Assembly: GCA_947466965.1 (NCBI GenBank)
Contig: CANIFU010000014.1
Location: 1 to 50,751, forward strand
Reading direction: 5' to 3'
DNA length: 50,751 nt
DNA from: Bacteroidota bacterium
Lineage (GTDB): Bacteria > Bacteroidota > Bacteroidia > 2-12-FULL-35-15
A program made the translations under genes and the position numbers. The notes beneath the pieces are model-generated. The model made no database searches and was not told where the DNA came from. It saw only the letters and a program-made list of their open reading frames with translations. This document shows, piece by piece, positions 1 to 50,751 of this stretch. How positions within the stretch are numbered: the first letter of the stretch is position 1; each line of letters starts with the position of its first letter.

Positions 1-197
1 GACCATCAACTCCCGTTGCTCCAACTAAACCTATAGGTCCAGTTGCACCTGTAGCACCGTCAATCCCTGTGGCTCCTGTTAAACCTGTAGGGCCTGTAGC
101 TCCTATTGGACCATCAACTCCCGTTGCTCCAACTAAACCTATAGGTCCAGTTGCACCTGTAGCACCGTCAATCCCTGTGGCTCCTGTTAAACCTGTA
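1..197. repeat. 108-bp tandem repeat inside the collagen-like gene
   Basis: Positions 1-89 and 109-197 are identical along the stretch that begins GACCATCAACTCC and ends CCTGTTAAACCTGTA. The period is 108 bp, a multiple of 9, so gain or loss of a unit preserves the Gly-X-Y register. The array continues beyond the left edge. Confidence 0.9.
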
Positions 198-652
198 CCA
201 GTTGGACCAGTTGGACCGGGAACTGTTGATGCGGGACCAGTTGCACCAACGGGACCATTCGCCGCATAAAAGGCATAGGGTACGCTCATCATCTGACTTG
301 CCCCCATGGATACAAATCCACTTCCATCGTTCACTTCCACTTCTAAGTATTTGTCGCCACTTCCCCAGTTTACAGCTGAAAACGTTCCTGATACAGGAAT
401 TCCCATTCCAATTTTCAAAGTAAACAAACCGTATACATTTGTAGTGACAGCATGCGTTTCCTGGTATACGGTTGTACCCGATGCCGTAATATCATGAATA
501 CTAAATCTTACTGTTATTGAAGTGCTTATCAGAGCTGCTCCGGAGTTATCGCGGGCTACTGCTTGGTAATTGATCCCTTGAGGTGGTGATTGTGCAAAAG
601 AAGAAATACCCATTAAAAGAAATATAAGCAAAACGTATAATGAATTTTTCAT
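1..652 (-). CDS. Collagen-like (Gly-X-Y repeat) secreted protein, 3' end beyond window
   Basis: Reading the minus strand from an ATG at 652 gives an open frame to the window edge (about 217 codons, no stop). It begins with a signal peptide ([21 protein letters not shown]), followed by a roughly 110-residue N-terminal domain of the type common at the head of Bacteroidota collagen-like and tail-fibre-like proteins (starts [16 protein letters not shown]). A Gly-X-Y tract rich in GATG and GPTG triplets follows from about residue 125. The last 200 bases hold a nearly exact 108-bp tandem duplication (36 residues, 12 triplets). The role is probably an extracellular fibrous surface protein; whether a sorting domain lies at the missing C-terminus cannot be seen. 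The plus-strand open frames here are antisense artefacts of the repeat. Confidence 0.85.
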
Positions 653-987
653 AGTATTGAGTTGTATGGTGATACCATTAATTTATTAATTGAAATAAAT
701 ATTAAATAGCGTTTTTAATTCTTTATAAACTAATAATAATTAAAAAATAGAATTGTAGAAAAAAGGAAGACAAACGACCAAAACGATACTCTTTTCAATA
801 GATTCAGATTAAAAAAAATCTAATTGAATTGAAATTGAATTGAAGCAGATTTAAAATTCATAAAAAGCAAACGGAGTATTTTATGAAACATGCTTACCTT
901 ATAATTCTACGCAATAAAAATAAACATTTTTTGATTAAATCTAACTTTAAGCCGACAAAAGATATAAATGATAATGCAAGGAGGAAA
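653..987. other. Intergenic stretch without a supported gene
   Basis: This AT-rich gap of 335 bp separates the stop of the phosphatase gene from the start of the collagen-like gene, both on the minus strand. I see no convincing coding frame and no clear TAnnTTTG element for the collagen-like gene. The open frame running from 883 into the phosphatase gene is antisense to it and was left out. Confidence 0.6.
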
Positions 988-2778
988 TTAATAAGGGATT
1001 TTCAAACCTATGACAAGCATATCGTCCACTTGGTCAAGAGGACCGCGCCATTCTTCAATGGTTTTATTTAATAGTTCTTTTTGTTTTTCTATTGGCTCAT
1101 TATGCACTTGCATCAATAGATTTCGGAAGTTATTTACCATAAATTTTTTACCATTCGGCCCTCCAAATTGATCTGCAAATCCATCAGAAAAAATATAAAC
1201 TGAGTCACCTTTTTGTAACTGAAAAGTATGGTTGGTAAATTTCTTTTTCTCTTCGCCTAAAAATAATCCAATAGGGAACTTATCAGCCTTCGTTTGAATC
1301 AATTGTCCATCTCTGATAAGATAAAGAGGATTATAGGCTCCGGCATATTCTAATTCTAATTTTTTGAAATCGATTGTACAAAAAGAAATATCCATACCAT
1401 CTTTTGCTTGTGAATCTTCATGTCCATGATGCAATGTTTCACTAACTCCTTCATTAAGTCCATCTAAAATTTGGGAAGGAGTTGTTGTGTTATTACTGTT
1501 CACAACATGTTTTAGCAAGTTATAGCCAACAATTGACATAAATGCACCCGGTACGCCATGTCCGGTACAATCAACTGCTGCAAATAAAGCTTTACCATTT
1601 TTTTCATCCATCCAATAAAAATCGCCGGAAACAATGTCTTTCGGTTTATATAATACAAAAGAATTCGGTAAAACACGCTTTACCAAACTATCAGGAGGGA
1701 GAATTGCTTCCTGGATACGTTTCGCATACTTAATACTGTCGGTTACATGTTTATAAAGGACTTCTAATTCTTGATTTTGAGTTTCTATTTCCTCTTTCTG
1801 GCGAACAACTTGTTCCGTTCTTTCTATAACTTTTGCCTCTAATACTCGTTCATTTTCACGAAGATCTTCCCGCATTTTTAGTAATGCAGCACCTAAAGTA
1901 TCTTCATTACTTAATGCGCGGTAATCAGAATCAAAATTTCCAGAACCAACTTGTTTCGCAAATTCAGTCGTTCTTGCCATTCCATCAACCAAATCGTTCA
2001 ACGCAACGGACATATCACCTATTTCATCATTTCTATCTTTAATATGTTCAGAAGGAAGGACTCCACGTCCCATCATCATTAAGATCTTTTTCAATTGGTG
2101 AATCGGCCGGACAATTGTTCTAACAGTAAACATGGCGATAACAATCGCACCTAGGGGAAGGATAAAAAACAACCAAATAACTATCTTTTGAAGAGAACTA
2201 AAAGATTGTAACATTTGATCTGAATTGTCGAGCGCATTTTTATTTTGTTTGTCAATAAGTAAACTTAAATTTTCGTTAATGATATCATTTTTGGAATCCA
2301 ATTCCTCAAATGGCAACTGGGCTATAAATTTTATGTTGGGATCATTATAAGTATCAAATGAATTCAATGTTTCCATAACATCGTCTTCATAACTCTGAAA
2401 CATTTGTTCAATTAATGCTAAAATGCCGTCAATACTTTCTTGCTCTTCTTTGAACCAATTAACAGAATAGGATTTAATTTTTGATTTTAAAGCAGGGTAT
2501 TCATCATTAATAAGAATACGTAATGCTTTTTTATCGATTGCATCATCACCGATTTGAACGTAAAACCATTTATTTATTAAAAATTTGGAGCGAATAAGGA
2601 GATAATTTAATTCTTTAAGAGAAGCTAAAGAGGGATTGTATATTTCTGTTACCTGATCCGTTTTTTTACGGCTATCATTCAGTGTTATATTTGTAAGCCA
2701 GAATGCAACAATCACCAAAATTATGATTACGCCAAAGCCTAATCCTATCTTTCTACCAATTGTAAATCTTAAATTCAT
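988..2778 (-). CDS. Membrane HAMP-coiled-coil-SpoIIE (PP2C) serine phosphatase
   Basis: The 596-aa protein has a transmembrane helix near residues 12-32, an extracytoplasmic sensor region of about 160 residues, a second helix near 196-216, a HAMP domain (about 216-270) and a coiled coil (about 300-350). A C-terminal SpoIIE/RsbU-type PP2C domain follows from about 370. Metal-binding acidic motifs are visible: SGDFYW near 381, DCTGHGVPGAFMS near 400 and SDGFADQ near 529. Such enzymes dephosphorylate serine on anti-sigma-antagonist-like partners in response to an external signal. It is the last gene of a minus-strand operon, 25 bp after a TPR gene and downstream of a YfiR-like gene. This suggests that the periplasmic partners control the phosphatase. 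The substrate is not evident and no STAS or HPK partner lies nearby. Confidence 0.9.
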   Translation of the reverse strand: MNLRFTIGRKIGLGFGVIIILVIVAFWLTNITLNDSRKKTDQVTEIYNPSLASLKELNYLLIRSKFLINKWFYVQIGDDAIDKKALRILINDEYPALKSKIKSYSVNWFKEEQESIDGILALIEQMFQSYEDDVMETLNSFDTYNDPNIKFIAQLPFEELDSKNDIINENLSLLIDKQNKNALDNSDQMLQSFSSLQKIVIWLFFILPLGAIVIAMFTVRTIVRPIHQLKKILMMMGRGVLPSEHIKDRNDEIGDMSVALNDLVDGMARTTEFAKQVGSGNFDSDYRALSNEDTLGAALLKMREDLRENERVLEAKVIERTEQVVRQKEEIETQNQELEVLYKHVTDSIKYAKRIQEAILPPDSLVKRVLPNSFVLYKPKDIVSGDFYWMDEKNGKALFAAVDCTGHGVPGAFMSIVGYNLLKHVVNSNNTTTPSQILDGLNEGVSETLHHGHEDSQAKDGMDISFCTIDFKKLELEYAGAYNPLYLIRDGQLIQTKADKFPIGLFLGEEKKKFTNHTFQLQKGDSVYIFSDGFADQFGGPNGKKFMVNNFRNLLMQVHNEPIEKQKELLNKTIEEWRGPLDQVDDMLVIGLKIPY

Positions 2779-2803
2779 AAAGCTTTATGCTATTTATCTT
2801 TTC

Positions 2804-3691
2804 TTACTTTTCTATTTGCTCTAATTTTTGCTTAAATTCATTCGATTTCTCTTTTTCATTTAAACTAAAATAGATTCCGGATAAGCCCAACAATGTTTCT
2901 CTCTTATTCGGATCAAGAGAATATGCTTTTTCCATAAAAGGAAGAGAAGCTTTAAATAAGTTAATAGAATTATCTTGAACATCATTCAAGGCAACAATAT
3001 CTAAGTCATAATCAGATTGTCTGATCAGATTCACAGCTTGGTTATAATACAAAATACCCATATTATAATTTGCGTTAATATTGTTTGGATCGAATGTTAA
3101 CGCTTTATTATAAGAAGCTTTTGCCAGATTTAGAAAGTCGGCCTTACCTTGCCTGTCACCTTCATAAATTTGGGTATACACAGTTGCAATTGCATTAGAA
3201 AAATCGATTTCCTTTTGTTTGAAATTATCTGTTGAAGGATCAACCAAAAGGTAATACGCTCTAAATATGTCAAAATTCTTAATAGCAATTTTATAATCAA
3301 TCGTATCTAAACTTGCAGCAGCATCATTGTATAGTGTTGTAGCAAGATATTTTACATTCTTGATATTTTCAAGAATGTTTTCATATGATGTATCAATTGA
3401 AATTGATTTTTTGAAAGAGATCAATGCTTCAAGTCGTGATACAGATTCCTTGTTTGACTTCTCATTTTGATTATAAATCGTTTTGAATACAAAACCACGG
3501 ACATACCACGTCTGACCGTCTAACTGAGTTTCAGGGTGTAAAATGGCAAGATCGATATTCGCTTTAGCGCTGTCTAAATCCCCTTTTTGTAAGAACGTAT
3601 AAGCAGCGTCAACTCTCGACTGTTGCGCATTTAAAGATACTGCCCTAAAAAGCAATAATCCAAAAATAATGGTTCTTAGAATTTTTAACAT
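2804..3691 (-). CDS. Secreted TPR-repeat protein
   Basis: I place the start at the ATG at 3691 rather than the longer frame from 3739. From 3691 the protein begins with a clear signal peptide (MLKILRTIIFGLLLFRAVSLNA), and the longer start would overlap the upstream gene's stop at 3699. The protein is about 295 aa, largely helical, with TPR-like units; the clearest are near the C-terminal half (AKASYNKALTFDPNNINANY and AYSLDPNKRETLLGLSGIYF). It probably acts in the periplasm as a scaffold between the YfiR-like protein encoded 7 bp upstream and the sensor phosphatase encoded 25 bp downstream; that partnership is inferred from gene order only. Confidence 0.8.
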   Translation of the reverse strand: MLKILRTIIFGLLLFRAVSLNAQQSRVDAAYTFLQKGDLDSAKANIDLAILHPETQLDGQTWYVRGFVFKTIYNQNEKSNKESVSRLEALISFKKSISIDTSYENILENIKNVKYLATTLYNDAAASLDTIDYKIAIKNFDIFRAYYLLVDPSTDNFKQKEIDFSNAIATVYTQIYEGDRQGKADFLNLAKASYNKALTFDPNNINANYNMGILYYNQAVNLIRQSDYDLDIVALNDVQDNSINLFKASLPFMEKAYSLDPNKRETLLGLSGIYFSLNEKEKSNEFKQKLEQIEK

Positions 3692-3698
3692 GTATCTA

Positions 3699-4229
3699 TT
3701 ATTTAACTTGAACAGCCATATCAACAAGAGTTGATGCAACCTTTAGTTTGTACTTTTCAATATTTGATCTATTCAACTCAATTTTTTGTTTATTTCCATC
3801 AACAAAAAAATTTATTCCTGAACCTTTCGTTGCCAAACCTGATTTATCAGTTACAATTAAAGCACTTTTCCCTTTCAATTTCCCTAGTACATCATTTAAC
3901 TGAGAAGAGTTATCTGAAAGGATATAAACAATATGACATTTGGAGCAATCTGCTGGAGTTGAAACTAATTTTATTTCAAATTTTTGAGTACCAACCATTT
4001 TGGAAATTGCCATTTTATTAAGCTCTGAAAAAAGAGCAGGATTTGTTCCCAGAACACCAACCACAAAATTCCCTTCCTTATAAGAAGACGGCCACTCTAT
4101 GTATTTTGTGAAATTATAAATATAGATGGTCTTGATTTTTGCATTCGCTTCTTCCGATTGATCAGGTGATACAACTACCCATGAGGACATGACGATTACC
4201 GAAACAAATATGAAGAGTAGTTTTTTCAT
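3699..4229 (-). CDS. YfiR-family (DUF4154) periplasmic protein
   Basis: This 176-aa protein has an N-terminal signal peptide and the family hallmark near residues 35-48 (TIYIYNFTKYIEWP). A central beta/alpha region carries a Cys-x2-Cys pair (CSKC), and the C-terminal segment (GSGINFFVDGNKQKIELN) is typical of the family. In Pseudomonas, YfiR is a periplasmic repressor of the membrane diguanylate cyclase YfiN. In this operon the membrane partner encoded downstream has a PP2C output instead of GGDEF. This is the first gene of the operon, with TATATTTG on the minus strand about 55 bp upstream (4283-4290). Confidence 0.88.
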   Translation of the reverse strand: MKKLLFIFVSVIVMSSWVVVSPDQSEEANAKIKTIYIYNFTKYIEWPSSYKEGNFVVGVLGTNPALFSELNKMAISKMVGTQKFEIKLVSTPADCSKCHIVYILSDNSSQLNDVLGKLKGKSALIVTDKSGLATKGSGINFFVDGNKQKIELNRSNIEKYKLKVASTLVDMAVQVK

Positions 4230-4282
4230 TTATTGTTTATCAGGATGAATCAATTGGCAAGCTAATTTAATCCAGATAAATA

Positions 4283-4317
4283 CAAATATACAATTTTTCA
4301 GACAAAAATAAAGCAAA
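4283..4317 (-). promoter_or_regulatory. Candidate promoter of the YfiR-TPR-phosphatase operon
   Basis: On the minus strand a TAnnTTTG -7 element (TATATTTG) covers 4290-4283. A TTTG lies at 4317-4314, with 23 bp between them, at the long end of the usual Bacteroidota spacing. A second TATTTTTG lies at 4310-4303. The predicted leader is short, about 45-50 nt. Confidence 0.5.
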
Positions 4318-4356
4318 TTCTGCAGAATTAGCCTCAACAATATGGAGGAAAGTAAA

Positions 4357-4397
4357 AAAGCCCTTCGATTCTCAAAAAGCAAGAATCAAAGGGCTTT
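4357..4397 (-). terminator. Intrinsic terminator of the DUF4139 gene
   Basis: A long inverted repeat (AAAGCCCTT...AAGGGCTTT with an additional GATTCT/AGAATC stem) is followed, on the minus strand, by a T run. It lies 23 bp past the stop codon at 4420. The stem could also act on plus-strand transcripts, but no plus-strand gene approaches it. Confidence 0.85.
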
Positions 4398-4419
4398 AAA
4401 TTTTATTTCCAAATAATTA

Positions 4420-6114
4420 TTACAAACCAGCCAATACTTTTTCTTTAGGAAATTTAACGGTATAGGTAAAAACAATTTTCTTTGTTTCCTTCGGCTTTAA
4501 ATTAAATTTCCAATTCACTATCCCAGTCAATTCATCTAATTCGCCACCAGACAAATCAACCAAGGTGACACTAATTTCTTTTGTTTGTGAAACAGGAATT
4601 TGGTCTTGCAAATTAAAATTTGAGCTCGAAGATTTTGTATTTCGGATAGTAATTTCGTATGAAACTGTTTTAACTTTATCTTCTCCTATCAACTTTTCTT
4701 TTGTTTTATCTTTTAGTTTCACTCTTGTAACAACCATGTTTTTATCTCTTCCAAGTGTAAGATCCAATGTATCGGAAATTGAACTAGGATCGATATATGA
4801 TTCACCTACAAATGTCCCGTCAAAATAAATATTAGCTGAACCTGCAGCCAAATTTAACGCATCCCAATTTGTTATTTTCGCAACCAAAAATGCATCTTTA
4901 TCCATTTTTGGAGCAGCGAAATGAATATAATTTGCAGGTACTTCCTTTGTCTGTATAGCAACAAAATGTGTTTTTCCATCGCTTGGAATCGAATACGCCA
5001 GCTTTATTTCATATTCAACTGTTGTGATGTTTTCTTCTGCAACAGTAAAGTCAGCAGCAGTAAGTGAAGCAACTTCTGAATTCTGATTTTCAAATACTAA
5101 TGAACCACTGCTTTTACTTTGTGGAATGGCAGCATCTTTATCGTAAGCGGTGCGTTTACGATTGTAATCATTTGCATAGGGGTTGTAATAATTCAACAAC
5201 CAAGTATTTAATACAGGTTTTACATTACTTTGATTTGGACTAGCAGTAGATAGTTTTAATTTCACATCACTCCAGTCAATTCCTGTGCTCTGAAAAACCT
5301 GTGCTTTGTATGTTAATTGCATATTACCTCCAGCTCCTTTTGCTCGCAAATCATAGGATGGTGTCCAACCTGCATCCTGAAGCATGTAGTTGATATTCAT
5401 AGTTCCATTTGTTGCTAAATCAGCTGAAACAGTAACTATAACACGATAATTTGTTTCGTCTTTTACTATGTCTCCGGTATTTGAATTATATGTCTGCAAG
5501 GCAAACAGATTAGATTGTATATCCTGCTTTTTTATTTGTTTACGATATTCTTCTTTTTTTAATTTAAGTAACTCTGAATTTATATTATTCAATTTTTCAC
5601 GCAAAAAGGACAAGGCTTCTTTTACTAAATTTAAGGTATCCTTTTTTGTTTCACATTTTATAATCCTGTTATTAAGCAATGTATTTTTTTCAATATTTAA
5701 CGAGGCTTGTTTCGAAGAAATATCTTCAAGATCAAAATCAATCATAACCAATGAATCCTTCAACATTTTTACCTGCTTTTCATTTTTGGGATTATTGATT
5801 TGAACTGGATTTTTTGGCTCCGGATATTTTATACTATGCTGTACATCCATGATTACAAAATTTCCAAAACCACTTGCTTGAATACTTCTGGCATCAATAG
5901 TTGACTCTAATCCTTCAAAAACAAGTGTGGTAATTCCTGGGTTTACATTTACAAAAGAACTCCGATACACCTGGGCTCCTTGAGTAAAAACTGTTACATT
6001 CTCAATTTTTGATTTTACATTTTTATCATTAGTAGTTAATGCTTCTAACGAAATGCTACTTGCAATTATAGTCATAAATGCAGAAGCAATAAAAAATAAT
6101 TTTAGTGTTTTCAT
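4420..6114 (-). CDS. DUF4139/DUF4140 domain protein (mucoidy inhibitor MuiA-like)
   Basis: The 564-aa protein begins with a signal peptide. An N-terminal DUF4140-like domain (IENVTVFTQGAQVYRS near residue 37) is followed by a coiled coil near residues 120-205. The DUF4139 beta-rich domain runs from about 220 to the end and includes YMLQDAGWTPSYDLRA and a hydrophobic C-terminal strand set. The family is widespread and named for a gene whose overexpression suppresses mucoidy in Shigella; its biochemical role is unknown. It is likely periplasmic or surface-associated. It stands alone, with its own terminator, back to back with the sigma-factor gene on the other strand. Confidence 0.88.
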   Translation of the reverse strand: MKTLKLFFIASAFMTIIASSISLEALTTNDKNVKSKIENVTVFTQGAQVYRSSFVNVNPGITTLVFEGLESTIDARSIQASGFGNFVIMDVQHSIKYPEPKNPVQINNPKNEKQVKMLKDSLVMIDFDLEDISSKQASLNIEKNTLLNNRIIKCETKKDTLNLVKEALSFLREKLNNINSELLKLKKEEYRKQIKKQDIQSNLFALQTYNSNTGDIVKDETNYRVIVTVSADLATNGTMNINYMLQDAGWTPSYDLRAKGAGGNMQLTYKAQVFQSTGIDWSDVKLKLSTASPNQSNVKPVLNTWLLNYYNPYANDYNRKRTAYDKDAAIPQSKSSGSLVFENQNSEVASLTAADFTVAEENITTVEYEIKLAYSIPSDGKTHFVAIQTKEVPANYIHFAAPKMDKDAFLVAKITNWDALNLAAGSANIYFDGTFVGESYIDPSSISDTLDLTLGRDKNMVVTRVKLKDKTKEKLIGEDKVKTVSYEITIRNTKSSSSNFNLQDQIPVSQTKEISVTLVDLSGGELDELTGIVNWKFNLKPKETKKIVFTYTVKFPKEKVLAGL

Positions 6115-6230
6115 AGTTCTTAAATTTAAAAATTAAACTCAATATTTTAAAAATTCAATAGTAAGATGCAGCTCATTAATTAATTCCATAACAATTTTTT
6201 ATTGTCCAACTGATCTTGCCAAAAAATGTC

Positions 6231-6238
6231 TAATTTTG
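6231..6238 (+). promoter_or_regulatory. Candidate -7 element of the sigma/anti-sigma operon
   Basis: TAATTTTG matches the Bacteroidota TAnnTTTG -7 consensus. A well-spaced -33 TTTG is not present. Because this element overlaps the ATG at 6236, translation more likely begins at the ATG at 6251, leaving a very short leader. Confidence 0.45.
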
Positions 6239-6250
6239 TATATACTGGAC

Positions 6251-6835
6251 ATGCAAAATTCTCTACTAAATAGTTATGATGATTTAAGATTGATTGCTGA
6301 ATACAAGCAAACAAATAACATTGCTATTGTAGCCGAATTGCATCGTAGGTATACCCATTTAATTTTCGGCGTTTGCATGAAATACTTAAAAAATGAAGAT
6401 GAAGCGCAGGATGCAAGTATGCAAATTTTCGAGAAATTAGTATTCGATCTAAAAAAACATGAAGTACAGCAATTTAAAGCATGGCTTCATATAGTATGCA
6501 AAAATTTCTGCCTAATGCAACTTCGCTCTGGGGCATCAAAACTAAAGCGAACCCAAGAAATGCAAAAAGATATTACTTCGTTTATGGAATCGGATTTTGA
6601 AATGCATCTTACTTCCGAAAACACAAAAGAAATGCAATTAACTTTTATGGAGGAATGCATTAAAGGACTAAACAAGGAACAAAAACTCTGTGTTGAGCTT
6701 TTTTTTCTAAAAGAAAAAAGCTATCAGGAAGTAACTGAATTAACCGAATACAGCATGAATAATGTAAAAAGCTATATTCAAAATGGTAAAAGAAATTTAA
6801 AAATTTGCATTGAAAATAAAAGTGCAAACAAATAA
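6251..6835 (+). CDS. ECF-type RNA polymerase sigma factor
   Basis: The protein is about 194 aa from the chosen ATG at 6251; a start at 6236 would add five residues but is overlapped by the probable -7 element. A region 2 domain lies near residues 25-90 (HRRYTHLIFGVCMKYLKNED, then the AWLHIVCKNFCLMQLR helix). The region 4 domain is at the C-terminus and includes the recognition helix segment YQEVTELTEYSMNNVKSYIQ. It directs RNA polymerase to a small regulon. Its stop overlaps by one base the start of a gene for an anti-sigma factor (TAATG junction), so the pair is translationally coupled. Confidence 0.9.
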   Translation: MQNSLLNSYDDLRLIAEYKQTNNIAIVAELHRRYTHLIFGVCMKYLKNEDEAQDASMQIFEKLVFDLKKHEVQQFKAWLHIVCKNFCLMQLRSGASKLKRTQEMQKDITSFMESDFEMHLTSENTKEMQLTFMEECIKGLNKEQKLCVELFFLKEKSYQEVTELTEYSMNNVKSYIQNGKRNLKICIENKSANK

Positions 6836-8268
6836 TGAACAAAGAAATTAAACATACAATTTATTCTTCGACTGATTGTCTCTCTGAAAAAATATTGTTT
6901 GAATACATCGACAATAAATTAATTCAGAAAGAAAGACATTTCGTAGAAAAACATTTGCTAGACTGTGAACTTTGTTGTGATGCGCTAGAAGGATTAGAAT
7001 TAGTAAAAGACAGAAGGCGAATTGACATTATTAAAGCAGCTATAAACAGGAGAATTCTAACATCTTCACTAAACGAAGCTAAGCTTGTTCCTTTTAACTT
7101 CAAACTAGCATTTTCTATTGCTGCTTCAATAGCTCTTTTAATTGGTGGAGTATTTTTATTTAACATGTTTTCTCTGAAAGAATCGGCACAAAGTGATATG
7201 GCCGAATTGAAATCAAAAGAAACTACTTCACTTACACCACTTGATCCGATTGACAATGCTAAAGATTCTCCATATGAACAAAAACCTGATGATGTTTCTG
7301 GAGATTCAAAAAATCTACAAAACAAATTAAGTCGTAGTAAAATCAAAGCCGATGATATTGCTTTATCAGAAACAAAAAAAAATCCGGGAGGTTACAACAA
7401 AACACCAATTAATAATAAAGGATTAACGTTTGAAAAATCGGTGAATGATCAAGAGACGGAAATTGGTTTAAAAGAAGAAGAAAATAAAATAGAAAGTGCG
7501 GAACAAATTCATTACACTTCAAGTCCTTCTGTTTATCAAACTATTGAAATAAAAAGCATAGTAACTGCTGAGGAATCTTCTATTTATCGAAATGCTGCTG
7601 CTGACCTTGAAAATGATTCTAATATCAATCCAACTATAAAAACAGAATCAAATGGAACAGGAAATTCTGGAAAACTACCTAGTCAAAATCAAAAAAATAA
7701 AGACAACAGTGTTAGAAATTCTGGTGATATTGCAAAAAAATCAGATAAAAATTCAAGAGAACAATCAGAAAATAAGGCAAAAGACAAAATTGTACTTACT
7801 GATGATTCAAGAGCAGACGAAGATGGGGATGTATTTACTGGAGGCTCAGTTGGATATGAGCCAAGAAACGCAGCAGGAGAATTAGATAAAAAAAAATCAG
7901 AAGTATTTAGTACAACTGTATCTACAAAATCTGTAACAGATTCAATTGAACAAATTTACACTATCGTTGAACAAATGCCTGAATACCCAGGAGGAAAGGA
8001 CTCAATGATGAAATTCATTTCAAAGAACTTTATCTATTCTAAAGTGAACCAAGAAAACCCATCCAATTCAACAAAAATTTATGTTCAATTTGTTGTGGGG
8101 AAAGATGGCGTTATACGCAATCAAAAAATACTTAAGGGAATCAACACATCACTGGATAAGGTAGCGCTTAGAGTAGTTGAAATGATGCCGAAATGGAAAC
8201 CAGGGAAACAAAATGGTGAACCCGTATCCGTATCATATGTTCTCCCTATACAATTGGAAATAAAATAA
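6835..8268 (+). CDS. Anti-sigma factor with a C-terminal TonB domain
   Basis: The 477-aa protein has an N-terminal cytoplasmic zinc-finger anti-sigma domain with an H-x3-C-x2-C motif (HLLDCELC, about residues 44-51). One transmembrane helix follows at about 88-110. A long, polar, low-complexity periplasmic linker (about 115-370) is rich in K, N, S and E. A TonB C-terminal domain ends the protein (about 374-477), with EYPGGKDSMMKFI and VQFVVGKDGVIRNQKIL as landmarks. By architecture it would hold the upstream sigma factor at the membrane and sense a periplasmic or outer-membrane event through the TonB-like domain. This differs from the FecR-type design, where sensor and TonB are separate proteins. 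Confidence 0.85.
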   Translation: MNKEIKHTIYSSTDCLSEKILFEYIDNKLIQKERHFVEKHLLDCELCCDALEGLELVKDRRRIDIIKAAINRRILTSSLNEAKLVPFNFKLAFSIAASIALLIGGVFLFNMFSLKESAQSDMAELKSKETTSLTPLDPIDNAKDSPYEQKPDDVSGDSKNLQNKLSRSKIKADDIALSETKKNPGGYNKTPINNKGLTFEKSVNDQETEIGLKEEENKIESAEQIHYTSSPSVYQTIEIKSIVTAEESSIYRNAAADLENDSNINPTIKTESNGTGNSGKLPSQNQKNKDNSVRNSGDIAKKSDKNSREQSENKAKDKIVLTDDSRADEDGDVFTGGSVGYEPRNAAGELDKKKSEVFSTTVSTKSVTDSIEQIYTIVEQMPEYPGGKDSMMKFISKNFIYSKVNQENPSNSTKIYVQFVVGKDGVIRNQKILKGINTSLDKVALRVVEMMPKWKPGKQNGEPVSVSYVLPIQLEIK

Positions 8269-8340
8269 TGCTCCGCATTATTAACAACTTATACTTAATA
8301 ACCTTTCATTTCTCTTTAGCTTAAAGCTCTTTTTAAAAAG

Positions 8341-8348
8341 TATTTTTG
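8341..8348 (+). promoter_or_regulatory. Candidate -7 element before the NlpC/P60 gene
   Basis: TATTTTTG matches TAnnTTTG and lies 16 bp before the ATG at 8364, after the previous gene ends at 8268. No good -33 element is seen, so confidence is limited. It argues against the TTG at 8346 being used as start. Confidence 0.4.
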
Positions 8349-8363
8349 TTAAAAGCTTTAATC

Positions 8364-8918
8364 ATGCGTATTTCAAAATACACCGTTCATTACTTATATT
8401 TCCGAATACTACTGATCTTTGCTATTTCAATCTCCTCATGTCGCTCTCATAAAGAAACAATAAAAATAGAAACAACTAAGAATACAACTACATCAAAAAA
8501 AGTACAAGAAAAATATGCAATAATCCTTAAGGTTGATAAAAGCAAAATTGAGAATATAAAATTATATGCCTTTATTGATGAATGGTATGGAACCCCATAT
8601 AAATATGGAGGAAAAAACAAAACGGGCATCGACTGTTCTAACTTCACTTCTACACTTTATTCCTCCATTTATAACAAATCGATAAGCGGTTCTTCCTCCT
8701 CCATTTTTGAAAAATGTTCTACAATTTCCAAGAGTAACATGGAAGAAGGGGATTTCGTTTTCTTCAAAATTGATGGCAATAAAGTTTCTCATATTGGTGT
8801 GTACTTACAAAATAACAAATTTGTTCATGCAACAGCAAAAAAAGGTGTGATGATTGATGATCTGGATGAACCGTATTATAAAAAATATTATTTCAAGTCC
8901 GGAAGAATTAATAACTGA
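8364..8918 (+). CDS. NlpC/P60 family lipoprotein (cell-wall peptidase)
   Basis: From the ATG at 8364 the protein has 184 aa. A hydrophobic N-terminus ends in a lipobox (ISSC, Cys26), predicting a lipoprotein. The NlpC/P60 domain covers about residues 65-180. It carries the catalytic cysteine in GIDCSNF (Cys91) and a histidine in SHIGVYL (His143), followed by the usual FVHAT strand with a further histidine. The family cleaves gamma-D-glutamyl-diaminopimelate or related bonds in peptidoglycan. The stop overlaps the next start by one base (TGATG), so it is coupled to the membrane protein downstream. Confidence 0.88.
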   Translation: MRISKYTVHYLYFRILLIFAISISSCRSHKETIKIETTKNTTTSKKVQEKYAIILKVDKSKIENIKLYAFIDEWYGTPYKYGGKNKTGIDCSNFTSTLYSSIYNKSISGSSSSIFEKCSTISKSNMEEGDFVFFKIDGNKVSHIGVYLQNNKFVHATAKKGVMIDDLDEPYYKKYYFKSGRINN

Positions 8919-10054
8919 TGAAAGAAACATCCTGCTTTCAAATTCGACTGATAACACGTATTCTTGCATTTGCATGTATTTTGAGTATGCTACTCTGTTA
9001 CAAACTTTGGTTGGGTCACAGAAACTTTCCTTTAAGTCCTATTTTTGATTTTCTACCTATACTTCCAAAACCAATTGATAGTTTACTTTTCGTTTTAACA
9101 TTGATACTGCTTCTTCTCATTGGTATACATCGAAATCCACAAAAATACATCATCGCATTTTTAGCATGTGCATTGATACTGGCCCTACTCGATCAAAACC
9201 GATGGCAACCCTGGTTTTACCAATACCTACTTATGTTCTTTATACTTTCTTTTTTTAATTTCAGATGCGATGATACAAGACATCTGGAAGCGATCAAAAC
9301 AATTTTCAAGCTATTGATAGGTGCAATATATTTTTGGAGCGGCCTACAAAAAATGAATACGCATTTTTTATCTGACACATACCCATGGCTTATGGAACCT
9401 ATTGCTTCATATATTGGAGAAAGCCTTATAAAAAATATTGAATCACTTGGAAAACTCTTTCCAATCATTGAAACACTAACAGGAATAGCATTGTTTTTCT
9501 CACCAATAAAAAAAATAGCATTCATTTTATTATGCATGATGCACCTGTTTATTTTATTTGTTCTAGGTCCTCTCGGACATAATTACAATCCGGTAGTATG
9601 GCCTTGGAATGTCGCAATGATGGCATTTGCTTTCATTTTATTTTACAACAATACGTCTTTTACAACGACACAAATTCTGGAGATGTTGCGTTATAATTCT
9701 ATGAAAATTGTATTTATTCTTTTTATGATGATGCCTCTTTTTAATTTTTTCAATCTGTGGGATTCCTATTTATCTCACAACTTATATTCAGGAAACACTT
9801 GTAATGGTGTAATTTATATTTCAGATTCTATGGAAAACAAACTCCCAGATAAGATAAAACCCTATTCATTGGGACAATTAAATCAGAACCAGATTACAAT
9901 AAAATATTGGTGCATGATGGAATTGGGAGTGCCTGCTTACCCTGAAAAAAGAAATTTCGAAGCTATTACAAATACACTATACAAGTATGCGCATGACTCT
10001 TCAGAAGTTTATTTGTTATATACTCCGAAACTGAAAGCGAGTAACTTTAAATAA
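8918..10054 (+). CDS. Multi-pass membrane protein, HTTM-like
   Basis: The 378-aa protein has roughly eight to nine hydrophobic segments in its first 280 residues and a polar C-terminal tail of about 100 residues. Landmarks are AIYFWSGLQKMNTHF and GHNYNPVVWPWNVAMM, which resemble the HTTM domain of gamma-carboxylase-like membrane proteins. No carboxylase residues can be confirmed, and I do not assign an activity. It is translationally coupled to the NlpC/P60 gene by a one-base overlap. Alternative: a DoxX/MauE-like membrane protein. Confidence 0.65.
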   Translation: MKETSCFQIRLITRILAFACILSMLLCYKLWLGHRNFPLSPIFDFLPILPKPIDSLLFVLTLILLLLIGIHRNPQKYIIAFLACALILALLDQNRWQPWFYQYLLMFFILSFFNFRCDDTRHLEAIKTIFKLLIGAIYFWSGLQKMNTHFLSDTYPWLMEPIASYIGESLIKNIESLGKLFPIIETLTGIALFFSPIKKIAFILLCMMHLFILFVLGPLGHNYNPVVWPWNVAMMAFAFILFYNNTSFTTTQILEMLRYNSMKIVFILFMMMPLFNFFNLWDSYLSHNLYSGNTCNGVIYISDSMENKLPDKIKPYSLGQLNQNQITIKYWCMMELGVPAYPEKRNFEAITNTLYKYAHDSSEVYLLYTPKLKASNFK

Positions 10055-10128
10055 AAAAAACTAATTTCAGAAAACACAAATAAATAGCATGAGCTAGTTT
10101 GGTAAAAATTATATCACAAAACTCATTT

Positions 10129-11544
10129 CTATTCAATAGAACCAAACATCTTTCCTGGATTCAAAATACCATTTGGGTCAAATACTTTTTTTATGTTCCT
10201 CTGAATATCTAACGCTTTTTCCGAAAAAACAATATTCATATACTCCTGTTGAACAAGTCCAACACCATGTTCACCGCTAATAGTACCACCTAATTGCTTA
10301 CAGATTGAGAATATTTCTGCGATTGCTTTTTTTATATATTCTCCATTCCATTGATCATCTGTTAAATCACCTTTTATCAAACGAATGTGCAAATTTCCAT
10401 CACCGGCATGGCCATAACAAACTGTTTTAAATTTGTACTTTCCTCCAACCTCTTTCACACCTTTAACTAATTTCGGAAGCTCAGCGCGGGGAACAACCGT
10501 ATCCTGTTCTTTGCTTACCGCATTGTTTTTCACCGCTTCATTGATACTCCTTCTCAATCGCCACAATTCATTTTTTTGTGCTGCTGATTCTGCAAATAAG
10601 ATTTCAGCAATATTAAATTTCGACATCAATTCAGAAATAGCTTCCATCTCTTTCATCAACACATCAAGATCGTTTCCATCAACTTCAATTAATAAATGTG
10701 CCTGAATATCATCTTCTAATTTCACTACATTGCTTTGAACATATTTACTTACCCAATCCAAAGCATCACGCTCCATTAGTTCCATTGCACTTGGTGTAAA
10801 ACCAGCTCTAAAAACTAAACTAACAGCCGCACACGCCTCATCCAAGCTACGAAAAGGAACGAGCATCAGTAGATCATATTTAGGAAGTGGTAGTAATTTT
10901 ACAATAATTTTTGTAGCAATCCCTAAAGTCCCTTCACTCCCAACCATCAGCTGTGTCAAATTATAACCCGTTGAATTTTTTAATGTATTTGCACCTGTTT
11001 CAATAATTTCACCTGTGGGTAATACGACTTCTAAATTCAAAATATAATCTTTAGTTGTTCCGTATTTCACACATTTAGGTCCACCACTACTTTCGGCTAC
11101 ATTTCCTCCTAAAAAGCAACTCCCTTTGCTAGCAGGATCTGGAGGATAGAACAAACATTTTTCTTTTACTGCATTTTGAAATACTTCATTTATAACACCT
11201 GGTTGAACAGTCGCTTGCAAATTACGTTCATCGATCTGAATAATTTTATTAAAACGCTCCATAGATAAAATAATTCCTGAATGAATCGGTAAGGCTCCGC
11301 CGCTCAATCCCGTACCTGCACCACGCGGAGTAACGGGAATACGTTCAGCATTTGCAAGTTGGAGAATTTCAGAAATTTCTTTTGCTGTAATTGGTTTCAC
11401 AACTACCTCTGGCAAAAAAAATAGATCTTCCGTTTCATCATGTCCGTATTTTTTTAAATTTTCGGAATCAAAAAAAACGTAGGCTTCTCCAACTATTTGT
11501 TGAAGTGTTTTGAGTGATTCAGCTGTAATTTTATTGAAGTTCAT
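10129..11544 (-). CDS. FAD-linked oxidase of the GlcD / D-lactate dehydrogenase family
   Basis: The 471-aa protein is full length for the family. An N-terminal PCMH-type FAD-binding domain (about residues 35-215) shows the diphosphate-binding segment TPRGAGTGLSGGALP, the GGNVAESSGGPKCVKYG segment and GSEGTLGI. The C-terminal cap and substrate domain carries CYGHAGDGNLHIRL and GTISGEHGVG. It oxidises a 2-hydroxyacid such as D-lactate or glycolate with FAD. No iron-sulphur partner subunit (GlcF-like) is adjacent, so substrate and electron acceptor remain open. Confidence 0.9.
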   Translation of the reverse strand: MNFNKITAESLKTLQQIVGEAYVFFDSENLKKYGHDETEDLFFLPEVVVKPITAKEISEILQLANAERIPVTPRGAGTGLSGGALPIHSGIILSMERFNKIIQIDERNLQATVQPGVINEVFQNAVKEKCLFYPPDPASKGSCFLGGNVAESSGGPKCVKYGTTKDYILNLEVVLPTGEIIETGANTLKNSTGYNLTQLMVGSEGTLGIATKIIVKLLPLPKYDLLMLVPFRSLDEACAAVSLVFRAGFTPSAMELMERDALDWVSKYVQSNVVKLEDDIQAHLLIEVDGNDLDVLMKEMEAISELMSKFNIAEILFAESAAQKNELWRLRRSINEAVKNNAVSKEQDTVVPRAELPKLVKGVKEVGGKYKFKTVCYGHAGDGNLHIRLIKGDLTDDQWNGEYIKKAIAEIFSICKQLGGTISGEHGVGLVQQEYMNIVFSEKALDIQRNIKKVFDPNGILNPGKMFGSIE

Positions 11545-11579
11545 GATATATTTTATTTAAAAAGACAAATTCATTGATA

Positions 11580-11587
11580 CAAAAATA
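11580..11587 (-). promoter_or_regulatory. Candidate -7 element of the GlcD-like gene
   Basis: TATTTTTG on the minus strand matches TAnnTTTG and lies about 35 bp upstream of the start at 11544. A TTTG further upstream (11618-11615) is 27 bp away, longer than the usual spacing. Confidence 0.4.
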
Positions 11588-11667
11588 ACGTTCATCATTT
11601 TTTTATCAGATCATCAAACGAATTTTGCTATTTTCGTTCCAATCAAAATTAATTAAATAAAACTATT

Positions 11668-13848
11668 ATGAAACGACTTTTTATCATTGGTTTTTCAATA
11701 TTACTGATGAACAACCTAAGCGCCCAAAAAAAGAACATAACACTAGAAGACATATGGGCAAATGGAACATTTGCTGCAGGCGGAGTTTACGGCTTGGTAT
11801 CTATGAATGATGGAATACATTATTCAACATTGACTGAAGGAAAGGTATTACAATATGAGTATGCAAAGGTTTCAAGCCCAGAAATTATTGTAACTCAAAA
11901 TGATCTAAAAGTAAATGGAAATAGCATACAAATTGATGATTATCAATTTAGTCCGGATGAAACAAAAATGCTGATAGCAACAGGAACAGAGCAGATATAT
12001 CGCCATTCCACCCGTGAGAACTATTATGTATATGATAGAAAAACAAACACAATAACCGCTGTAAGCAATGGTGAAAAACAAATGTATGCATGTTTTTCAC
12101 CTGATGGAACGAAAGTAGGATTTGTAAGAGGAAACAATATTTTCATAAAGGATCTGGCATCCGGAAAAGAAACACAAGTTACAAGCGATGGCTCACATAA
12201 TAACATTATAAACGGAGCAACAGACTGGGTTCATGAGGAAGAATTTGCTTTTTCAACAGCCTTCTTCTGGAGTCCGGACAGTAAAAAGATTGCATATTAC
12301 AAGTTTGATGAGAGTAAAGTAAAAGAGTTTTCTTTCAATGAATTTAATAGCCAGTTGTATCCATCAGAATACAAATTCAAATACCCGAAAGCAGGAGAAG
12401 ACAATTCAATTGTGACTATTCACATTTATGACTTGACGGGTGCTTCTGATAAATTAATGGATATAGGTAAAGAAACCAATCAATATATTCCTCGCATTAA
12501 ATGGACAAAAGATGCAAATCTGCTTTCAATAGTGAGAATGAACCGGTATCAAAATAAATTAGACTTATTATTCAGTAATGCAAATACCGGAGAATCAAAA
12601 GTGGTTTATACAGAAACTTGCAACACGTATATTGATATTCACGAAGCACAAGGAGATTATGTATATTTTTCTGCTGATAAAAAGTATTTTATCATCACAC
12701 AGGAAAAAGATGGTTACAATCACATTTATAGATATGATATGACAGGAAAAATAATCAATCAAGTTACGAAAGGCAATTGGGATGTAGTAAATTTTAAAGG
12801 GATTGATGAAAAAACACAAACAATTTTTTACACAGCTTCGGAAACAACCGCAACTGAAAAAGATATTTATTCTATAAAAACGGATGGTTCGGGGAAGAAA
12901 AAAGTATCCACAGAAAAAGGAACTCATATACCAGAATTCAGCAAAGGGATGAAATACTATATAAACAGTTTCTCTTCAGCAAATAAACCAGCTATAATTT
13001 CAATTTTTGATGCAAAAGGAAAACAGATTAGAGTTTTAAAAAATAATGAAGAATTAATAAATAAAATGGCAGAATTTAACATCAGTAATAAAGAGTTATT
13101 TATGTTTAAAACATCTGAAGGAGTTGAATTAAATGCCTGGATGATAAAGCCATCAAATTTTGATGCGGCAAAAAAATATCCTGTATTCCTTACTTTTTAT
13201 GGAGGCCCTGGCAGTAATAAAGTGAATAATTCATTTGATGGAAGAGATTTCTTCTGGCATCAATTGCTAGCTGAAAAAGGATACATCGTAATGTGTGTGG
13301 ATAACAGAGGAACAATGTATCGAGGCAAGGCATTTAAACACGCTACATATAAACAATTAGGTAAATTAGAAGTTGCTGATCAGATAGAAGCTGCAAAATA
13401 CCTGGGGCAATTACCATACGTTGACATAACGCGCATTGGAACATTCGGATGGAGTTACGGAGGCTATTTAAGTTCTTTATGTATCACCAAGGGTGCCGAT
13501 TATTTTAAAATGGCTATTGCCGTTGCACCGGTTACAAACTGGCGTTATTACGACAATATATATACCGAGCGCTTTATGAGTCTTCCTCAGGAAAATGCCA
13601 GTGGTTATGACGACAATTCTCCAATAAATTATGTAAGCAAACTAAAGGGGAAATACCTACTTATTCATGGAAGTGCAGATGACAATGTTCATTTTCAAAA
13701 TACGATGGAAATGGTAAACGCATTGGTAAAAGCCAATAAACAATTTGACCTATTTATCTATCCAGACAAAAACCATGGAATATATGGAGGAAATACACGC
13801 TTACATTTATATAATAAAATGACCGATTTTATCCTGAATAATCTATAA
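11668..13848 (+). CDS. Dipeptidyl-peptidase IV family serine peptidase (S9B)
   Basis: The 726-aa protein begins with a signal peptide (MKRLFIIGFSILLMNNLSAQ). An eight-blade-type N-terminal beta-propeller region (about 40-470) contains the conserved WVHEEEF segment, the N-terminus-binding glutamate pair of DPP IV. The alpha/beta-hydrolase domain follows, with the nucleophile in GWSYGGY (Ser near 597), the acid in HGSADDNVHFQN (near 672) and histidine in NHGIYGG (near 703). It removes Xaa-Pro dipeptides from peptides in the periplasm. A proton-coupled peptide transporter follows 113 bp downstream on the same strand, so the two probably serve peptide use together. Confidence 0.92.
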   Translation: MKRLFIIGFSILLMNNLSAQKKNITLEDIWANGTFAAGGVYGLVSMNDGIHYSTLTEGKVLQYEYAKVSSPEIIVTQNDLKVNGNSIQIDDYQFSPDETKMLIATGTEQIYRHSTRENYYVYDRKTNTITAVSNGEKQMYACFSPDGTKVGFVRGNNIFIKDLASGKETQVTSDGSHNNIINGATDWVHEEEFAFSTAFFWSPDSKKIAYYKFDESKVKEFSFNEFNSQLYPSEYKFKYPKAGEDNSIVTIHIYDLTGASDKLMDIGKETNQYIPRIKWTKDANLLSIVRMNRYQNKLDLLFSNANTGESKVVYTETCNTYIDIHEAQGDYVYFSADKKYFIITQEKDGYNHIYRYDMTGKIINQVTKGNWDVVNFKGIDEKTQTIFYTASETTATEKDIYSIKTDGSGKKKVSTEKGTHIPEFSKGMKYYINSFSSANKPAIISIFDAKGKQIRVLKNNEELINKMAEFNISNKELFMFKTSEGVELNAWMIKPSNFDAAKKYPVFLTFYGGPGSNKVNNSFDGRDFFWHQLLAEKGYIVMCVDNRGTMYRGKAFKHATYKQLGKLEVADQIEAAKYLGQLPYVDITRIGTFGWSYGGYLSSLCITKGADYFKMAIAVAPVTNWRYYDNIYTERFMSLPQENASGYDDNSPINYVSKLKGKYLLIHGSADDNVHFQNTMEMVNALVKANKQFDLFIYPDKNHGIYGGNTRLHLYNKMTDFILNNL

Positions 13849-13961
13849 AATGTATTCAAATAAAGGCGCTTCATCAATATGAATGCATCAGACTTTGTAT
13901 TTATAGTTAAATTACATATATTCGCACAGTTCATAATAATAAATTCTTAATAAAAACTAAT

Positions 13962-15680
13962 ATGTCAGAAGTAAAACAAGGTCACCCGAAAGGATTATAT
14001 GTTCTTTTCGTAACAGAAATGTGGGAGCGTTTTAGCTACTACGGAATGCGTGCAATATTTGTATTATTCTTAACAAAGGCGCTTTTGTATGATAAGACTT
14101 TCGGAAGTGAAATCTACGGAAGTTATACCGGACTAGTTTATTTAACTCCATTGATAGGTGGCTACATGGCAGACAGATATTGGGGAAATCGCAAATCCAT
14201 TATTATTGGTGGAATAATGATGGCGATCGGACAATTTTTTATGTTCATGAGTGGATCATTTTTTCAAAATATTGACGTTGCCAGAATTTTCATGCTTGTA
14301 GGATTAACCTCTCTTATTATTGGAAACGGGTTTTTCAAACCGAATATTTCTACAATGGTTGGTCAATTATATCCTAAAGGAGATAAAAGAATAGATTCAG
14401 CCTTCACTATTTTCTACATGGGAATCAACCTTGGTGCCTTTTTCGCGCCTTTAGTTTGTGGTTTTTTAGGAGATACAGGTAATCCCGGAGATTTTAAATG
14501 GGGATTCCTTGCTGCAGGTATTGGAATGATTATGAGTCTTATCTTATTTATTTTATTAAAAGATAAATACATTGTTACTCCAGAAGGTGAACCAATTGGT
14601 ACAACACCAAACAGCAAACGTTTACCAGCCGACATCGATACTGTTAAAGAAGTTAATTCTGAATTTTCAAAAAATCAAATTTTCACTTGGCTAGCGATAG
14701 AAGTTATATTATTTACCTTATTTTTCTTCTTAGGTCAAGGTGTAATCGGTTCATTTATTTTCTCATTATCGATAGCAGGACCTGGATTCATTATATCCGA
14801 CAAGAGTCTTACTAAGATAGAAAAAGAGCGTATCTGGGTAATTTATATCGTTGCCTTTTTCGTAATCTTCTTTTGGGCAGCCTTTGAACAAGCAGGTGCT
14901 GCATTAACTTTCTTTGCTGAAGAACAAACAAACAGAAATTTATTCGGAACTGAAATTCCAGCAAGTTATTTTCAATCAATTAACGCAGTGGCAATTGTTA
15001 TTTTCGCATCTATTTTTGTTGCGATTTGGGGATTCTTAGGGAAACGAAATATGGAACCGGCTTCTCCATACAAACAAGCAATTGGTTTATTTCTATTGGC
15101 TATCGGATATTTAGTTATCGCATTCGGAGTTAAAGGGATTGAACCGTCTACAAAAGTAGGGATGATATGGTTAGTGAGTTTATATATGATCCATACATTT
15201 GGGGAGTTATGTTTATCACCAATCGGATTATCAATGGTAAACAAATTAGCACCAGTAAAATTTGCCTCTTTATTAATGGGAGTTTGGTTCTTATCAACTG
15301 CTTCTGCAAATAAATTTGCAGGTACGTTAAGTTCTTTCTATCCTGAGACAATGGTAACAGTTGCTGCAGTTGAAGCAGAGCAAACTGCTCATGCAATTAC
15401 GCTTTGCAACAAATTAGATAAAGCAGAACCTATTGACGGGACGAAATACATTAGCATTGATTTGGTTTCGTTTGCTGAAGCAAAAAGCAAAGATGAAAAA
15501 GCAGCCATGGTTGCAAATGTTTTTAAAGGCTCTTTAATCAAGAAAAAAACATTCGTTGGCTATACTATTGACAGTCTTTACTCCTTTTTTATGCTTTTTG
15601 TGGTGATGGCTGGTATAGCTTCTATTATATTATTCTTCCTATCCAAAAAATTAGTGAAGATGATGAACGGAGTGCTTTAA
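13962..15680 (+). CDS. Proton-dependent oligopeptide transporter (POT/PTR family)
   Basis: The 572-aa inner-membrane protein carries the POT signatures: the helix-1 motif EMWERFSYYGM (ExxERFxYY, involved in proton coupling) and the FYMGINLGAFFAPL segment. About 14 hydrophobic helices are present. The C-terminal third has a polar loop of about 80 residues before the last helix (about 470-540), a feature of long bacterial POT members. It imports di- and tripeptides with protons. It lies downstream of a DPP IV gene and is followed by a strong terminator. Confidence 0.92.
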   Translation: MSEVKQGHPKGLYVLFVTEMWERFSYYGMRAIFVLFLTKALLYDKTFGSEIYGSYTGLVYLTPLIGGYMADRYWGNRKSIIIGGIMMAIGQFFMFMSGSFFQNIDVARIFMLVGLTSLIIGNGFFKPNISTMVGQLYPKGDKRIDSAFTIFYMGINLGAFFAPLVCGFLGDTGNPGDFKWGFLAAGIGMIMSLILFILLKDKYIVTPEGEPIGTTPNSKRLPADIDTVKEVNSEFSKNQIFTWLAIEVILFTLFFFLGQGVIGSFIFSLSIAGPGFIISDKSLTKIEKERIWVIYIVAFFVIFFWAAFEQAGAALTFFAEEQTNRNLFGTEIPASYFQSINAVAIVIFASIFVAIWGFLGKRNMEPASPYKQAIGLFLLAIGYLVIAFGVKGIEPSTKVGMIWLVSLYMIHTFGELCLSPIGLSMVNKLAPVKFASLLMGVWFLSTASANKFAGTLSSFYPETMVTVAAVEAEQTAHAITLCNKLDKAEPIDGTKYISIDLVSFAEAKSKDEKAAMVANVFKGSLIKKKTFVGYTIDSLYSFFMLFVVMAGIASIILFFLSKKLVKMMNGVL

Positions 15681-15696
15681 AACTTTTTATATTTAA

Positions 15697-15736
15697 AAAA
15701 AAAGGTCAAACATTTTTATAATGTTTGACCTTTTTT
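15697..15736 (+). terminator. Intrinsic terminator after the peptide transporter
   Basis: A perfect 16-bp inverted repeat (15697-15712 with 15721-15736, core AAGGTCAAACAT) has A and T runs on its two sides. It lies 17 bp past the stop at 15680. Confidence 0.9.
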
Positions 15737-15774
15737 ACTTTTAAGTATTATCTTTACTTATCAAATTTGATATC

Positions 15775-16371
15775 ATGATAAAAAAAATATTATTTGCACT
15801 AGCAATTGCTACAATTGTGGTTATTGCACAAAGTTTTATCACAAAACTGACTGCTTCATCAGACGAAACAGCCGGACCCGTTAAATGGTATACGTTTGAG
15901 GAAGCGGTTACATTACAAAAGAAAAATCCAAAGCCCATAATGGTAGATATTTATACCAGCTGGTGTGGTCCATGCAAAATGATGACTGCCAATACTTTTG
16001 GTAACGAAATCATTGCAAAATACCTGAACGAACATTATTATCCTGTAAAATTCAATGCAGAGACGCGCGACAGCGTAAAGTTCAACGGATTTGTATTTGC
16101 AAATAAAAATCCGGAAGGTACACAGCGACCAGTTCATGACTTTGCGATTTCTATATTAGAAGGCAAACTCTCTTATCCCTCAATTGTTTTCCTAAACGAA
16201 GAAATAAAAAAAATCCATACGGTGGTCGGGTATTACAAAGCAGATCAATTCGAGCCTGTTATGAAGTATTTTGGCAGCGGAAAATACAAAGATATTACTT
16301 GGGAGGAGTATCAAAAAACATTTGTTACAGAGATAAAAGCACCTGAACCTGTTACTTTTCCTACGAAATGA
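15775..16371 (+). CDS. Thioredoxin-fold protein, membrane-anchored or exported
   Basis: The 198-aa protein has an N-terminal hydrophobic segment (about residues 4-24) acting as signal or anchor. A thioredoxin-fold domain follows, with the redox motif WCGPC (Cys64 and Cys67). The segment TSWCGPCKMMTANTFGNEII and the later KLSYPSIVFLN fit the DUF255/Thioredoxin_7-like group, which reduces or relays electrons to exported proteins. It stands as a single gene after the transporter's terminator. The exact partner is unknown. Confidence 0.85.
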   Translation: MIKKILFALAIATIVVIAQSFITKLTASSDETAGPVKWYTFEEAVTLQKKNPKPIMVDIYTSWCGPCKMMTANTFGNEIIAKYLNEHYYPVKFNAETRDSVKFNGFVFANKNPEGTQRPVHDFAISILEGKLSYPSIVFLNEEIKKIHTVVGYYKADQFEPVMKYFGSGKYKDITWEEYQKTFVTEIKAPEPVTFPTK

Positions 16372-16400
16372 GGAATTTAAAAAAACCTTCCTCCATTTAT

Positions 16401-16428
16401 TTACTAATTAGTAAAACACCAATTAGTG
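16401..16428. promoter_or_regulatory. Two adjacent palindromes, probable operators of the small HTH gene
   Basis: TACTAATTAGTA (16401-16412) is a perfect 12-bp palindrome. ACACCAATTAGTGT (16415-16428) is a near-perfect one. They share the core CYAATTAG, and their centres are 15 bp apart. They lie 37-64 bp before the start of an HTH protein, the usual place for autoregulatory operators. Confidence 0.55.
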
Positions 16429-16464
16429 TAATTTAACATTAATTATAAAAACAGTTGCAATATT

Positions 16465-16836
16465 ATGAACTTGAAAGATAAAATACTTCAGGTCTTAAAG
16501 ATGAAAGATATTTCCTATGTAGAATTGGGATCTTATCTCAATATTTCTGAAACTGAGTTGGATTATGCACTAGAAAACAATACAATTGAAATACGTACAT
16601 TGGAGTTAATTTCTAAAGAATTACGGATTCCTTTATATAGTTTTTTTCGTGAAAATTTTGAAGGTTTTAATTTTGAAAAAGAACCCTATTATAATATTAA
16701 CATATGGAGTAAGGAAGAAACAAAATTCAACCTGGAGCTGAAGGCAATTCGACAAGAAATGGAAGATTTGAAAGCGGAAGTCCGACAAAAAAATTTATTA
16801 ATTGATGCGTTAGAAGCACAAATAATAAAAAAATAA
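16465..16836 (+). CDS. Small HTH (Xre/Cro-like) protein with C-terminal coiled coil
   Basis: The 123-aa protein has an N-terminal helix-turn-helix (about residues 1-60: ISYVELGSYLNISETELDYA). A short linker follows, and the C-terminal helix (about 85-123) has heptad-like spacing suitable for dimerisation (LELKAIRQEMEDLKAEVRQK). It probably acts as a dimeric DNA-binding regulator. Two palindromic sites sit just upstream and a terminator lies 22 bp past its stop, so it is an independent unit. It borders the accessory region to its right. No target can be named. Confidence 0.75.
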   Translation: MNLKDKILQVLKMKDISYVELGSYLNISETELDYALENNTIEIRTLELISKELRIPLYSFFRENFEGFNFEKEPYYNINIWSKEETKFNLELKAIRQEMEDLKAEVRQKNLLIDALEAQIIKK

Positions 16837-16857
16837 CCACTACAAGCACTTGCTATT

Positions 16858-16891
16858 ATGCTGATTTTCTTGGGAAATCAGCATTTTTTTT
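16858..16891 (+). terminator. Intrinsic terminator after the small HTH gene
   Basis: The stem ATGCTGATTT/AAATCAGCA at 16858-16883 is followed by a run of eight T residues. Confidence 0.85.
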
Positions 16892-17079
16892 GAAAAGTTG
16901 AATGGCTGACGATACGTATGCCAGAGGAGGATTTTTTTTTCAATTTATAAAAATCAAATAGGATCTATCATGCTTTTCTTTAAAACTAAAAGAGCATATA
17001 GAAAGTCTTTTTCTTCATTATTTAGTAAATACAAGAAGGTCTAAGCCCTATTCTCGCATTATCATTCGTTTTAAATGAA

Positions 17080-17107
17080 AAAAGCTTTGCATTTATGCAA
17101 AGCTTTT
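17080..17107 (-). terminator. Hairpin next to the leftmost tRNA-His 3'-end copy
   Basis: A 13-bp perfect stem (AAAAGCTTTGCAT with its complement) lies directly left of the tRNA-like sequence at 17116. This repeats the tRNA-then-terminator layout found at the intact tRNA-His. A minus-strand T run follows the stem. Confidence 0.7.
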
Positions 17108-17115
17108 CCGTTAAG

Positions 17116-17131
17116 GCTGGCCAATGGGGCT
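17116..17131 (-). repeat. tRNA-His 3'-end remnant, copy 1 (leftmost)
   Basis: GCTGGCCAATGGGGCTC matches the 3' end of the tRNA-His gene at 25942-25958 with one change. It then diverges before the T-loop is complete. A hairpin is on its left, as at the intact tRNA. Confidence 0.75.
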
Positions 17132-17178
17132 CTCCTCGACTCCACTCGGGATAAACTTCTCGCACAAAAATTATCAAA

Positions 17179-17206
17179 AAAAATCTCAGCTTTCGCTGAG
17201 ATTTTT
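17179..17206 (-). terminator. Terminator of the AbiEii-type toxin/antitoxin unit
   Basis: A perfect 12-bp stem (AAAAATCTCAGC, loop TTTC) has A and T runs on either side. It lies 69 bp past the toxin stop on the minus strand, after a tRNA-His 3'-end copy. Confidence 0.8.
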
Positions 17207-17222
17207 AAGGGTGGCCAATGGG
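17207..17222 (-). repeat. tRNA-His 3'-end remnant, copy 2
   Basis: AAGGGTGGCCAATGGG equals the tRNA-His 3' end plus its flank (25938-25953), then breaks off into the sequence GAATGAAGTTGAACAC. It is placed between the toxin gene and a terminator, as expected for an attachment-site copy. Confidence 0.8.
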
Positions 17223-17242
17223 AATGAAGTTGAACACTTTTT
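17222..17242. repeat. 21-bp direct repeat, copy 1 (cargo 3' boundary)
   Basis: The 21 bases beginning GAATGAAGTTGAACAC are identical to 18780-18800. Similarity continues weakly for about 15 more bases. In both places the repeat lies between the tRNA-His 3'-end copy and the stop codon of the cargo. Confidence 0.85.
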
Positions 17243-17274
17243 GAGGATTATTGAGAAAATAATAAAGAATAAAT

Positions 17275-17928
17275 CTATTTAAGTGCCTTGATAAAATCAA
17301 TCATATCTATTTTTATTAGTTCCCAATGCTTTTCTCTTAAACATACCGGATCAAAATCTCCATCAGCATTTTCAAACTGGGTAAAATTCTTTTTTAAAAC
17401 AACTTTGTCATGACTATAAGGATATCTTTTTTCGTGTAAAGAAACCATTTCATCAACACTATACGCGTCCATTAATTCATGTATATCCCAAAAATCTTTT
17501 TTACGACCACCTCTTTGTATTACATCTAATTTCATTGCAATAATTTCTTCAACACTTGCAATACGAATATCATCAATCACAGTAATACCATCAATAAATT
17601 CATCCGTATAGAAAAGGTCTAGCTTAATGCTGTTACTCTCGCTTTCCCCGACAAAATAAGATTTACCAAAGCCTATTATATCATCGTTACTCGTATCAAC
17701 GTAAGGATAGTGCGAACGTAAAAAAGAATCTATCTTACCAAAATCAATTGAATCATAAGCTGCATCAGTAAATAAATCAATATCAACCGATTCTCTATGT
17801 CCTCTGTATAAACTTAATCCTGTTCCTCCAACCAATCTGAATTTATCAAACTCTTTAGCTGCCATAAGAGTTTTCAAAACACTCAATAACAAAGGAGTTA
17901 CTGTTTTATAAAATAAACTATTTGCCAT
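17275..17928 (-). CDS. Nucleotidyltransferase toxin, AbiEii/AbiGii family
   Basis: The 217-aa protein has the family's nucleotidyltransferase core: GGTGLSLYRGHRESVDIDLF at about residues 34-53, with the GG pair and the metal-binding DID at 49-51. A later Lys/Arg segment (AMKLDVIQRGGRKKDFWDI) is also conserved. AbiEii-type enzymes act as toxins of type IV-like systems in phage abortive infection; related MenT enzymes block tRNAs by adding nucleotides. Its start overlaps the upstream antitoxin gene by 11 bp. The start at 17928 was kept because of this coupling. It is cargo of the 17211-18770 segment. Confidence 0.87.
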   Translation of the reverse strand: MANSLFYKTVTPLLLSVLKTLMAAKEFDKFRLVGGTGLSLYRGHRESVDIDLFTDAAYDSIDFGKIDSFLRSHYPYVDTSNDDIIGFGKSYFVGESESNSIKLDLFYTDEFIDGITVIDDIRIASVEEIIAMKLDVIQRGGRKKDFWDIHELMDAYSVDEMVSLHEKRYPYSHDKVVLKKNFTQFENADGDFDPVCLREKHWELIKIDMIDFIKALK

Positions 17929-18379
17929 ACAATTTTAAAATTCCAGTTACTATATCTTTACCGTAAAAACGAATAATCTCTTTTTTTTCGATTTCATTAC
18001 CACGTTCAAACACTCTTTTTATAACTGCTTTTTTTTGTTTCTCCCAAGCAATCTTCTCCATTTTTGTATCCCAAAATAATATTGATCTTAACTTAGTAAA
18101 ATCAGGATGTTCCGTATTTTGTCTTCTTTTCTCTTCTTCAATATCGTAATAAACCTGTAAAATCATGAAATACCCCTCTTCCATGCCAAGAGCTTGCTCA
18201 ATCTTTAAAGCTAAAGGAGTGTTCATTTTTCTTTTCCCTTTAGTTATCGAAACTAGCGTCTGTGGAAACTCCTGCAAAGAAAGGGCAAAACGACCTTTGC
18301 CCATATTGCGTTGCTTCAACTCTCTCTCTAATACAATTCCAGGATGAATTCCTTTTATGATTTGAATATTTGATTTCAT
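17918..18379 (-). CDS. HTH antitoxin paired with the AbiEii-type toxin
   Basis: The 153-aa protein has an N-terminal Xre-type helix-turn-helix (about residues 10-75) beginning with the HigA/VapI-like phrase GIHPGIVLERELKQRNMGKG. The C-terminal part (LRSILFWDTKMEKIAWEKQK) resembles the DUF6922-like domain often found beside nucleotidyltransferase toxins in Bacteroidota. It probably neutralises the downstream toxin and represses its own promoter. A TATATTTG -7 element and an inverted repeat sit directly before its start. The 11-bp overlap with the toxin gene supports one operon. Confidence 0.82.
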   Translation of the reverse strand: MKSNIQIIKGIHPGIVLERELKQRNMGKGRFALSLQEFPQTLVSITKGKRKMNTPLALKIEQALGMEEGYFMILQVYYDIEEEKRRQNTEHPDFTKLRSILFWDTKMEKIAWEKQKKAVIKRVFERGNEIEKKEIIRFYGKDIVTGILKLYGK

Positions 18380-18383
18380 ACTG

Positions 18384-18411
18384 CAAATATAAACAATTTT
18401 GTTTACACAAA
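18384..18411 (-). promoter_or_regulatory. Antitoxin promoter with embedded operator
   Basis: On the minus strand TATATTTG (18391-18384) is the -7 element and TTTG at 18411-18408 lies 16 bp upstream. Between them is an inverted repeat with 7-bp arms, TAAACAA-TT-TTGTTTA (18390-18405). Binding of a dimeric HTH antitoxin there would block RNA polymerase. Confidence 0.6.
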
Positions 18412-18450
18412 TACTATTATATCGATTAAATCAAAAACACATAATTAATA

Positions 18451-18588
18451 TCATTTAGGAACTGGAATTAATGGATTTGTTTGTTCCGCTTGTTTAATAA
18501 TAGACTGCACATATATTTTAGCGAGTGAACGGAGGAAAGCTATTTCATCTTCTGTTAGGCCTTTAAGGGGATTATTGTTCTCAGACAT
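18451..18588 (-). CDS. Small conserved ORF A (45 aa) heading the toxin/antitoxin segment
   Basis: ATG at 18588 opens a 45-codon frame ending TGA at 18453-18451. Its protein starts MSENNNPLKGLTEDEIAFLR and continues with a helix (SLAKIYVQSIIKQAEQ). A clear homologue (ORF B, 50 aa, 25608-25760) lies in the next segment; the two share NPLKGL-EDEI-FLR-LAKIYV-SI-K. They differ at many bases yet keep the frame, which supports a translated gene. Function is unknown; size and helix suggest a small partner or DNA-binding protein. It precedes the antitoxin gene by 71 bp on the same strand. Confidence 0.7.
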   Translation of the reverse strand: MSENNNPLKGLTEDEIAFLRSLAKIYVQSIIKQAEQTNPLIPVPK

Positions 18589-18614
18589 ATTTATTAAGTT
18601 TAAAATTTATTTCT

Positions 18615-18622
18615 CAAACTTA
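18615..18622 (-). promoter_or_regulatory. Candidate -7 element of small ORF A
   Basis: TAAGTTTG on the minus strand matches TAnnTTTG and lies 27 bp before the ATG. The matching position 18 bp upstream reads TTAG, from the tRNA-like fragment, instead of TTG as in the other copy. Confidence 0.45.
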
Positions 18623-18639
18623 ATAAAAACCGATTACCC

Positions 18640-18656
18640 CTAATGGGGCTCGAACA
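18640..18656 (-). repeat. tRNA-His T-arm copy in the header of small ORF A
   Basis: CTAATGGGGCTCGAACAC matches the T-arm and acceptor side of tRNA-His with one difference across the 16-bp core (18640-18655). An equivalent copy lies at 25813-25828. Confidence 0.8.
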
Positions 18657-18709
18657 CGAAAAACATTCTTAAAACTATTGATTTTATTAGGAAACGGGAT
18701 TGTTTGTTA

Positions 18710-18743
18710 GTGCAGAAAACTATCTAAAATGACAAAAGCCCCT
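18710..18743. repeat. 34-bp exact direct repeat (header linker, copy A)
   Basis: This 34-bp block, beginning GTGCAGAAAACTATCTAAAA, is identical to 25883-25916. It lies between the T-arm copy and the terminator. Flanking bases on both sides remain similar, making this the best conserved part of a duplicated header of about 320 bp. Confidence 0.9.
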
Positions 18744-18759
18744 AAAATTAGGGGCTTTT
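18734..18759 (-). terminator. Terminator of the giant secreted-protein gene
   Basis: A perfect 12-bp stem (AAAAGCCCCTAA and its complement) is followed by TTTTG on the minus strand. It sits about 60 bp past the stop of the gene at 18818 and corresponds to the terminator at the intact tRNA-His. Confidence 0.85.
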
Positions 18760-18765
18760 GAATTA

Positions 18766-18779
18766 AGGGTGGGCAGTGA
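18766..18779 (-). repeat. tRNA-His 3'-end remnant, copy 3 (degenerate)
   Basis: AGGGTGGGCAGTGA aligns with AGGGTGGCCAATGG at copy 2 and at the intact tRNA, with three differences. The 21-bp repeat GAATGAAGTTGAACAC... follows directly. Confidence 0.65.
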
Positions 18780-18800
18780 GAATGAAGTTGAACACTTTTT
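18780..18800. repeat. 21-bp direct repeat, copy 2 (cargo 3' boundary)
   Basis: Identical to 17222-17242. It sits between a tRNA-His 3'-end remnant and the stop codon of the giant gene. Confidence 0.85.
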
Positions 18801-18817
18801 AAGGGTAATTGAAAAAA

Positions 18818-21800
18818 TTATTGCAAAACAATTTTCTTATTAATTACATTTTTATTTTCATCGATTACTTCTACAAAATAAACCCCAGCTAACATTTCTC
18901 CTTTTTCAATAACAAGTTGTTTTCCTGAAAAAACAATTGTCTTTATTTCTTTACCTAACACATCCTTTATTTTTATCGTGCTATTTTTTTGCACTTCATT
19001 AAAAGCAATTGTTGTTTGCTCGGTAAAAGGATTCGGGTAAATAGTAAATCCTGAATTGTTTGTAGTTAAAGCAAGCCCTGTAGCTAAAGGAATTATTGTT
19101 ATCGAATCCTGAGGTGTATTGAATACCTGTAGCGTACCAATATCATTATTTGCTATGTAATCAGAAATAGCTAAATTAAAAATTGAAATTGTACTTATAG
19201 ACGTCTTAGCTTGAAATTTAAAATCGGCTATTTTTCCAAAACCACTTACATTGTTGTGATCAATTCTTGTAATACCACCATATGCAGTTGATGAAAATGC
19301 GTCAATTTTTGCAATTGTTATAGCATCGGTTCCAGGCGTTCCTAACCAACTTGTTGGATAAGTTAAACTTTCTGTTCCCGGCTGAACCAATGAAACATCA
19401 TAATTAATATTAAAGGCAACTCCATATAAATTACTAACTGGCAATGTTGAACTTCCTGCCCATACCTCCACATCTACTATATCACCTGCATTATAAGTGC
19501 TGCTGGCTGTAACAAAATAAAGATCAGAGACTAATAATCTTGCATTACCAATACCTGGAGCAAATGCATGCACCAAACTAAAATTTAAATTAATTGCCAA
19601 CGTATCGTTATTGTCAATTACACCATCACCATTGCAATCGGCATGTTTTATGTCTGAACCGTTGGTTTCTAATGTCCCCCAATCGCTTGCAGAATAGGCT
19701 TGCCAAGTATTACTAACACTTGCACGTGGTGTTCCTGTTTGAGAATAAAATAAGCCAATAGGTAATAAATCGAAATTATTTGCAACAGAATCGTTGTTAG
19801 CATCACCTGGCCAAACGTAACAATCGTTATTTACAATTACGTTGACTGAACTAGAAACAGAAGAACAACCATTTATATCTGTAATCAAAACTGAATCAAT
19901 TTGAGAAGATAACACCGTAATATTTTGCGTTGTTGCACCAGTGCTCCATAAATATGAGGTTGCGATACTAGATGAAAGAATTACCGAATCTCCCAAACAA
20001 AAAGTTGTTGGGCCGCTTGGAGTTATAATTGGCGTGGAAGGCAATGCATAAACTGTTACGGCTGTGGCAACTGAAGTTGCTGAACAACCAGAAAAATCTG
20101 TTACAGTTACTGAATCATTTTCGGAAACAGCAACAGTAATGTTTTGCGTTGTTGCTCCATTTGACCATAAATAAGTGGCAAATCCAGAACCAGCATCAAG
20201 CATTACACTGCCACCAGCACAAAAACTTGTGGAACCACTTGGAGTAATAATTGCTGTTGGTAATGGTAATACCGTTACTGGTGTAATAGTTGAGGTTGCT
20301 GAACAACCATTTATATCAGTTATTGTCACAGAATCATTTTCGGAAGTTGAAACAGTAATGCTTTGCGTTGTTGCGCCTGTACTCCATAAATAAGAATTAG
20401 CAAGAGTTGATGTAAGCGTCACTGAATTTCCGGAACAGAATGTTGTTGGTCCGCTTAAAGTTATTGTAGGAGTAGCAGGAAGAGGATAAACAGTTATTGT
20501 TACAATTTGTGGTGTTCCTACACATCCTCCTACAGTTGCTGTGGGCGTTACAGTATAGGTTAATGTTTGAGCTACACCAGAACTATTGACTATCGTATCA
20601 TTTAATGTACTTGTTGTTTGAGCAATTAAACTTTCACCTGTTGTATTAACATTATCACCCGCCACCCACGAATAAGTAGAAGCCACAGAACTTGTAAATA
20701 CAATATTTACCGAACTACCACTACAACTTGCTTTAGAACTCATACTGGTCATTATCGGTCCTGCACTTATTTGATTTGAAAAAGTTACAAAGCTACCAGA
20801 ACCGCTCCCAGGAACTGAAACTGCCAAGTCGGGTCTATTATCGCCATCAATATCACCAATACAAATATTCTGAGGCCAAAAGTCAGTAAAGTAATCCACT
20901 TTGGTAGCAAAATCAATTAATCCTATTGTTGACTGATTTTTTAATAATGAAATTGTACTATCATTTTGATTTGCAACCGCAAGATCAGGTTTACCATCAC
21001 CATTAAGATCACCAATTGAAAGAACACCTGCCCCAGCCCGTGTTTGAAAATCAACCTTTGTAGCAAAAGATATAATTCCTATTGATCCAATATTTCTCAA
21101 TGTTGAAAGATGTGTGGAAGAAGAATTTGCGTTTGCGATTGTCAGATCGGGTTTACCATCTCCATCTAAATCACTTATATAAACACCTTCTGGATAGGAA
21201 CCTCCAGTATTAAAATTTACTCTTGGTGCAAAGGAAATAACTCCGATAGTGCATGTATTTTTGCAGACCGATACGGTGTAATCAACTTGATTTACAAATG
21301 CAAGTTCGGGTTTAGAATCCCCATCAATATCCCCGATAGCAACCCCCCAAGGAGCTGATCCTGTTGAATAGAACTGAGGTGATGCAAAAGATATCATTCC
21401 AATAGTAGAAGTATTTCTCAATATTGAACCATTATACACAGGTATTGTATAATTATCATTTGTTACTGCAATATCAGGTTTCCCGTCTCCATCTAAATCA
21501 CCTGACGTAAAATGTGGGTTCATTGCTGCTACAGTAAAATCTATTTTAGATGCAAATGAAATCGAACCAACAGTACTTGTATTTCTTAAGATCGATATTA
21601 AATTATTATTCAGCATTGCAATATCTGGTTTCCCATCCATATCAAAATCAGTTATTATCGTTTCAACAGGTACTATAAATGAAACGCTCAGGGGAACTGC
21701 AGCTGCGTATGAAATGCTTCCTGGAATACTGGTATTTCTTAATGCTATAATTCCTACACTTCCTCCACCATAAGATAATACCATATCATTTTTCCCGTCA

Positions 21801-24800
21801 CCATCAAGGTCCGCTGCAGATGCAAACCCATGATCTCCCGCAAGCCTGGTTGTTTTAGGTCCGAAAGACGAGGCTGTTAAATCTCCACTACATGGAAATG
21901 TTACAATAAATTGCTGATCTGAATAAGCAGTAGTATTGCTTGTTAAATTAGTAACTGTAATATATGCATACGTTGCCCCTCCAGGGACAACTACAGACAA
22001 TGAAGTTGACGTTGCAGAAGTAACAATAGCTTGAGTCGCACCAAAGAAAACTGCATTATTTAATGGACTTAGATCAAATCCGCATCCTGTAATAGTAACT
22101 GTTGTTCCTACATTACCCAAAATAGGAGAAAAAGAACTGATTGATGATTTTATCACGGCACTTACAGCTGTTCTTATAAGAGTTGTGCAACCTGCATTTG
22201 TTGCATCAACATAAAATAATGTAGTAGTATTTATGACGGGAGTATTAAAACTATTTCCTGTTCCTAATGAAACTCCCCCCACAGGATTAGCATACCAATT
22301 AATTGTACCCACTGATGCTGTTGCGCTTAAAGAAACTGATCCGGCACCACAACTATAAGAGGACACAACTGAAGTAATTGTTGGTCCTACATAAGCTGTA
22401 TTTCTGAAAAACGAAATTTTGTTAACTCCATTTTCAGAGACTATCAAATCTGGGCGCCCGTCACCATCAATATCACCAATTGCAATCCCTTGCGGATTTG
22501 TACCCGCAGCAAAATCAACTTTTGCAGAACAAGATATAGTTGCAATAGTACTTGTATTTTTTATTACTGAAATTGTAGTAGCTCCACTGTTAGCAATCGC
22601 AAAATCAGGTTTTCCATCTCCATCAAGATCCGTAATCGCCAAATGGAAAGGAGATGCTCCAGTTGCAAAATCTACTTTCGCGGCAAACGAAATAGTTCCA
22701 ACTGTACTTGTACTTTTGAATATTGAAATTGAATTTGCTCCATAATTTGTTGCAACGATATCCATTTTTCCATCTCCATTGATATCTGCTATACCAACAC
22801 ATTGAGTTGTTCCTGTAGTTGTAAAATCTATTTTTGCTGCAAATGAAATTGCGACCCCTGCACTCGTATTTCTGATGACGGAAACAGTACTAAAACTATA
22901 ATTTGCAGTTACAATATCTGCTTTCCCATCACCATCAATGTCATTTAATTTGACACTAACTGGTGCGACACCAGTTGCAAAATCCACTTTAGCAGCAAAA
23001 GATATTGTTATAACATTGCTTGTATTTTTAAAAACTGACGCAGTATTGGAGCCTTGATTCACCACAACAATTTCAGGTTTGCCATCACCATTAATATCAC
23101 GAATTGCAACATCTGCTGGATTGGTACCCGTTAAAAGATCGATTTTAGGTGCAAATGAAATTATTCCTGGTGTACTAGTGTTTTTTAAAACGGATACCGT
23201 ATTTGCAGAATAATTCACAACAGCAATGTCTAGTTTTCCATCTGCATTTATATCCCCAAAAGCTGATGCATATGGAGCCGTTCCTGTTACAAAATCAACC
23301 TTGGGAGCATAAGAAATCGTCCCCGCAGTTCCAATATTCTGATAAACTGAAACTGTATTGGTTCCGTAATTTGAAACAACCATATCCGTTTTCCCATCTC
23401 CGTCCAAATCGACAAGCGAAACACCTTTAGGATTTGCGCCTGTTATCGAATCAACTTTTACAGCAAAAGAGGTTGAATTAATAGCTCCAGCACAAGGAAA
23501 AGTGACATTAAATGACGATGTTGAATATCCCGTTAAAAGTGATGATAAATTTGTTACAGAAATTGGCTGATATGTTTCCGCAACAGGAACGGTAAAAGTA
23601 AGTGATGTCGTACTTGCCGAAGTAACGGTAGCCTTGATGGCTCCAAAGTACACACTATTATTTGCAATTGAAGGATCAAAATCAGTTCCAGTAATTACTA
23701 CCGATGTTCCAATACTTCCGGAAGTTGGAGTAAACGAAACAATAACTGGAGCTGGAACAGCGAGCGTAGTGATTGTCTGGACATCAGAATTTGAGCTTAA
23801 ACCACAAGCATTCGTTACTCTTACTCTATAATAATAAGTTATGTTCGGATATAACCCCGATACATTATAGCTAATAACATTTCCAACATTCAAATTTGTA
23901 TAACTGCTCAGCAATGAAGTAAAGGCTGCATCATAAGCAACATCCAAATAATAATTGACTGCCCCAGAAAAAGCACTCCAATTAGCATTAAATGATCCAC
24001 TTGTTATGACCGTTCCCGGAGATGACACTGGCGCGAAGGATCCTAAATTTCTTAAAACTGAAACTGCTCCTGCACTCGTTTGATCTGCTGTTGCTAAGTC
24101 AGGACTTCCATCACCGTCCAAATCGCCAGTTACAAGATAGGCTGGAACAGGTCCTGCGGAAAAATCATCTTTGGGTTGAAAATTAAAAGTACCAATTGTG
24201 CTTGCATTCTTTAAAACTGAAACGACTGTTGAACCGGTACAGGCAAGTGATACATCAGGAAATCCATCTCCATCAATATCATTTATAGAAACACAGAATG
24301 GGCCTGTTGCGGTTGCAAAATCAACTTTTGGTGCAAAAGAAATTGTTCCAGGTGTTCCGGTATTTCTTAACAAGGAAAGCGTATTTGCACCATTATTTGC
24401 AACGGCAAGGTCCAGCAAACCATCCCCATCCAAATCACCCAAAGCTACATTTCTAGGATTCGCTCCCGTTGCAAAATCTATATTAGGAGAAAATGTTACT
24501 GTTCCCACAGTGCTTATATTCCGGTATAACGAAATAGTATTTGAATTATAATTTGCAACAGCAATGTCAATTTTCCCGTCATCATCAACATCTCCAGTAG
24601 AAACACATTGTGGTGAAAATCCACAAGAAAGGTCAACTTTTGCCGCAAAAGAAATTGTAACAATTGTCCCCGTATTCTTAAAAGTTGAAATTGAAGATGC
24701 ACTGCTATTTGCAACAGTCATGTCTAATTTTCCGTCTCCATCAAAATCAGCAAGAGAGATACTTCGTGGAGATGTTCCTGTTACAAAATCGACTTTGGTA

Positions 24801-25483
24801 GCAAAAGATATTGCACCAATTGAACTGGTATTTTTCAAGATTGAAATTGTACCACTTCCATAATTTACAGTAGCCAAATCAAGCTTCCCATCTCCGTTAA
24901 TATCTCCCATTTTAAGATCAATTACCCCCGAACCAACGGTAAAATCTACTTTTGGAGCAAACGAAACAGAACCACTTGTACTTGTGTTTAAAAACACAGA
25001 TACTTTTGTGCCTGCGCCTCCGGATGCATAATCTGCCAAAGCAAGTTCTGATTTTCCATCACCGTCCAAATCTCCAATCGCAACACCATAAGGGGCAGAA
25101 AGTGCACCTGTAGAAAATGTTAACTGAGGTGCGAAAGAAGATGTATTGATTGCACCACCGCAAGGGAAAGTAACAAGAAACGGTTTAGGAGAATATCCAA
25201 TAAGATTTGTTGAAATATCAATAACGGAAATAAATTGATAAGTAGCACCAACCGGAACTGTTAAGGTTAAAGAAGAAATGCTCGCTGCAGAAACAACAGC
25301 CTGCGTTGCACCAAAAAAAACAATATTATTTGCAGGAGTCGCATTAAAATTACTTCCAGTTATTGTTACTGATGTTCCTACAGGGCCAGACATAGGAGCA
25401 AATGAAGTAATAATCGGCTGTGATATGGCAATATTGATAAAGCCAACAAACGCAAACAATGCAATGAAATAGATTTTTTTCAT
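18818..25483 (-). CDS. Giant T9SS-exported protein: three TIG + FG-GAP propellers, PKD-like repeats, dockerin-like and cohesin-like domains
   Basis: The 2221-aa protein starts with a signal peptide (to about residue 21). A TIG/IPT domain and seven FG-GAP/VCBS repeats with DxDGDGxxD calcium loops follow (about 22-480). Next come an FN3-like domain (about 484-575), TIG plus seven repeats (about 579-1030), an Ig-like domain, and TIG plus seven repeats (about 1111-1570). A PKD/Ig-like region has three near-identical repeats of about 68 residues (about 1670-1880). Two dockerin-like EF-hand loops lie near 1891 and 1948, and a cohesin-like beta domain at about 1979-2125. The last 78 residues are a T9SS type A sorting domain (YPNPF...GVYFVEV). 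Probable role: cell-surface or secreted adhesin or scaffold. It has no recognisable -7 element of its own and may be co-transcribed with small ORF B upstream. Confidence 0.88.
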   Translation of the reverse strand: MKKIYFIALFAFVGFINIAISQPIITSFAPMSGPVGTSVTITGSNFNATPANNIVFFGATQAVVSAASISSLTLTVPVGATYQFISVIDISTNLIGYSPKPFLVTFPCGGAINTSSFAPQLTFSTGALSAPYGVAIGDLDGDGKSELALADYASGGAGTKVSVFLNTSTSGSVSFAPKVDFTVGSGVIDLKMGDINGDGKLDLATVNYGSGTISILKNTSSIGAISFATKVDFVTGTSPRSISLADFDGDGKLDMTVANSSASSISTFKNTGTIVTISFAAKVDLSCGFSPQCVSTGDVDDDGKIDIAVANYNSNTISLYRNISTVGTVTFSPNIDFATGANPRNVALGDLDGDGLLDLAVANNGANTLSLLRNTGTPGTISFAPKVDFATATGPFCVSINDIDGDGFPDVSLACTGSTVVSVLKNASTIGTFNFQPKDDFSAGPVPAYLVTGDLDGDGSPDLATADQTSAGAVSVLRNLGSFAPVSSPGTVITSGSFNANWSAFSGAVNYYLDVAYDAAFTSLLSSYTNLNVGNVISYNVSGLYPNITYYYRVRVTNACGLSSNSDVQTITTLAVPAPVIVSFTPTSGSIGTSVVITGTDFDPSIANNSVYFGAIKATVTSASTTSLTFTVPVAETYQPISVTNLSSLLTGYSTSSFNVTFPCAGAINSTSFAVKVDSITGANPKGVSLVDLDGDGKTDMVVSNYGTNTVSVYQNIGTAGTISYAPKVDFVTGTAPYASAFGDINADGKLDIAVVNYSANTVSVLKNTSTPGIISFAPKIDLLTGTNPADVAIRDINGDGKPEIVVVNQGSNTASVFKNTSNVITISFAAKVDFATGVAPVSVKLNDIDGDGKADIVTANYSFSTVSVIRNTSAGVAISFAAKIDFTTTGTTQCVGIADINGDGKMDIVATNYGANSISIFKSTSTVGTISFAAKVDFATGASPFHLAITDLDGDGKPDFAIANSGATTISVIKNTSTIATISCSAKVDFAAGTNPQGIAIGDIDGDGRPDLIVSENGVNKISFFRNTAYVGPTITSVVSSYSCGAGSVSLSATASVGTINWYANPVGGVSLGTGNSFNTPVINTTTLFYVDATNAGCTTLIRTAVSAVIKSSISSFSPILGNVGTTVTITGCGFDLSPLNNAVFFGATQAIVTSATSTSLSVVVPGGATYAYITVTNLTSNTTAYSDQQFIVTFPCSGDLTASSFGPKTTRLAGDHGFASAADLDGDGKNDMVLSYGGGSVGIIALRNTSIPGSISYAAAVPLSVSFIVPVETIITDFDMDGKPDIAMLNNNLISILRNTSTVGSISFASKIDFTVAAMNPHFTSGDLDGDGKPDIAVTNDNYTIPVYNGSILRNTSTIGMISFASPQFYSTGSAPWGVAIGDIDGDSKPELAFVNQVDYTVSVCKNTCTIGVISFAPRVNFNTGGSYPEGVYISDLDGDGKPDLTIANANSSSTHLSTLRNIGSIGIISFATKVDFQTRAGAGVLSIGDLNGDGKPDLAVANQNDSTISLLKNQSTIGLIDFATKVDYFTDFWPQNICIGDIDGDNRPDLAVSVPGSGSGSFVTFSNQISAGPIMTSMSSKASCSGSSVNIVFTSSVASTYSWVAGDNVNTTGESLIAQTTSTLNDTIVNSSGVAQTLTYTVTPTATVGGCVGTPQIVTITVYPLPATPTITLSGPTTFCSGNSVTLTSTLANSYLWSTGATTQSITVSTSENDSVTITDINGCSATSTITPVTVLPLPTAIITPSGSTSFCAGGSVMLDAGSGFATYLWSNGATTQNITVAVSENDSVTVTDFSGCSATSVATAVTVYALPSTPIITPSGPTTFCLGDSVILSSSIATSYLWSTGATTQNITVLSSQIDSVLITDINGCSSVSSSVNVIVNNDCYVWPGDANNDSVANNFDLLPIGLFYSQTGTPRASVSNTWQAYSASDWGTLETNGSDIKHADCNGDGVIDNNDTLAINLNFSLVHAFAPGIGNARLLVSDLYFVTASSTYNAGDIVDVEVWAGSSTLPVSNLYGVAFNINYDVSLVQPGTESLTYPTSWLGTPGTDAITIAKIDAFSSTAYGGITRIDHNNVSGFGKIADFKFQAKTSISTISIFNLAISDYIANNDIGTLQVFNTPQDSITIIPLATGLALTTNNSGFTIYPNPFTEQTTIAFNEVQKNSTIKIKDVLGKEIKTIVFSGKQLVIEKGEMLAGVYFVEVIDENKNVINKKIVLQ
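19830..20470 (-). repeat. Three tandem PKD-like repeats within the giant gene
   Basis: Three successive units of roughly 68 codons share PSGPTTFCSGNSV-like starts and the phrase YLWSTGATTQ followed by ITV and DSV-ITD-NGCSA. The DNA copies are similar but not identical, consistent with older internal duplication. Confidence 0.8.
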
Positions 25484-25607
25484 TCTTTTTAATTTTAAAA
25501 TGGGAGTAACATTGTAATCAAAGAACTTGCTTTGATTTTCAATTAGCTAATATACTGTTTATTCAAACAAGAACCTTTTTCTTAATTATTCGACTTGTTT
25601 TATAATA

Positions 25608-25760
25608 CTAACTAATTCTTTTACTTTTAGAAATTGGAAGCAATGACGTTTGTTCTTCTATTTTTTTAACAATAGACTCTACATAAATCTTAGCTAATAA
25701 ACGAAGAAAAATTATTTCATCTTCTGGTAAGCCTTTTAGCGGATTTTTGGTCTTAGACAT
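25608..25760 (-). CDS. Small conserved ORF B (50 aa) heading the giant-gene segment
   Basis: ATG at 25760 opens a 50-codon frame ending TAG at 25610-25608. The protein starts MSKTKNPLKGLPEDEIIFLR, continues LLAKIYVESIVKKIEE, and ends in a basic tail (KSKRIS). It is homologous to ORF A (18451-18588) over about 35 residues, then diverges. The start of the giant gene lies 124 bp downstream on the same strand. No known family is recognised. The repeated position at the head of two unrelated cargos suggests that it belongs to the segment rather than to the cargo. Confidence 0.72.
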   Translation of the reverse strand: MSKTKNPLKGLPEDEIIFLRLLAKIYVESIVKKIEEQTSLLPISKSKRIS

Positions 25761-25787
25761 TTTTTAATTAGTTTAAAAATTATTTCT

Positions 25788-25816
25788 CAAACTTAATTAA
25801 AACCTATTACCTCCAA
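25788..25816 (-). promoter_or_regulatory. Promoter of small ORF B, with -33 inside a tRNA-like fragment
   Basis: On the minus strand the -7 element is TAAGTTTG (25795-25788). A TTG at 25816-25814 lies 18 bp upstream and belongs to the tRNA-derived sequence CCATTGG. The ATG is 28 bp further on. Confidence 0.5.
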
Positions 25817-25828
25817 TGGGGCTCGAAC
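25813..25828 (-). repeat. tRNA-His T-arm copy in the header of small ORF B
   Basis: CCAATGGGGCTCGAAC is identical to bases 25946-25961 of the intact tRNA-His gene 133 bp away. After CACG the match to the tRNA ends. Confidence 0.9.
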
Positions 25829-25882
25829 ACGTAAAATATTCTAAAAACTGTTGATTTTATTAGGAAATGAGATTGTTTGTTT

Positions 25883-25916
25883 GTGCAGAAAACTATCTAA
25901 AATGACAAAAGCCCCT
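25883..25916. repeat. 34-bp exact direct repeat (header linker, copy B)
   Basis: Identical to 18710-18743; see that copy. Here it lies between the T-arm copy and the tRNA-His terminator. Confidence 0.9.
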
Positions 25917-25931
25917 GAAATCAGGGGCTTT
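25908..25931 (-). terminator. Terminator of tRNA-His
   Basis: A perfect 11-bp stem (AAAGCCCCTGA/TCAGGGGCTTT, loop AA) is followed on the minus strand by TTTTG. It begins 10 bp past the mature tRNA 3' end. Confidence 0.85.
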
Positions 25932-25940
25932 CACTTTAAG

Positions 25941-26015
25941 GGTGGCCAATGGGGCTCGAACCCACGACCCTCGGTACCACAAACCGATATTCTAACCAAC
26001 TGAACTATGGCCACC
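25941..26015 (-). tRNA. tRNA-His (anticodon GTG)
   Basis: The minus strand folds as a full cloverleaf. The acceptor stem is GTGGCCA/TGGCCAC, with an encoded extra 5' G opposite C73 (the tRNA-His identity feature). The D arm contains AGTTGGTTA, the anticodon stem is TCGGT/ACCGA with loop TTGTGGT (anticodon at 25980-25978), and the T arm is GTGGG-TTCGAGC-CCCAT. CCA is not encoded. Its 3' end faces the repeat-bounded region to the left, where partial copies of this end recur. Confidence 0.95.
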
Positions 26016-26032
26016 ATTTTATTTTAAGGGTG

Positions 26033-26063
26033 CAAAGATAGAATTTTTTATAATTACACGAAA
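26033..26063 (-). promoter_or_regulatory. tRNA-His promoter
   Basis: On the minus strand TATCTTTG (26040-26033) is a TAnnTTTG element 18 bp before the tRNA. TTTC at 26063-26060 lies exactly 19 bp upstream, one base off the -33 consensus TTTG. Confidence 0.65.
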
Positions 26064-26130
26064 TATTAAATAATTATTTTGCCCATTATAAGCAATACGG
26101 CCAGCATTTTATTAGTAATTTCGTCTATAA

Positions 26131-28266
26131 ATGAATGAAAAGACTCAAAATACAACCCTCCACATAGAAGGCATGGATTGTGCAAACTGTGCAGCAGGAA
26201 TCACAAAAAGTCTTCAAAAAAACGGAATGGAAAATGTATACGTTGATTTTTCTACCGGAGAAGCTATTTTCTATTTAAAAGAAAGGTCAGCTCTTACTCC
26301 TGCAATAAAAAATATAATCAAACTTGGATACAAAGTTATCGACAGCGAAGTAAAAGAGGCGAACGAAGGAAAACTATCAACCATTGAAAAACGCTTGTAC
26401 CTTAGCTTACCATTTACAATTGTTCTCTTTTTTAGTCATATGCTATTCGGTCACAAATTTATTCTTAACCAACCGCTAACTCAACTGCTATTGTGTCTCC
26501 CTGTTTTTATCATTGGTATCTTTCAATTCGGAAAAAGTGCATTCGGCTCTGTAAGAATAGGGGTACCCAATATGGATGTTCTCATTTTTATTGGTTCCAG
26601 TTCAGCTTTTGTATACAGCCTTGCTGGAATGTATCTGTATGATGCACACGAAGCCCACAATTATCTTTTCTTTGAAACTACTGCAACCATCATTACACTC
26701 GTTTTACTAGGGAATGTTCTTGAGCACCGTTCTGTCAAACAAACCACATCTGCCATAAAAGACCTTTCCGCTTTAAGTGTGAGTACTGCAAAAATAGTAG
26801 GCCTCCAGTTTGGAAAGGAAGTTATTACTGAAATCAGTTATAAGGATATCCCCCTTGGAGCTATCTTACAAGTGAATTCCGGAGATAAGGTCCCTGTTGA
26901 CGGAGAGCTTTATTCAGGCGAAGCGAGTATTGACGAGGCAATGCTAACGGGAGAAAGCATTCCTGTTGATAAAACGCTGAAGGACAAAGTAATTGCTGGA
27001 ACGATTGTTCTGAGCGGTAATTTCAGGATGCGGGCAGAAAAAGTAGGGAATGAAACAACGCTTTCTAAAATCATTGACCTGGTAAAAAAGGCGCAACAGG
27101 CGAAACCAAACATTCAAAAACTAGGCGATAAGATCAGTGCGATATTTGTGCCGATAGTTTTGGGTATTTCAATCCTCACATTTTGTTTTGCTGTTTTTGC
27201 TTTTCATTTAACAATACAGGACGCACTTATGCGTAGCATTGCTATTTTAGTGATCTCTTGTCCGTGTGCCATGGGGCTCGCTACACCAACAGCGGTGATG
27301 GTTGGAATTGGCAGAGCTGCAAAGAAAGGAATCCTTATAAAAGGTGGAAATACTTTAGAAGCTTTTGCCAACATCAAAAATATTGTTTTTGATAAAACAG
27401 GAACCCTGACTACCGGAGAATTTCAGATCAAAAAAATTGAATGTAACATTGATATCGAGCAAGAAGTTAAAGAAATATTACTCAAACTCGAACAGCATTC
27501 CTCCCACCCTATTGCCCAATCTATTGTAAAAGGATTGGCCGGAACACCTGCTACAAAAACATTTTCCAATATTTTTGAAGAAAAAGGATTGAGCATTTCG
27601 GGAAACGATCAGGAACAAAATCAATACAAAGTAGGATCCTTTAAAATAGCAAAACACCTTACCTCGGAAGATAAACACAATGTTTATGTTTTAAAAAACG
27701 ATCAATTAATTGCAACCGTTGATTTGAAGGATGAATTAAAATTAAATGTTAAAGAAAGCATTTCTTTCCTTCAGTCATCTGGCATTAACACTATACTATT
27801 GAGTGGCGATAGTAAATCCAAATGTGATGCGATCGCAGAAAAAACAGGAATAAAAAGCAGTTATAGTGAACAATCGCCTGCACAAAAATTAGAGCTCATT
27901 GAAAAACTAAATGCAACTGCACCCACAGCAATGGTTGGTGATGGAATAAATGACGCACCTGCTTTAGCAAAAGCTGCTGTCGGGATTTCATTGAGCAGCG
28001 CTTCACAAGTTGCAATTCAATCGGCTCAAATCATTTTGCTAAAGAGCAATGACTTATCGTCCCTTGCCGAAGCGCATTTAATTAGTAAACATACATTGAT
28101 CACTATTAAACAAAATTTATTCTGGGCCTTCTTTTACAATGTAATTGCCATTCCAATTGCTGCTGCCGGATTATTAAATCCGATGATCGGAGCATTAGCA
28201 ATGGCACTTTCGGATGTAATTGTGATTGGAAATTCGATAAGGTTAAAGACAAAAAAACTGAAGTAA
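26131..28266 (+). CDS. copA: Copper-type P1B ATPase
   Basis: The 711-aa protein has one N-terminal HMA metal-binding domain (MDCANCAAGI, CxxC near residues 13-18). Membrane helices and an actuator domain (TGES) follow. The P1B metal-site helix carries CPC (SCPCAMGLATP). The P-domain carries DKTGTLT, and the N-domain the HP dipeptide (SSHPIAQS) of heavy-metal ATPases. The hinge motif is GDGINDAPA. The CPC helix with an N-terminal MxCxxC favours Cu(I) export; silver may also be carried. It is divergent from the tRNA-His gene and is not flanked by copper chaperones. It is probably core chromosome at the right border of the accessory region. Confidence 0.93.
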   Translation: MNEKTQNTTLHIEGMDCANCAAGITKSLQKNGMENVYVDFSTGEAIFYLKERSALTPAIKNIIKLGYKVIDSEVKEANEGKLSTIEKRLYLSLPFTIVLFFSHMLFGHKFILNQPLTQLLLCLPVFIIGIFQFGKSAFGSVRIGVPNMDVLIFIGSSSAFVYSLAGMYLYDAHEAHNYLFFETTATIITLVLLGNVLEHRSVKQTTSAIKDLSALSVSTAKIVGLQFGKEVITEISYKDIPLGAILQVNSGDKVPVDGELYSGEASIDEAMLTGESIPVDKTLKDKVIAGTIVLSGNFRMRAEKVGNETTLSKIIDLVKKAQQAKPNIQKLGDKISAIFVPIVLGISILTFCFAVFAFHLTIQDALMRSIAILVISCPCAMGLATPTAVMVGIGRAAKKGILIKGGNTLEAFANIKNIVFDKTGTLTTGEFQIKKIECNIDIEQEVKEILLKLEQHSSHPIAQSIVKGLAGTPATKTFSNIFEEKGLSISGNDQEQNQYKVGSFKIAKHLTSEDKHNVYVLKNDQLIATVDLKDELKLNVKESISFLQSSGINTILLSGDSKSKCDAIAEKTGIKSSYSEQSPAQKLELIEKLNATAPTAMVGDGINDAPALAKAAVGISLSSASQVAIQSAQIILLKSNDLSSLAEAHLISKHTLITIKQNLFWAFFYNVIAIPIAAAGLLNPMIGALAMALSDVIVIGNSIRLKTKKLK

Positions 28267-28333
28267 TCGGAGCGCTTGTCCCTAATCTAAAATTAAAGAT
28301 ATTATATTGCTGAAATAAAAAGGTAAATTCTGA

Positions 28334-29527
28334 ATGACGAATAAAAAATTAAATATATTATTCTTATCTAGCTGGTATCCCAACAGAGTTTTACCAACGC
28401 TGGGAAATTTTGTTCAGAAGCATGCCGAAGCTGTTGCAATGCTTTGCGATGTAACTGCATTGTTTGTTTCTTCAGATGCAAACAATAAAGAAAAATATGA
28501 AATCGTTGAAACGTTTGTCAATAAAGTGCATACGATCAACGTGTATTATAAAAAAGTAGAACACGGCATTCCGGTTCTTGCACAAATCCAAAAAGCAAAT
28601 CGTTACCTAAGAGCACATTTCATCGGATTAAAACTCGTAATTCAAAAATCAGGCTCGATCGATCTCGTGCATCACAATATCTTATATCCGGCAGGAATTA
28701 TTGCTTGGTATTTAAAAAAATTAAAAGGCATTCCTTATATTATTACAGAAAATTGGACCGGTTATTTACCATCCAAAAACACCCATCAAAGCTGGCTGCA
28801 AAGGACGCTTTCTAAACGGATTGCAAAAAATGCCGCTTGTCTCTGCCCTGTTTCCAATGATCTAAAAAAAGCGATGATCGGACAGGGTTTTGTTTCCGAT
28901 TATGAAATCATCTTCAATGTTACAGACACCCGATTATTTTATCCAAAGAAGGATAAAATAAAAATCGATAAAATAAAAATTGTCCATATTTCCACCTTAG
29001 ATGATGCGCATAAAAATGTGTCGGGAATGCTGCGTGTAACGGAACATCTATCAAAACTCAGACAAGATTTTGAAATTTGGTACATTGGAGATGGAGATAT
29101 TCATCCGCATATTAAAACAGCGACAGAACTGAATATATTCAAGAGCTTTGCTTTTTTTGACGGTACAAAATCAACGGCAGAAGTGGCCGAAATCATGCGC
29201 ACAGCAGACTGTTTTTTACTTTTTTCAAACTACGAGAACCTACCTTGTGTCATGGTGGAAGCGCTAGCAAGCGGCATTCCGATCGTATCATCCACAGCGG
29301 GAGGAATTCCTGAACACATCACTCCAAACTTAGGATTACTAGTAAAGCCTTTAGACGAAACCGCTTTATTGAATGTATTAAACAAAGCCATCGATAATAT
29401 TAAGGCTGGAAAATACAATTCAGAGGAATTGAGAAACTATGCTATTAATAATTTTAGCTACGAAAAGGTTGGAGAAAAATTTGTTGATTTGTATAACAAA
29501 ATTCTAAACGAAAAAAAAAATCATTAG
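28334..29527 (+). CDS. Glycosyltransferase family 4 protein
   Basis: The 397-aa protein has the two-Rossmann GT-B layout. The N-terminal half starts LNILFLSSWYPNRVLPTLGN. The C-terminal half contains the family's sugar-nucleotide motif region (SNYENLPCVMVEALASGIPI, then STAGGIPEHI) with the E-x7-E pattern. It transfers a sugar from an activated donor onto a glycan or lipid acceptor at the inner face of the membrane; the sugar cannot be told. A methyltransferase gene follows 90 bp downstream, so the pair may take part in surface-glycan synthesis. A short internal repeat (KIKIDKIKI) occurs near the domain linker. Confidence 0.88.
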   Translation: MTNKKLNILFLSSWYPNRVLPTLGNFVQKHAEAVAMLCDVTALFVSSDANNKEKYEIVETFVNKVHTINVYYKKVEHGIPVLAQIQKANRYLRAHFIGLKLVIQKSGSIDLVHHNILYPAGIIAWYLKKLKGIPYIITENWTGYLPSKNTHQSWLQRTLSKRIAKNAACLCPVSNDLKKAMIGQGFVSDYEIIFNVTDTRLFYPKKDKIKIDKIKIVHISTLDDAHKNVSGMLRVTEHLSKLRQDFEIWYIGDGDIHPHIKTATELNIFKSFAFFDGTKSTAEVAEIMRTADCFLLFSNYENLPCVMVEALASGIPIVSSTAGGIPEHITPNLGLLVKPLDETALLNVLNKAIDNIKAGKYNSEELRNYAINNFSYEKVGEKFVDLYNKILNEKKNH

Positions 29528-29617
29528 CATATCATTGACAGGAAAGCGGCCATCTATTAAATGTGTAAAAAGATCAGATAGCTTTGAACTTCGCAACGAT
29601 AATAATAAAAAACTACC

Positions 29618-30430
29618 ATGAACAAGTTATCTAAACTTTTTAAAGCAATATCGTTAATACTAAAACAACCTGCTTTGCTAAACAAAGTGCTGGACGATGA
29701 TTATGTAAATAAATCCGAAGTTGTAAAAAAGTATAGTCTTACAAATGGTTTAAAAACAATAGAGATCACCAACCTACTGCCAGACTTCAACATTACAGTT
29801 GAGCCTTATGCAGCGTTGGATGGAGGTTCAACCCCAATCGATCTAGCATTATTAAAAGGTTTGGCTGCATCAAAACCGGATTGCGACTATTTTGAAATTG
29901 GCACCTGGCGGGGTGAAAGTGTTGCAAATGTTGCAAGTGTAGCTAAAAAATGTGTAACGCTCAATCTTCCCGATGATACAATGTTATCGATGGGAATGGA
30001 TAAAAAATATGTGGACTTGCACCGCCATTTTTCGAAGGATTTATCGAATGTAATTCACTTACAAGGTAATTCACTTTCTTATGATTATCCATCACTAAAT
30101 CAAAAATTCGATCTCATCTTTATCGATGGAGATCACCATTATGAAAGCGTTAAAAGTGATACAATTAATGCGTTCAAACTTTTAAAAGATGAGCAATCCA
30201 TCATCGTTTGGCACGACTATGGAAATAATCCGGGAGATATCCGCTGGGATGTTTTCAGAGGAATATTAGATGGAAGTCCTTCAGATAAAATCCCCAATCT
30301 TTATCGTGTCTCCAATACTTTATGTGCCATTTATACGCAACAGAAATTAATAGCGGAATATCCCCTCAATAACAGCATCCCCAGGAAGCATTTTTCAATC
30401 AACGTACAGGCTGTAAAAAATTGCAAATAA
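29618..30430 (+). CDS. Class I SAM-dependent methyltransferase (Methyltransf_24-like)
   Basis: The 270-aa protein has a Rossmann methyltransferase core. The SAM-binding glycine-rich strand is YFEIGTWRGESVANVA (about residues 88-103), and the later acidic strand FDLIFIDGDHHYESV (about 167-181) is followed by WHDYG. This resembles glycan- or small-molecule-modifying methyltransferases encoded near glycosyltransferases. Substrate unknown. It is followed by the promoter of the next gene. Confidence 0.8.
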   Translation: MNKLSKLFKAISLILKQPALLNKVLDDDYVNKSEVVKKYSLTNGLKTIEITNLLPDFNITVEPYAALDGGSTPIDLALLKGLAASKPDCDYFEIGTWRGESVANVASVAKKCVTLNLPDDTMLSMGMDKKYVDLHRHFSKDLSNVIHLQGNSLSYDYPSLNQKFDLIFIDGDHHYESVKSDTINAFKLLKDEQSIIVWHDYGNNPGDIRWDVFRGILDGSPSDKIPNLYRVSNTLCAIYTQQKLIAEYPLNNSIPRKHFSINVQAVKNCK

Positions 30431-30480
30431 GGCTAATTTTATCACTTATCAACATTCCACTACAAGATATTAGTAAACAA

Positions 30481-30511
30481 TTTGCATTTTATTACCATTA
30501 TCTTATATTTG
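30481..30511 (+). promoter_or_regulatory. Consensus Bacteroidota promoter before the T9SS Asp-box protein
   Basis: TTTG at 30481-30484 and TATATTTG at 30504-30511 are separated by exactly 19 bp. The start codon at 30554 leaves a leader of about 37 nt. This is the best promoter match in the window. Confidence 0.8.
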
Positions 30512-30553
30512 TGAATCAGAATTAACCATCAATTAATCTAAAATTTAAATTCT

Positions 30554-32518
30554 ATGAAAAAATACTTACTAATTGGTTTGGCTTTTGGTGTAGGAAGTAC
30601 TGCTTTTGCACAAGGCACTGCTACCAACTCAACGTCAAAGCCACTTCAAAAAATCAATCCGATTGCGGCAAAACAAAAAGCTTCGGTGCAAAAAAATCAA
30701 GCTGTTGGTGGTTCAAACGACTCATTTGAGTCGGTTGTAAACAAAATAGGTTCTAAACCAGCGGCTGTTGCTCCTCAAAACAGAGCATTCACGTCATTAC
30801 CTATTGGAACATCAGAATATCAAAATCAAACAAACGCGTCTATCTGTAACCGAGTTGAAAACAACCCAGACGGAACGATTGCTGCAACGTGGACATTTGC
30901 TGCGGATCCTGCTTGGACCGACAGAGGAACCGGATACAATTATTTTGACGGAACAGCTTGGATGGCAAGTCCGACTGTTAGAGTTGAAAGCGCTAGAACT
31001 GGTTTTACCAACATTGGTACTACAGGAACAAACGGTGAGGTAATTATAGCACACGAAGCAAGTGATCTTCACGTGTCAAGAAGAGCAGTAAAAGGAACTG
31101 GTGCATGGACAGAAACAACATTAGGTTTCCCTGATGTATGGTCTCGTTTATCCGTTGGTGGTCCTGCCGGACAATCACTACACGTAATTTCACAAACAAC
31201 AGGAGTTGGTACAACTCCTTTCATGGGACAAGATGGTGCAGTTGCATACTCCCGTTCATTAGACGGTGGTGCTACATGGGATAAATTAAGAACTGTTATT
31301 CCTCAGATAGATGCTGCATCTTACTTAGGATTCGGTGGAGATTCTTATTCAATTGACGCAAACGGAAGTACGATTGTAATCGTTGCCGGTGGTTTTGATG
31401 TAGATGTTGTTCTGATCAAATCAACTGATAATGGTGATACCTGGACAAAAACAATCGTGAAAGATTTTGGTGTTCCATTATTTGATGCGGCAACGATGAT
31501 CACCGATGCAGATGGTGATGCTGTTGCAGATACACTTGAAACATCAGATGCTTCTTTGAATGTTGTTTTAGACAATTCAAACAATGCACACGTATTTTAC
31601 GGTAGAATGCGTGTTATATGTGATGCTCCAGGAACAGGAACAGGATTAGGTTTATCTTATTTCCCATACACAGATGGATTAATGTACTGGAATGAAACGA
31701 TGGCTCCAAATGCACCAGTAATGATTGCAAGTGTTTTAGACCTTAACGGCGATGGTCTTTTGAATGTTTATAATGATCCTGCTGGAACATTATTAGGAAT
31801 GGGAACTTTCCAACGTTCTTTAACATCATTCCCTAGTGCTGGTGTTGACGCTTCAGGTAAATTATATGTGACTTACAGTTCATTATTTGAAGGGATTAAT
31901 GATGTTGGTGAAGGTTATGACACAGAACTTGGTGTTTTAAATGCTATCACTCAGGCTGGAAAAAGTTTCCGTCATCAATATGTTATGCGTTCTAATGACA
32001 ATGGTGCAACATGGTGTACTCCAATTGACATTACACAACCGGATTTAACAAATTCTGCTTACCAATATCACGAAGGTGTTTATGGTGCGATGGCTAAAAG
32101 AGTGGATGGTTTTGTTCATGTTGTCGTTCAAGATGACCAAGCTCCAGGACATGGTGTTTCAACTACAACTACCCCAGATATTCAGGCAGGTGCTGCTAAC
32201 ATCATCTACTACAAAATCCCTGTTGCTGATTTAACTTGTGCAACTTCAATTGACGAAAACACATCTGTTTCTGAAATTAGCTTATACCCAAACCCTGCTT
32301 CAAACAGTGTAAATCTTGTTTTAAACACAACAAAAACTGCTAAAGCAAACATCACCGTTTACAATATGGTTGGACAAGCAATTGCTCAATTAGATAAAAG
32401 CTTAGTGAATGGAAACAATACTATTAAATTAGATATCTCTGCTTATAACACAGGCATCTATTTTGTAAGTATAATTGTTGAAGGCAAAACTTACAGCCAA
32501 AAACTAATTGTTAAATAA
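30554..32518 (+). CDS. T9SS-exported protein with Asp-box (BNR) motifs
   Basis: The 654-aa protein has a signal peptide (MKKYLLIGLAFGVGSTAFA). A low-complexity stretch reaches about residue 80. A sialidase-like beta-propeller region with Asp-box motifs (S-D-G-G-T-W type: SLDGGATW, STDNGDTW, RSNDNGATW) covers about 100-570. The last 75 residues are a T9SS type A sorting domain (LYPNPASNSVNLV ... TGIYFVSI). Catalytic sialidase residues cannot be confirmed; a binding or structural role is equally possible. It has its own consensus promoter and a strong terminator, so it is transcribed alone and perhaps strongly. Confidence 0.87.
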   Translation: MKKYLLIGLAFGVGSTAFAQGTATNSTSKPLQKINPIAAKQKASVQKNQAVGGSNDSFESVVNKIGSKPAAVAPQNRAFTSLPIGTSEYQNQTNASICNRVENNPDGTIAATWTFAADPAWTDRGTGYNYFDGTAWMASPTVRVESARTGFTNIGTTGTNGEVIIAHEASDLHVSRRAVKGTGAWTETTLGFPDVWSRLSVGGPAGQSLHVISQTTGVGTTPFMGQDGAVAYSRSLDGGATWDKLRTVIPQIDAASYLGFGGDSYSIDANGSTIVIVAGGFDVDVVLIKSTDNGDTWTKTIVKDFGVPLFDAATMITDADGDAVADTLETSDASLNVVLDNSNNAHVFYGRMRVICDAPGTGTGLGLSYFPYTDGLMYWNETMAPNAPVMIASVLDLNGDGLLNVYNDPAGTLLGMGTFQRSLTSFPSAGVDASGKLYVTYSSLFEGINDVGEGYDTELGVLNAITQAGKSFRHQYVMRSNDNGATWCTPIDITQPDLTNSAYQYHEGVYGAMAKRVDGFVHVVVQDDQAPGHGVSTTTTPDIQAGAANIIYYKIPVADLTCATSIDENTSVSEISLYPNPASNSVNLVLNTTKTAKANITVYNMVGQAIAQLDKSLVNGNNTIKLDISAYNTGIYFVSIIVEGKTYSQKLIVK

Positions 32519-32538
32519 TTCATTCTTTAATTATTTTG

Positions 32539-32570
32539 AAAGCCCCAAGCACATCGCTTGGGGCTTTTTT
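32539..32570 (+). terminator. Terminator of the T9SS Asp-box gene
   Basis: AAAGCCCCAAGC pairs with GCTTGGGGCTTT and is followed by a T run. Confidence 0.9.
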
Positions 32571-32572
32571 TA

Positions 32573-32580
32573 TATCTTTG
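32573..32580 (+). promoter_or_regulatory. Candidate -7 element of the small membrane-protein gene
   Basis: TATCTTTG matches TAnnTTTG and lies 18 bp before the ATG at 32598, immediately after the terminator. A -33 element is not evident. Confidence 0.45.
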
Positions 32581-32597
32581 ATATATAATTTCACCTC

Positions 32598-33014
32598 ATG
32601 AAGATCAGAAATATCGTAGCCGTAATAGCAGGATTTAGTGCAAGCATTATCATCATTATTATTGGTGAAGCCTTAGCACACGTTATGAACCCACTTCCGG
32701 AAGGAGTAAACATGAACGATCCGGAATCGTTTAAAATATTTATTGCAAATGCACCCGTTTCATTGCATCTGATTATTTTGTGTAATTATGCTTTAGCTTG
32801 TTTTGTAGGGGCTTTAATTTCCTCATCCATTGCCCTTGATAAAAAAATGAACAAGGCGATTAGTTTAGGAGGAATGTTCATGGGTGTTGGTATGTTCAGT
32901 CTAATTTCGCTGTCACACCCTATCTGGGTGGTAGTTTGCTCTGTATTTGTGTTCCTGCCTTTTGCCTACTTAGGTGGAAAGCTTGCAGTAAGAATCTCTA
33001 CTCAGAAAAAATAA
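32598..33014 (+). CDS. Small four-helix membrane protein
   Basis: The 138-aa protein has four hydrophobic helices (about residues 5-25, 55-75, 85-105 and 108-130) linked by short polar loops, with a basic tail. No catalytic motif is visible. Proteins of this kind are common as lone hypothetical genes in Bacteroidota. I cannot name a function. Confidence 0.75.
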   Translation: MKIRNIVAVIAGFSASIIIIIIGEALAHVMNPLPEGVNMNDPESFKIFIANAPVSLHLIILCNYALACFVGALISSSIALDKKMNKAISLGGMFMGVGMFSLISLSHPIWVVVCSVFVFLPFAYLGGKLAVRISTQKK

Positions 33015-33111
33015 ATTTGTCCTAGGCACCTTATGCCTTTTCTTAATAATTATCCAAAGAAATAGTCATTCACTTTTTTGAACCTAATTATTTTATCCAA
33101 GCAAATTCATA

Positions 33112-33149
33112 AAAAAAAGCCCCTCTGAATTTATCAGAAAGGCTTTTTC
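33112..33149. terminator. Hairpin between convergent genes
   Basis: An imperfect stem (AAAGCC and TCTGA paired with TCAGA and GGCTTT) has A and T runs on both sides. It lies between the ends of the small membrane-protein gene (plus) and the 62-aa gene (minus), and may terminate both. Confidence 0.65.
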
Positions 33150-33165
33150 AAATTTCGCAACCTAT

Positions 33166-33354
33166 TTAATTAAGGACCATTTCAAAATGTTCACCATTTT
33201 TTGTTTTACGGATGGAGAGCGCTTTTGAATAGTTGAGAATGTTATTGATGATACTATTTCCGGGCTCATAGGGAAATTCTTTGCTATCATCACTTTTATC
33301 ATTCATCTCGGTAAGCTTAGGTACACTATTTTTTTTAGTAGAAGTTTTATTCAT
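33166..33354 (-). CDS. Small conserved hypothetical protein (62 aa)
   Basis: The protein has a polar, Ser/Lys-rich N-terminus and a compact C-terminal part (NSIINNILNYSKALSIRKTK ending FEMVLN). From memory, similar short proteins ending this way occur widely in Bacteroidota genomes, which supports a real gene. No function is known to me. It lies between a convergent terminator and the repeat region that follows the sigma-factor gene. Confidence 0.65.
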   Translation of the reverse strand: MNKTSTKKNSVPKLTEMNDKSDDSKEFPYEPGNSIINNILNYSKALSIRKTKNGEHFEMVLN

Positions 33355-33503
33355 TCGCTTTGTTTAGAGGTTTATAAAAGAATAACGAAGGTGAAAGGGG
33401 TTTATTGTATTAGGGGTAAAAAAACATAAAAAATTTCTCCACTTCGGTCGAAATGACAACTGAGTAGGCTCGAAATGACTGCCCAGATTGATTTTCAATA
33501 AAA

Positions 33504-33531
33504 AAGGGCCATTCCTTTCGAAACAGCCCTT
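33504..33531 (-). terminator. Probable terminator downstream of the repeat array
   Basis: On the minus strand AAGGGC pairs with GCCCTT across a 16-nt loop and is followed by a T run. If used, the mRNA of the sigma-factor gene at 33842 would carry the whole repeat array as its 3' UTR. Confidence 0.4.
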
Positions 33532-33540
33532 ATCCTTATA

Positions 33541-33841
33541 ACTTAACCACCCAATTACTTAATCACTTAGTTACCCTATTACTTAATAACTTACTTAATC
33601 ACTTACTTACCCAATTACTTAATCACTTACCCAATTACTTATAACTTAATCACCCAATTACTTAATCACTTAACCACCCAATTACTTAATCACTTACTTA
33701 CCCAATTACTTAATCACTTAATCACCCAATTACTTAATCACTTACTTACCCAATTACTTAATCACTTACTTAATCACTTACTTAACCAATTACTTAATCA
33801 CTTACTTACCCAATTACTTAATCACTTAGTTACCCAATTAC
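33541..33841. repeat. Degenerate tandem array of CAATTACTTA(ATCACTTA)n units
   Basis: About 300 bp consist of units such as CCCAATTACTTAATCACTTA with extra ACTTAC insertions. CAATTACTTA occurs about eleven times, at spacings of roughly 20 to 37 bp. There are no unique spacers. All frames are closed. The array starts at the stop codon of the sigma-factor gene. Confidence 0.9.
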
Positions 33842-34444
33842 TTAATAACTAATAATCAACTCCTTCTCCTCAATCATTTTACGCAAGTTAATCAATGCAT
33901 AACGCATCCTTCCCAAAGCTGTATTAATACTCACATTGGTTTGCTCGGATATTTCCTTGAAGCTCATATCGTAATAATGACGCATCATTAACACTTCTCG
34001 TTGCTCTGCAGGTAGTGCCTCTATCAATTTACGGATATCCTTGCGAATCTGTGACTGTATAATTTCCTCTTCAGCAGTTTTATCGAATACACCCAACACA
34101 CTAAAGATATCAAAATCATCACCTTCCTCATTTGTACCACCGCTTATGGTAGGCATGCGCTTGTCTCGTCTAAATGTGTCGATGATCAAATTGTGTGCAA
34201 TACGCAATACCCAAGGTAAAAACTTGCCTTCTTCATTATAATGACCTTTTTTTAGAGTATTGATCACTTTAATAAAAGTGTCCTGGAATACATCTTCCGC
34301 TAATGCTTTGTCTTTAATAGTAAGCATAATGTAGCTGAAAATTCTGCGTTTGTGTCGCGTGATTAACAAAGATAAAGCTGATTCATCACCCTTGATGTAC
34401 TGGTTAACGAGTTCTTGATCGTCAACAAACTGTTGAATAGGCAT
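33842..34444 (-). CDS. ECF-type RNA polymerase sigma factor
   Basis: The 200-aa protein has a sigma region 2 (about residues 20-95: LITRHKRRIFSYIMLTIKDK, then AEDVFQDTFIKVI and WVLRIAHNLIIDTFRR). Region 4 (about 135-190) contains LPAEQREVLMMRHYYDMSFK and ISEQTNVSINTALGRMR. The linker of about 35 residues is rich in Gly, Asp and Glu. This type is highly conserved in Bacteroidota and usually encoded without a neighbouring anti-sigma gene, as here. It has a consensus promoter about 190 bp upstream and a leader of about 180 nt. Confidence 0.92.
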   Translation of the reverse strand: MPIQQFVDDQELVNQYIKGDESALSLLITRHKRRIFSYIMLTIKDKALAEDVFQDTFIKVINTLKKGHYNEEGKFLPWVLRIAHNLIIDTFRRDKRMPTISGGTNEEGDDFDIFSVLGVFDKTAEEEIIQSQIRKDIRKLIEALPAEQREVLMMRHYYDMSFKEISEQTNVSINTALGRMRYALINLRKMIEEKELIISY

Positions 34445-34633
34445 AGGACCTCCTTTTTTATGTAATGATTAATTATAAAAAAGTAGAGATTTTCCTTATG
34501 ATGCTTCAGTTTTAAAGGCTTTTACAATTTTTGTTAAATAGCCTCGGGTGAATAATAAAATGAAATATAACGTGTTGAACGAATGAATAGCTGAAATGTT
34601 ACATTTCGCAAAAAAATAATTCATTCGCTACAA

Positions 34634-34664
34634 CAAATATACATTTATTAATATAACTAACAAA
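34634..34664 (-). promoter_or_regulatory. Promoter of the ECF sigma-factor gene
   Basis: On the minus strand TTTG (34664-34661) and TATATTTG (34641-34634) are exactly 19 bp apart, a full match to the Bacteroidota consensus. It implies a leader of about 180 nt. Confidence 0.7.
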
Positions 34665-34674
34665 TCAAATTGAT

Positions 34675-34682
34675 TAATTTTG
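34675..34682 (+). promoter_or_regulatory. Candidate -7 element of uvrA
   Basis: TAATTTTG, followed by CA, matches TAnnTTTG. The leader to the ATG at 34801 would be about 110 nt. No well-placed -33 TTTG is seen. Confidence 0.45.
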
Positions 34683-34800
34683 CATTCCCTAAAGATTCAA
34701 TCCTATTAGTAAGATTAAAAATTTCTGCGTTTTCATCTTTTACAATATATCTTTAGAGTCAAATGACAACAGGGTTAGTAAATGAAGATTAAAAGTAATT

Positions 34801-37713
34801 ATGGCAAAGTCCAAGAAAATAGAAGATTTTAACGCAAAAGAATTCATCATTATCAAAGGAGCACGAGTACATAACCTCAAAAATATTGATGTGGCTATTC
34901 CGCGCAACAAATTAGTGGTGATAACCGGACTTTCAGGTTCAGGGAAATCGTCCTTGGCTTTTGATACTTTATACGCAGAAGGACAAAGACGATATGTAGA
35001 AAGTTTATCTTCATACGCCCGTCAGTTCCTCGGACGAATCGACAAGCCCGAAGTGGATTATATCAAAGGGATCTCACCTGCTATAGCAATAGAACAGAAA
35101 GTTAATTCAAAAAACCCTCGCTCCACGGTAGGTACTTCAACCGAAATTTACGATTATCTTAAATTATTATTTGCGCGTATCGGTAAAACTTTTTCTCCCG
35201 TATCCGGTAATCAGGTAAAGCGCGATACCGTTAATGATGTGGCTATTTTCATCAATGCATTGGCGCCAGAAACAAAAATATTAGTTCTTTCTCCAATCAA
35301 TAAAAAAACGGACAAACCCCTAAAGAAACAACTTGAATTGCTATCGCAGCAAGGCTTTACACGCATCCTACAAAATGGATTAGTACAAAAAATAGAGGAT
35401 TTTGTAGCTACGAAATTTTCAGAAAAAGAACAAATCTATATTGTTGTAGATCGTTTAACTGTTCGTCCCAATGATGAAGACAATGAAAACAGAATTTCCG
35501 ATTCAGTTCAAACTGCTTTTTATGAAGGTGATGGTGAATGTGTTATACAGCTCATGATGGACGAAAGTGTTACGACTAAAACTTCAGTTTCAGACAAAGA
35601 CTTTAAGTCAAAAATAAAAAGTAAAAAGTTAAAATCCAGCGTCAACCTGATTGGAGTCAAAGGGCGTTCTTTTTCAAACAAGTTTGAGTTGGATGGATTA
35701 ACCTTCGAAGAACCAACTACCAACTTTTTTAGTTTCAATAATCCCGTTGGAGCTTGTAAACATTGTGAAGGATTTGGTTCTGTGATCGGAATCGATGAAG
35801 ATTTGGTAATTCCAAATAAAAATCTTTCCGTTTATGAGGATGCGATCGTTTGTTGGAAAGGTGAAAAAATGAGCGAGTGGAAAAATGTATTGGTAACTAG
35901 TTCTCATAAATTCGATTTCCCGATTCACCGTTCCTATTATGATCTCACAGATAAAGAAAGAAAACTACTTTGGACAGGAAATAAATATTTCGAAGGACTT
36001 ACAAGTTTTTTTAAGCACCTAGAATCACAGTCATATAAAATCCAGTACAGGGTGATGCTTTCACGCTATAGAGGAAAAACTGTTTGTCCGGAATGCAATG
36101 GCACCCGTATCCGCAAAGATGCTACATACGTTAAAGTTGAAGATTGCTCTATCAATGATGTGGTATTGATGCCCGTTTCTGATTCATTAAAATTCTTTTC
36201 AAAATTAAAATTATCAGACTATGATACCGAAGTTGCGAAACGTATTCTTATAGAAATAAAAAATCGTTTACAATTCCTGGATGATGTCGGACTGGGTTAT
36301 CTTACACTAAACCGCTTATCGAATAGCTTATCCGGCGGCGAATCGCAGCGTATCAACTTAGCAACATCTTTAGGAAGCAGTTTGGTTGGCTCGATGTATA
36401 TACTTGATGAACCAAGTATCGGATTACATTCACGAGACACAGACAGGTTAATAAAAGTTTTGTATTCCTTACGTGATATCGGCAATACCGTAATTGTTGT
36501 AGAGCATGATGAAGAAATAATGAGGGCAGCAGATCAACTTATAGATATTGGTCCGCTTGCAGGAACACATGGTGGTGAACTTGTTTTTCAGGGAACGCAT
36601 AAAGATCTGAAATATGAAGAAAAAAGTTTAACAGCGCTATATCTCACAGGCAAAGAACGTATTCCTGTTCCTTCGTCCAGAAGAAATTGGAATCAATCAA
36701 TTGAACTGACTGGAGTAAGAGAAAATAATTTAAAAGGACTGAATGTTAAATTTCCGCTTAACGTGTTGACTGTTGTAACAGGAGTGAGCGGTTCCGGAAA
36801 AACATCTTTAGTGAAGCGGGTTTTATATCCTGCATTAAAAAAAATTCATGGTGGATTTGGTGAACAAACAGGTAGCTTCGAAAAACTGAGCGGAGATTTT
36901 AAAAATATTTCAGCCATTGAAATGATCGATCAGAATCCGATCGGAAAATCTTCCCGATCAAATCCAGTTACGTATGTTAAAGCATACGATGAAATTCGTT
37001 CTTTATATGCGGATCAGACATTAGCCAAACATAGAGGATACAAGCCTTCACACTTTTCCTTCAACGTGGATGGCGGACGATGTGAAGTGTGTGAAGGAGA
37101 AGGAGAAGTGACTGTTGAAATGCAGTTCATGGCCGATATTCATTTGGTATGTGAAGCCTGTGAAGGGAAACGATTTAAGCAGGATATTTTAGAAATTCAA
37201 TATCAAGAGAAAAACATTTCGGATATATTAAACATGACTGTTGATGATGCGATCGACTTTTTTAGTTTGCCAATTCGACCGACAAACACCGAAAAAAAAA
37301 TTGTACAAAAACTCCAACCATTGTCGGATGTAGGACTAGGTTATGTTCACTTAGGACAGCCCAGCAGTACACTTAGTGGTGGCGAAGCGCAACGGATAAA
37401 ACTGGCTTCATTCCTGGGAATAGGACAAAACAGTAGCACTCCTACTCTTTTTATTTTTGATGAACCAACAACTGGTTTACATTTTCACGACATCTCAAAA
37501 TTACTTTTTGCTTTTAATGCATTGATCAAACAAGGTCATTCATTGATAATAATTGAACACAACGCTGAAATAATTAAGTGTGCCGATTGGATCATTGATT
37601 TAGGACCTGAAGGAGGGACAGCAGGTGGTACAATTATTTTTGAAGGTGTTCCTGAAGATTTGGTGAAATGCAAAAAATCGTATACCGGAAAATATCTGAA
37701 AGGTAAATTATAA
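34801..37713 (+). CDS. uvrA: Excinuclease ABC subunit A
   Basis: The 970-aa protein has both ABC ATPase halves of UvrA. The first Walker A is GLSGSGKSS (about residues 43-51), followed by the UvrB-binding region. The first signature [12 protein letters not shown] and Walker [13 protein letters not shown], the second Walker [10 protein letters not shown] and the second signature [12 protein letters not shown] are all present. The C-terminal zinc module is intact (Cys761, 764, 784, 787). In the N-terminal module only the second and third CxxC-type pairs are seen (Cys319/322 and Cys429/432); the usual pair before FSFNNP is replaced by FELDGL (295-300). UvrA recognises DNA damage in nucleotide excision repair and loads UvrB; neither uvrB nor uvrC is nearby. 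Confidence 0.95.
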
Positions 37714-37740
37714 AGCAAGAAATTAGAAAAAAGGTATCAA

Positions 37741-39516
37741 TTAAATTATTTCCTCTTCTTTAAATTGTAATTCAAACAAACGTTTGTATTGTCCGTTCAT
37801 CTTCAGTAATTCCTGATGATTGCCCATTTCAACAATCTCGCCTTTGTCCAAGACTATAATTTTGTCAGCTTTTTGAATGGTTGCCAAACGATGGGCAATG
37901 ATAATGGACGTGCGTCCTTTAGTAAGAATATCTACAGCATTTTGAATCATTTTTTCAGATTCAGTATCTATAGAAGATGTTGCTTCATCCAATACTAAAA
38001 TCTTCGGATTATATACATACGCTCTTATAAAAGAAATCAACTGACGTTGGCCGGCAGAGAGCATTCCGCCTCTCTCCATAGCATTATAGTCGTATGTATT
38101 TGGAAGCTGGCTGATAAAATCGTGTGCACCAACTATTTTAGCGGCTTCAATTATTTTATCTCGCATTATCTCCTGATTATTCAATGAAATATTATTCGCC
38201 AATGTGTCAGAAAACAAAAACACATCCTGCAAAACAACACCAATATTTTTTCTTAATGAAGACAATTCATATTCGCGAATATTAATTCCATCTATACTTA
38301 TTTCTCCTTTATTATATTCATAAAACCGGTTCAGTAAATTTATGATAGAAGATTTTCCAGCACCTGTAGCACCAACCAAGGCAACTGTTTCACCATGTTT
38401 CACCGAAAAAGAAACATTTTTCAGCACCCAGTCTTCATCATTGTATGCAAACCAAAGATCTTTAATTTCTACAACACCTTGTATTCTTGAAGCATCCTTT
38501 GTTCCATTATCAGCTATTACATCAACCGTATCGATTAATTTAAAAACACGATCGGAAGAAACCATTCCCATTTGCAAAGTATTAAATCGATCAGCCAATT
38601 GACGTATCGGACGAAACATCATATTCAGAAACAATATAAATGCCATCAAATCACCAACAGTTGTTTGCTTTTCCAACACTCCTTTTCCACCCCACCAAAC
38701 AATAAGTGCTAAAGCCAGCGAAGATAAAATTTCAACAACAGGAAAAAATATAGAATACGCCATTATTGAACGGATATTTGCATCACGGTGTAAAACATTT
38801 ATTTTTTCAAACTTTTCATACTCCGCCTTTTCTCTGTTAAAAATCTGTATAATATTCATACCAGTAATGTGCTCCTGAACAAATGCATTTAATCGAGCAA
38901 CCTGATTTCGGACATCCTGAAAAGAGCTCTGCACAGATTTTTTAAATATGTATGTTGCATATAATAAAATAGGAATGGTTGTTAAAGCAATAAAGGTTAA
39001 TTGATAATTCATAAAAAACATCACAACAATGATCACGGATATTTTGAGAATATCACCAATAATTACAATTACCCCATCAGAAAAAATATTTGCGATCACT
39101 TCAATATCAGAAACTGCACGTGTTACAAGTGTACCTATGGGAGTATTATCATAATACTTTAAACGCAAATTCACAATGTGTTTATACAACTGAACGCGAA
39201 TATCTTTAATTACCTTTTGACCTAAACTATTTGTAAGATAGGAATCAATAAATTGCATAAAGGCTTCGGAAATAAGAACGAAAATCAATACAAATGTCAT
39301 AATCAACAACATGGATGCATTCGGTTGTGCAACAAAATGATCAAATGTATATTGAATAAGCAATGGACGAATTGGAGAAAGAAATGCAAGTATAACAGTT
39401 GTAGTTACTGCCAAAGCAAAATTTTTCCGATATGGTTTTACATACGTAAATATCCTTTTTAGAATAGCGAGATCAACTGCTTTCCCGATGATTGTTTTTT
39501 TCTTTTCCTTAGACAT
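37741..39516 (-). CDS. ABC transporter, fused permease-ATPase (MsbA-like)
   Basis: The 591-aa protein has six transmembrane helices (about residues 30-320). Its nucleotide-binding domain has Walker A GATGAGKSS, a signature LSAGQRQ (Ala in place of the usual second Gly), Walker B ILVLDEATSSID and the switch histidine IIAHRL. Such half-transporters homodimerise and export lipids, lipid A precursors or drugs. Its start overlaps the stop of truA by 8 bp on the same strand, so both are probably one operon. Substrate unknown. Confidence 0.92.
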   Translation of the reverse strand: MSKEKKKTIIGKAVDLAILKRIFTYVKPYRKNFALAVTTTVILAFLSPIRPLLIQYTFDHFVAQPNASMLLIMTFVLIFVLISEAFMQFIDSYLTNSLGQKVIKDIRVQLYKHIVNLRLKYYDNTPIGTLVTRAVSDIEVIANIFSDGVIVIIGDILKISVIIVVMFFMNYQLTFIALTTIPILLYATYIFKKSVQSSFQDVRNQVARLNAFVQEHITGMNIIQIFNREKAEYEKFEKINVLHRDANIRSIMAYSIFFPVVEILSSLALALIVWWGGKGVLEKQTTVGDLMAFILFLNMMFRPIRQLADRFNTLQMGMVSSDRVFKLIDTVDVIADNGTKDASRIQGVVEIKDLWFAYNDEDWVLKNVSFSVKHGETVALVGATGAGKSSIINLLNRFYEYNKGEISIDGINIREYELSSLRKNIGVVLQDVFLFSDTLANNISLNNQEIMRDKIIEAAKIVGAHDFISQLPNTYDYNAMERGGMLSAGQRQLISFIRAYVYNPKILVLDEATSSIDTESEKMIQNAVDILTKGRTSIIIAHRLATIQKADKIIVLDKGEIVEMGNHQELLKMNGQYKRLFELQFKEEEII

Positions 39517-40267
39517 TAAAATAACCTTCCGGATAATCTACCCTTTTAAGATATAGTCCGCATGCATGAGCTGACAGACCAGCATTTGAACGCGTTTCAC
39601 TTTCTATAATTTCTCTGAATTTTTCGATACTCATTTTACCTTTTCCAACCTCCAATAATGTACCTACAATTGCCCTCACCATGTTCCTTAAAAATCGATC
39701 AGCAGCAATAGTAAAAATCAAAATATCATCTTCTTCGCTCCACTCAGCTTTGTATAACTTACAAATATTCGTACCGGTTTGAGTGTTACTTTTTGCGAAA
39801 GATGAAAAATCTTTATAATCAAACAGCACCAATGCCGCTTTGTTCATTTCAGCCACATTTAAATCGCCATAAACATAACAAGCACTGTTTATTCGGAATG
39901 GATTTTTTGATTTATTAATAAAGTATTGATATGTTCTTGCCACAGCATCAAAACGCGCATGCGCATTTTCTCTTACCTTATAAATTTTATGAATAGCAAT
40001 GTCTGCTGGGAGCGCATGATTAAATTTAAATATCCATTTAGCTTCATCCGCGAGTAAATCTATAGATGTATCGAAATGAGCGTAATAATCAGTTGCATGA
40101 ACACCTGTATCTGTTCTACCACAACCCATAATAGAAATCTGTTCGTTGAGTAAACGAGAAAGCATTACATTCAAGACCTGCTGCACAGTAGCAAACGTAT
40201 TTATTTGCATCTGCCAACCATGATAGGCTGTTCCGTTATAAGAAAGCTGTATAAAATAACGTTTCAT
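39509..40267 (-). CDS. truA: tRNA pseudouridine(38-40) synthase
   Basis: From the ATG at 40267 the protein is 252 aa; an in-frame ATG two codons earlier (40273) is also possible. It carries the TruA signatures: the N-terminal YNGTAYHGWQ, the catalytic-aspartate motif GCGRTDTGVHA (Asp near 53) and RFLRNMVRAIVGTL in the C-terminal half. It isomerises uridines 38-40 in tRNA anticodon stems. It leads a two-gene operon with the ABC exporter. Minus-strand TAnnTTTG matches occur upstream at 40293-40300 and 40338-40345. Confidence 0.94.
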   Translation of the reverse strand: MKRYFIQLSYNGTAYHGWQMQINTFATVQQVLNVMLSRLLNEQISIMGCGRTDTGVHATDYYAHFDTSIDLLADEAKWIFKFNHALPADIAIHKIYKVRENAHARFDAVARTYQYFINKSKNPFRINSACYVYGDLNVAEMNKAALVLFDYKDFSSFAKSNTQTGTNICKLYKAEWSEEDDILIFTIAADRFLRNMVRAIVGTLLEVGKGKMSIEKFREIIESETRSNAGLSAHACGLYLKRVDYPEGYFNV

Positions 40268-40434
40268 TAACATATAAATAGCTTGGACTTTTCAAACGTA
40301 AGAAGAGAAATAATTATTACCTTCCGATTCAGCCGGACAAATGTAAGAAAATTAATGGTCGTGTAGTGCTGTAATAAGATGTTGCCTTTAACAATTTTTA
40401 ACAGCCAGAATCAACTATTAGATAGGGTTTGTAT

Positions 40435-40442
40435 TAATTTTG
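40435..40442 (+). promoter_or_regulatory. Candidate -7 element of the Bat operon
   Basis: TAATTTTG followed by CA matches TAnnTTTG and lies 45 bp before the MoxR start. A -33 element at the usual distance is not evident. Confidence 0.45.
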
Positions 40443-40486
40443 CAAAATCAAAAATATTAAATTGAACATCAAAAAAAATTAAACAA

Positions 40487-41473
40487 ATGACTGATATTAA
40501 AGAACTGAACGAGCGTATTCAACGCGAAAGTGCCTTTGTTGACTTGCTTACCATGGAAATGGATAAAGTTATTGTAGGACAAAAATACATGGTTGAACGT
40601 TTATTGATTGGCTTATTATCAAACGGTCACATCTTGTTGGAAGGTGTTCCGGGATTAGCGAAAACATTAGCTATTAAATCATTAGCAAACTGTATTCATG
40701 CTGATTTCAGTCGTATCCAATTCACCCCCGATTTGCTTCCAGCCGATTTGGTGGGAACCATGATTTATAGCCAGAAAAAAGAAGAGTTTTCTGTAAAAAA
40801 GGGACCCATTTTCGCAAACTTCATTTTAGCGGATGAAATCAACCGTGCACCTGCAAAAGTTCAGAGTGCTTTGCTTGAGGCAATGCAAGAGAAACAAGTT
40901 ACAATTGGTGAACAAACATTTAAGTTGCCAAATCCATTTTTGGTTTTGGCAACACAAAATCCAGTAGAACAAGAAGGTACTTATCCTTTACCTGAAGCAC
41001 AGGTAGACCGTTTTATGTTAAAAGTTGTGATCGGATACCCTAGCAAAGACGATGAAAGAAAAATTATCCGCCAAAATTTAGCAAGTGAATATCCTACTGT
41101 TAATCCAGTTTTAAAACCAGAAGACATTTTAAAAGCACGCCAAGTGGTGAAGGATGTTTATATGGATGAAAAGATTGAAAAATACATTGTAGATATAGTA
41201 TTTGCAACACGTTTTCCAGCCGACTATAAACTTGAAAAATTTGCTGGCTTGATTAGTTTTGGTGGTTCCCCGCGGGCAAGTATTAACCTAGCAATGGCAG
41301 CAAAAGCATACGCATTCATCAAACGTAGAGGTTATGTTATTCCGGAAGATGTCCGCGCAATATGCAATGATGTATTACGTCATCGAATCGGGTTGACATA
41401 CGAAGCAGAAGCAGAAAACATAACTTCCGAAATGATTATCAACGAAATCTTGAATACAATAGAAGTTCCTTAA
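40487..41473 (+). CDS. MoxR family AAA+ ATPase
   Basis: The 328-aa protein has an AAA+ core with Walker A GVPGLAKT, Walker B ILADEINRA, and the sensor and C-terminal lid region (ISFGGSPRASINLA). MoxR ATPases act as chaperones for von Willebrand factor A proteins. Here it leads a run of eight genes on one strand with a DUF58 protein and BatA-E. In Bacteroides fragilis this cluster is linked to tolerance of oxygen. It is probably cytoplasmic, contacting the membrane-bound VWA partners. Confidence 0.93.
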   Translation: MTDIKELNERIQRESAFVDLLTMEMDKVIVGQKYMVERLLIGLLSNGHILLEGVPGLAKTLAIKSLANCIHADFSRIQFTPDLLPADLVGTMIYSQKKEEFSVKKGPIFANFILADEINRAPAKVQSALLEAMQEKQVTIGEQTFKLPNPFLVLATQNPVEQEGTYPLPEAQVDRFMLKVVIGYPSKDDERKIIRQNLASEYPTVNPVLKPEDILKARQVVKDVYMDEKIEKYIVDIVFATRFPADYKLEKFAGLISFGGSPRASINLAMAAKAYAFIKRRGYVIPEDVRAICNDVLRHRIGLTYEAEAENITSEMIINEILNTIEVP

Positions 41474-41576
41474 TAATTTGGAAATTTGGGAATATGTCAA
41501 ATTGGAAATTTTTAAAAAATAATTCCGACATAGCCCATTTACAAATTTTCAAATTAGCACATTTTCAAATAAAATA
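41474..41576. repeat. Imperfect inverted repeat between moxR and the DUF58 gene
   Basis: The left part (AATTTGGAAATTTGGGAA, then CAAATTGGAAATTT) is roughly the reverse complement of the right part (ACAAATTTTCAAATTAGCAC, then ATTTTCAAAT). The RNA could form a long imperfect hairpin within the operon. Confidence 0.6.
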
Positions 41577-42440
41577 ATGGAAACAGCAGAACTTCTAAAA
41601 AAAGTAAGAAAGATTGAAATAAAAACACGTGGACTCTCGAATCAAGTTTTTTCGGGAGAGTACCATAGTGCATTTAAAGGTCGTGGTATGACCTTTAGTG
41701 AAGTACGCGAGTATCAGCCTGGTGACGACATTCGTTCCATTGACTGGAATGTAACAGCTCGCTTTAATACACCATTTGTAAAAGTTTTTGAAGAAGAACG
41801 TGAGATGACAGTTATGCTCTTAGTTGACATCAGCGCTTCAGGAGCATTTGGCACACAGAAACAATTAAAACAAGATTTGATTACAGAATTATGCGCAGTG
41901 ATTGCCTTTTCATCTATTCAAAACAACGACAAGATTGGAGTGATTTTTTTTACTGATAAAATTGAAAAATTTATTCCTCCCAAAAAAGGGAAAAGTCATG
42001 TTTTAAGGATAATCCGTGATTTAATTGAATTCAAACCAGAACACAAAAAAACAGATATTGAACTTGCATTGAAATATTTAACAGGTGTAATCAAGAAAAA
42101 AAGTATTGCTTTTCTGATTTCCGATTTTTTGGATACCAAATTTGCAGATGCTTTAAAAATTGCTAACAAAAAGCACGACCTGATTGCATTGCGAATATTC
42201 GATAAGCGAGAACAAGAGATCCCTAATGTCGGACTTATAAAATTAATGGATTCGGAAACAGGAACAATAAAATGGATAGACACATCCGACAAAAAAGTAA
42301 GAATGCATTACGCTGTAAATGCAAAAAAACAAGAAACTTTGCTGAAAGATATTTTTAATAAAAGTGGCGTGGATACAGCAAATATTAATACAGTAGAATC
42401 TTATATTCCGCCATTGACAAATTTATTTAAAAGAAGATAG
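41577..42440 (+). CDS. DUF58 domain protein of the Bat operon
   Basis: The 287-aa protein carries the DUF58 hallmark FSEVREYQPGDDIRSIDWNV (about residues 40-59), followed by a VWA-like fold with DISASGAFG replacing a classical MIDAS. No transmembrane helix is visible. In such clusters the protein sits between MoxR and the VWA proteins; its biochemical role is not known. The order MoxR-DUF58-BatA-B is conserved across many bacteria. Confidence 0.9.
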   Translation: METAELLKKVRKIEIKTRGLSNQVFSGEYHSAFKGRGMTFSEVREYQPGDDIRSIDWNVTARFNTPFVKVFEEEREMTVMLLVDISASGAFGTQKQLKQDLITELCAVIAFSSIQNNDKIGVIFFTDKIEKFIPPKKGKSHVLRIIRDLIEFKPEHKKTDIELALKYLTGVIKKKSIAFLISDFLDTKFADALKIANKKHDLIALRIFDKREQEIPNVGLIKLMDSETGTIKWIDTSDKKVRMHYAVNAKKQETLLKDIFNKSGVDTANINTVESYIPPLTNLFKRR

Positions 42441-42486
42441 TACTATATGCAACTAATTAAAAAAAATCGAATTGGTGTTTGTTAAA

Positions 42487-43491
42487 ATGAAAACAAAAAC
42501 TACATATTATTCAATTTCAACCTCAATGATGTTGGGGATATTATTGTTGCTTGTATTTACAAAAACTGCCAGTGCGCAGCAAACGAAAGCATTAGCATCG
42601 CTCGACAGCAGTGAAATCATAATTGGACAACAGGTTAAATTAAAGTTGAGCATCCAATACCGTGTTGATAATGGAAAACAAATTCGCATCATTTGGCCAC
42701 AGATAGAAGATACATTAAGAAAAGAGATTGAAGTTGTAAATAAAGGCAAAATCGATACAATTATTGATAAGAATGATCCGTATTTATTTACACAATCACG
42801 AATATTAACTATTACATCATTTGATTCTGGTTACTGGGCCATACCACCTTTTAAATTTTTGGCAGGTGATACCAATGGAATATTCACCGATCCGCTTTTA
42901 ATGCAAGTTAGTTCCATTGAAGTAGATACCACACAAACAATCAAAGATATTAAAGCGCCGTTTGAAGACACCTATACATGGCTAGATTGGCTTAAAGACA
43001 ACATGAATGTAATTTGGATTGCTTTAGGCGCTTTGATTGTACTTATTATCCTAATTTATATTTTCAAATATATTCTTAAAGTTAAACCACCAATGGTAAT
43101 TGTTGAGGCTCCTATGATACCAGCTCATATTATTGCATTCGAGAAATTAGAAAAATTAAAATCAGAAAACTTGTGGCAAGAAGGTAAATTAAAATTATAT
43201 CACAGTAAACTTACGGATATTATCCGTGAGTACATTGAAAATCGATTTAAAATTCAAGCACAGGAACAAACAACAGAGGAAATTTTATTTGGTTTCAGAA
43301 ATATTTCGATTGACGAAGAAAGCAGAACAAAATTAAAGCAGACGTTAATATTAGCAGATTTGGTGAAATTTGCAAAAGAACAACCATTGCCAAATGAAAA
43401 TGAAAGAAGTCTAGCTTTTAGCTACGATTTCATCAATGGAACAAAAAGAGAAGAAGACGAAGAGAATAATAAAAAAATAAGTAGAGATTAA
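42487..43491 (+). CDS. Membrane protein of the Bat operon, N-terminal BatD-like domain
   Basis: I chose the ATG at 42487; the longer frame begins with TTG at 42472. The protein is 334 aa, with a signal peptide (ending ASAQ), a periplasmic beta-rich domain of about 150 residues, and one transmembrane helix (about 176-197). A cytoplasmic helical domain of about 130 residues follows (KLYHSKLTDIIREYIENRF). The layout matches a short BatD. The position between DUF58 and BatA is usual in Bacteroidota. Role unknown; probably a membrane partner of the VWA proteins. It ends 12 bp before batA. Confidence 0.82.
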   Translation: MKTKTTYYSISTSMMLGILLLLVFTKTASAQQTKALASLDSSEIIIGQQVKLKLSIQYRVDNGKQIRIIWPQIEDTLRKEIEVVNKGKIDTIIDKNDPYLFTQSRILTITSFDSGYWAIPPFKFLAGDTNGIFTDPLLMQVSSIEVDTTQTIKDIKAPFEDTYTWLDWLKDNMNVIWIALGALIVLIILIYIFKYILKVKPPMVIVEAPMIPAHIIAFEKLEKLKSENLWQEGKLKLYHSKLTDIIREYIENRFKIQAQEQTTEEILFGFRNISIDEESRTKLKQTLILADLVKFAKEQPLPNENERSLAFSYDFINGTKREEDEENNKKISRD

Positions 43492-43503
43492 GTTTTATAT
43501 AAG

Positions 43504-44514
43504 ATGTTTGATTTTTTTAATGATATTACATTTGCTAACAAAGAGCTCCAATGGTTGTTTTTAACCCTTCCGGTGGTTCTTGCCTGGTATGTTTTTAAAA
43601 ATAAAACATTGAGTGCAGAAATGACAATGTCTTCTCTCAGTGGATTTGAAAAAATTAAACCTTCATTCAAACAACACTTGCGACATCTTTTAATTGTATT
43701 ACGACTAATCGTATTATCATTTTTAATTCTTGTATTGATGCGTCCACAATCACGATCGAGCTTTAAGGATGTAAAAACAGAAGGTATTGACATAGTAATT
43801 GCGCTTGACATATCCTCTAGTATGCTTGCGAAAGATTTTAAACCGAATCGTTTAGAAGCAGCTGAAGAATTAGCAATAAAATTCATTGACAGTCGTCCGA
43901 ACGACAGGATTGGACTCGTAATTTTTAGTGGAGAAAGTTTTACGCAATGTCCTCTCACTTCCGATCATGCTGTTATAAAAAATCTTTTTTCAGGCATAAA
44001 ACTAGGAATGCTTGCCGATGGAACTGCAATTGGAAATGGATTAGCAACATCTGTTAGCCGAATTAAAGATAGTAAAGCAAAAAGCAAAGTCGTTATTCTC
44101 CTAACTGATGGTGTTAACAATCAAGGCTCAGTTGCACCTATAACAGCTGCAGAAATTGCAAAAGCATACGGAATACGTGTATATACTATTGGTTTAGGAA
44201 CAACAGGAAAAGCATTATCTTTTGCAGGAATTTATCCTGATGGAAGTTATGCTTACGAATATATGGATGTTGTAATAGATGAAAAAACAATGACCCAAAT
44301 CGCAGATATGACTGGAGGGAAATATTTCAGAGCTACGGATAATGATAAACTAAAAGAAGTATACAAGGAAATCGACCGTTTAGAAAAAACAATTTTCGAA
44401 GAAAAGAACTACACCAATAAATCAGAACATTTTCTTCCTTTTGCAATAATGGCAGCGATATTATTAATAGCAGAATTTTTATTAAAAAACACAATTTTAA
44501 AAAGTATACCATAA
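43504..44514 (+). CDS. batA: Aerotolerance protein BatA, VWA domain membrane protein
   Basis: The 336-aa protein has two N-terminal transmembrane helices (about residues 15-30 and 60-80) and a VWA domain (about 92-290) with a full MIDAS: DISSS, then Thr in DGTAIGNG, then Asp in LLTDG. A C-terminal helix ends the protein (about 305-325). It binds a divalent metal and probably a protein ligand on the periplasmic side. Only one base lies between its stop and the GTG of batB. Confidence 0.92.
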   Translation: MFDFFNDITFANKELQWLFLTLPVVLAWYVFKNKTLSAEMTMSSLSGFEKIKPSFKQHLRHLLIVLRLIVLSFLILVLMRPQSRSSFKDVKTEGIDIVIALDISSSMLAKDFKPNRLEAAEELAIKFIDSRPNDRIGLVIFSGESFTQCPLTSDHAVIKNLFSGIKLGMLADGTAIGNGLATSVSRIKDSKAKSKVVILLTDGVNNQGSVAPITAAEIAKAYGIRVYTIGLGTTGKALSFAGIYPDGSYAYEYMDVVIDEKTMTQIADMTGGKYFRATDNDKLKEVYKEIDRLEKTIFEEKNYTNKSEHFLPFAIMAAILLIAEFLLKNTILKSIP

Positions 44515-44515
44515 C

Positions 44516-45556
44516 GTGCTTCAGTTAGAAAACACCTTTTTTATATACGCATTCGGAATTATTCCAGTGTTTTTTTTCATCCTGTTTTTGCTAAACAGAT
44601 GGAGAAAAAAAGCTTTGGCATCCTTCGGAGAGGCGAACATAATTATGCAACTCTTCCCTGATGTTTCAAAAACGAAACGTGTGTGGAAAACAATATTATA
44701 TATACTTGCATTCACATTTTTGATTATTGGAATGATCAACCCTCAGATTGGAACAAAATTAGAGGAAGTAAAACGTAAAGGAGCAGATTTGATGATTTGT
44801 CTGGATGTTTCAAACAGTATGAAAGCGGAAGATCTTCAACCCAACAGATTAGAAAAATCGAAACAGGCACTTTCAAAATTGATTGAGAAATTAGAAGGAG
44901 ACAGGATTGGAATAATTGTATTCGGAGGCGAAGCATATGTTCAACTTCCGATCACAACAGATTATTCCGCTGCAAAATTATTTTTAGAAAGCATTAGTAC
45001 GGATCTGATTCCAACACAAGGTACAGATATCGGGAAAGCAATTGACTTAGCAGTAACATCCTTTGGCAAAGATGAAGGAAAAAACAAAGCGATTGTTGTA
45101 ATTACCGATGGTGAGAACCACGATCAAAATGCAATTTTATCAGCAGAAGCAGCTGTTGAAAAAGGAATCACTATTCACACTATTGGTATGGGATCAGCTG
45201 AAGGCGCTCCAATTCCTTTATACAGAGACAATGTGCGTGAAGGATTTAGAAAAGATAAAGATGGAAATACAATTGTAACAAAACTAAATGAACAAATGCT
45301 ATTGGATTTAGCGAATAGCGGTAATGGTGTTTATGTTCGCGCTAGCAATTCCGATGCAGGATTAAATACAATTTTAACAGCAATTGATAAGTTAGAGAAA
45401 AAACAATTTGATAGCAAAATTTACAGCGATTATGAAGATCGATTTCAATGGTTTATCGCAGGAGCATTTATTTTACTTATGATTGAAACATTTTTAACAG
45501 AACGAAAAAGTAAATTTTACCAACGTTTGAATTTATTTGGAAATGAAAAAAAATAA
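44516..45556 (+). CDS. batB: Aerotolerance protein BatB, VWA domain membrane protein
   Basis: Translation starts at GTG (44516), one base after the batA stop. The 346-aa protein repeats the BatA plan: two N-terminal helices, a VWA domain with MIDAS residues DVSNS, QGTDIG and ITDGE, and a C-terminal helix (about 308-328). BatA and BatB are paralogues that probably form a complex. Its 3' end overlaps batC by 14 bp. Confidence 0.92.
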   Translation: MLQLENTFFIYAFGIIPVFFFILFLLNRWRKKALASFGEANIIMQLFPDVSKTKRVWKTILYILAFTFLIIGMINPQIGTKLEEVKRKGADLMICLDVSNSMKAEDLQPNRLEKSKQALSKLIEKLEGDRIGIIVFGGEAYVQLPITTDYSAAKLFLESISTDLIPTQGTDIGKAIDLAVTSFGKDEGKNKAIVVITDGENHDQNAILSAEAAVEKGITIHTIGMGSAEGAPIPLYRDNVREGFRKDKDGNTIVTKLNEQMLLDLANSGNGVYVRASNSDAGLNTILTAIDKLEKKQFDSKIYSDYEDRFQWFIAGAFILLMIETFLTERKSKFYQRLNLFGNEKK

Positions 45557-46277
45557 ATTAGATATTTTTTCAAAATTAGCCAGCCTAAATTTACTTATGT
45601 TGTCGCTATTGTTACCTTCTGGATTTTATGCACAATCAGAAAAGAAGCATTTGAAAGAAGGGAACACATTGTATGAAAAATCGGATTATAACAATGCTGA
45701 AAAAGAATATTCAAAAGCATTAAGTAAGAATAAAAACTCCTATAAAAGTTCATTTAACTTAGGAGACGCCTATTACAAACAAGGAAAATATGAAGAGGCT
45801 GCAAATCAATTTCAACTTTTGACGCATAGTGCAACTTCAAAAGACACATTGGCAAAAGCGTTTCATAACCTTGGAAATTCATTACTTAAATCTAAGAAAT
45901 ATCAGGAAAGTGTTGACGCATACAAAAATGCGTTAAAGAACAATCCAAATGATAAAGAAACACAATACAACCTAGCATATGCCCAGCAATATCTAAAACA
46001 ACAACAACAACAACAACAACAAAAGAACAAAGATAAAAAAGACGATAAGAAGGAGAAGAAAGACGACAAAAAAGATAAAAAGGAAAAACAAGAAGAAAAT
46101 AAAAAAGATCAGGAAAAGAAAGAAGAAGAGAAAAAGGAACAAGAAAAAAATAAAATTTCTAAAGAAGATGCAAAACGATTATTAGATGCCTTGCAGAATG
46201 ACGAGAAAAATCTTCAGGAGAAAATGAAAAAAGGTAAAACAAAAGGAGTGAAAATTGAAATTGAAAAAGACTGGTAA
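45543..46277 (+). CDS. batC: Aerotolerance protein BatC, TPR protein with charged tail
   Basis: I use the ATG at 45543; the open frame also allows a TTG at 45537. The protein is about 244 aa. A signal or anchor segment is followed by three to four TPR units (about residues 35-150). A run of nine to ten glutamines, encoded mainly by CAA repeats at about 46000, comes next, and then a long Lys/Asp/Glu-rich tail. The start overlaps batB by 14 bp. It probably acts as a scaffold in the Bat complex; the charged tail is usual for BatC in kind, though its length varies. Confidence 0.88.
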   Translation: MKKNKLDIFSKLASLNLLMLSLLLPSGFYAQSEKKHLKEGNTLYEKSDYNNAEKEYSKALSKNKNSYKSSFNLGDAYYKQGKYEEAANQFQLLTHSATSKDTLAKAFHNLGNSLLKSKKYQESVDAYKNALKNNPNDKETQYNLAYAQQYLKQQQQQQQQKNKDKKDDKKEKKDDKKDKKEKQEENKKDQEKKEEEKKEQEKNKISKEDAKRLLDALQNDEKNLQEKMKKGKTKGVKIEIEKDW

Positions 46278-46324
46278 AAAATATTTTAGTTTTAAGATAA
46301 TAAAAAAAAATCAATGCTAATTAA

Positions 46325-48130
46325 ATGAAAAGAGTACTTTATATATTAATATATATTTTATTTCTGACAAACTATTTGTTGGCACAAAAGCTTGTTACCA
46401 CTACTAGTAGCTCTAAGGTTGCTGTTGGCGAAGCGTTCCAGATACAATTCTCTTTAACTGGAAGCGGTTCCAATTTCAAATTACCTTCGATGCCCGACTT
46501 CGAAATATTTGAAGGACCTTACCAATCTTCCAGCACTTCTATCACAAACGGAATAGTAAATCAATCATCCTCACTTACCTATGTTCTAGGAGCAAAGAGA
46601 GAAGGTAAGCTAACAATCGGACCCGCATCTGCTGTTTCTGGAGGAAAAACAATTCAATCGAATCCGATTACCATTGAAGTCACAAAAGGAAAAGCAAATG
46701 CAGGATCACAAGGTGGAAGCCAAGGCGGACAAGCAGTTTCAAAACCTACAAGCAAGGACATCAACGAGAATGTTTTTGTAAGGGCTTCTGTTAACAAATC
46801 CAAAGTTTACTTAGGTGAAGTAATCGATGTTACTTTTAAAGTTTACACCCGAATGGAAATGCAAATGCGCAATTTCACAAAATTTCCAACATATGATGGT
46901 TTTTTTGTTCAGGATATTAAAAACAGAAATAAAACAAGTCAAACAAACGAAACCATAAATGGGACGACTTATGTAGTTGGAGAAATTTATAAAACGTTTG
47001 TTATACCACAACATACCGGAAAATTAATCATCGACCCTTTTGAAATCGAATGCATTGTCCGTCAGAAATCTACTCGTAAACCACGCGATATTTTTGAACA
47101 AATTATGGGAGGTGGTTACGAAGAAGTGTTATACCCACTAAAAAGTTTACCCGTTTCAATTGATGTTCAGGCGCTTCCAGAAGAAGGAAAACCAGCAGGT
47201 TTTTCAGGAGCCGTTGGAAACTATACGTATAAGGCAGCTTTATCAAAAGAAAAAGTAAAAGCAAATGAAGCGGTAAATCTTACACTTACTCTTTCGGGAA
47301 AAGGAAATATTAAATTAATAGAACCTTTAAAGGTAAATTTTCCAGAAGATTTTGAAACCTATGATCCAAAAACAAATGAAAAAATAAGTGTGACCGAAAA
47401 TGGTATCAATGGCTCAAAAACATTTGATTATTTGGTGATTCCTCGTCATGAAGGAGCATATACAATCGAACAATTACAATTCAGTTATTTCGATCCTTCA
47501 AAAAAAGAATATGTTAGTATCCCTACTCCTGAATTTAATTTACAAGTTGAAAAAGGTGATGAAACATCGGCAGTAGTTAGCGTTGGAACTTCAGCAAAAG
47601 AGGAATTAAAAGTGTTGGGAAATGACATCCGATATATTAAAACAAAAACAAACTTAAAAGATAAAGGACAGTATTTTTTTGGATCTGCGTGCTTTTTTAT
47701 CCTATTAATAAGCCCTTTCATAATTTTTGTTTTCTTTTTGATCTTGAGAAAAAAACAAATCGAAAAAAACAAAGATGGTATTGCTGTAAAAAGCAAAAGA
47801 GCAACAAAAATGGCTAAAAAAAGATTGTCAATTGCTGCAAAATATCTAAAATCAAATAACAAAGAATTATTTTACATCGAAATTTTCAAAGCTCTCTACG
47901 GATTCGTAAGCGATAAATTAAATATCCCCGCAGCAGATATAAATAAAGAACATATTGCAGAAATACTTAAGAATCGATCAGTTTCAAGCTCAATAATTCA
48001 ACAATTAATAAGCACATTAGACAATTGCGAATATGCTCGATATGCGCCGGGATCTGTTTCAGGTGATTTAAATTCTATATATAACATTACAGTTGAACTC
48101 ATCACAAAAATTGAAGATGAAATTGTTTAA
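46325..48130 (+). CDS. batD: Aerotolerance protein BatD
   Basis: The 601-aa protein has a signal peptide ending LLAQ. Tandem periplasmic beta-sandwich domains follow (BatD family: VAVGEAFQIQFSLTGSGSNF near residue 32; a Gly/Ser/Gln-rich linker near 125-150; VYLGEVIDVTFKVYTRMEMQ near 160). One transmembrane helix lies at about 452-477, and a cytoplasmic helical domain runs to the end. Its end overlaps the start of batE by 14 bp. Confidence 0.92.
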   Translation: MKRVLYILIYILFLTNYLLAQKLVTTTSSSKVAVGEAFQIQFSLTGSGSNFKLPSMPDFEIFEGPYQSSSTSITNGIVNQSSSLTYVLGAKREGKLTIGPASAVSGGKTIQSNPITIEVTKGKANAGSQGGSQGGQAVSKPTSKDINENVFVRASVNKSKVYLGEVIDVTFKVYTRMEMQMRNFTKFPTYDGFFVQDIKNRNKTSQTNETINGTTYVVGEIYKTFVIPQHTGKLIIDPFEIECIVRQKSTRKPRDIFEQIMGGGYEEVLYPLKSLPVSIDVQALPEEGKPAGFSGAVGNYTYKAALSKEKVKANEAVNLTLTLSGKGNIKLIEPLKVNFPEDFETYDPKTNEKISVTENGINGSKTFDYLVIPRHEGAYTIEQLQFSYFDPSKKEYVSIPTPEFNLQVEKGDETSAVVSVGTSAKEELKVLGNDIRYIKTKTNLKDKGQYFFGSACFFILLISPFIIFVFFLILRKKQIEKNKDGIAVKSKRATKMAKKRLSIAAKYLKSNNKELFYIEIFKALYGFVSDKLNIPAADINKEHIAEILKNRSVSSSIIQQLISTLDNCEYARYAPGSVSGDLNSIYNITVELITKIEDEIV

Positions 48131-48887
48131 ACATAAAATAGTATTTCTATTAATCCTCTCATCATTGCTTTGCATTATAACAAAGGCCGATGAGCAGACA
48201 AGCATTTTTGACAGTGCAAATGCTTCATACTCTAACGGTAGGTATGAAAAAGCCATTCAACAGTATGAACAGCTGGTTGCAATGAATTCAGAATCGTCAG
48301 AGCTCTATTATAATTTAGGAAATGCATATTATAAAAACAATCAACTTGGACGCGCCATTTTAAATTTTGAAAGAGCAAAAAAATTAAATTCAAAAGATGA
48401 AGATTTAATTTTCAATTTAAAACTAGCGAATCAAAAAACAGAAGACAAGATAGATTCTGCCCCACAGTTTTTTTTAAAAGATTGGAAAAACAGTATTATC
48501 AATCTGCTCAGTGAAAAAGCATGGTCGATTATTTGTATACTCCTATTCGGTTTTTCATTGATATTATTTAGTATTTTTTTACTTTCAACTAAAAACGGAT
48601 TCAAGAAACTGGGATTCTTTTCTGGAATTGGATGTATAATTTTAACAGTTATTTCGATCTTCATAGCGAATAAAAAATACGAACAAACTATAAATAGAAA
48701 TGAAGCTATTATTACTTCTGCTACCGCAACAATTACAGGCTCTCCGAATGTAAAAGGAACCAAATTGTTTATTTTACACGAAGGCACAAAAGTGGAGGTT
48801 ACTCAGGAGCAAAACGACTGGACAGAAATAAAAATTGCCAACGGAAATGTGGGCTGGATCAAGTCCGATTTTCTTCAAAAAATATAG
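48117..48887 (+). CDS. batE: Aerotolerance protein BatE, TPR plus SH3-like domain
   Basis: I chose the ATG at 48117, which yields a good signal peptide (MKLFKHKIVFLLILSSLLCI) and a 14-bp overlap with batD, as between batB and batC. The 256-aa protein has two to three TPR units (about residues 35-110), two transmembrane helices (about 133-155 and 163-182) and a bacterial SH3-like domain at the C-terminus (ending GNVGWIKSDFLQKI). It is the last gene of the operon. Confidence 0.88.
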   Translation: MKLFKHKIVFLLILSSLLCIITKADEQTSIFDSANASYSNGRYEKAIQQYEQLVAMNSESSELYYNLGNAYYKNNQLGRAILNFERAKKLNSKDEDLIFNLKLANQKTEDKIDSAPQFFLKDWKNSIINLLSEKAWSIICILLFGFSLILFSIFLLSTKNGFKKLGFFSGIGCIILTVISIFIANKKYEQTINRNEAIITSATATITGSPNVKGTKLFILHEGTKVEVTQEQNDWTEIKIANGNVGWIKSDFLQKI

Positions 48888-49256
48888 ATATTCTCATCCC
48901 CCCCCGGTAATAAGTCATCTAATTTTTAAAAATATAAATTATCCCTAAAAAATCAATCCTTTTTTTAAATTTAGGCATGCAACCTTTTGTCTTAATTTGC
49001 ATCTAACTTATAGCCTTATAAAAAGAGTATAAATATAACTCATAATAATATTTAAAAAATAAATCGATTTAAACTTCGAACAAATAAATAGATGGGAACG
49101 TAACTCCCAAAACGGGACATCCTGATTATCAAAACATTAATAATTTACTAAAAATCAAAGGATTAGATCAAGGAACTATTTTTGAAACGTAATACTAATC
49201 GTGCAAAGATATAGCAGCAATAGGCCGCACTAAAATTATAAAAAATCATTTTTACT
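48888..49256. other. Intergenic stretch after the Bat operon
   Basis: These 369 bp hold a run of eight C residues at 48898-48905, AT-rich DNA and a small stem (GGGAACGTAACTCCC near 49094). No gene, exact TAnnTTTG element or clear terminator is seen. Confidence 0.5.
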
Positions 49257-50751
49257 ATGCTTTTCTCAAAAAAAACAATCCTCATTTCACTTTTTATAAT
49301 TTTAAAAGCTTCAATTATATTTTCACAAATTGTTGATGCATCACCTGAAACACAAACTATTTGTTCAGGAGGAAGTGCAACCTTAACTGCAGTTGTAACT
49401 CCAGGAGGCCCTGGTAGTTTACCAACAACTAGTTATGCTATAAGCTCTGCTCCCTATGCGCCAGATCCTTATAATTCAGGAACAGCAGTTACATTAACAG
49501 ATGATTCTCAAACAGGTTTATTACCAATAGGTTTTACATTTTGTTTTTATGGCAATTCATATACACAATTCATAATTGGTTCTAACAACTGGATTGGTTT
49601 TCAAGCCGGCGAAACCTCCACTTGGGTAACAGCAGCAATTCCTAATCCATCCGCATTTATTGCACCTAGAAACACGATTATGGGAGCGTGGCAAGATATT
49701 AATCCGTCCTTGGGTGGCACTGTCAGATTCGCTCTATATGGTGTTGCACCCAATAGACGTTTAAGTGTGTCTTGGAGGAATGTTCCTACTTTTAGTTGTG
49801 GCGCTTTGTATACGAGTCAGATTACGATTTATGAAACAACGAATATTATTGAAACTCATTTTCAAAACAAGCCCATTTGCGCAACTTGGAATGGTGGTAA
49901 AGCAGTTCATGGCTTACATAATTCCACAGGAACATTAGCTACCGTTGTTCCAGGAAGAAATAATACATCATGGACGACAACCAATGAAACGACTCGATTT
50001 ACTCCTAACGGAATTGCTACCTATACAATTAATTGGTATGTATTACCTTCGAATACCTTAGTAGGAACAGGTTCACCTATAACAGTAACGCCTCCTGCAG
50101 GTCAACCAAGTACATCCTACTATGCTCAAATAACTGGAACATCAGGCTGTGGAACCGCCCTAAGTAGCAGGGATACAGTAGTCGTTTTGCAAACAACACC
50201 CACTCCACCAATAGTATCTAATACTACAATTTGCAATGGTTTTTCAGCAACCTTAACTGCAAGTGGATCTGGACCAGTTTATGAGTGGTACAATGCCCCA
50301 GGAGGAACATTATTGGGAACGGGTGCCACTTTTACAACACCTGCATTAACTTCCACCACATCTTATTATGTTCAAACAAATGCTGCGGGTTGCATCGGCT
50401 CTCAGGCACCCGTTACAGTAACTGTTGCATCCATTATCACAGTTAATGCAGGACTTGATGATAGCATTTGTTCGGGTGAAAACTATTCTCTAGGAGTTAC
50501 TCCAATTGGTTTAGGTTATACTTATTCATGGGATGCTCCCGGATTACCCGGGTTTTCCAACAGCGCAACTCCAATTGTAAATCCAGCAGTCACAACAACC
50601 TATACTGTAACAGTAACGGATACTTTGGGCTGCACTGGAACAGATGTGGTAACAATTATAGTTGGCACTCCAATAATTATAACAGCGAGCGGATCACCCA
50701 CAAATTGTTCCGGTTCATGCGACGGAGCAGGAAGCGTTTCTGCAACAGGAA
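49257..50751 (+). CDS. Large secreted PKD/Ig-like protein, 3' end beyond window
   Basis: ATG at 49257 opens a frame that remains open to the window edge (498 codons). It begins with a signal peptide (MLFSKKTILISLFIILKASI, ending IFSQ). A short Ig-like start follows (ETQTICSGGSATLTA). Next is a beta-rich domain of about 150 residues (FTFCFYGNSYTQFIIGSNNW), known from gliding- and T9SS-associated Bacteroidota proteins. Repeated Ig/PKD-like units come after that (TICNGFSATLTASGSG; DSICSGENYSLGV). A C-terminal T9SS sorting domain would be expected but lies outside the window. Role: probably a cell-surface or gliding-type adhesin. Confidence 0.85.
   Translation, partial: MLFSKKTILISLFIILKASIIFSQIVDASPETQTICSGGSATLTAVVTPGGPGSLPTTSYAISSAPYAPDPYNSGTAVTLTDDSQTGLLPIGFTFCFYGNSYTQFIIGSNNWIGFQAGETSTWVTAAIPNPSAFIAPRNTIMGAWQDINPSLGGTVRFALYGVAPNRRLSVSWRNVPTFSCGALYTSQITIYETTNIIETHFQNKPICATWNGGKAVHGLHNSTGTLATVVPGRNNTSWTTTNETTRFTPNGIATYTINWYVLPSNTLVGTGSPITVTPPAGQPSTSYYAQITGTSGCGTALSSRDTVVVLQTTPTPPIVSNTTICNGFSATLTASGSGPVYEWYNAPGGTLLGTGATFTTPALTSTTSYYVQTNAAGCIGSQAPVTVTVASIITVNAGLDDSICSGENYSLGVTPIGLGYTYSWDAPGLPGFSNSATPIVNPAVTTTYTVTVTDTLGCTGTDVVTIIVGTPIIITASGSPTNCSGSCDGAGSVSATG

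Follow-up and report, generated by a model that had tools for sequence, protein, structure and literature searches.

A YfiR-like protein, a secreted TPR protein and a SiaA-type PP2C phosphatase are encoded in a conserved three-gene unit of Bacteroidota

Results

Three genes in order on one strand

The window, that is, the whole 50,751-nucleotide stretch of contig CANIFU010000014.1 (assembly GCA_947466965.1, Bacteroidota) that was analyzed, carries three genes in order on the minus strand within 988-4229. The first encodes a secreted periplasmic YfiR-like (DUF4154) protein of 176 aa (3699..4229, minus strand), the conserved middle gene a secreted TPR protein of 295 aa (2804..3691, minus), and the last a 596-aa membrane phosphatase with HAMP and PP2C/SpoIIE domains (988..2778, minus). 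The first two genes are separated by 7 bases, the second and third by 25. Just upstream, between the unit and a DUF4139 gene, a consensus scan places an 18-pair terminator-like hairpin (4357..4397, minus) in a region where such sites number seven, against a mean of 2.5 in shuffled sequences; inside the unit, the minus-strand scan gave just two 5-pair sites, both intragenic. The leader/promoter region (4230..4317, minus) holds a sole listed minus-strand promoter-like match, TTGCCA-N17-AACAAT at 4260-4232 (9/12 in the consensus scan), which is weak evidence, the region having 23 promoter-like sites versus 27.4 in shuffles and some of them falling inside the unit. An earlier note on this DNA described the genes as one operon. 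The trio is indeed there, ordered, on the same strand, with short gaps and a hairpin only upstream, and from these sequence features it is likely that the three genes share one transcript.

Downstream of the phosphatase gene, 335 bases away and on the same strand, begins a gene for a collagen-like secreted protein that runs off the window (2..652, minus). Of 73 phosphatase loci, the window among them, 32 have downstream on the same strand a gene that matches its N-terminal 135 aa, and in 45 the downstream same-strand gene belongs to one of two families, both of large secreted proteins. The collagen-like gene is thus possibly a surface gene associated with the unit.

The first gene product has a YfiR fold

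The protein encoded at 4229-3699, with a hydrophobic N terminus by hydropathy, matches the Pfam family PF13689 "YfiR/HmsC-like" (E 1.1e-30; 107 bits for a cut-off of 24.9). Its AlphaFold model (pLDDT 90) superposes on Pseudomonas aeruginosa YfiR (4zhu_B) with a Z score of 18.5 and an rmsd of 2.3 over 144 residues, and thus has the YfiR fold; the next family in this comparison, 3lkv, is at Z 14.0 and rmsd 5.6. Searching solved structures with the single sequence gave nothing useful, and a profile of the family brought up YfiR merely at E 0.055, outranked by a designed repeat protein (E 0.0004) that we took as a chance match, the fold comparison being decisive. The protein scores below the NCBIfam models for the YfiR equivalog (NF053586; 17.7 vs 85 bits) and for TOL_0243 YfiR-like proteins (103.3 vs 125 bits).

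We compared the residues proposed to form the YfiN-binding surface of P. aeruginosa YfiR, that is, F151, F162, E163, I169 and Q187, across 70 YfiR-like rows. The equivalents of F151 and E163 do not vary among the rows (70/70). The F162 equivalent is Phe in 48 rows and Ile in the window protein (position 150), that of I169 varies between Ile, Val, Ala and Leu, and that of Q187, whose placement lies beyond the end of the alignment, is Val in 59. The Cys145-Cys152 disulfide of P. aeruginosa YfiR is absent from the window protein, which has only Cys95 and Cys98; Cys98 occurs in 46 of the 70 rows, among which no second commonly conserved cysteine was found.

The middle gene encodes a TPR protein

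The protein encoded at 3691-2804 matches two TPR families, PF13181 (33 bits) and PF13414 (28.6 bits), both above cut-off, and no OmpA match was found in it by the Pfam scan. Its N terminus reads as signal-like. A longer version starting at a TTG at 3739 was considered and is unlikely because many relatives start near the ATG at 3691. A TPR homologue occupies the same position in 72 complete units among the best 80 of 400 named loci.

The phosphatase combines a modeled four-helix bundle with a SiaA-type PP2C domain

In the phosphatase (2778-988), Pfam detects HAMP at residues 217-265 (7e-8) and SpoIIE at 395-594 (2e-20). Two hydrophobic segments peak at residues 11-29 and 199-217, and the structural model has helices at 7-73, 81-105, 110-135 and 147-237. 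According to this model, the protein would consist of two transmembrane helices, a periplasmic four-helix bundle, HAMP, a helical linker and the PP2C domain; the sensor part together with the second transmembrane helix, at approximately residues 29-215, corresponds to 2134..2694 (minus). No CHASE8 or PAS match to E 0.1 was found in the phosphatase with the Pfam library that does detect CHASE8 in another locus, L070, and residues 7-237 are modeled as all-helical. The receptor is therefore not the PAS/CHASE8 domain of YfiN, and a YfiN-type mode of binding cannot be assumed.

The best solved relative of the PP2C domain is the PP2C domain of SiaA (6k4e), both by sequence (E 2e-37; next 5e-7) and by fold (Z 33.7; next row 23.1). 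The rows of the structure comparison cover mainly residues 361-596, and one model of an MCP covers 2-283 (Z 16.8). As a control we used an RsbU-like SpoIIE protein of the same genome (L164), which prefers Rv1364c (2.6e-9) and matches 6k4e only at 0.0055. In a PP2C tree that includes no P. aeruginosa SiaA, and from which five short or empty rows and L062 were left out, a 100% supported split parts the window phosphatase from the L164 group. RsbU was thus not found to be its closest relative by the solved-structure ranking, the control or the tree, and the phosphatase domain is SiaA-type, although the protein stays below the NCBIfam cut-off for the SiaA equivalog (NF038263; 225.4 vs 700 bits). 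In the same tree, 16 other SpoIIE genes of the window genome group with the window phosphatase, and these could serve the same SiaB/SiaC proteins.

The unit is conserved, and its sensor domain is linked to DUF4154

Among 98 DUF4154 loci from 99 genomes, the window counted, 40 hold the complete unit; a 67-residue fragment in G015, one of the 99 places outside the window, was left out of these loci. Counting seven units cut by contig ends, it is found in 46 of the 99 genomes and in 16 of the 54 families sampled, and this conservation of the trio in order and strand is far above chance. Of 400 loci retrieved with unit members from a named collection, the best 80 were kept, and 72 of these have the complete unit, a proportion biased upward by this choice and by the use of an alignment of unit members as query. 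Among the 72 is L224, from the cultured Acidiluteibacter ferrifornacis. The two sets overlap, their union comprising 87 distinct phosphatases. In 73 named loci, the median gap is 1 base between the YfiR-like and TPR genes, and 25 between the TPR and phosphatase genes.

The linkage also holds when approached from the sensor. With a profile of phosphatase residues 1-215 and a threshold of E 1e-5, we found 59 places in the 99 genomes, at 51 of which a DUF4154 gene lies within 3.5 kb (upstream on the same strand at 49), for an expectation by chance of roughly 0.003 per place. Exceptions exist on both sides, since eight sensor places have no nearby DUF4154 and 49 of 100 DUF4154 places no nearby sensor. 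Two loci keep the YfiR-TPR pair with no adjacent phosphatase, L241 and one in G042, where a matching phosphatase is on another contig.

Fusions of DUF4154 with SpoIIE and with other outputs

DUF4154 and SpoIIE also occur within a single protein, in five intact genes and a broken one. These fusions have a transmembrane segment between the two domains, and DUF4154 is therefore probably outside and SpoIIE inside. Elsewhere, DUF4154 is fused to a guanylate cyclase and to a histidine kinase, or adjoins TonB-receptor plug proteins and histidine kinases; in L070, its gene overlaps by one base that of a CHASE8-HAMP hybrid kinase. The sensor domain of the unit itself lies near DUF4154 with a histidine kinase as output in L082 (10 bases away) and L104 (one gene away).

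The earlier note had proposed a survey of operons with DUF4154 next to SpoIIE, and the trio, the reciprocal linkage and the fusions together confirm that the two co-occur well beyond this locus. They also bear on the idea that the YfiR-like and TPR proteins are merely co-expressed with the phosphatase, for instance in an envelope or surface regulon including the collagen-like gene, and exert no control over it. Such a scenario would fit the other neighbors of DUF4154 (TonB-receptor plug proteins, histidine kinases), the YfiR-TPR pair of L241 and the large secreted-protein genes of two families downstream of 45 of 73 phosphatases, but we find it improbable given the natural fusions, the proximity of the sensor to DUF4154 even when the output is a kinase, and the 51/59 reciprocal linkage.

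In DUF4154 trees, the unit forms one group (47 rows; supports 94 and 98), as do seven fusions, all but L158 (supports 95 and 98). Labels were set by hand, L120 (YfiR-TPR only) and contig-cut units being counted with the unit; L160 is not among the rows, and L136 gave no DUF4154 ORF. With three long rows removed, unit and fusions fall on one side of a branch with a support of only 56. In the PP2C tree the fusions appear in more than one place, but a topology keeping them together with the unit was not rejected (p 0.10). The trees therefore do not show that split unit and fusions arose separately.

SiaB and SiaC are the most likely partners

By Pfam, the window genome encodes three SiaC and two SiaB proteins. 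Their best solved matches are P. aeruginosa SiaC (4.5e-20) and SiaB (9.7e-16), SiaB passes the NCBIfam SiaB-family cut-off (170.7 vs 85), and SiaC aligns with P. aeruginosa SiaC across the NTSS motif that holds T68, this conserved threonine motif being present in two of the three copies. All remain below the equivalog cut-offs for SiaB (NF038264; 95.4 and 56.7 vs 225) and SiaC (NF038265; 104.7, 92.6 and 75.3 vs 150). No siaB or siaC gene is present in the window, in the phosphatase operon or outside it; they lie on other contigs of the same genome. In five other loci (L087, L223, L266, L263 and L142), SiaB/SiaC genes are in line with YfiR-phosphatase genes, and in L159 SiaC alone follows a DUF4154-SpoIIE fusion by 10 bases.

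Genomes with the unit have SiaC in 45 of 46 cases and SiaB in all 46, the lone genome without SiaC being G020 (87% complete, eight SpoIIE genes). Outside the genus, SiaC is found in 17/17 genomes with the unit versus 23/46 others, and in 33/33 genomes whose SpoIIE genes number at least eight. The association with SiaC is confounded by shared ancestry.

A classical partner switch was the other candidate, in which the phosphatase of the same unit would serve an RsbV-like STAS antagonist and an RsbW-like kinase controlling a sigma factor. STAS proteins are targets of SpoIIE-family phosphatases in known Rsb systems. The window genome encodes two STAS proteins and has three matches to HATPase_c_2, of which one is clearly RsbW-like. 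By coordinates, a STAS gene and a SpoIIE domain are found ~2.4 kb apart on one contig and strand (C2), and ~5 kb separate the RsbW-like gene from a further SpoIIE domain (C49). However, the 1.5-kb flanks of these STAS and RsbW-like genes contain no SpoIIE gene, the window PP2C domain resembles SiaA far more than RsbU, and six loci link SiaB/SiaC, or SiaC alone, to YfiR-phosphatase genes, which makes this alternative unlikely. The partner-switch output suggested by the earlier note is therefore supported in kind, and a search for STAS and anti-sigma-like proteins, also advised there, did find them, but the partners are most likely SiaB and SiaC rather than a classical STAS/anti-sigma pair.

No GGDEF domain was found in the window genome, which is 95.6% complete, and only 2 of the 99 genomes have one (G002 and G006, both carrying the unit). 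This, together with the conserved gene order of the unit, contradicts the notion that the YfiR-like protein belongs to a usual YfiBNR system and acts on a diguanylate cyclase encoded elsewhere, its position by the phosphatase being incidental. Despite the fold match to YfiR (Z 18.5), we regard that notion as extremely improbable, requiring a GGDEF gene hidden in the small part of the genome that the assembly lacks.

Discussion

We consider it fairly probable that a YfiR-like and TPR input drives a SiaA-type phosphatase acting in a SiaB-SiaC switch. The YfiR-like protein, the proposed input subunit of the three-gene unit, would detect some condition or ligand in the periplasm and, with the TPR protein assisting or adjusting it, would act on the four-helix bundle that the phosphatase places there. 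The signal would pass through the two transmembrane helices, HAMP and the helical linker to the PP2C domain, which would dephosphorylate a SiaC-like protein phosphorylated by a SiaB-like kinase, and unphosphorylated SiaC would act on an effector. The latter is probably not a diguanylate cyclase, because none was found in the 95.6% complete genome. The binding of the YfiR-like protein to the bundle, the direction of its control (repression or activation), the role of SiaC as substrate and the effector are inferred.

In P. aeruginosa, YfiBNR consists of YfiR, YfiN/TpbB and YfiB, according to the portions of PMC4655355 and PMC3375315 consulted. The window unit resembles it in that a periplasmic DUF4154 protein of YfiR fold is encoded with a HAMP-containing membrane enzyme with two transmembrane segments, and in that equivalents of F151 and E163 are kept. 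In contrast, the output is PP2C/SpoIIE instead of GGDEF, the receptor is a modeled four-helix bundle instead of PAS/CHASE8, a TPR protein stands where the OmpA-like lipoprotein YfiB might be expected, and the 145/152 cysteine pair is missing. The "same sensing device" of the earlier note thus holds for its YfiR half, but neither for the receptor, as modeled, nor for the third gene.

That YfiR could be joined to a different output is supported by the SpoIIE linkage and the fusions, but the general idea is not new. Malone et al. described in 2012, in the consulted part of PMC3375315, YfiR modules with histidine kinase, GGDEF-EAL, HPT and MCP outputs. Their YfiR-YfiN[PAS] modules are likewise portable and placed on varied outputs, but there the PAS/HAMP core of YfiN is kept, whereas in the present loci the receptor is different as well as the output, and DUF4154 is in some cases fused to the enzyme. 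The main text of that paper nowhere uses the word PP2C. We found no YfiR-SpoIIE or YfiR-phosphatase link in the open-access papers searched, covered partly by title and start of abstract, subscription journals lying mostly outside it. New here are thus the PP2C/SiaBC output, with SiaC as its putative substrate, the modeled four-helix receptor and the TPR partner.

With SiaABCD of P. aeruginosa, as presented in the consulted parts of PMC7647112 and PMC8457831, the system shares a HAMP-PP2C phosphatase, a SiaB-type kinase and a SiaC phosphoprotein. It differs in that the diguanylate cyclase SiaD was not found in the window genome, that the part of the phosphatase to which the SiaA model matches best leaves out its periplasmic domain, and that YfiR-like and TPR input genes accompany the phosphatase, SiaB and SiaC being encoded elsewhere in the genome.

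More tentatively, and with somewhat less than even confidence, the whole may be a widespread pathway of envelope sensing in Bacteroidota, from a YfiR-type sensor and TPR protein through a four-helix-bundle receptor and a SiaA-type phosphatase to a c-di-GMP-free SiaB/SiaC switch, which possibly controls the neighboring collagen-like surface proteins, and it would be one case of DUF4154 serving as a general periplasmic input subunit, swapped between phosphatases, cyclases and kinases.

In Pseudomonas, YfiR and SiaABCD feed separately into the control of c-di-GMP. In the module described here, parts of the two are combined, in bacteria almost all without GGDEF (97 of 99 genomes), which suggests that both are independent of c-di-GMP and offers a means of asking what SiaC does where SiaD is absent. 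The unit probably lets the cell envelope signal to a protein-phosphorylation switch. A conserved gene trio thereby gains a concrete, testable function, and a candidate input is named for one SiaA-type phosphatase among the many that Bacteroidota have.

Architecture of the YfiR-TPR-phosphatase locus

The source genome is a 3.1-Mb draft (128 contigs, 95.6% complete) in which the window is contig 14. The three-gene layout claimed in an earlier note was confirmed: on the minus strand, the gene for a YfiR/DUF4154 protein (4229-3699) is followed after 7 bases by that for a secreted TPR protein (3691-2804) and, 25 bases further on, by that for a two-TM HAMP-SpoIIE phosphatase (2778-988), all three probably sharing one transcript. 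Upstream, a long terminator-like hairpin (4397-4357) sets the unit apart from a DUF4139/DUF4140 protein gene on the same strand (4420-6114). Further along, 6236-8268 on the plus strand holds genes for an ECF sigma factor and for a protein that matches TonB_C and, weakly, zf-HC2; by reading, 11 of 68 loci have relatives of this second protein encoded upstream of the unit, in the opposite orientation. When YfiR-like proteins are compared, the closest named relatives (91-82% identity) are metagenome assemblies labeled Chitinophaga pinensis or Bacteroidetes/Bacteroidota bacterium, labels that may be wrong.

A model of the YfiR-like protein built with 70 sequences (pLDDT 90.1) has Pseudomonas aeruginosa YfiR as its best fold match (Z 18.5 over 144 residues, 17% identity). 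The next matches, at Z 14.0 or below, are half-domains of periplasmic binding proteins, a likeness that would suit ligand sensing. Passages in PMC4655355 and PMC3375315 implicate YfiR residues F151 and E163 in partner binding, and their equivalents are invariant in all 70 aligned sequences. The F162 equivalent is Phe in 48/70 and Ile in the window protein, which, unlike P. aeruginosa YfiR, lacks the Cys145-Cys152 pair. In the phosphatase model (pLDDT 80, pTM 0.45, with the arrangement of domains unsure), helices 7-73, 81-105, 110-135 and 147-237 form a predicted membrane-anchored four-helix bundle.

The three genes form a conserved unit

Does the association extend beyond this locus? In the window's genome and 98 relatives, the DUF4154 family (PF13689) occurs at 100 places, spread over 60 of the 99 genomes. 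We examined all but one of the 99 places outside the window, in 97 stretches whose ORFs were scanned with the window's proteins. The co-occurrence of DUF4154 and SpoIIE for which the earlier note had suggested a survey was indeed found elsewhere, with complete units at 40/98 loci, window included. If seven units truncated at the end of a contig are included, 46/99 genomes in 16/54 families have the unit, that is, 29 of the 36 genomes of the window's genus and 17 outside it. A second set, which overlaps the first, comprises the best 80 of 400 loci retrieved with members of the unit from a collection of named species genomes. The unit is complete in 72 of these and cut or broken in seven; the last, in Agaribacillus aureus (L241), is a YfiR-TPR pair with no adjoining phosphatase. 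A similar pair, again with no phosphatase adjacent, occurs on one contig of genome G042 (L106, L120); a second contig of this genome carries a matching sensor-phosphatase close to a separate DUF4154 gene that runs in the opposite direction.

Cleaner evidence of linkage than these counts is provided by the reciprocal search, in which the 99 genomes were scanned with a profile built from just the sensor region of the phosphatase. Of the 59 places found, 51 have a DUF4154 gene no more than 3.5 kb away, upstream on the same strand in 49 cases; the expectation from gene number and genome size is roughly 0.003 per place. Three of the remaining eight match weakly (E 1e-7 to 7e-9), and two sit at or close to the start of a contig, in genomes where another contig ends with the YfiR-TPR genes.

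Downstream of the phosphatase, the window encodes a secreted, collagen-like protein whose N-terminal 135 residues are conserved (2-652, minus). Such a gene follows on the same strand in 32/73 loci (the window and L187-L266), and in 13/73 a member of a second family of large secreted proteins follows in this way. Since the collagen-like N terminus has four copies in this genome and 0-17 across 41 genomes, the linkage is unlikely to be just a matter of copy number.

The phosphatase is of SiaA type and its genome encodes SiaB and SiaC

The closest solved relative of the PP2C domain is that of the P. aeruginosa phosphatase SiaA (6k4e), by sequence (2e-37, next 5e-7) as well as by fold (Z 33.7 over 245 residues, next 23.1). 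The RsbU-like SpoIIE protein L164 from the same genome served as a control: it matches Rv1364c better than 6k4e, which it reaches at only 0.0055. In a PP2C tree, which contains no P. aeruginosa SiaA, a fully supported split separates L164 from the window's protein together with 16 further SpoIIE genes of that genome; one of the 16 (L181) is long-branched and its place unsure.

The same genome encodes three SiaC and two SiaB proteins, as two siaB-siaC pairs and a lone siaC. One SiaC aligns with that of P. aeruginosa through the NTSS motif holding T68, the phosphorylated residue according to a passage in PMC7647112; by reading, the motif is retained in a second copy, and serines take its place in the third. 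No GGDEF domain was found in this 95.6% complete genome, and just 2/99 genomes have one, both with the unit. Two of the siaC genes adjoin genes for similar ABC-2 transporters of ~1020 aa and for 280-298-aa proteins without Pfam match (L161:4521-8791, L162:5531-9948), which are candidate SiaC effectors in place of the diguanylate cyclase SiaD.

As for partners of the STAS or anti-sigma type, which the earlier note had proposed to look for, two STAS genes and one RsbW-like gene do exist, but their 1.5-kb flanks contain no SpoIIE gene; coordinates put a SpoIIE domain about 2.4 kb from one of the STAS genes and one about 5 kb from the RsbW-like gene.

Among genomes with the unit, 45/46 have SiaC and 46/46 SiaB; outside the window's genus, SiaC occurs in 17/17 genomes with the unit versus 23/46 without, and SpoIIE number tracks SiaC number (rho 0.87, SpoIIE counts near 29 being lower bounds), all these values being uncorrected for shared ancestry. 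Direct linkage is seen in six among 178 overlapping loci scanned: SpoIIE-SiaB-SiaC-YfiR-TPR-phosphatase (L087), SiaB-SiaC-YfiR-TPR-phosphatase (L223, and L266 with unread bases inside siaC), YfiR-TPR-phosphatase-SiaB-SiaC (L263), YfiR-phosphatase-SiaB-SiaB-SiaC (L142), and a DUF4154-SpoIIE fusion followed by SiaC (L159). SiaB or SiaC is about 3-4 kb away in eight further loci, three of them seen twice. SiaB-type kinase domains also occur as tandem pairs in frames of ~370-450 aa (genomes G012, G019, G050 and others).

DUF4154 is found with several outputs

DUF4154 and SpoIIE are joined in one protein in five intact genes (L131, L143, L149, L153, L159) and a broken sixth (L154), and two further fusions carry a terminal guanylate cyclase (L143:8968-10797) or a PAS-GAF histidine kinase (L158:6792-10010). 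A TM segment follows DUF4154 by about 140-170 residues, across a stretch that reads as coiled-coil-like, in all eight fusions, so that DUF4154 is likely, if not proven, to be outside and the enzyme inside; an N-terminal hydrophobic segment exceeds the same threshold in 3/8. At L093, L142 and L150, DUF4154 directly precedes a SpoIIE gene with no separate TPR gene, the L093 SpoIIE protein carrying its own TPRs. The sensor domain is near DUF4154 but coupled to a hybrid histidine kinase at L082 and L104, and at L070 the DUF4154 gene overlaps by one base a hybrid kinase gene with HAMP and CHASE8, the YfiN-type receptor domain. Taken together, these arrangements make DUF4154 look like a portable periplasmic input subunit. 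A different context is seen at L084 and L115, where DUF4154 genes adjoin TonB-dependent receptor plug proteins.

A model for signaling by the unit

We propose that the YfiR-like protein would read a periplasmic signal in partnership with the TPR protein; the signal would pass through the four-helix bundle and HAMP to the linker of the phosphatase and set PP2C activity on SiaC, opposing SiaB. A pure sequestration scheme, as for YfiB-YfiR, is excluded in the fusions because a fused YfiR domain cannot diffuse away, and a conformational or ligand-binding role fits both split and fused arrangements better. Among the papers listed in our search of open-access literature, none links YfiR to a SpoIIE/PP2C phosphatase. 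Passages in Malone et al. 2012 (PMC3375315) describe a modular YfiR-YfiN[PAS] core with GGDEF-EAL, HPT, histidine kinase and MCP outputs, and the word PP2C is absent from its main text. In contrast to those modules, a bundle receptor here takes the place of PAS. Besides this receptor, the new features are the TPR partner, the fusions and a SiaA-type output with SiaB/SiaC.

Follow-up and report, generated by a model that had tools for sequence, protein, structure and literature searches.

A duplicated stretch forms the tRNA-proximal end of two small, probably mobile inserts behind tRNA-His in a Bacteroidota genome

Two tandem units at the tRNA-His 3' end

The window (the whole stretch of 50,751 nucleotides analysed here) contains a tRNA-His gene, the sole Rfam match in the region, followed by an insert made of two tandem units, A and B, each with its own terminator at the start and a tRNA-His 3'-end copy at the close. 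An older unit lacking genes lies behind them. The features are as follows, with unit A before unit B.

25940..26014, minus strand: tRNA-His (GTG), the integration target (ARAGORN, Rfam)
18767..25939, minus: unit A (header A, 6.7-kb gene, trailer A and a degenerate copy of the tRNA-His 3' end); missing in G025
25608..25939, minus: header A, the tRNA-proximal end of unit A (repeat families, blastn)
25908..25931, minus: terminator hairpin of header A, directly after tRNA-His (fold z -4.99)
25813..25828, minus: 16-bp copy of the T-arm/3' region of tRNA-His in header A
25788..25795, minus: TAAGTTTG -7 box of the Bacteroidota type (TAnnTTTG) in header A, starting at 25795
25764..25800, minus: palindrome of header A, between -7 box and start codon (fold z -4.15)
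25608..25760, minus: small ORF A, 50 amino acids, beginning MSKTKNPLKGLPEDEIIFLRLLAKIYVESIVKK
18818..25483, minus: cargo of unit A, a 2221-amino-acid secreted protein with FG-GAP repeats and T9SS sorting (Pfam)
18769..18843, plus: trailer A, antisense reading VGSENEVEHFLRVIEKIIAKQFSY followed by a stop, beginning in the tRNA-end copy
18767-18780: degenerate tRNA-His 3'-end copy closing unit A, CTCACTGCCCACCC
17209..18766, minus: unit B (header B, small ORF, toxin-antitoxin pair, trailer B and a tRNA-His 3'-end copy)
18451..18766, minus: header B, in unit B (repeat families, blastn)
18733..18760, minus: terminator hairpin of header B (fold z -4.83)
18642..18655, minus: 14-bp copy of the tRNA-His T-arm in header B
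18615..18622, minus: TAAGTTTG -7 box of header B, starting at 18622
18590..18627, minus: palindrome of header B, overlapping the -7 box (fold z -5.66)
18451..18588, minus: small ORF B, 45 amino acids (P0001)
17918..18379, minus: antitoxin, HigA-like HTH plus DUF6922 (Pfam, NCBIfam)
17275..17928, minus: toxin, AbiEii-type nucleotidyltransferase (Pfam PF08843, 63.5 bits against a cut-off of 22.5; PADLOC AbiEii)
17211..17282, plus: trailer B, antisense reading VANGNEVEHFLRIIEKIIKNKSI followed by a stop, beginning in the tRNA-end copy
17209-17222: tRNA-His 3'-end copy closing unit B, CCCATTGGCCACCC
17115..17208, minus: older gene-less unit of 94 bp (terminator, spacer and a tRNA-His 3'-end copy at 17115-17128)

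The regions 18451-18770 and 25608-25940 had been predicted to be homologous throughout, and the comparison of the two headers bears this out (83% identity over 305 bp, blastn E = 9.7e-88), with two repeat families running across both (D7, 88% over 189 bp; D11, 76% over 139 bp). The terminator, the 34-bp exact match (25883 in A, 18710 in B), the TAAGTTTG element and the small ORF named in the original prediction are present in both headers; the T-arm copy, given there as 16 bp, has that length in header A and measures 14 bp in header B. This internal copy is a copy of the target site. The cargos are unrelated, as had been noted (the FG-GAP/T9SS protein in A, the HTH-DUF6922 and AbiEii pair in B), and a third header copy is absent from the 3.1-Mb draft genome. 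Four features go beyond what had been predicted: nothing separates header A from the 3' end of tRNA-His; a long palindrome occupies the interval from the -7 box to the small-ORF start; the units are alike over 59 bp at their 3' ends as well; and a copy of the tRNA-His 3' end stands at every unit border. Elsewhere in the window, a dense repeat region of 12-bp period (family D1) occupies 33497-33876, and a collagen-like repeat of 54-bp period (family D10) lies at the window edge (1-197).

The common 3' ends, which we call trailers, are 86% identical over 59 bp (18763-18821 and 17205-17263; family D13), and each leads into a tRNA-His 3'-end copy and then into a new terminator. Because header and trailer are both common to A and B, each unit consists of header, cargo and trailer.

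The tRNA-His locus was read in 34 genomes of the genus (all the genomes compared seem to be draft or metagenome-derived assemblies). In a close relative, G025, tRNA-His is joined directly to the sequence that lies to the left of window position 17222, with flanks matching at 84-86%; positions 17223-25939 (8.7 kb) are missing, indicating that these 8.7 kb were inserted exactly at the tRNA-His 3' end. The last 14 nucleotides of the gene (25940-25953, CCCATTGGCCACCC) may act as the attL-side core of unit A. Allowing up to four mismatches, this core is found at four positions in the window (25953, 18780, 17222 and 17128; 0.35 expected by shuffling), at six in G031 (0.20 expected; the one at 1118 is a likely chance match) and at three in G035 (0.10 expected), and a new terminator stands beside each copy in the three sequences, bar the likely chance match in G031. 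A stricter scan with the 16-nucleotide tRNA-His end gave eight forward and no reverse matches over 232 kb. Tandem units with direct repeats of the tRNA-His 3' end thus occur in the window, G031, G035 and G006.

The 94-bp gene-less unit stands directly behind tRNA-His in G025, and units of this kind (about 95-100 bp, composed of a terminator, a REP-like CCYGAGYGGAGTCGARGG and a tRNA-end copy) were observed in the window (17115-17208), G006, G025, G031 and G035. G031 stacks further units, including one with an OmpA-like gene and a recombinase remnant. A gene resembling FAD monooxygenases was also seen between trailer-type junctions in G006, with a homologue beside the toxin-antitoxin unit in G031 (L109:274-1722, L021:101-1426); it is probably another cargo of the same array. 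The original prediction took the terminator to insulate a cassette; because many different terminators are found behind tRNA-His within the genus, it is better read as an element end that re-terminates the tRNA-His transcript.

Cargo, header and small ORF across genomes

The gene of unit A is a member of a family common in the genus, a homologue being unmatched in G025 and G035 at the threshold used. In the toxin-antitoxin (TA) pair of unit B, which we infer to stabilise the unit, the AbiEi antitoxin model was unmatched in Pfam, PADLOC and NCBIfam, and a DUF6922 protein with a HigA-like HTH takes the antitoxin position. As a separate observation, this antitoxin protein is nearly invariant between species (dN 0.01-0.04 at dS 0.5-0.9), a constraint that is unusually strong for an antitoxin.

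Across the contigs of 84,980 species and 99 relatives, the small ORF turned up in only three other genomes, all of this lineage (G024, G031 and G035), so that header homologues extend beyond the two places in this genome; the viral contigs gave no match to the header. The same HTH-DUF6922/AbiEii pair follows the small ORF in all three, and the block of 1.57 kb comprising header, small ORF, both TA genes and trailer is kept in G031 (92%) and G035 (88%), the homology of G024 to unit B beginning near the T-arm copy. What lies downstream is therefore nearly always alike: the header has one usual cargo, and the gene of unit A is the single exception. The TA pair and the trailer also occur in G029 with no recognisable header or small ORF, indicating that header and TA pair are separable. 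The proposal of a fixed 5' module attached to variable cargo accordingly describes this genome (discrete units, a fixed 5' end of terminator, promoter and small ORF, unrelated genes behind it) and does not extend to a general platform for any cargo; we rejected a header acting promiscuously across Bacteroidota on the same scan.

The TA genes have diverged far less between species (toxin dS 0.29-0.57, antitoxin dS 0.52-0.9) than the genes on either side of the island (dS 1.75-2.37 or saturated), indicating that the TA unit moved or recombined between species after their separation. Sliding identity along the unit is patchy and mosaic: the small ORF of unit B is nearly identical to that of G031 (dS 0.03), and the antitoxins of the same two units stand at dS 0.60. 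We had also considered that header A might be a recent intragenomic copy of header B, which is ruled out by a dS of about 0.5 between them, as large as between species.

The small ORFs of A and B are 62% identical. The frame is open in all five header copies, with dN/dS nearer to 0.5 than to 1 in most pairs, and it has no match in Pfam (over cut-off), PHROGs, NCBIfam or PADLOC. In G078 and G019 a relative immediately precedes a serine recombinase, in G034 a relative precedes one at a distance of a single gene, and in G028 a relative follows a tyrosine integrase; some matches to the small-ORF profile are sequences used to build it, the independent ones being G019 (E = 3e-10) and G034 (E = 3e-4). 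Upstream, the TAnnTTTG -7 box is retained in five of five headers, and in header A and G035 the internal tRNA-end copy provides a TTG 18 nucleotides ahead of it. RNA covariation found no two-sided compensatory change in the palindrome, which is therefore equally possible as a DNA operator. The product may plausibly be a recombination-associated, autoregulated small protein.

The trailer and the missing recombinase

Apart from the small ORF and the cargo, units A and B contain no other genes: those for integration and transfer are absent (ORF listing, Pfam), as are an integrase and the capsid- or packaging-hijacking genes that characterise phage satellites of the PICI/PLE type. With regard to integron gene cassettes, which have an attC site and the IntI integrase, no integrase (PF00589) is among the matches listed for the window's contig, and the unit borders are tRNA ends; the matches listed for contigs of the genus carrying tRNA-His place no tyrosine integrase (PF00589) there.

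The antisense frame of the trailer (VANGNEVEHFLRIIEKIIKNK) recurs in G006, G024, G029, G031 and G035. Behind tRNA-His in G007 and G029 we found C-terminal remnants of serine recombinases that read into the tRNA, end in VANGARTHDPRYHKPIF, share the VANG frame of the trailer and are closest to the recombinases of G034 and G078; a further serine-recombinase remnant lies near tRNA-His in G031. The trailer profile also matches G019 and G032 (E about 4e-4 and 8e-4), and the G019 match adjoins a recombinase-like 3' end, in another frame. A trailer that is the element-side attachment arm, derived from the tail of a recombinase gene, would fit these reading frames. We also observed, in G032:C4 (L113:342-685), a unit of about 300 bp between a tRNA-Leu and a copy of its 3' end, closing in the trailer type of the tRNA-His units.

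The only intact serine recombinase with an attP like the tRNA-His end (GGGTGGCTCATGG compared with GGGTGGCTGATGG) is on a phage-like contig of G034; the best NCBIfam match of the G034 recombinase is CcrB, below the cut-off. Its tail (GSWNPVQTNLTSFLKLVERIINRAA) resembles the trailer by position and by eye only, the frame across the core differs, and the trailer profile does not recover it; for this reason the recombinase is an agent that we infer. On that contig, G034:C98, a tyrosine recombinase, a small ORF, an ORF of 51 amino acids and the large serine recombinase (L147:8763-10358) lie next to one another (L147:7437-10358). Searches at the level of genus, order and class returned only G034, G019 and G078 as close relatives and no intact element with a recombinase at tRNA-His and a trailer at its far end; IMG/VR gave no intact progenitor, and phage records gave only distant TP901-1-like integrases.

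Intact recombinase genes adjoin other tRNA genes, and at tRNA-His only C-terminal remnants are seen (G007, G029 and G031). Among 30 serine-recombinase loci examined in the genus, 22 (L117, L119-L124, L126-L130, L134, L136-L140, L142, L143, L145 and L146) lie against a tRNA or tmRNA gene at its 3' end, always convergently; the neighbouring tRNAs are Met, Leu, Phe, Ser, Val, Lys and Gly-Leu, and most of the reading frames enter the tRNA antisense. The genome under study has such loci of its own at G000:C8 about 37169 (tRNA-Phe) and at G000:C13 (tmRNA). The 2014 Islander paper (PMC4383910) reserved tRNA targeting for tyrosine integrases, no serine recombinase being known to use tRNA genes; in this lineage serine recombinases appear to do so. 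Where intact recombinase elements lie beside tRNA-Phe, tRNA-Lys, tRNA-Met, tRNA-Val or tmRNA, no tRNA repeat was found at the far end (up to five mismatches, 1.4-21 kb).

Origin of the array and related systems

tRNA genes are classic landing sites of bacterial islands, and units A and B are probably recombinase-less, CIME-like integrative elements that accreted head to tail at the tRNA-His 3' end. Each unit would be flanked on both sides by a tRNA end or its copy, would bring a terminator of its own for the tRNA, and would carry a cargo of one or two genes. The header would be the attL-side arm of one element family, containing the terminator, the internal tRNA-end copy, the small ORF and a promoter (TTG/TAnnTTTG) whose palindrome would be an operator or leader; the trailer would be the attR-side arm, which looks like the 3' tail of a recombinase gene formerly extending across the attachment site. 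The most likely agent of integration is a large serine recombinase, either provided by other elements or encoded at first and later lost, on the pattern of CIME accretion. Since the units are bounded by tRNA ends and have no recombinase of their own, we read the locus as a decayed or hitchhiking island array and not as a general platform for swapping cargo. The orientation of the small ORF counts against the accretion model: in the units it is directed away from the tRNA, the reverse of the recombinase operon found beside tRNA genes.

It is possible, and we suggest it tentatively, that the units are functional satellites: hitchhikers without a recombinase that keep both arms and a small ORF resembling a recombination factor, and that depend for movement on serine recombinases from phages or islands, whether resident or incoming. 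The movement between species after their divergence, the small ORF that is open in five copies with dN/dS mostly nearer to 0.5 than to 1, the company its relatives keep with recombinases, and the phage-like contig of G034 with its attP all agree with this; the small ORF, however, belongs to no known family, and mobilisation in trans needs compatible att sites, the one at the A/B border being degenerate.

Tandem duplication and homologous recombination through repeated tRNA ends and REP-like sequences, with no site-specific recombinase acting on the present units, is an unlikely sole origin. It would account for the mosaic identity of the TA unit, the recurrence of short gene-less units with REP-like CGGAGTCGAAGG and the lack of a recombinase, but not for headers as different as those of separate species (dS about 0.5), for borders placed exactly at the tRNA 3' end, or for the same trailer at tRNA-Leu with that tRNA's own end.

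Slightly harder to uphold, and in our view improbable, is the cassette platform of the original prediction, in which the header is an insulated expression module whose promoter and small protein serve cargos that are swapped behind it. The units do combine a common header and trailer with different genes, the cargo genes end near the trailer in both, and the -7 box and palindrome are retained in all five headers. Yet only one alternative cargo is seen against the same TA pair in three other genomes, G029 carries that pair and the trailer without a recognisable header or small ORF, and sequences that follow tRNA-His here generally have a terminator anyway.

That tRNA-His natively has the header as its conserved 3' flank, and that the TA pair was inserted behind it, would suit the position of header A next to the gene and is nonetheless hardly credible, because other sequence follows tRNA-His in most of the 34 genomes (including G025), header B lies 7 kb away with the TA pair, and in G035, G006 and G031 the header begins only after another tRNA-end copy.

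Returning to accretion at tRNA-His, a wider and rather doubtful generalisation would be that the large serine recombinases of this lineage systematically target the 3' ends of tRNA and tmRNA genes, carry the att site within their own gene, at its 3' end, integration thereby swapping the C-terminal tail, and are accompanied by tiny recombinase-less satellites, with two arms and a small ORF, that exchange cargo. With recombinase-less units of 94 bp to 7 kb, the array is a compact natural system for the question of minimal integrative-element size, and it also poses the questions of whether the units hitchhike and of what the TA pair and its companion small protein contribute.

Among known systems, the staphylococcal SCC and composite SCC islands also combine serine recombinases (CcrAB or CcrC) with tandem att-bounded elements, some of them without ccr. 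SCC integrates in rlmH, not in a tRNA gene, and the recombinases found here score far below the SCC models. For prophage Mx8, Tojo et al. (cited in PMC4383910) describe an attachment site within the integrase gene intP, such that integration alters the C-terminus of IntP; Mx8 is a phage element, whereas the tRNA-His array shows only a fossil tail. AbiE is a type IV TA system in which the AbiEii nucleotidyltransferase toxin is encoded in a two-gene operon (PMC3985639), and it is reported to stabilise an ICE (PMC11062541); the AbiEii toxin is common to both systems, and the antitoxin here is the HigA-like HTH with DUF6922 rather than AbiEi.

In CIMEs and the tandem accretion of ICEs and IMEs (ICESt1/ICESt3; PMC5704250), elements stack at one site, lose integration and transfer genes and keep attL and attR. 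The units described here are alike, core copies bounding them on both sides and the site without inserts being present in G025. Accretion of ICESt1/ICESt3 was tested by excision and transfer and involves a tyrosine enzyme, whereas the array is known from sequence alone and its presumed recombinase is of the serine type. Most alike are the ssrA-specific islands of Dehalococcoides (McMurdie et al. 2011, PMC3146451), which lie in tandem downstream of one RNA gene, are bordered by short direct repeats of its 3' end with a conserved motif by each repeat, and carry varied cargo; their serine recombinase DsiB is CcrB-like, with the repeat inside its gene, and 15 of the 31 islands have no integration module. 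Those islands target tmRNA with a 20-bp repeat, whereas the array described here targets tRNA-His with 14-18 bp; its units are far smaller (94 bp to 7 kb), belong to another phylum with other cargo, and include no recombinase-bearing unit. The resemblance lies in the tandem order, the borders at repeats of an RNA-gene 3' end and the many units without an integration module.
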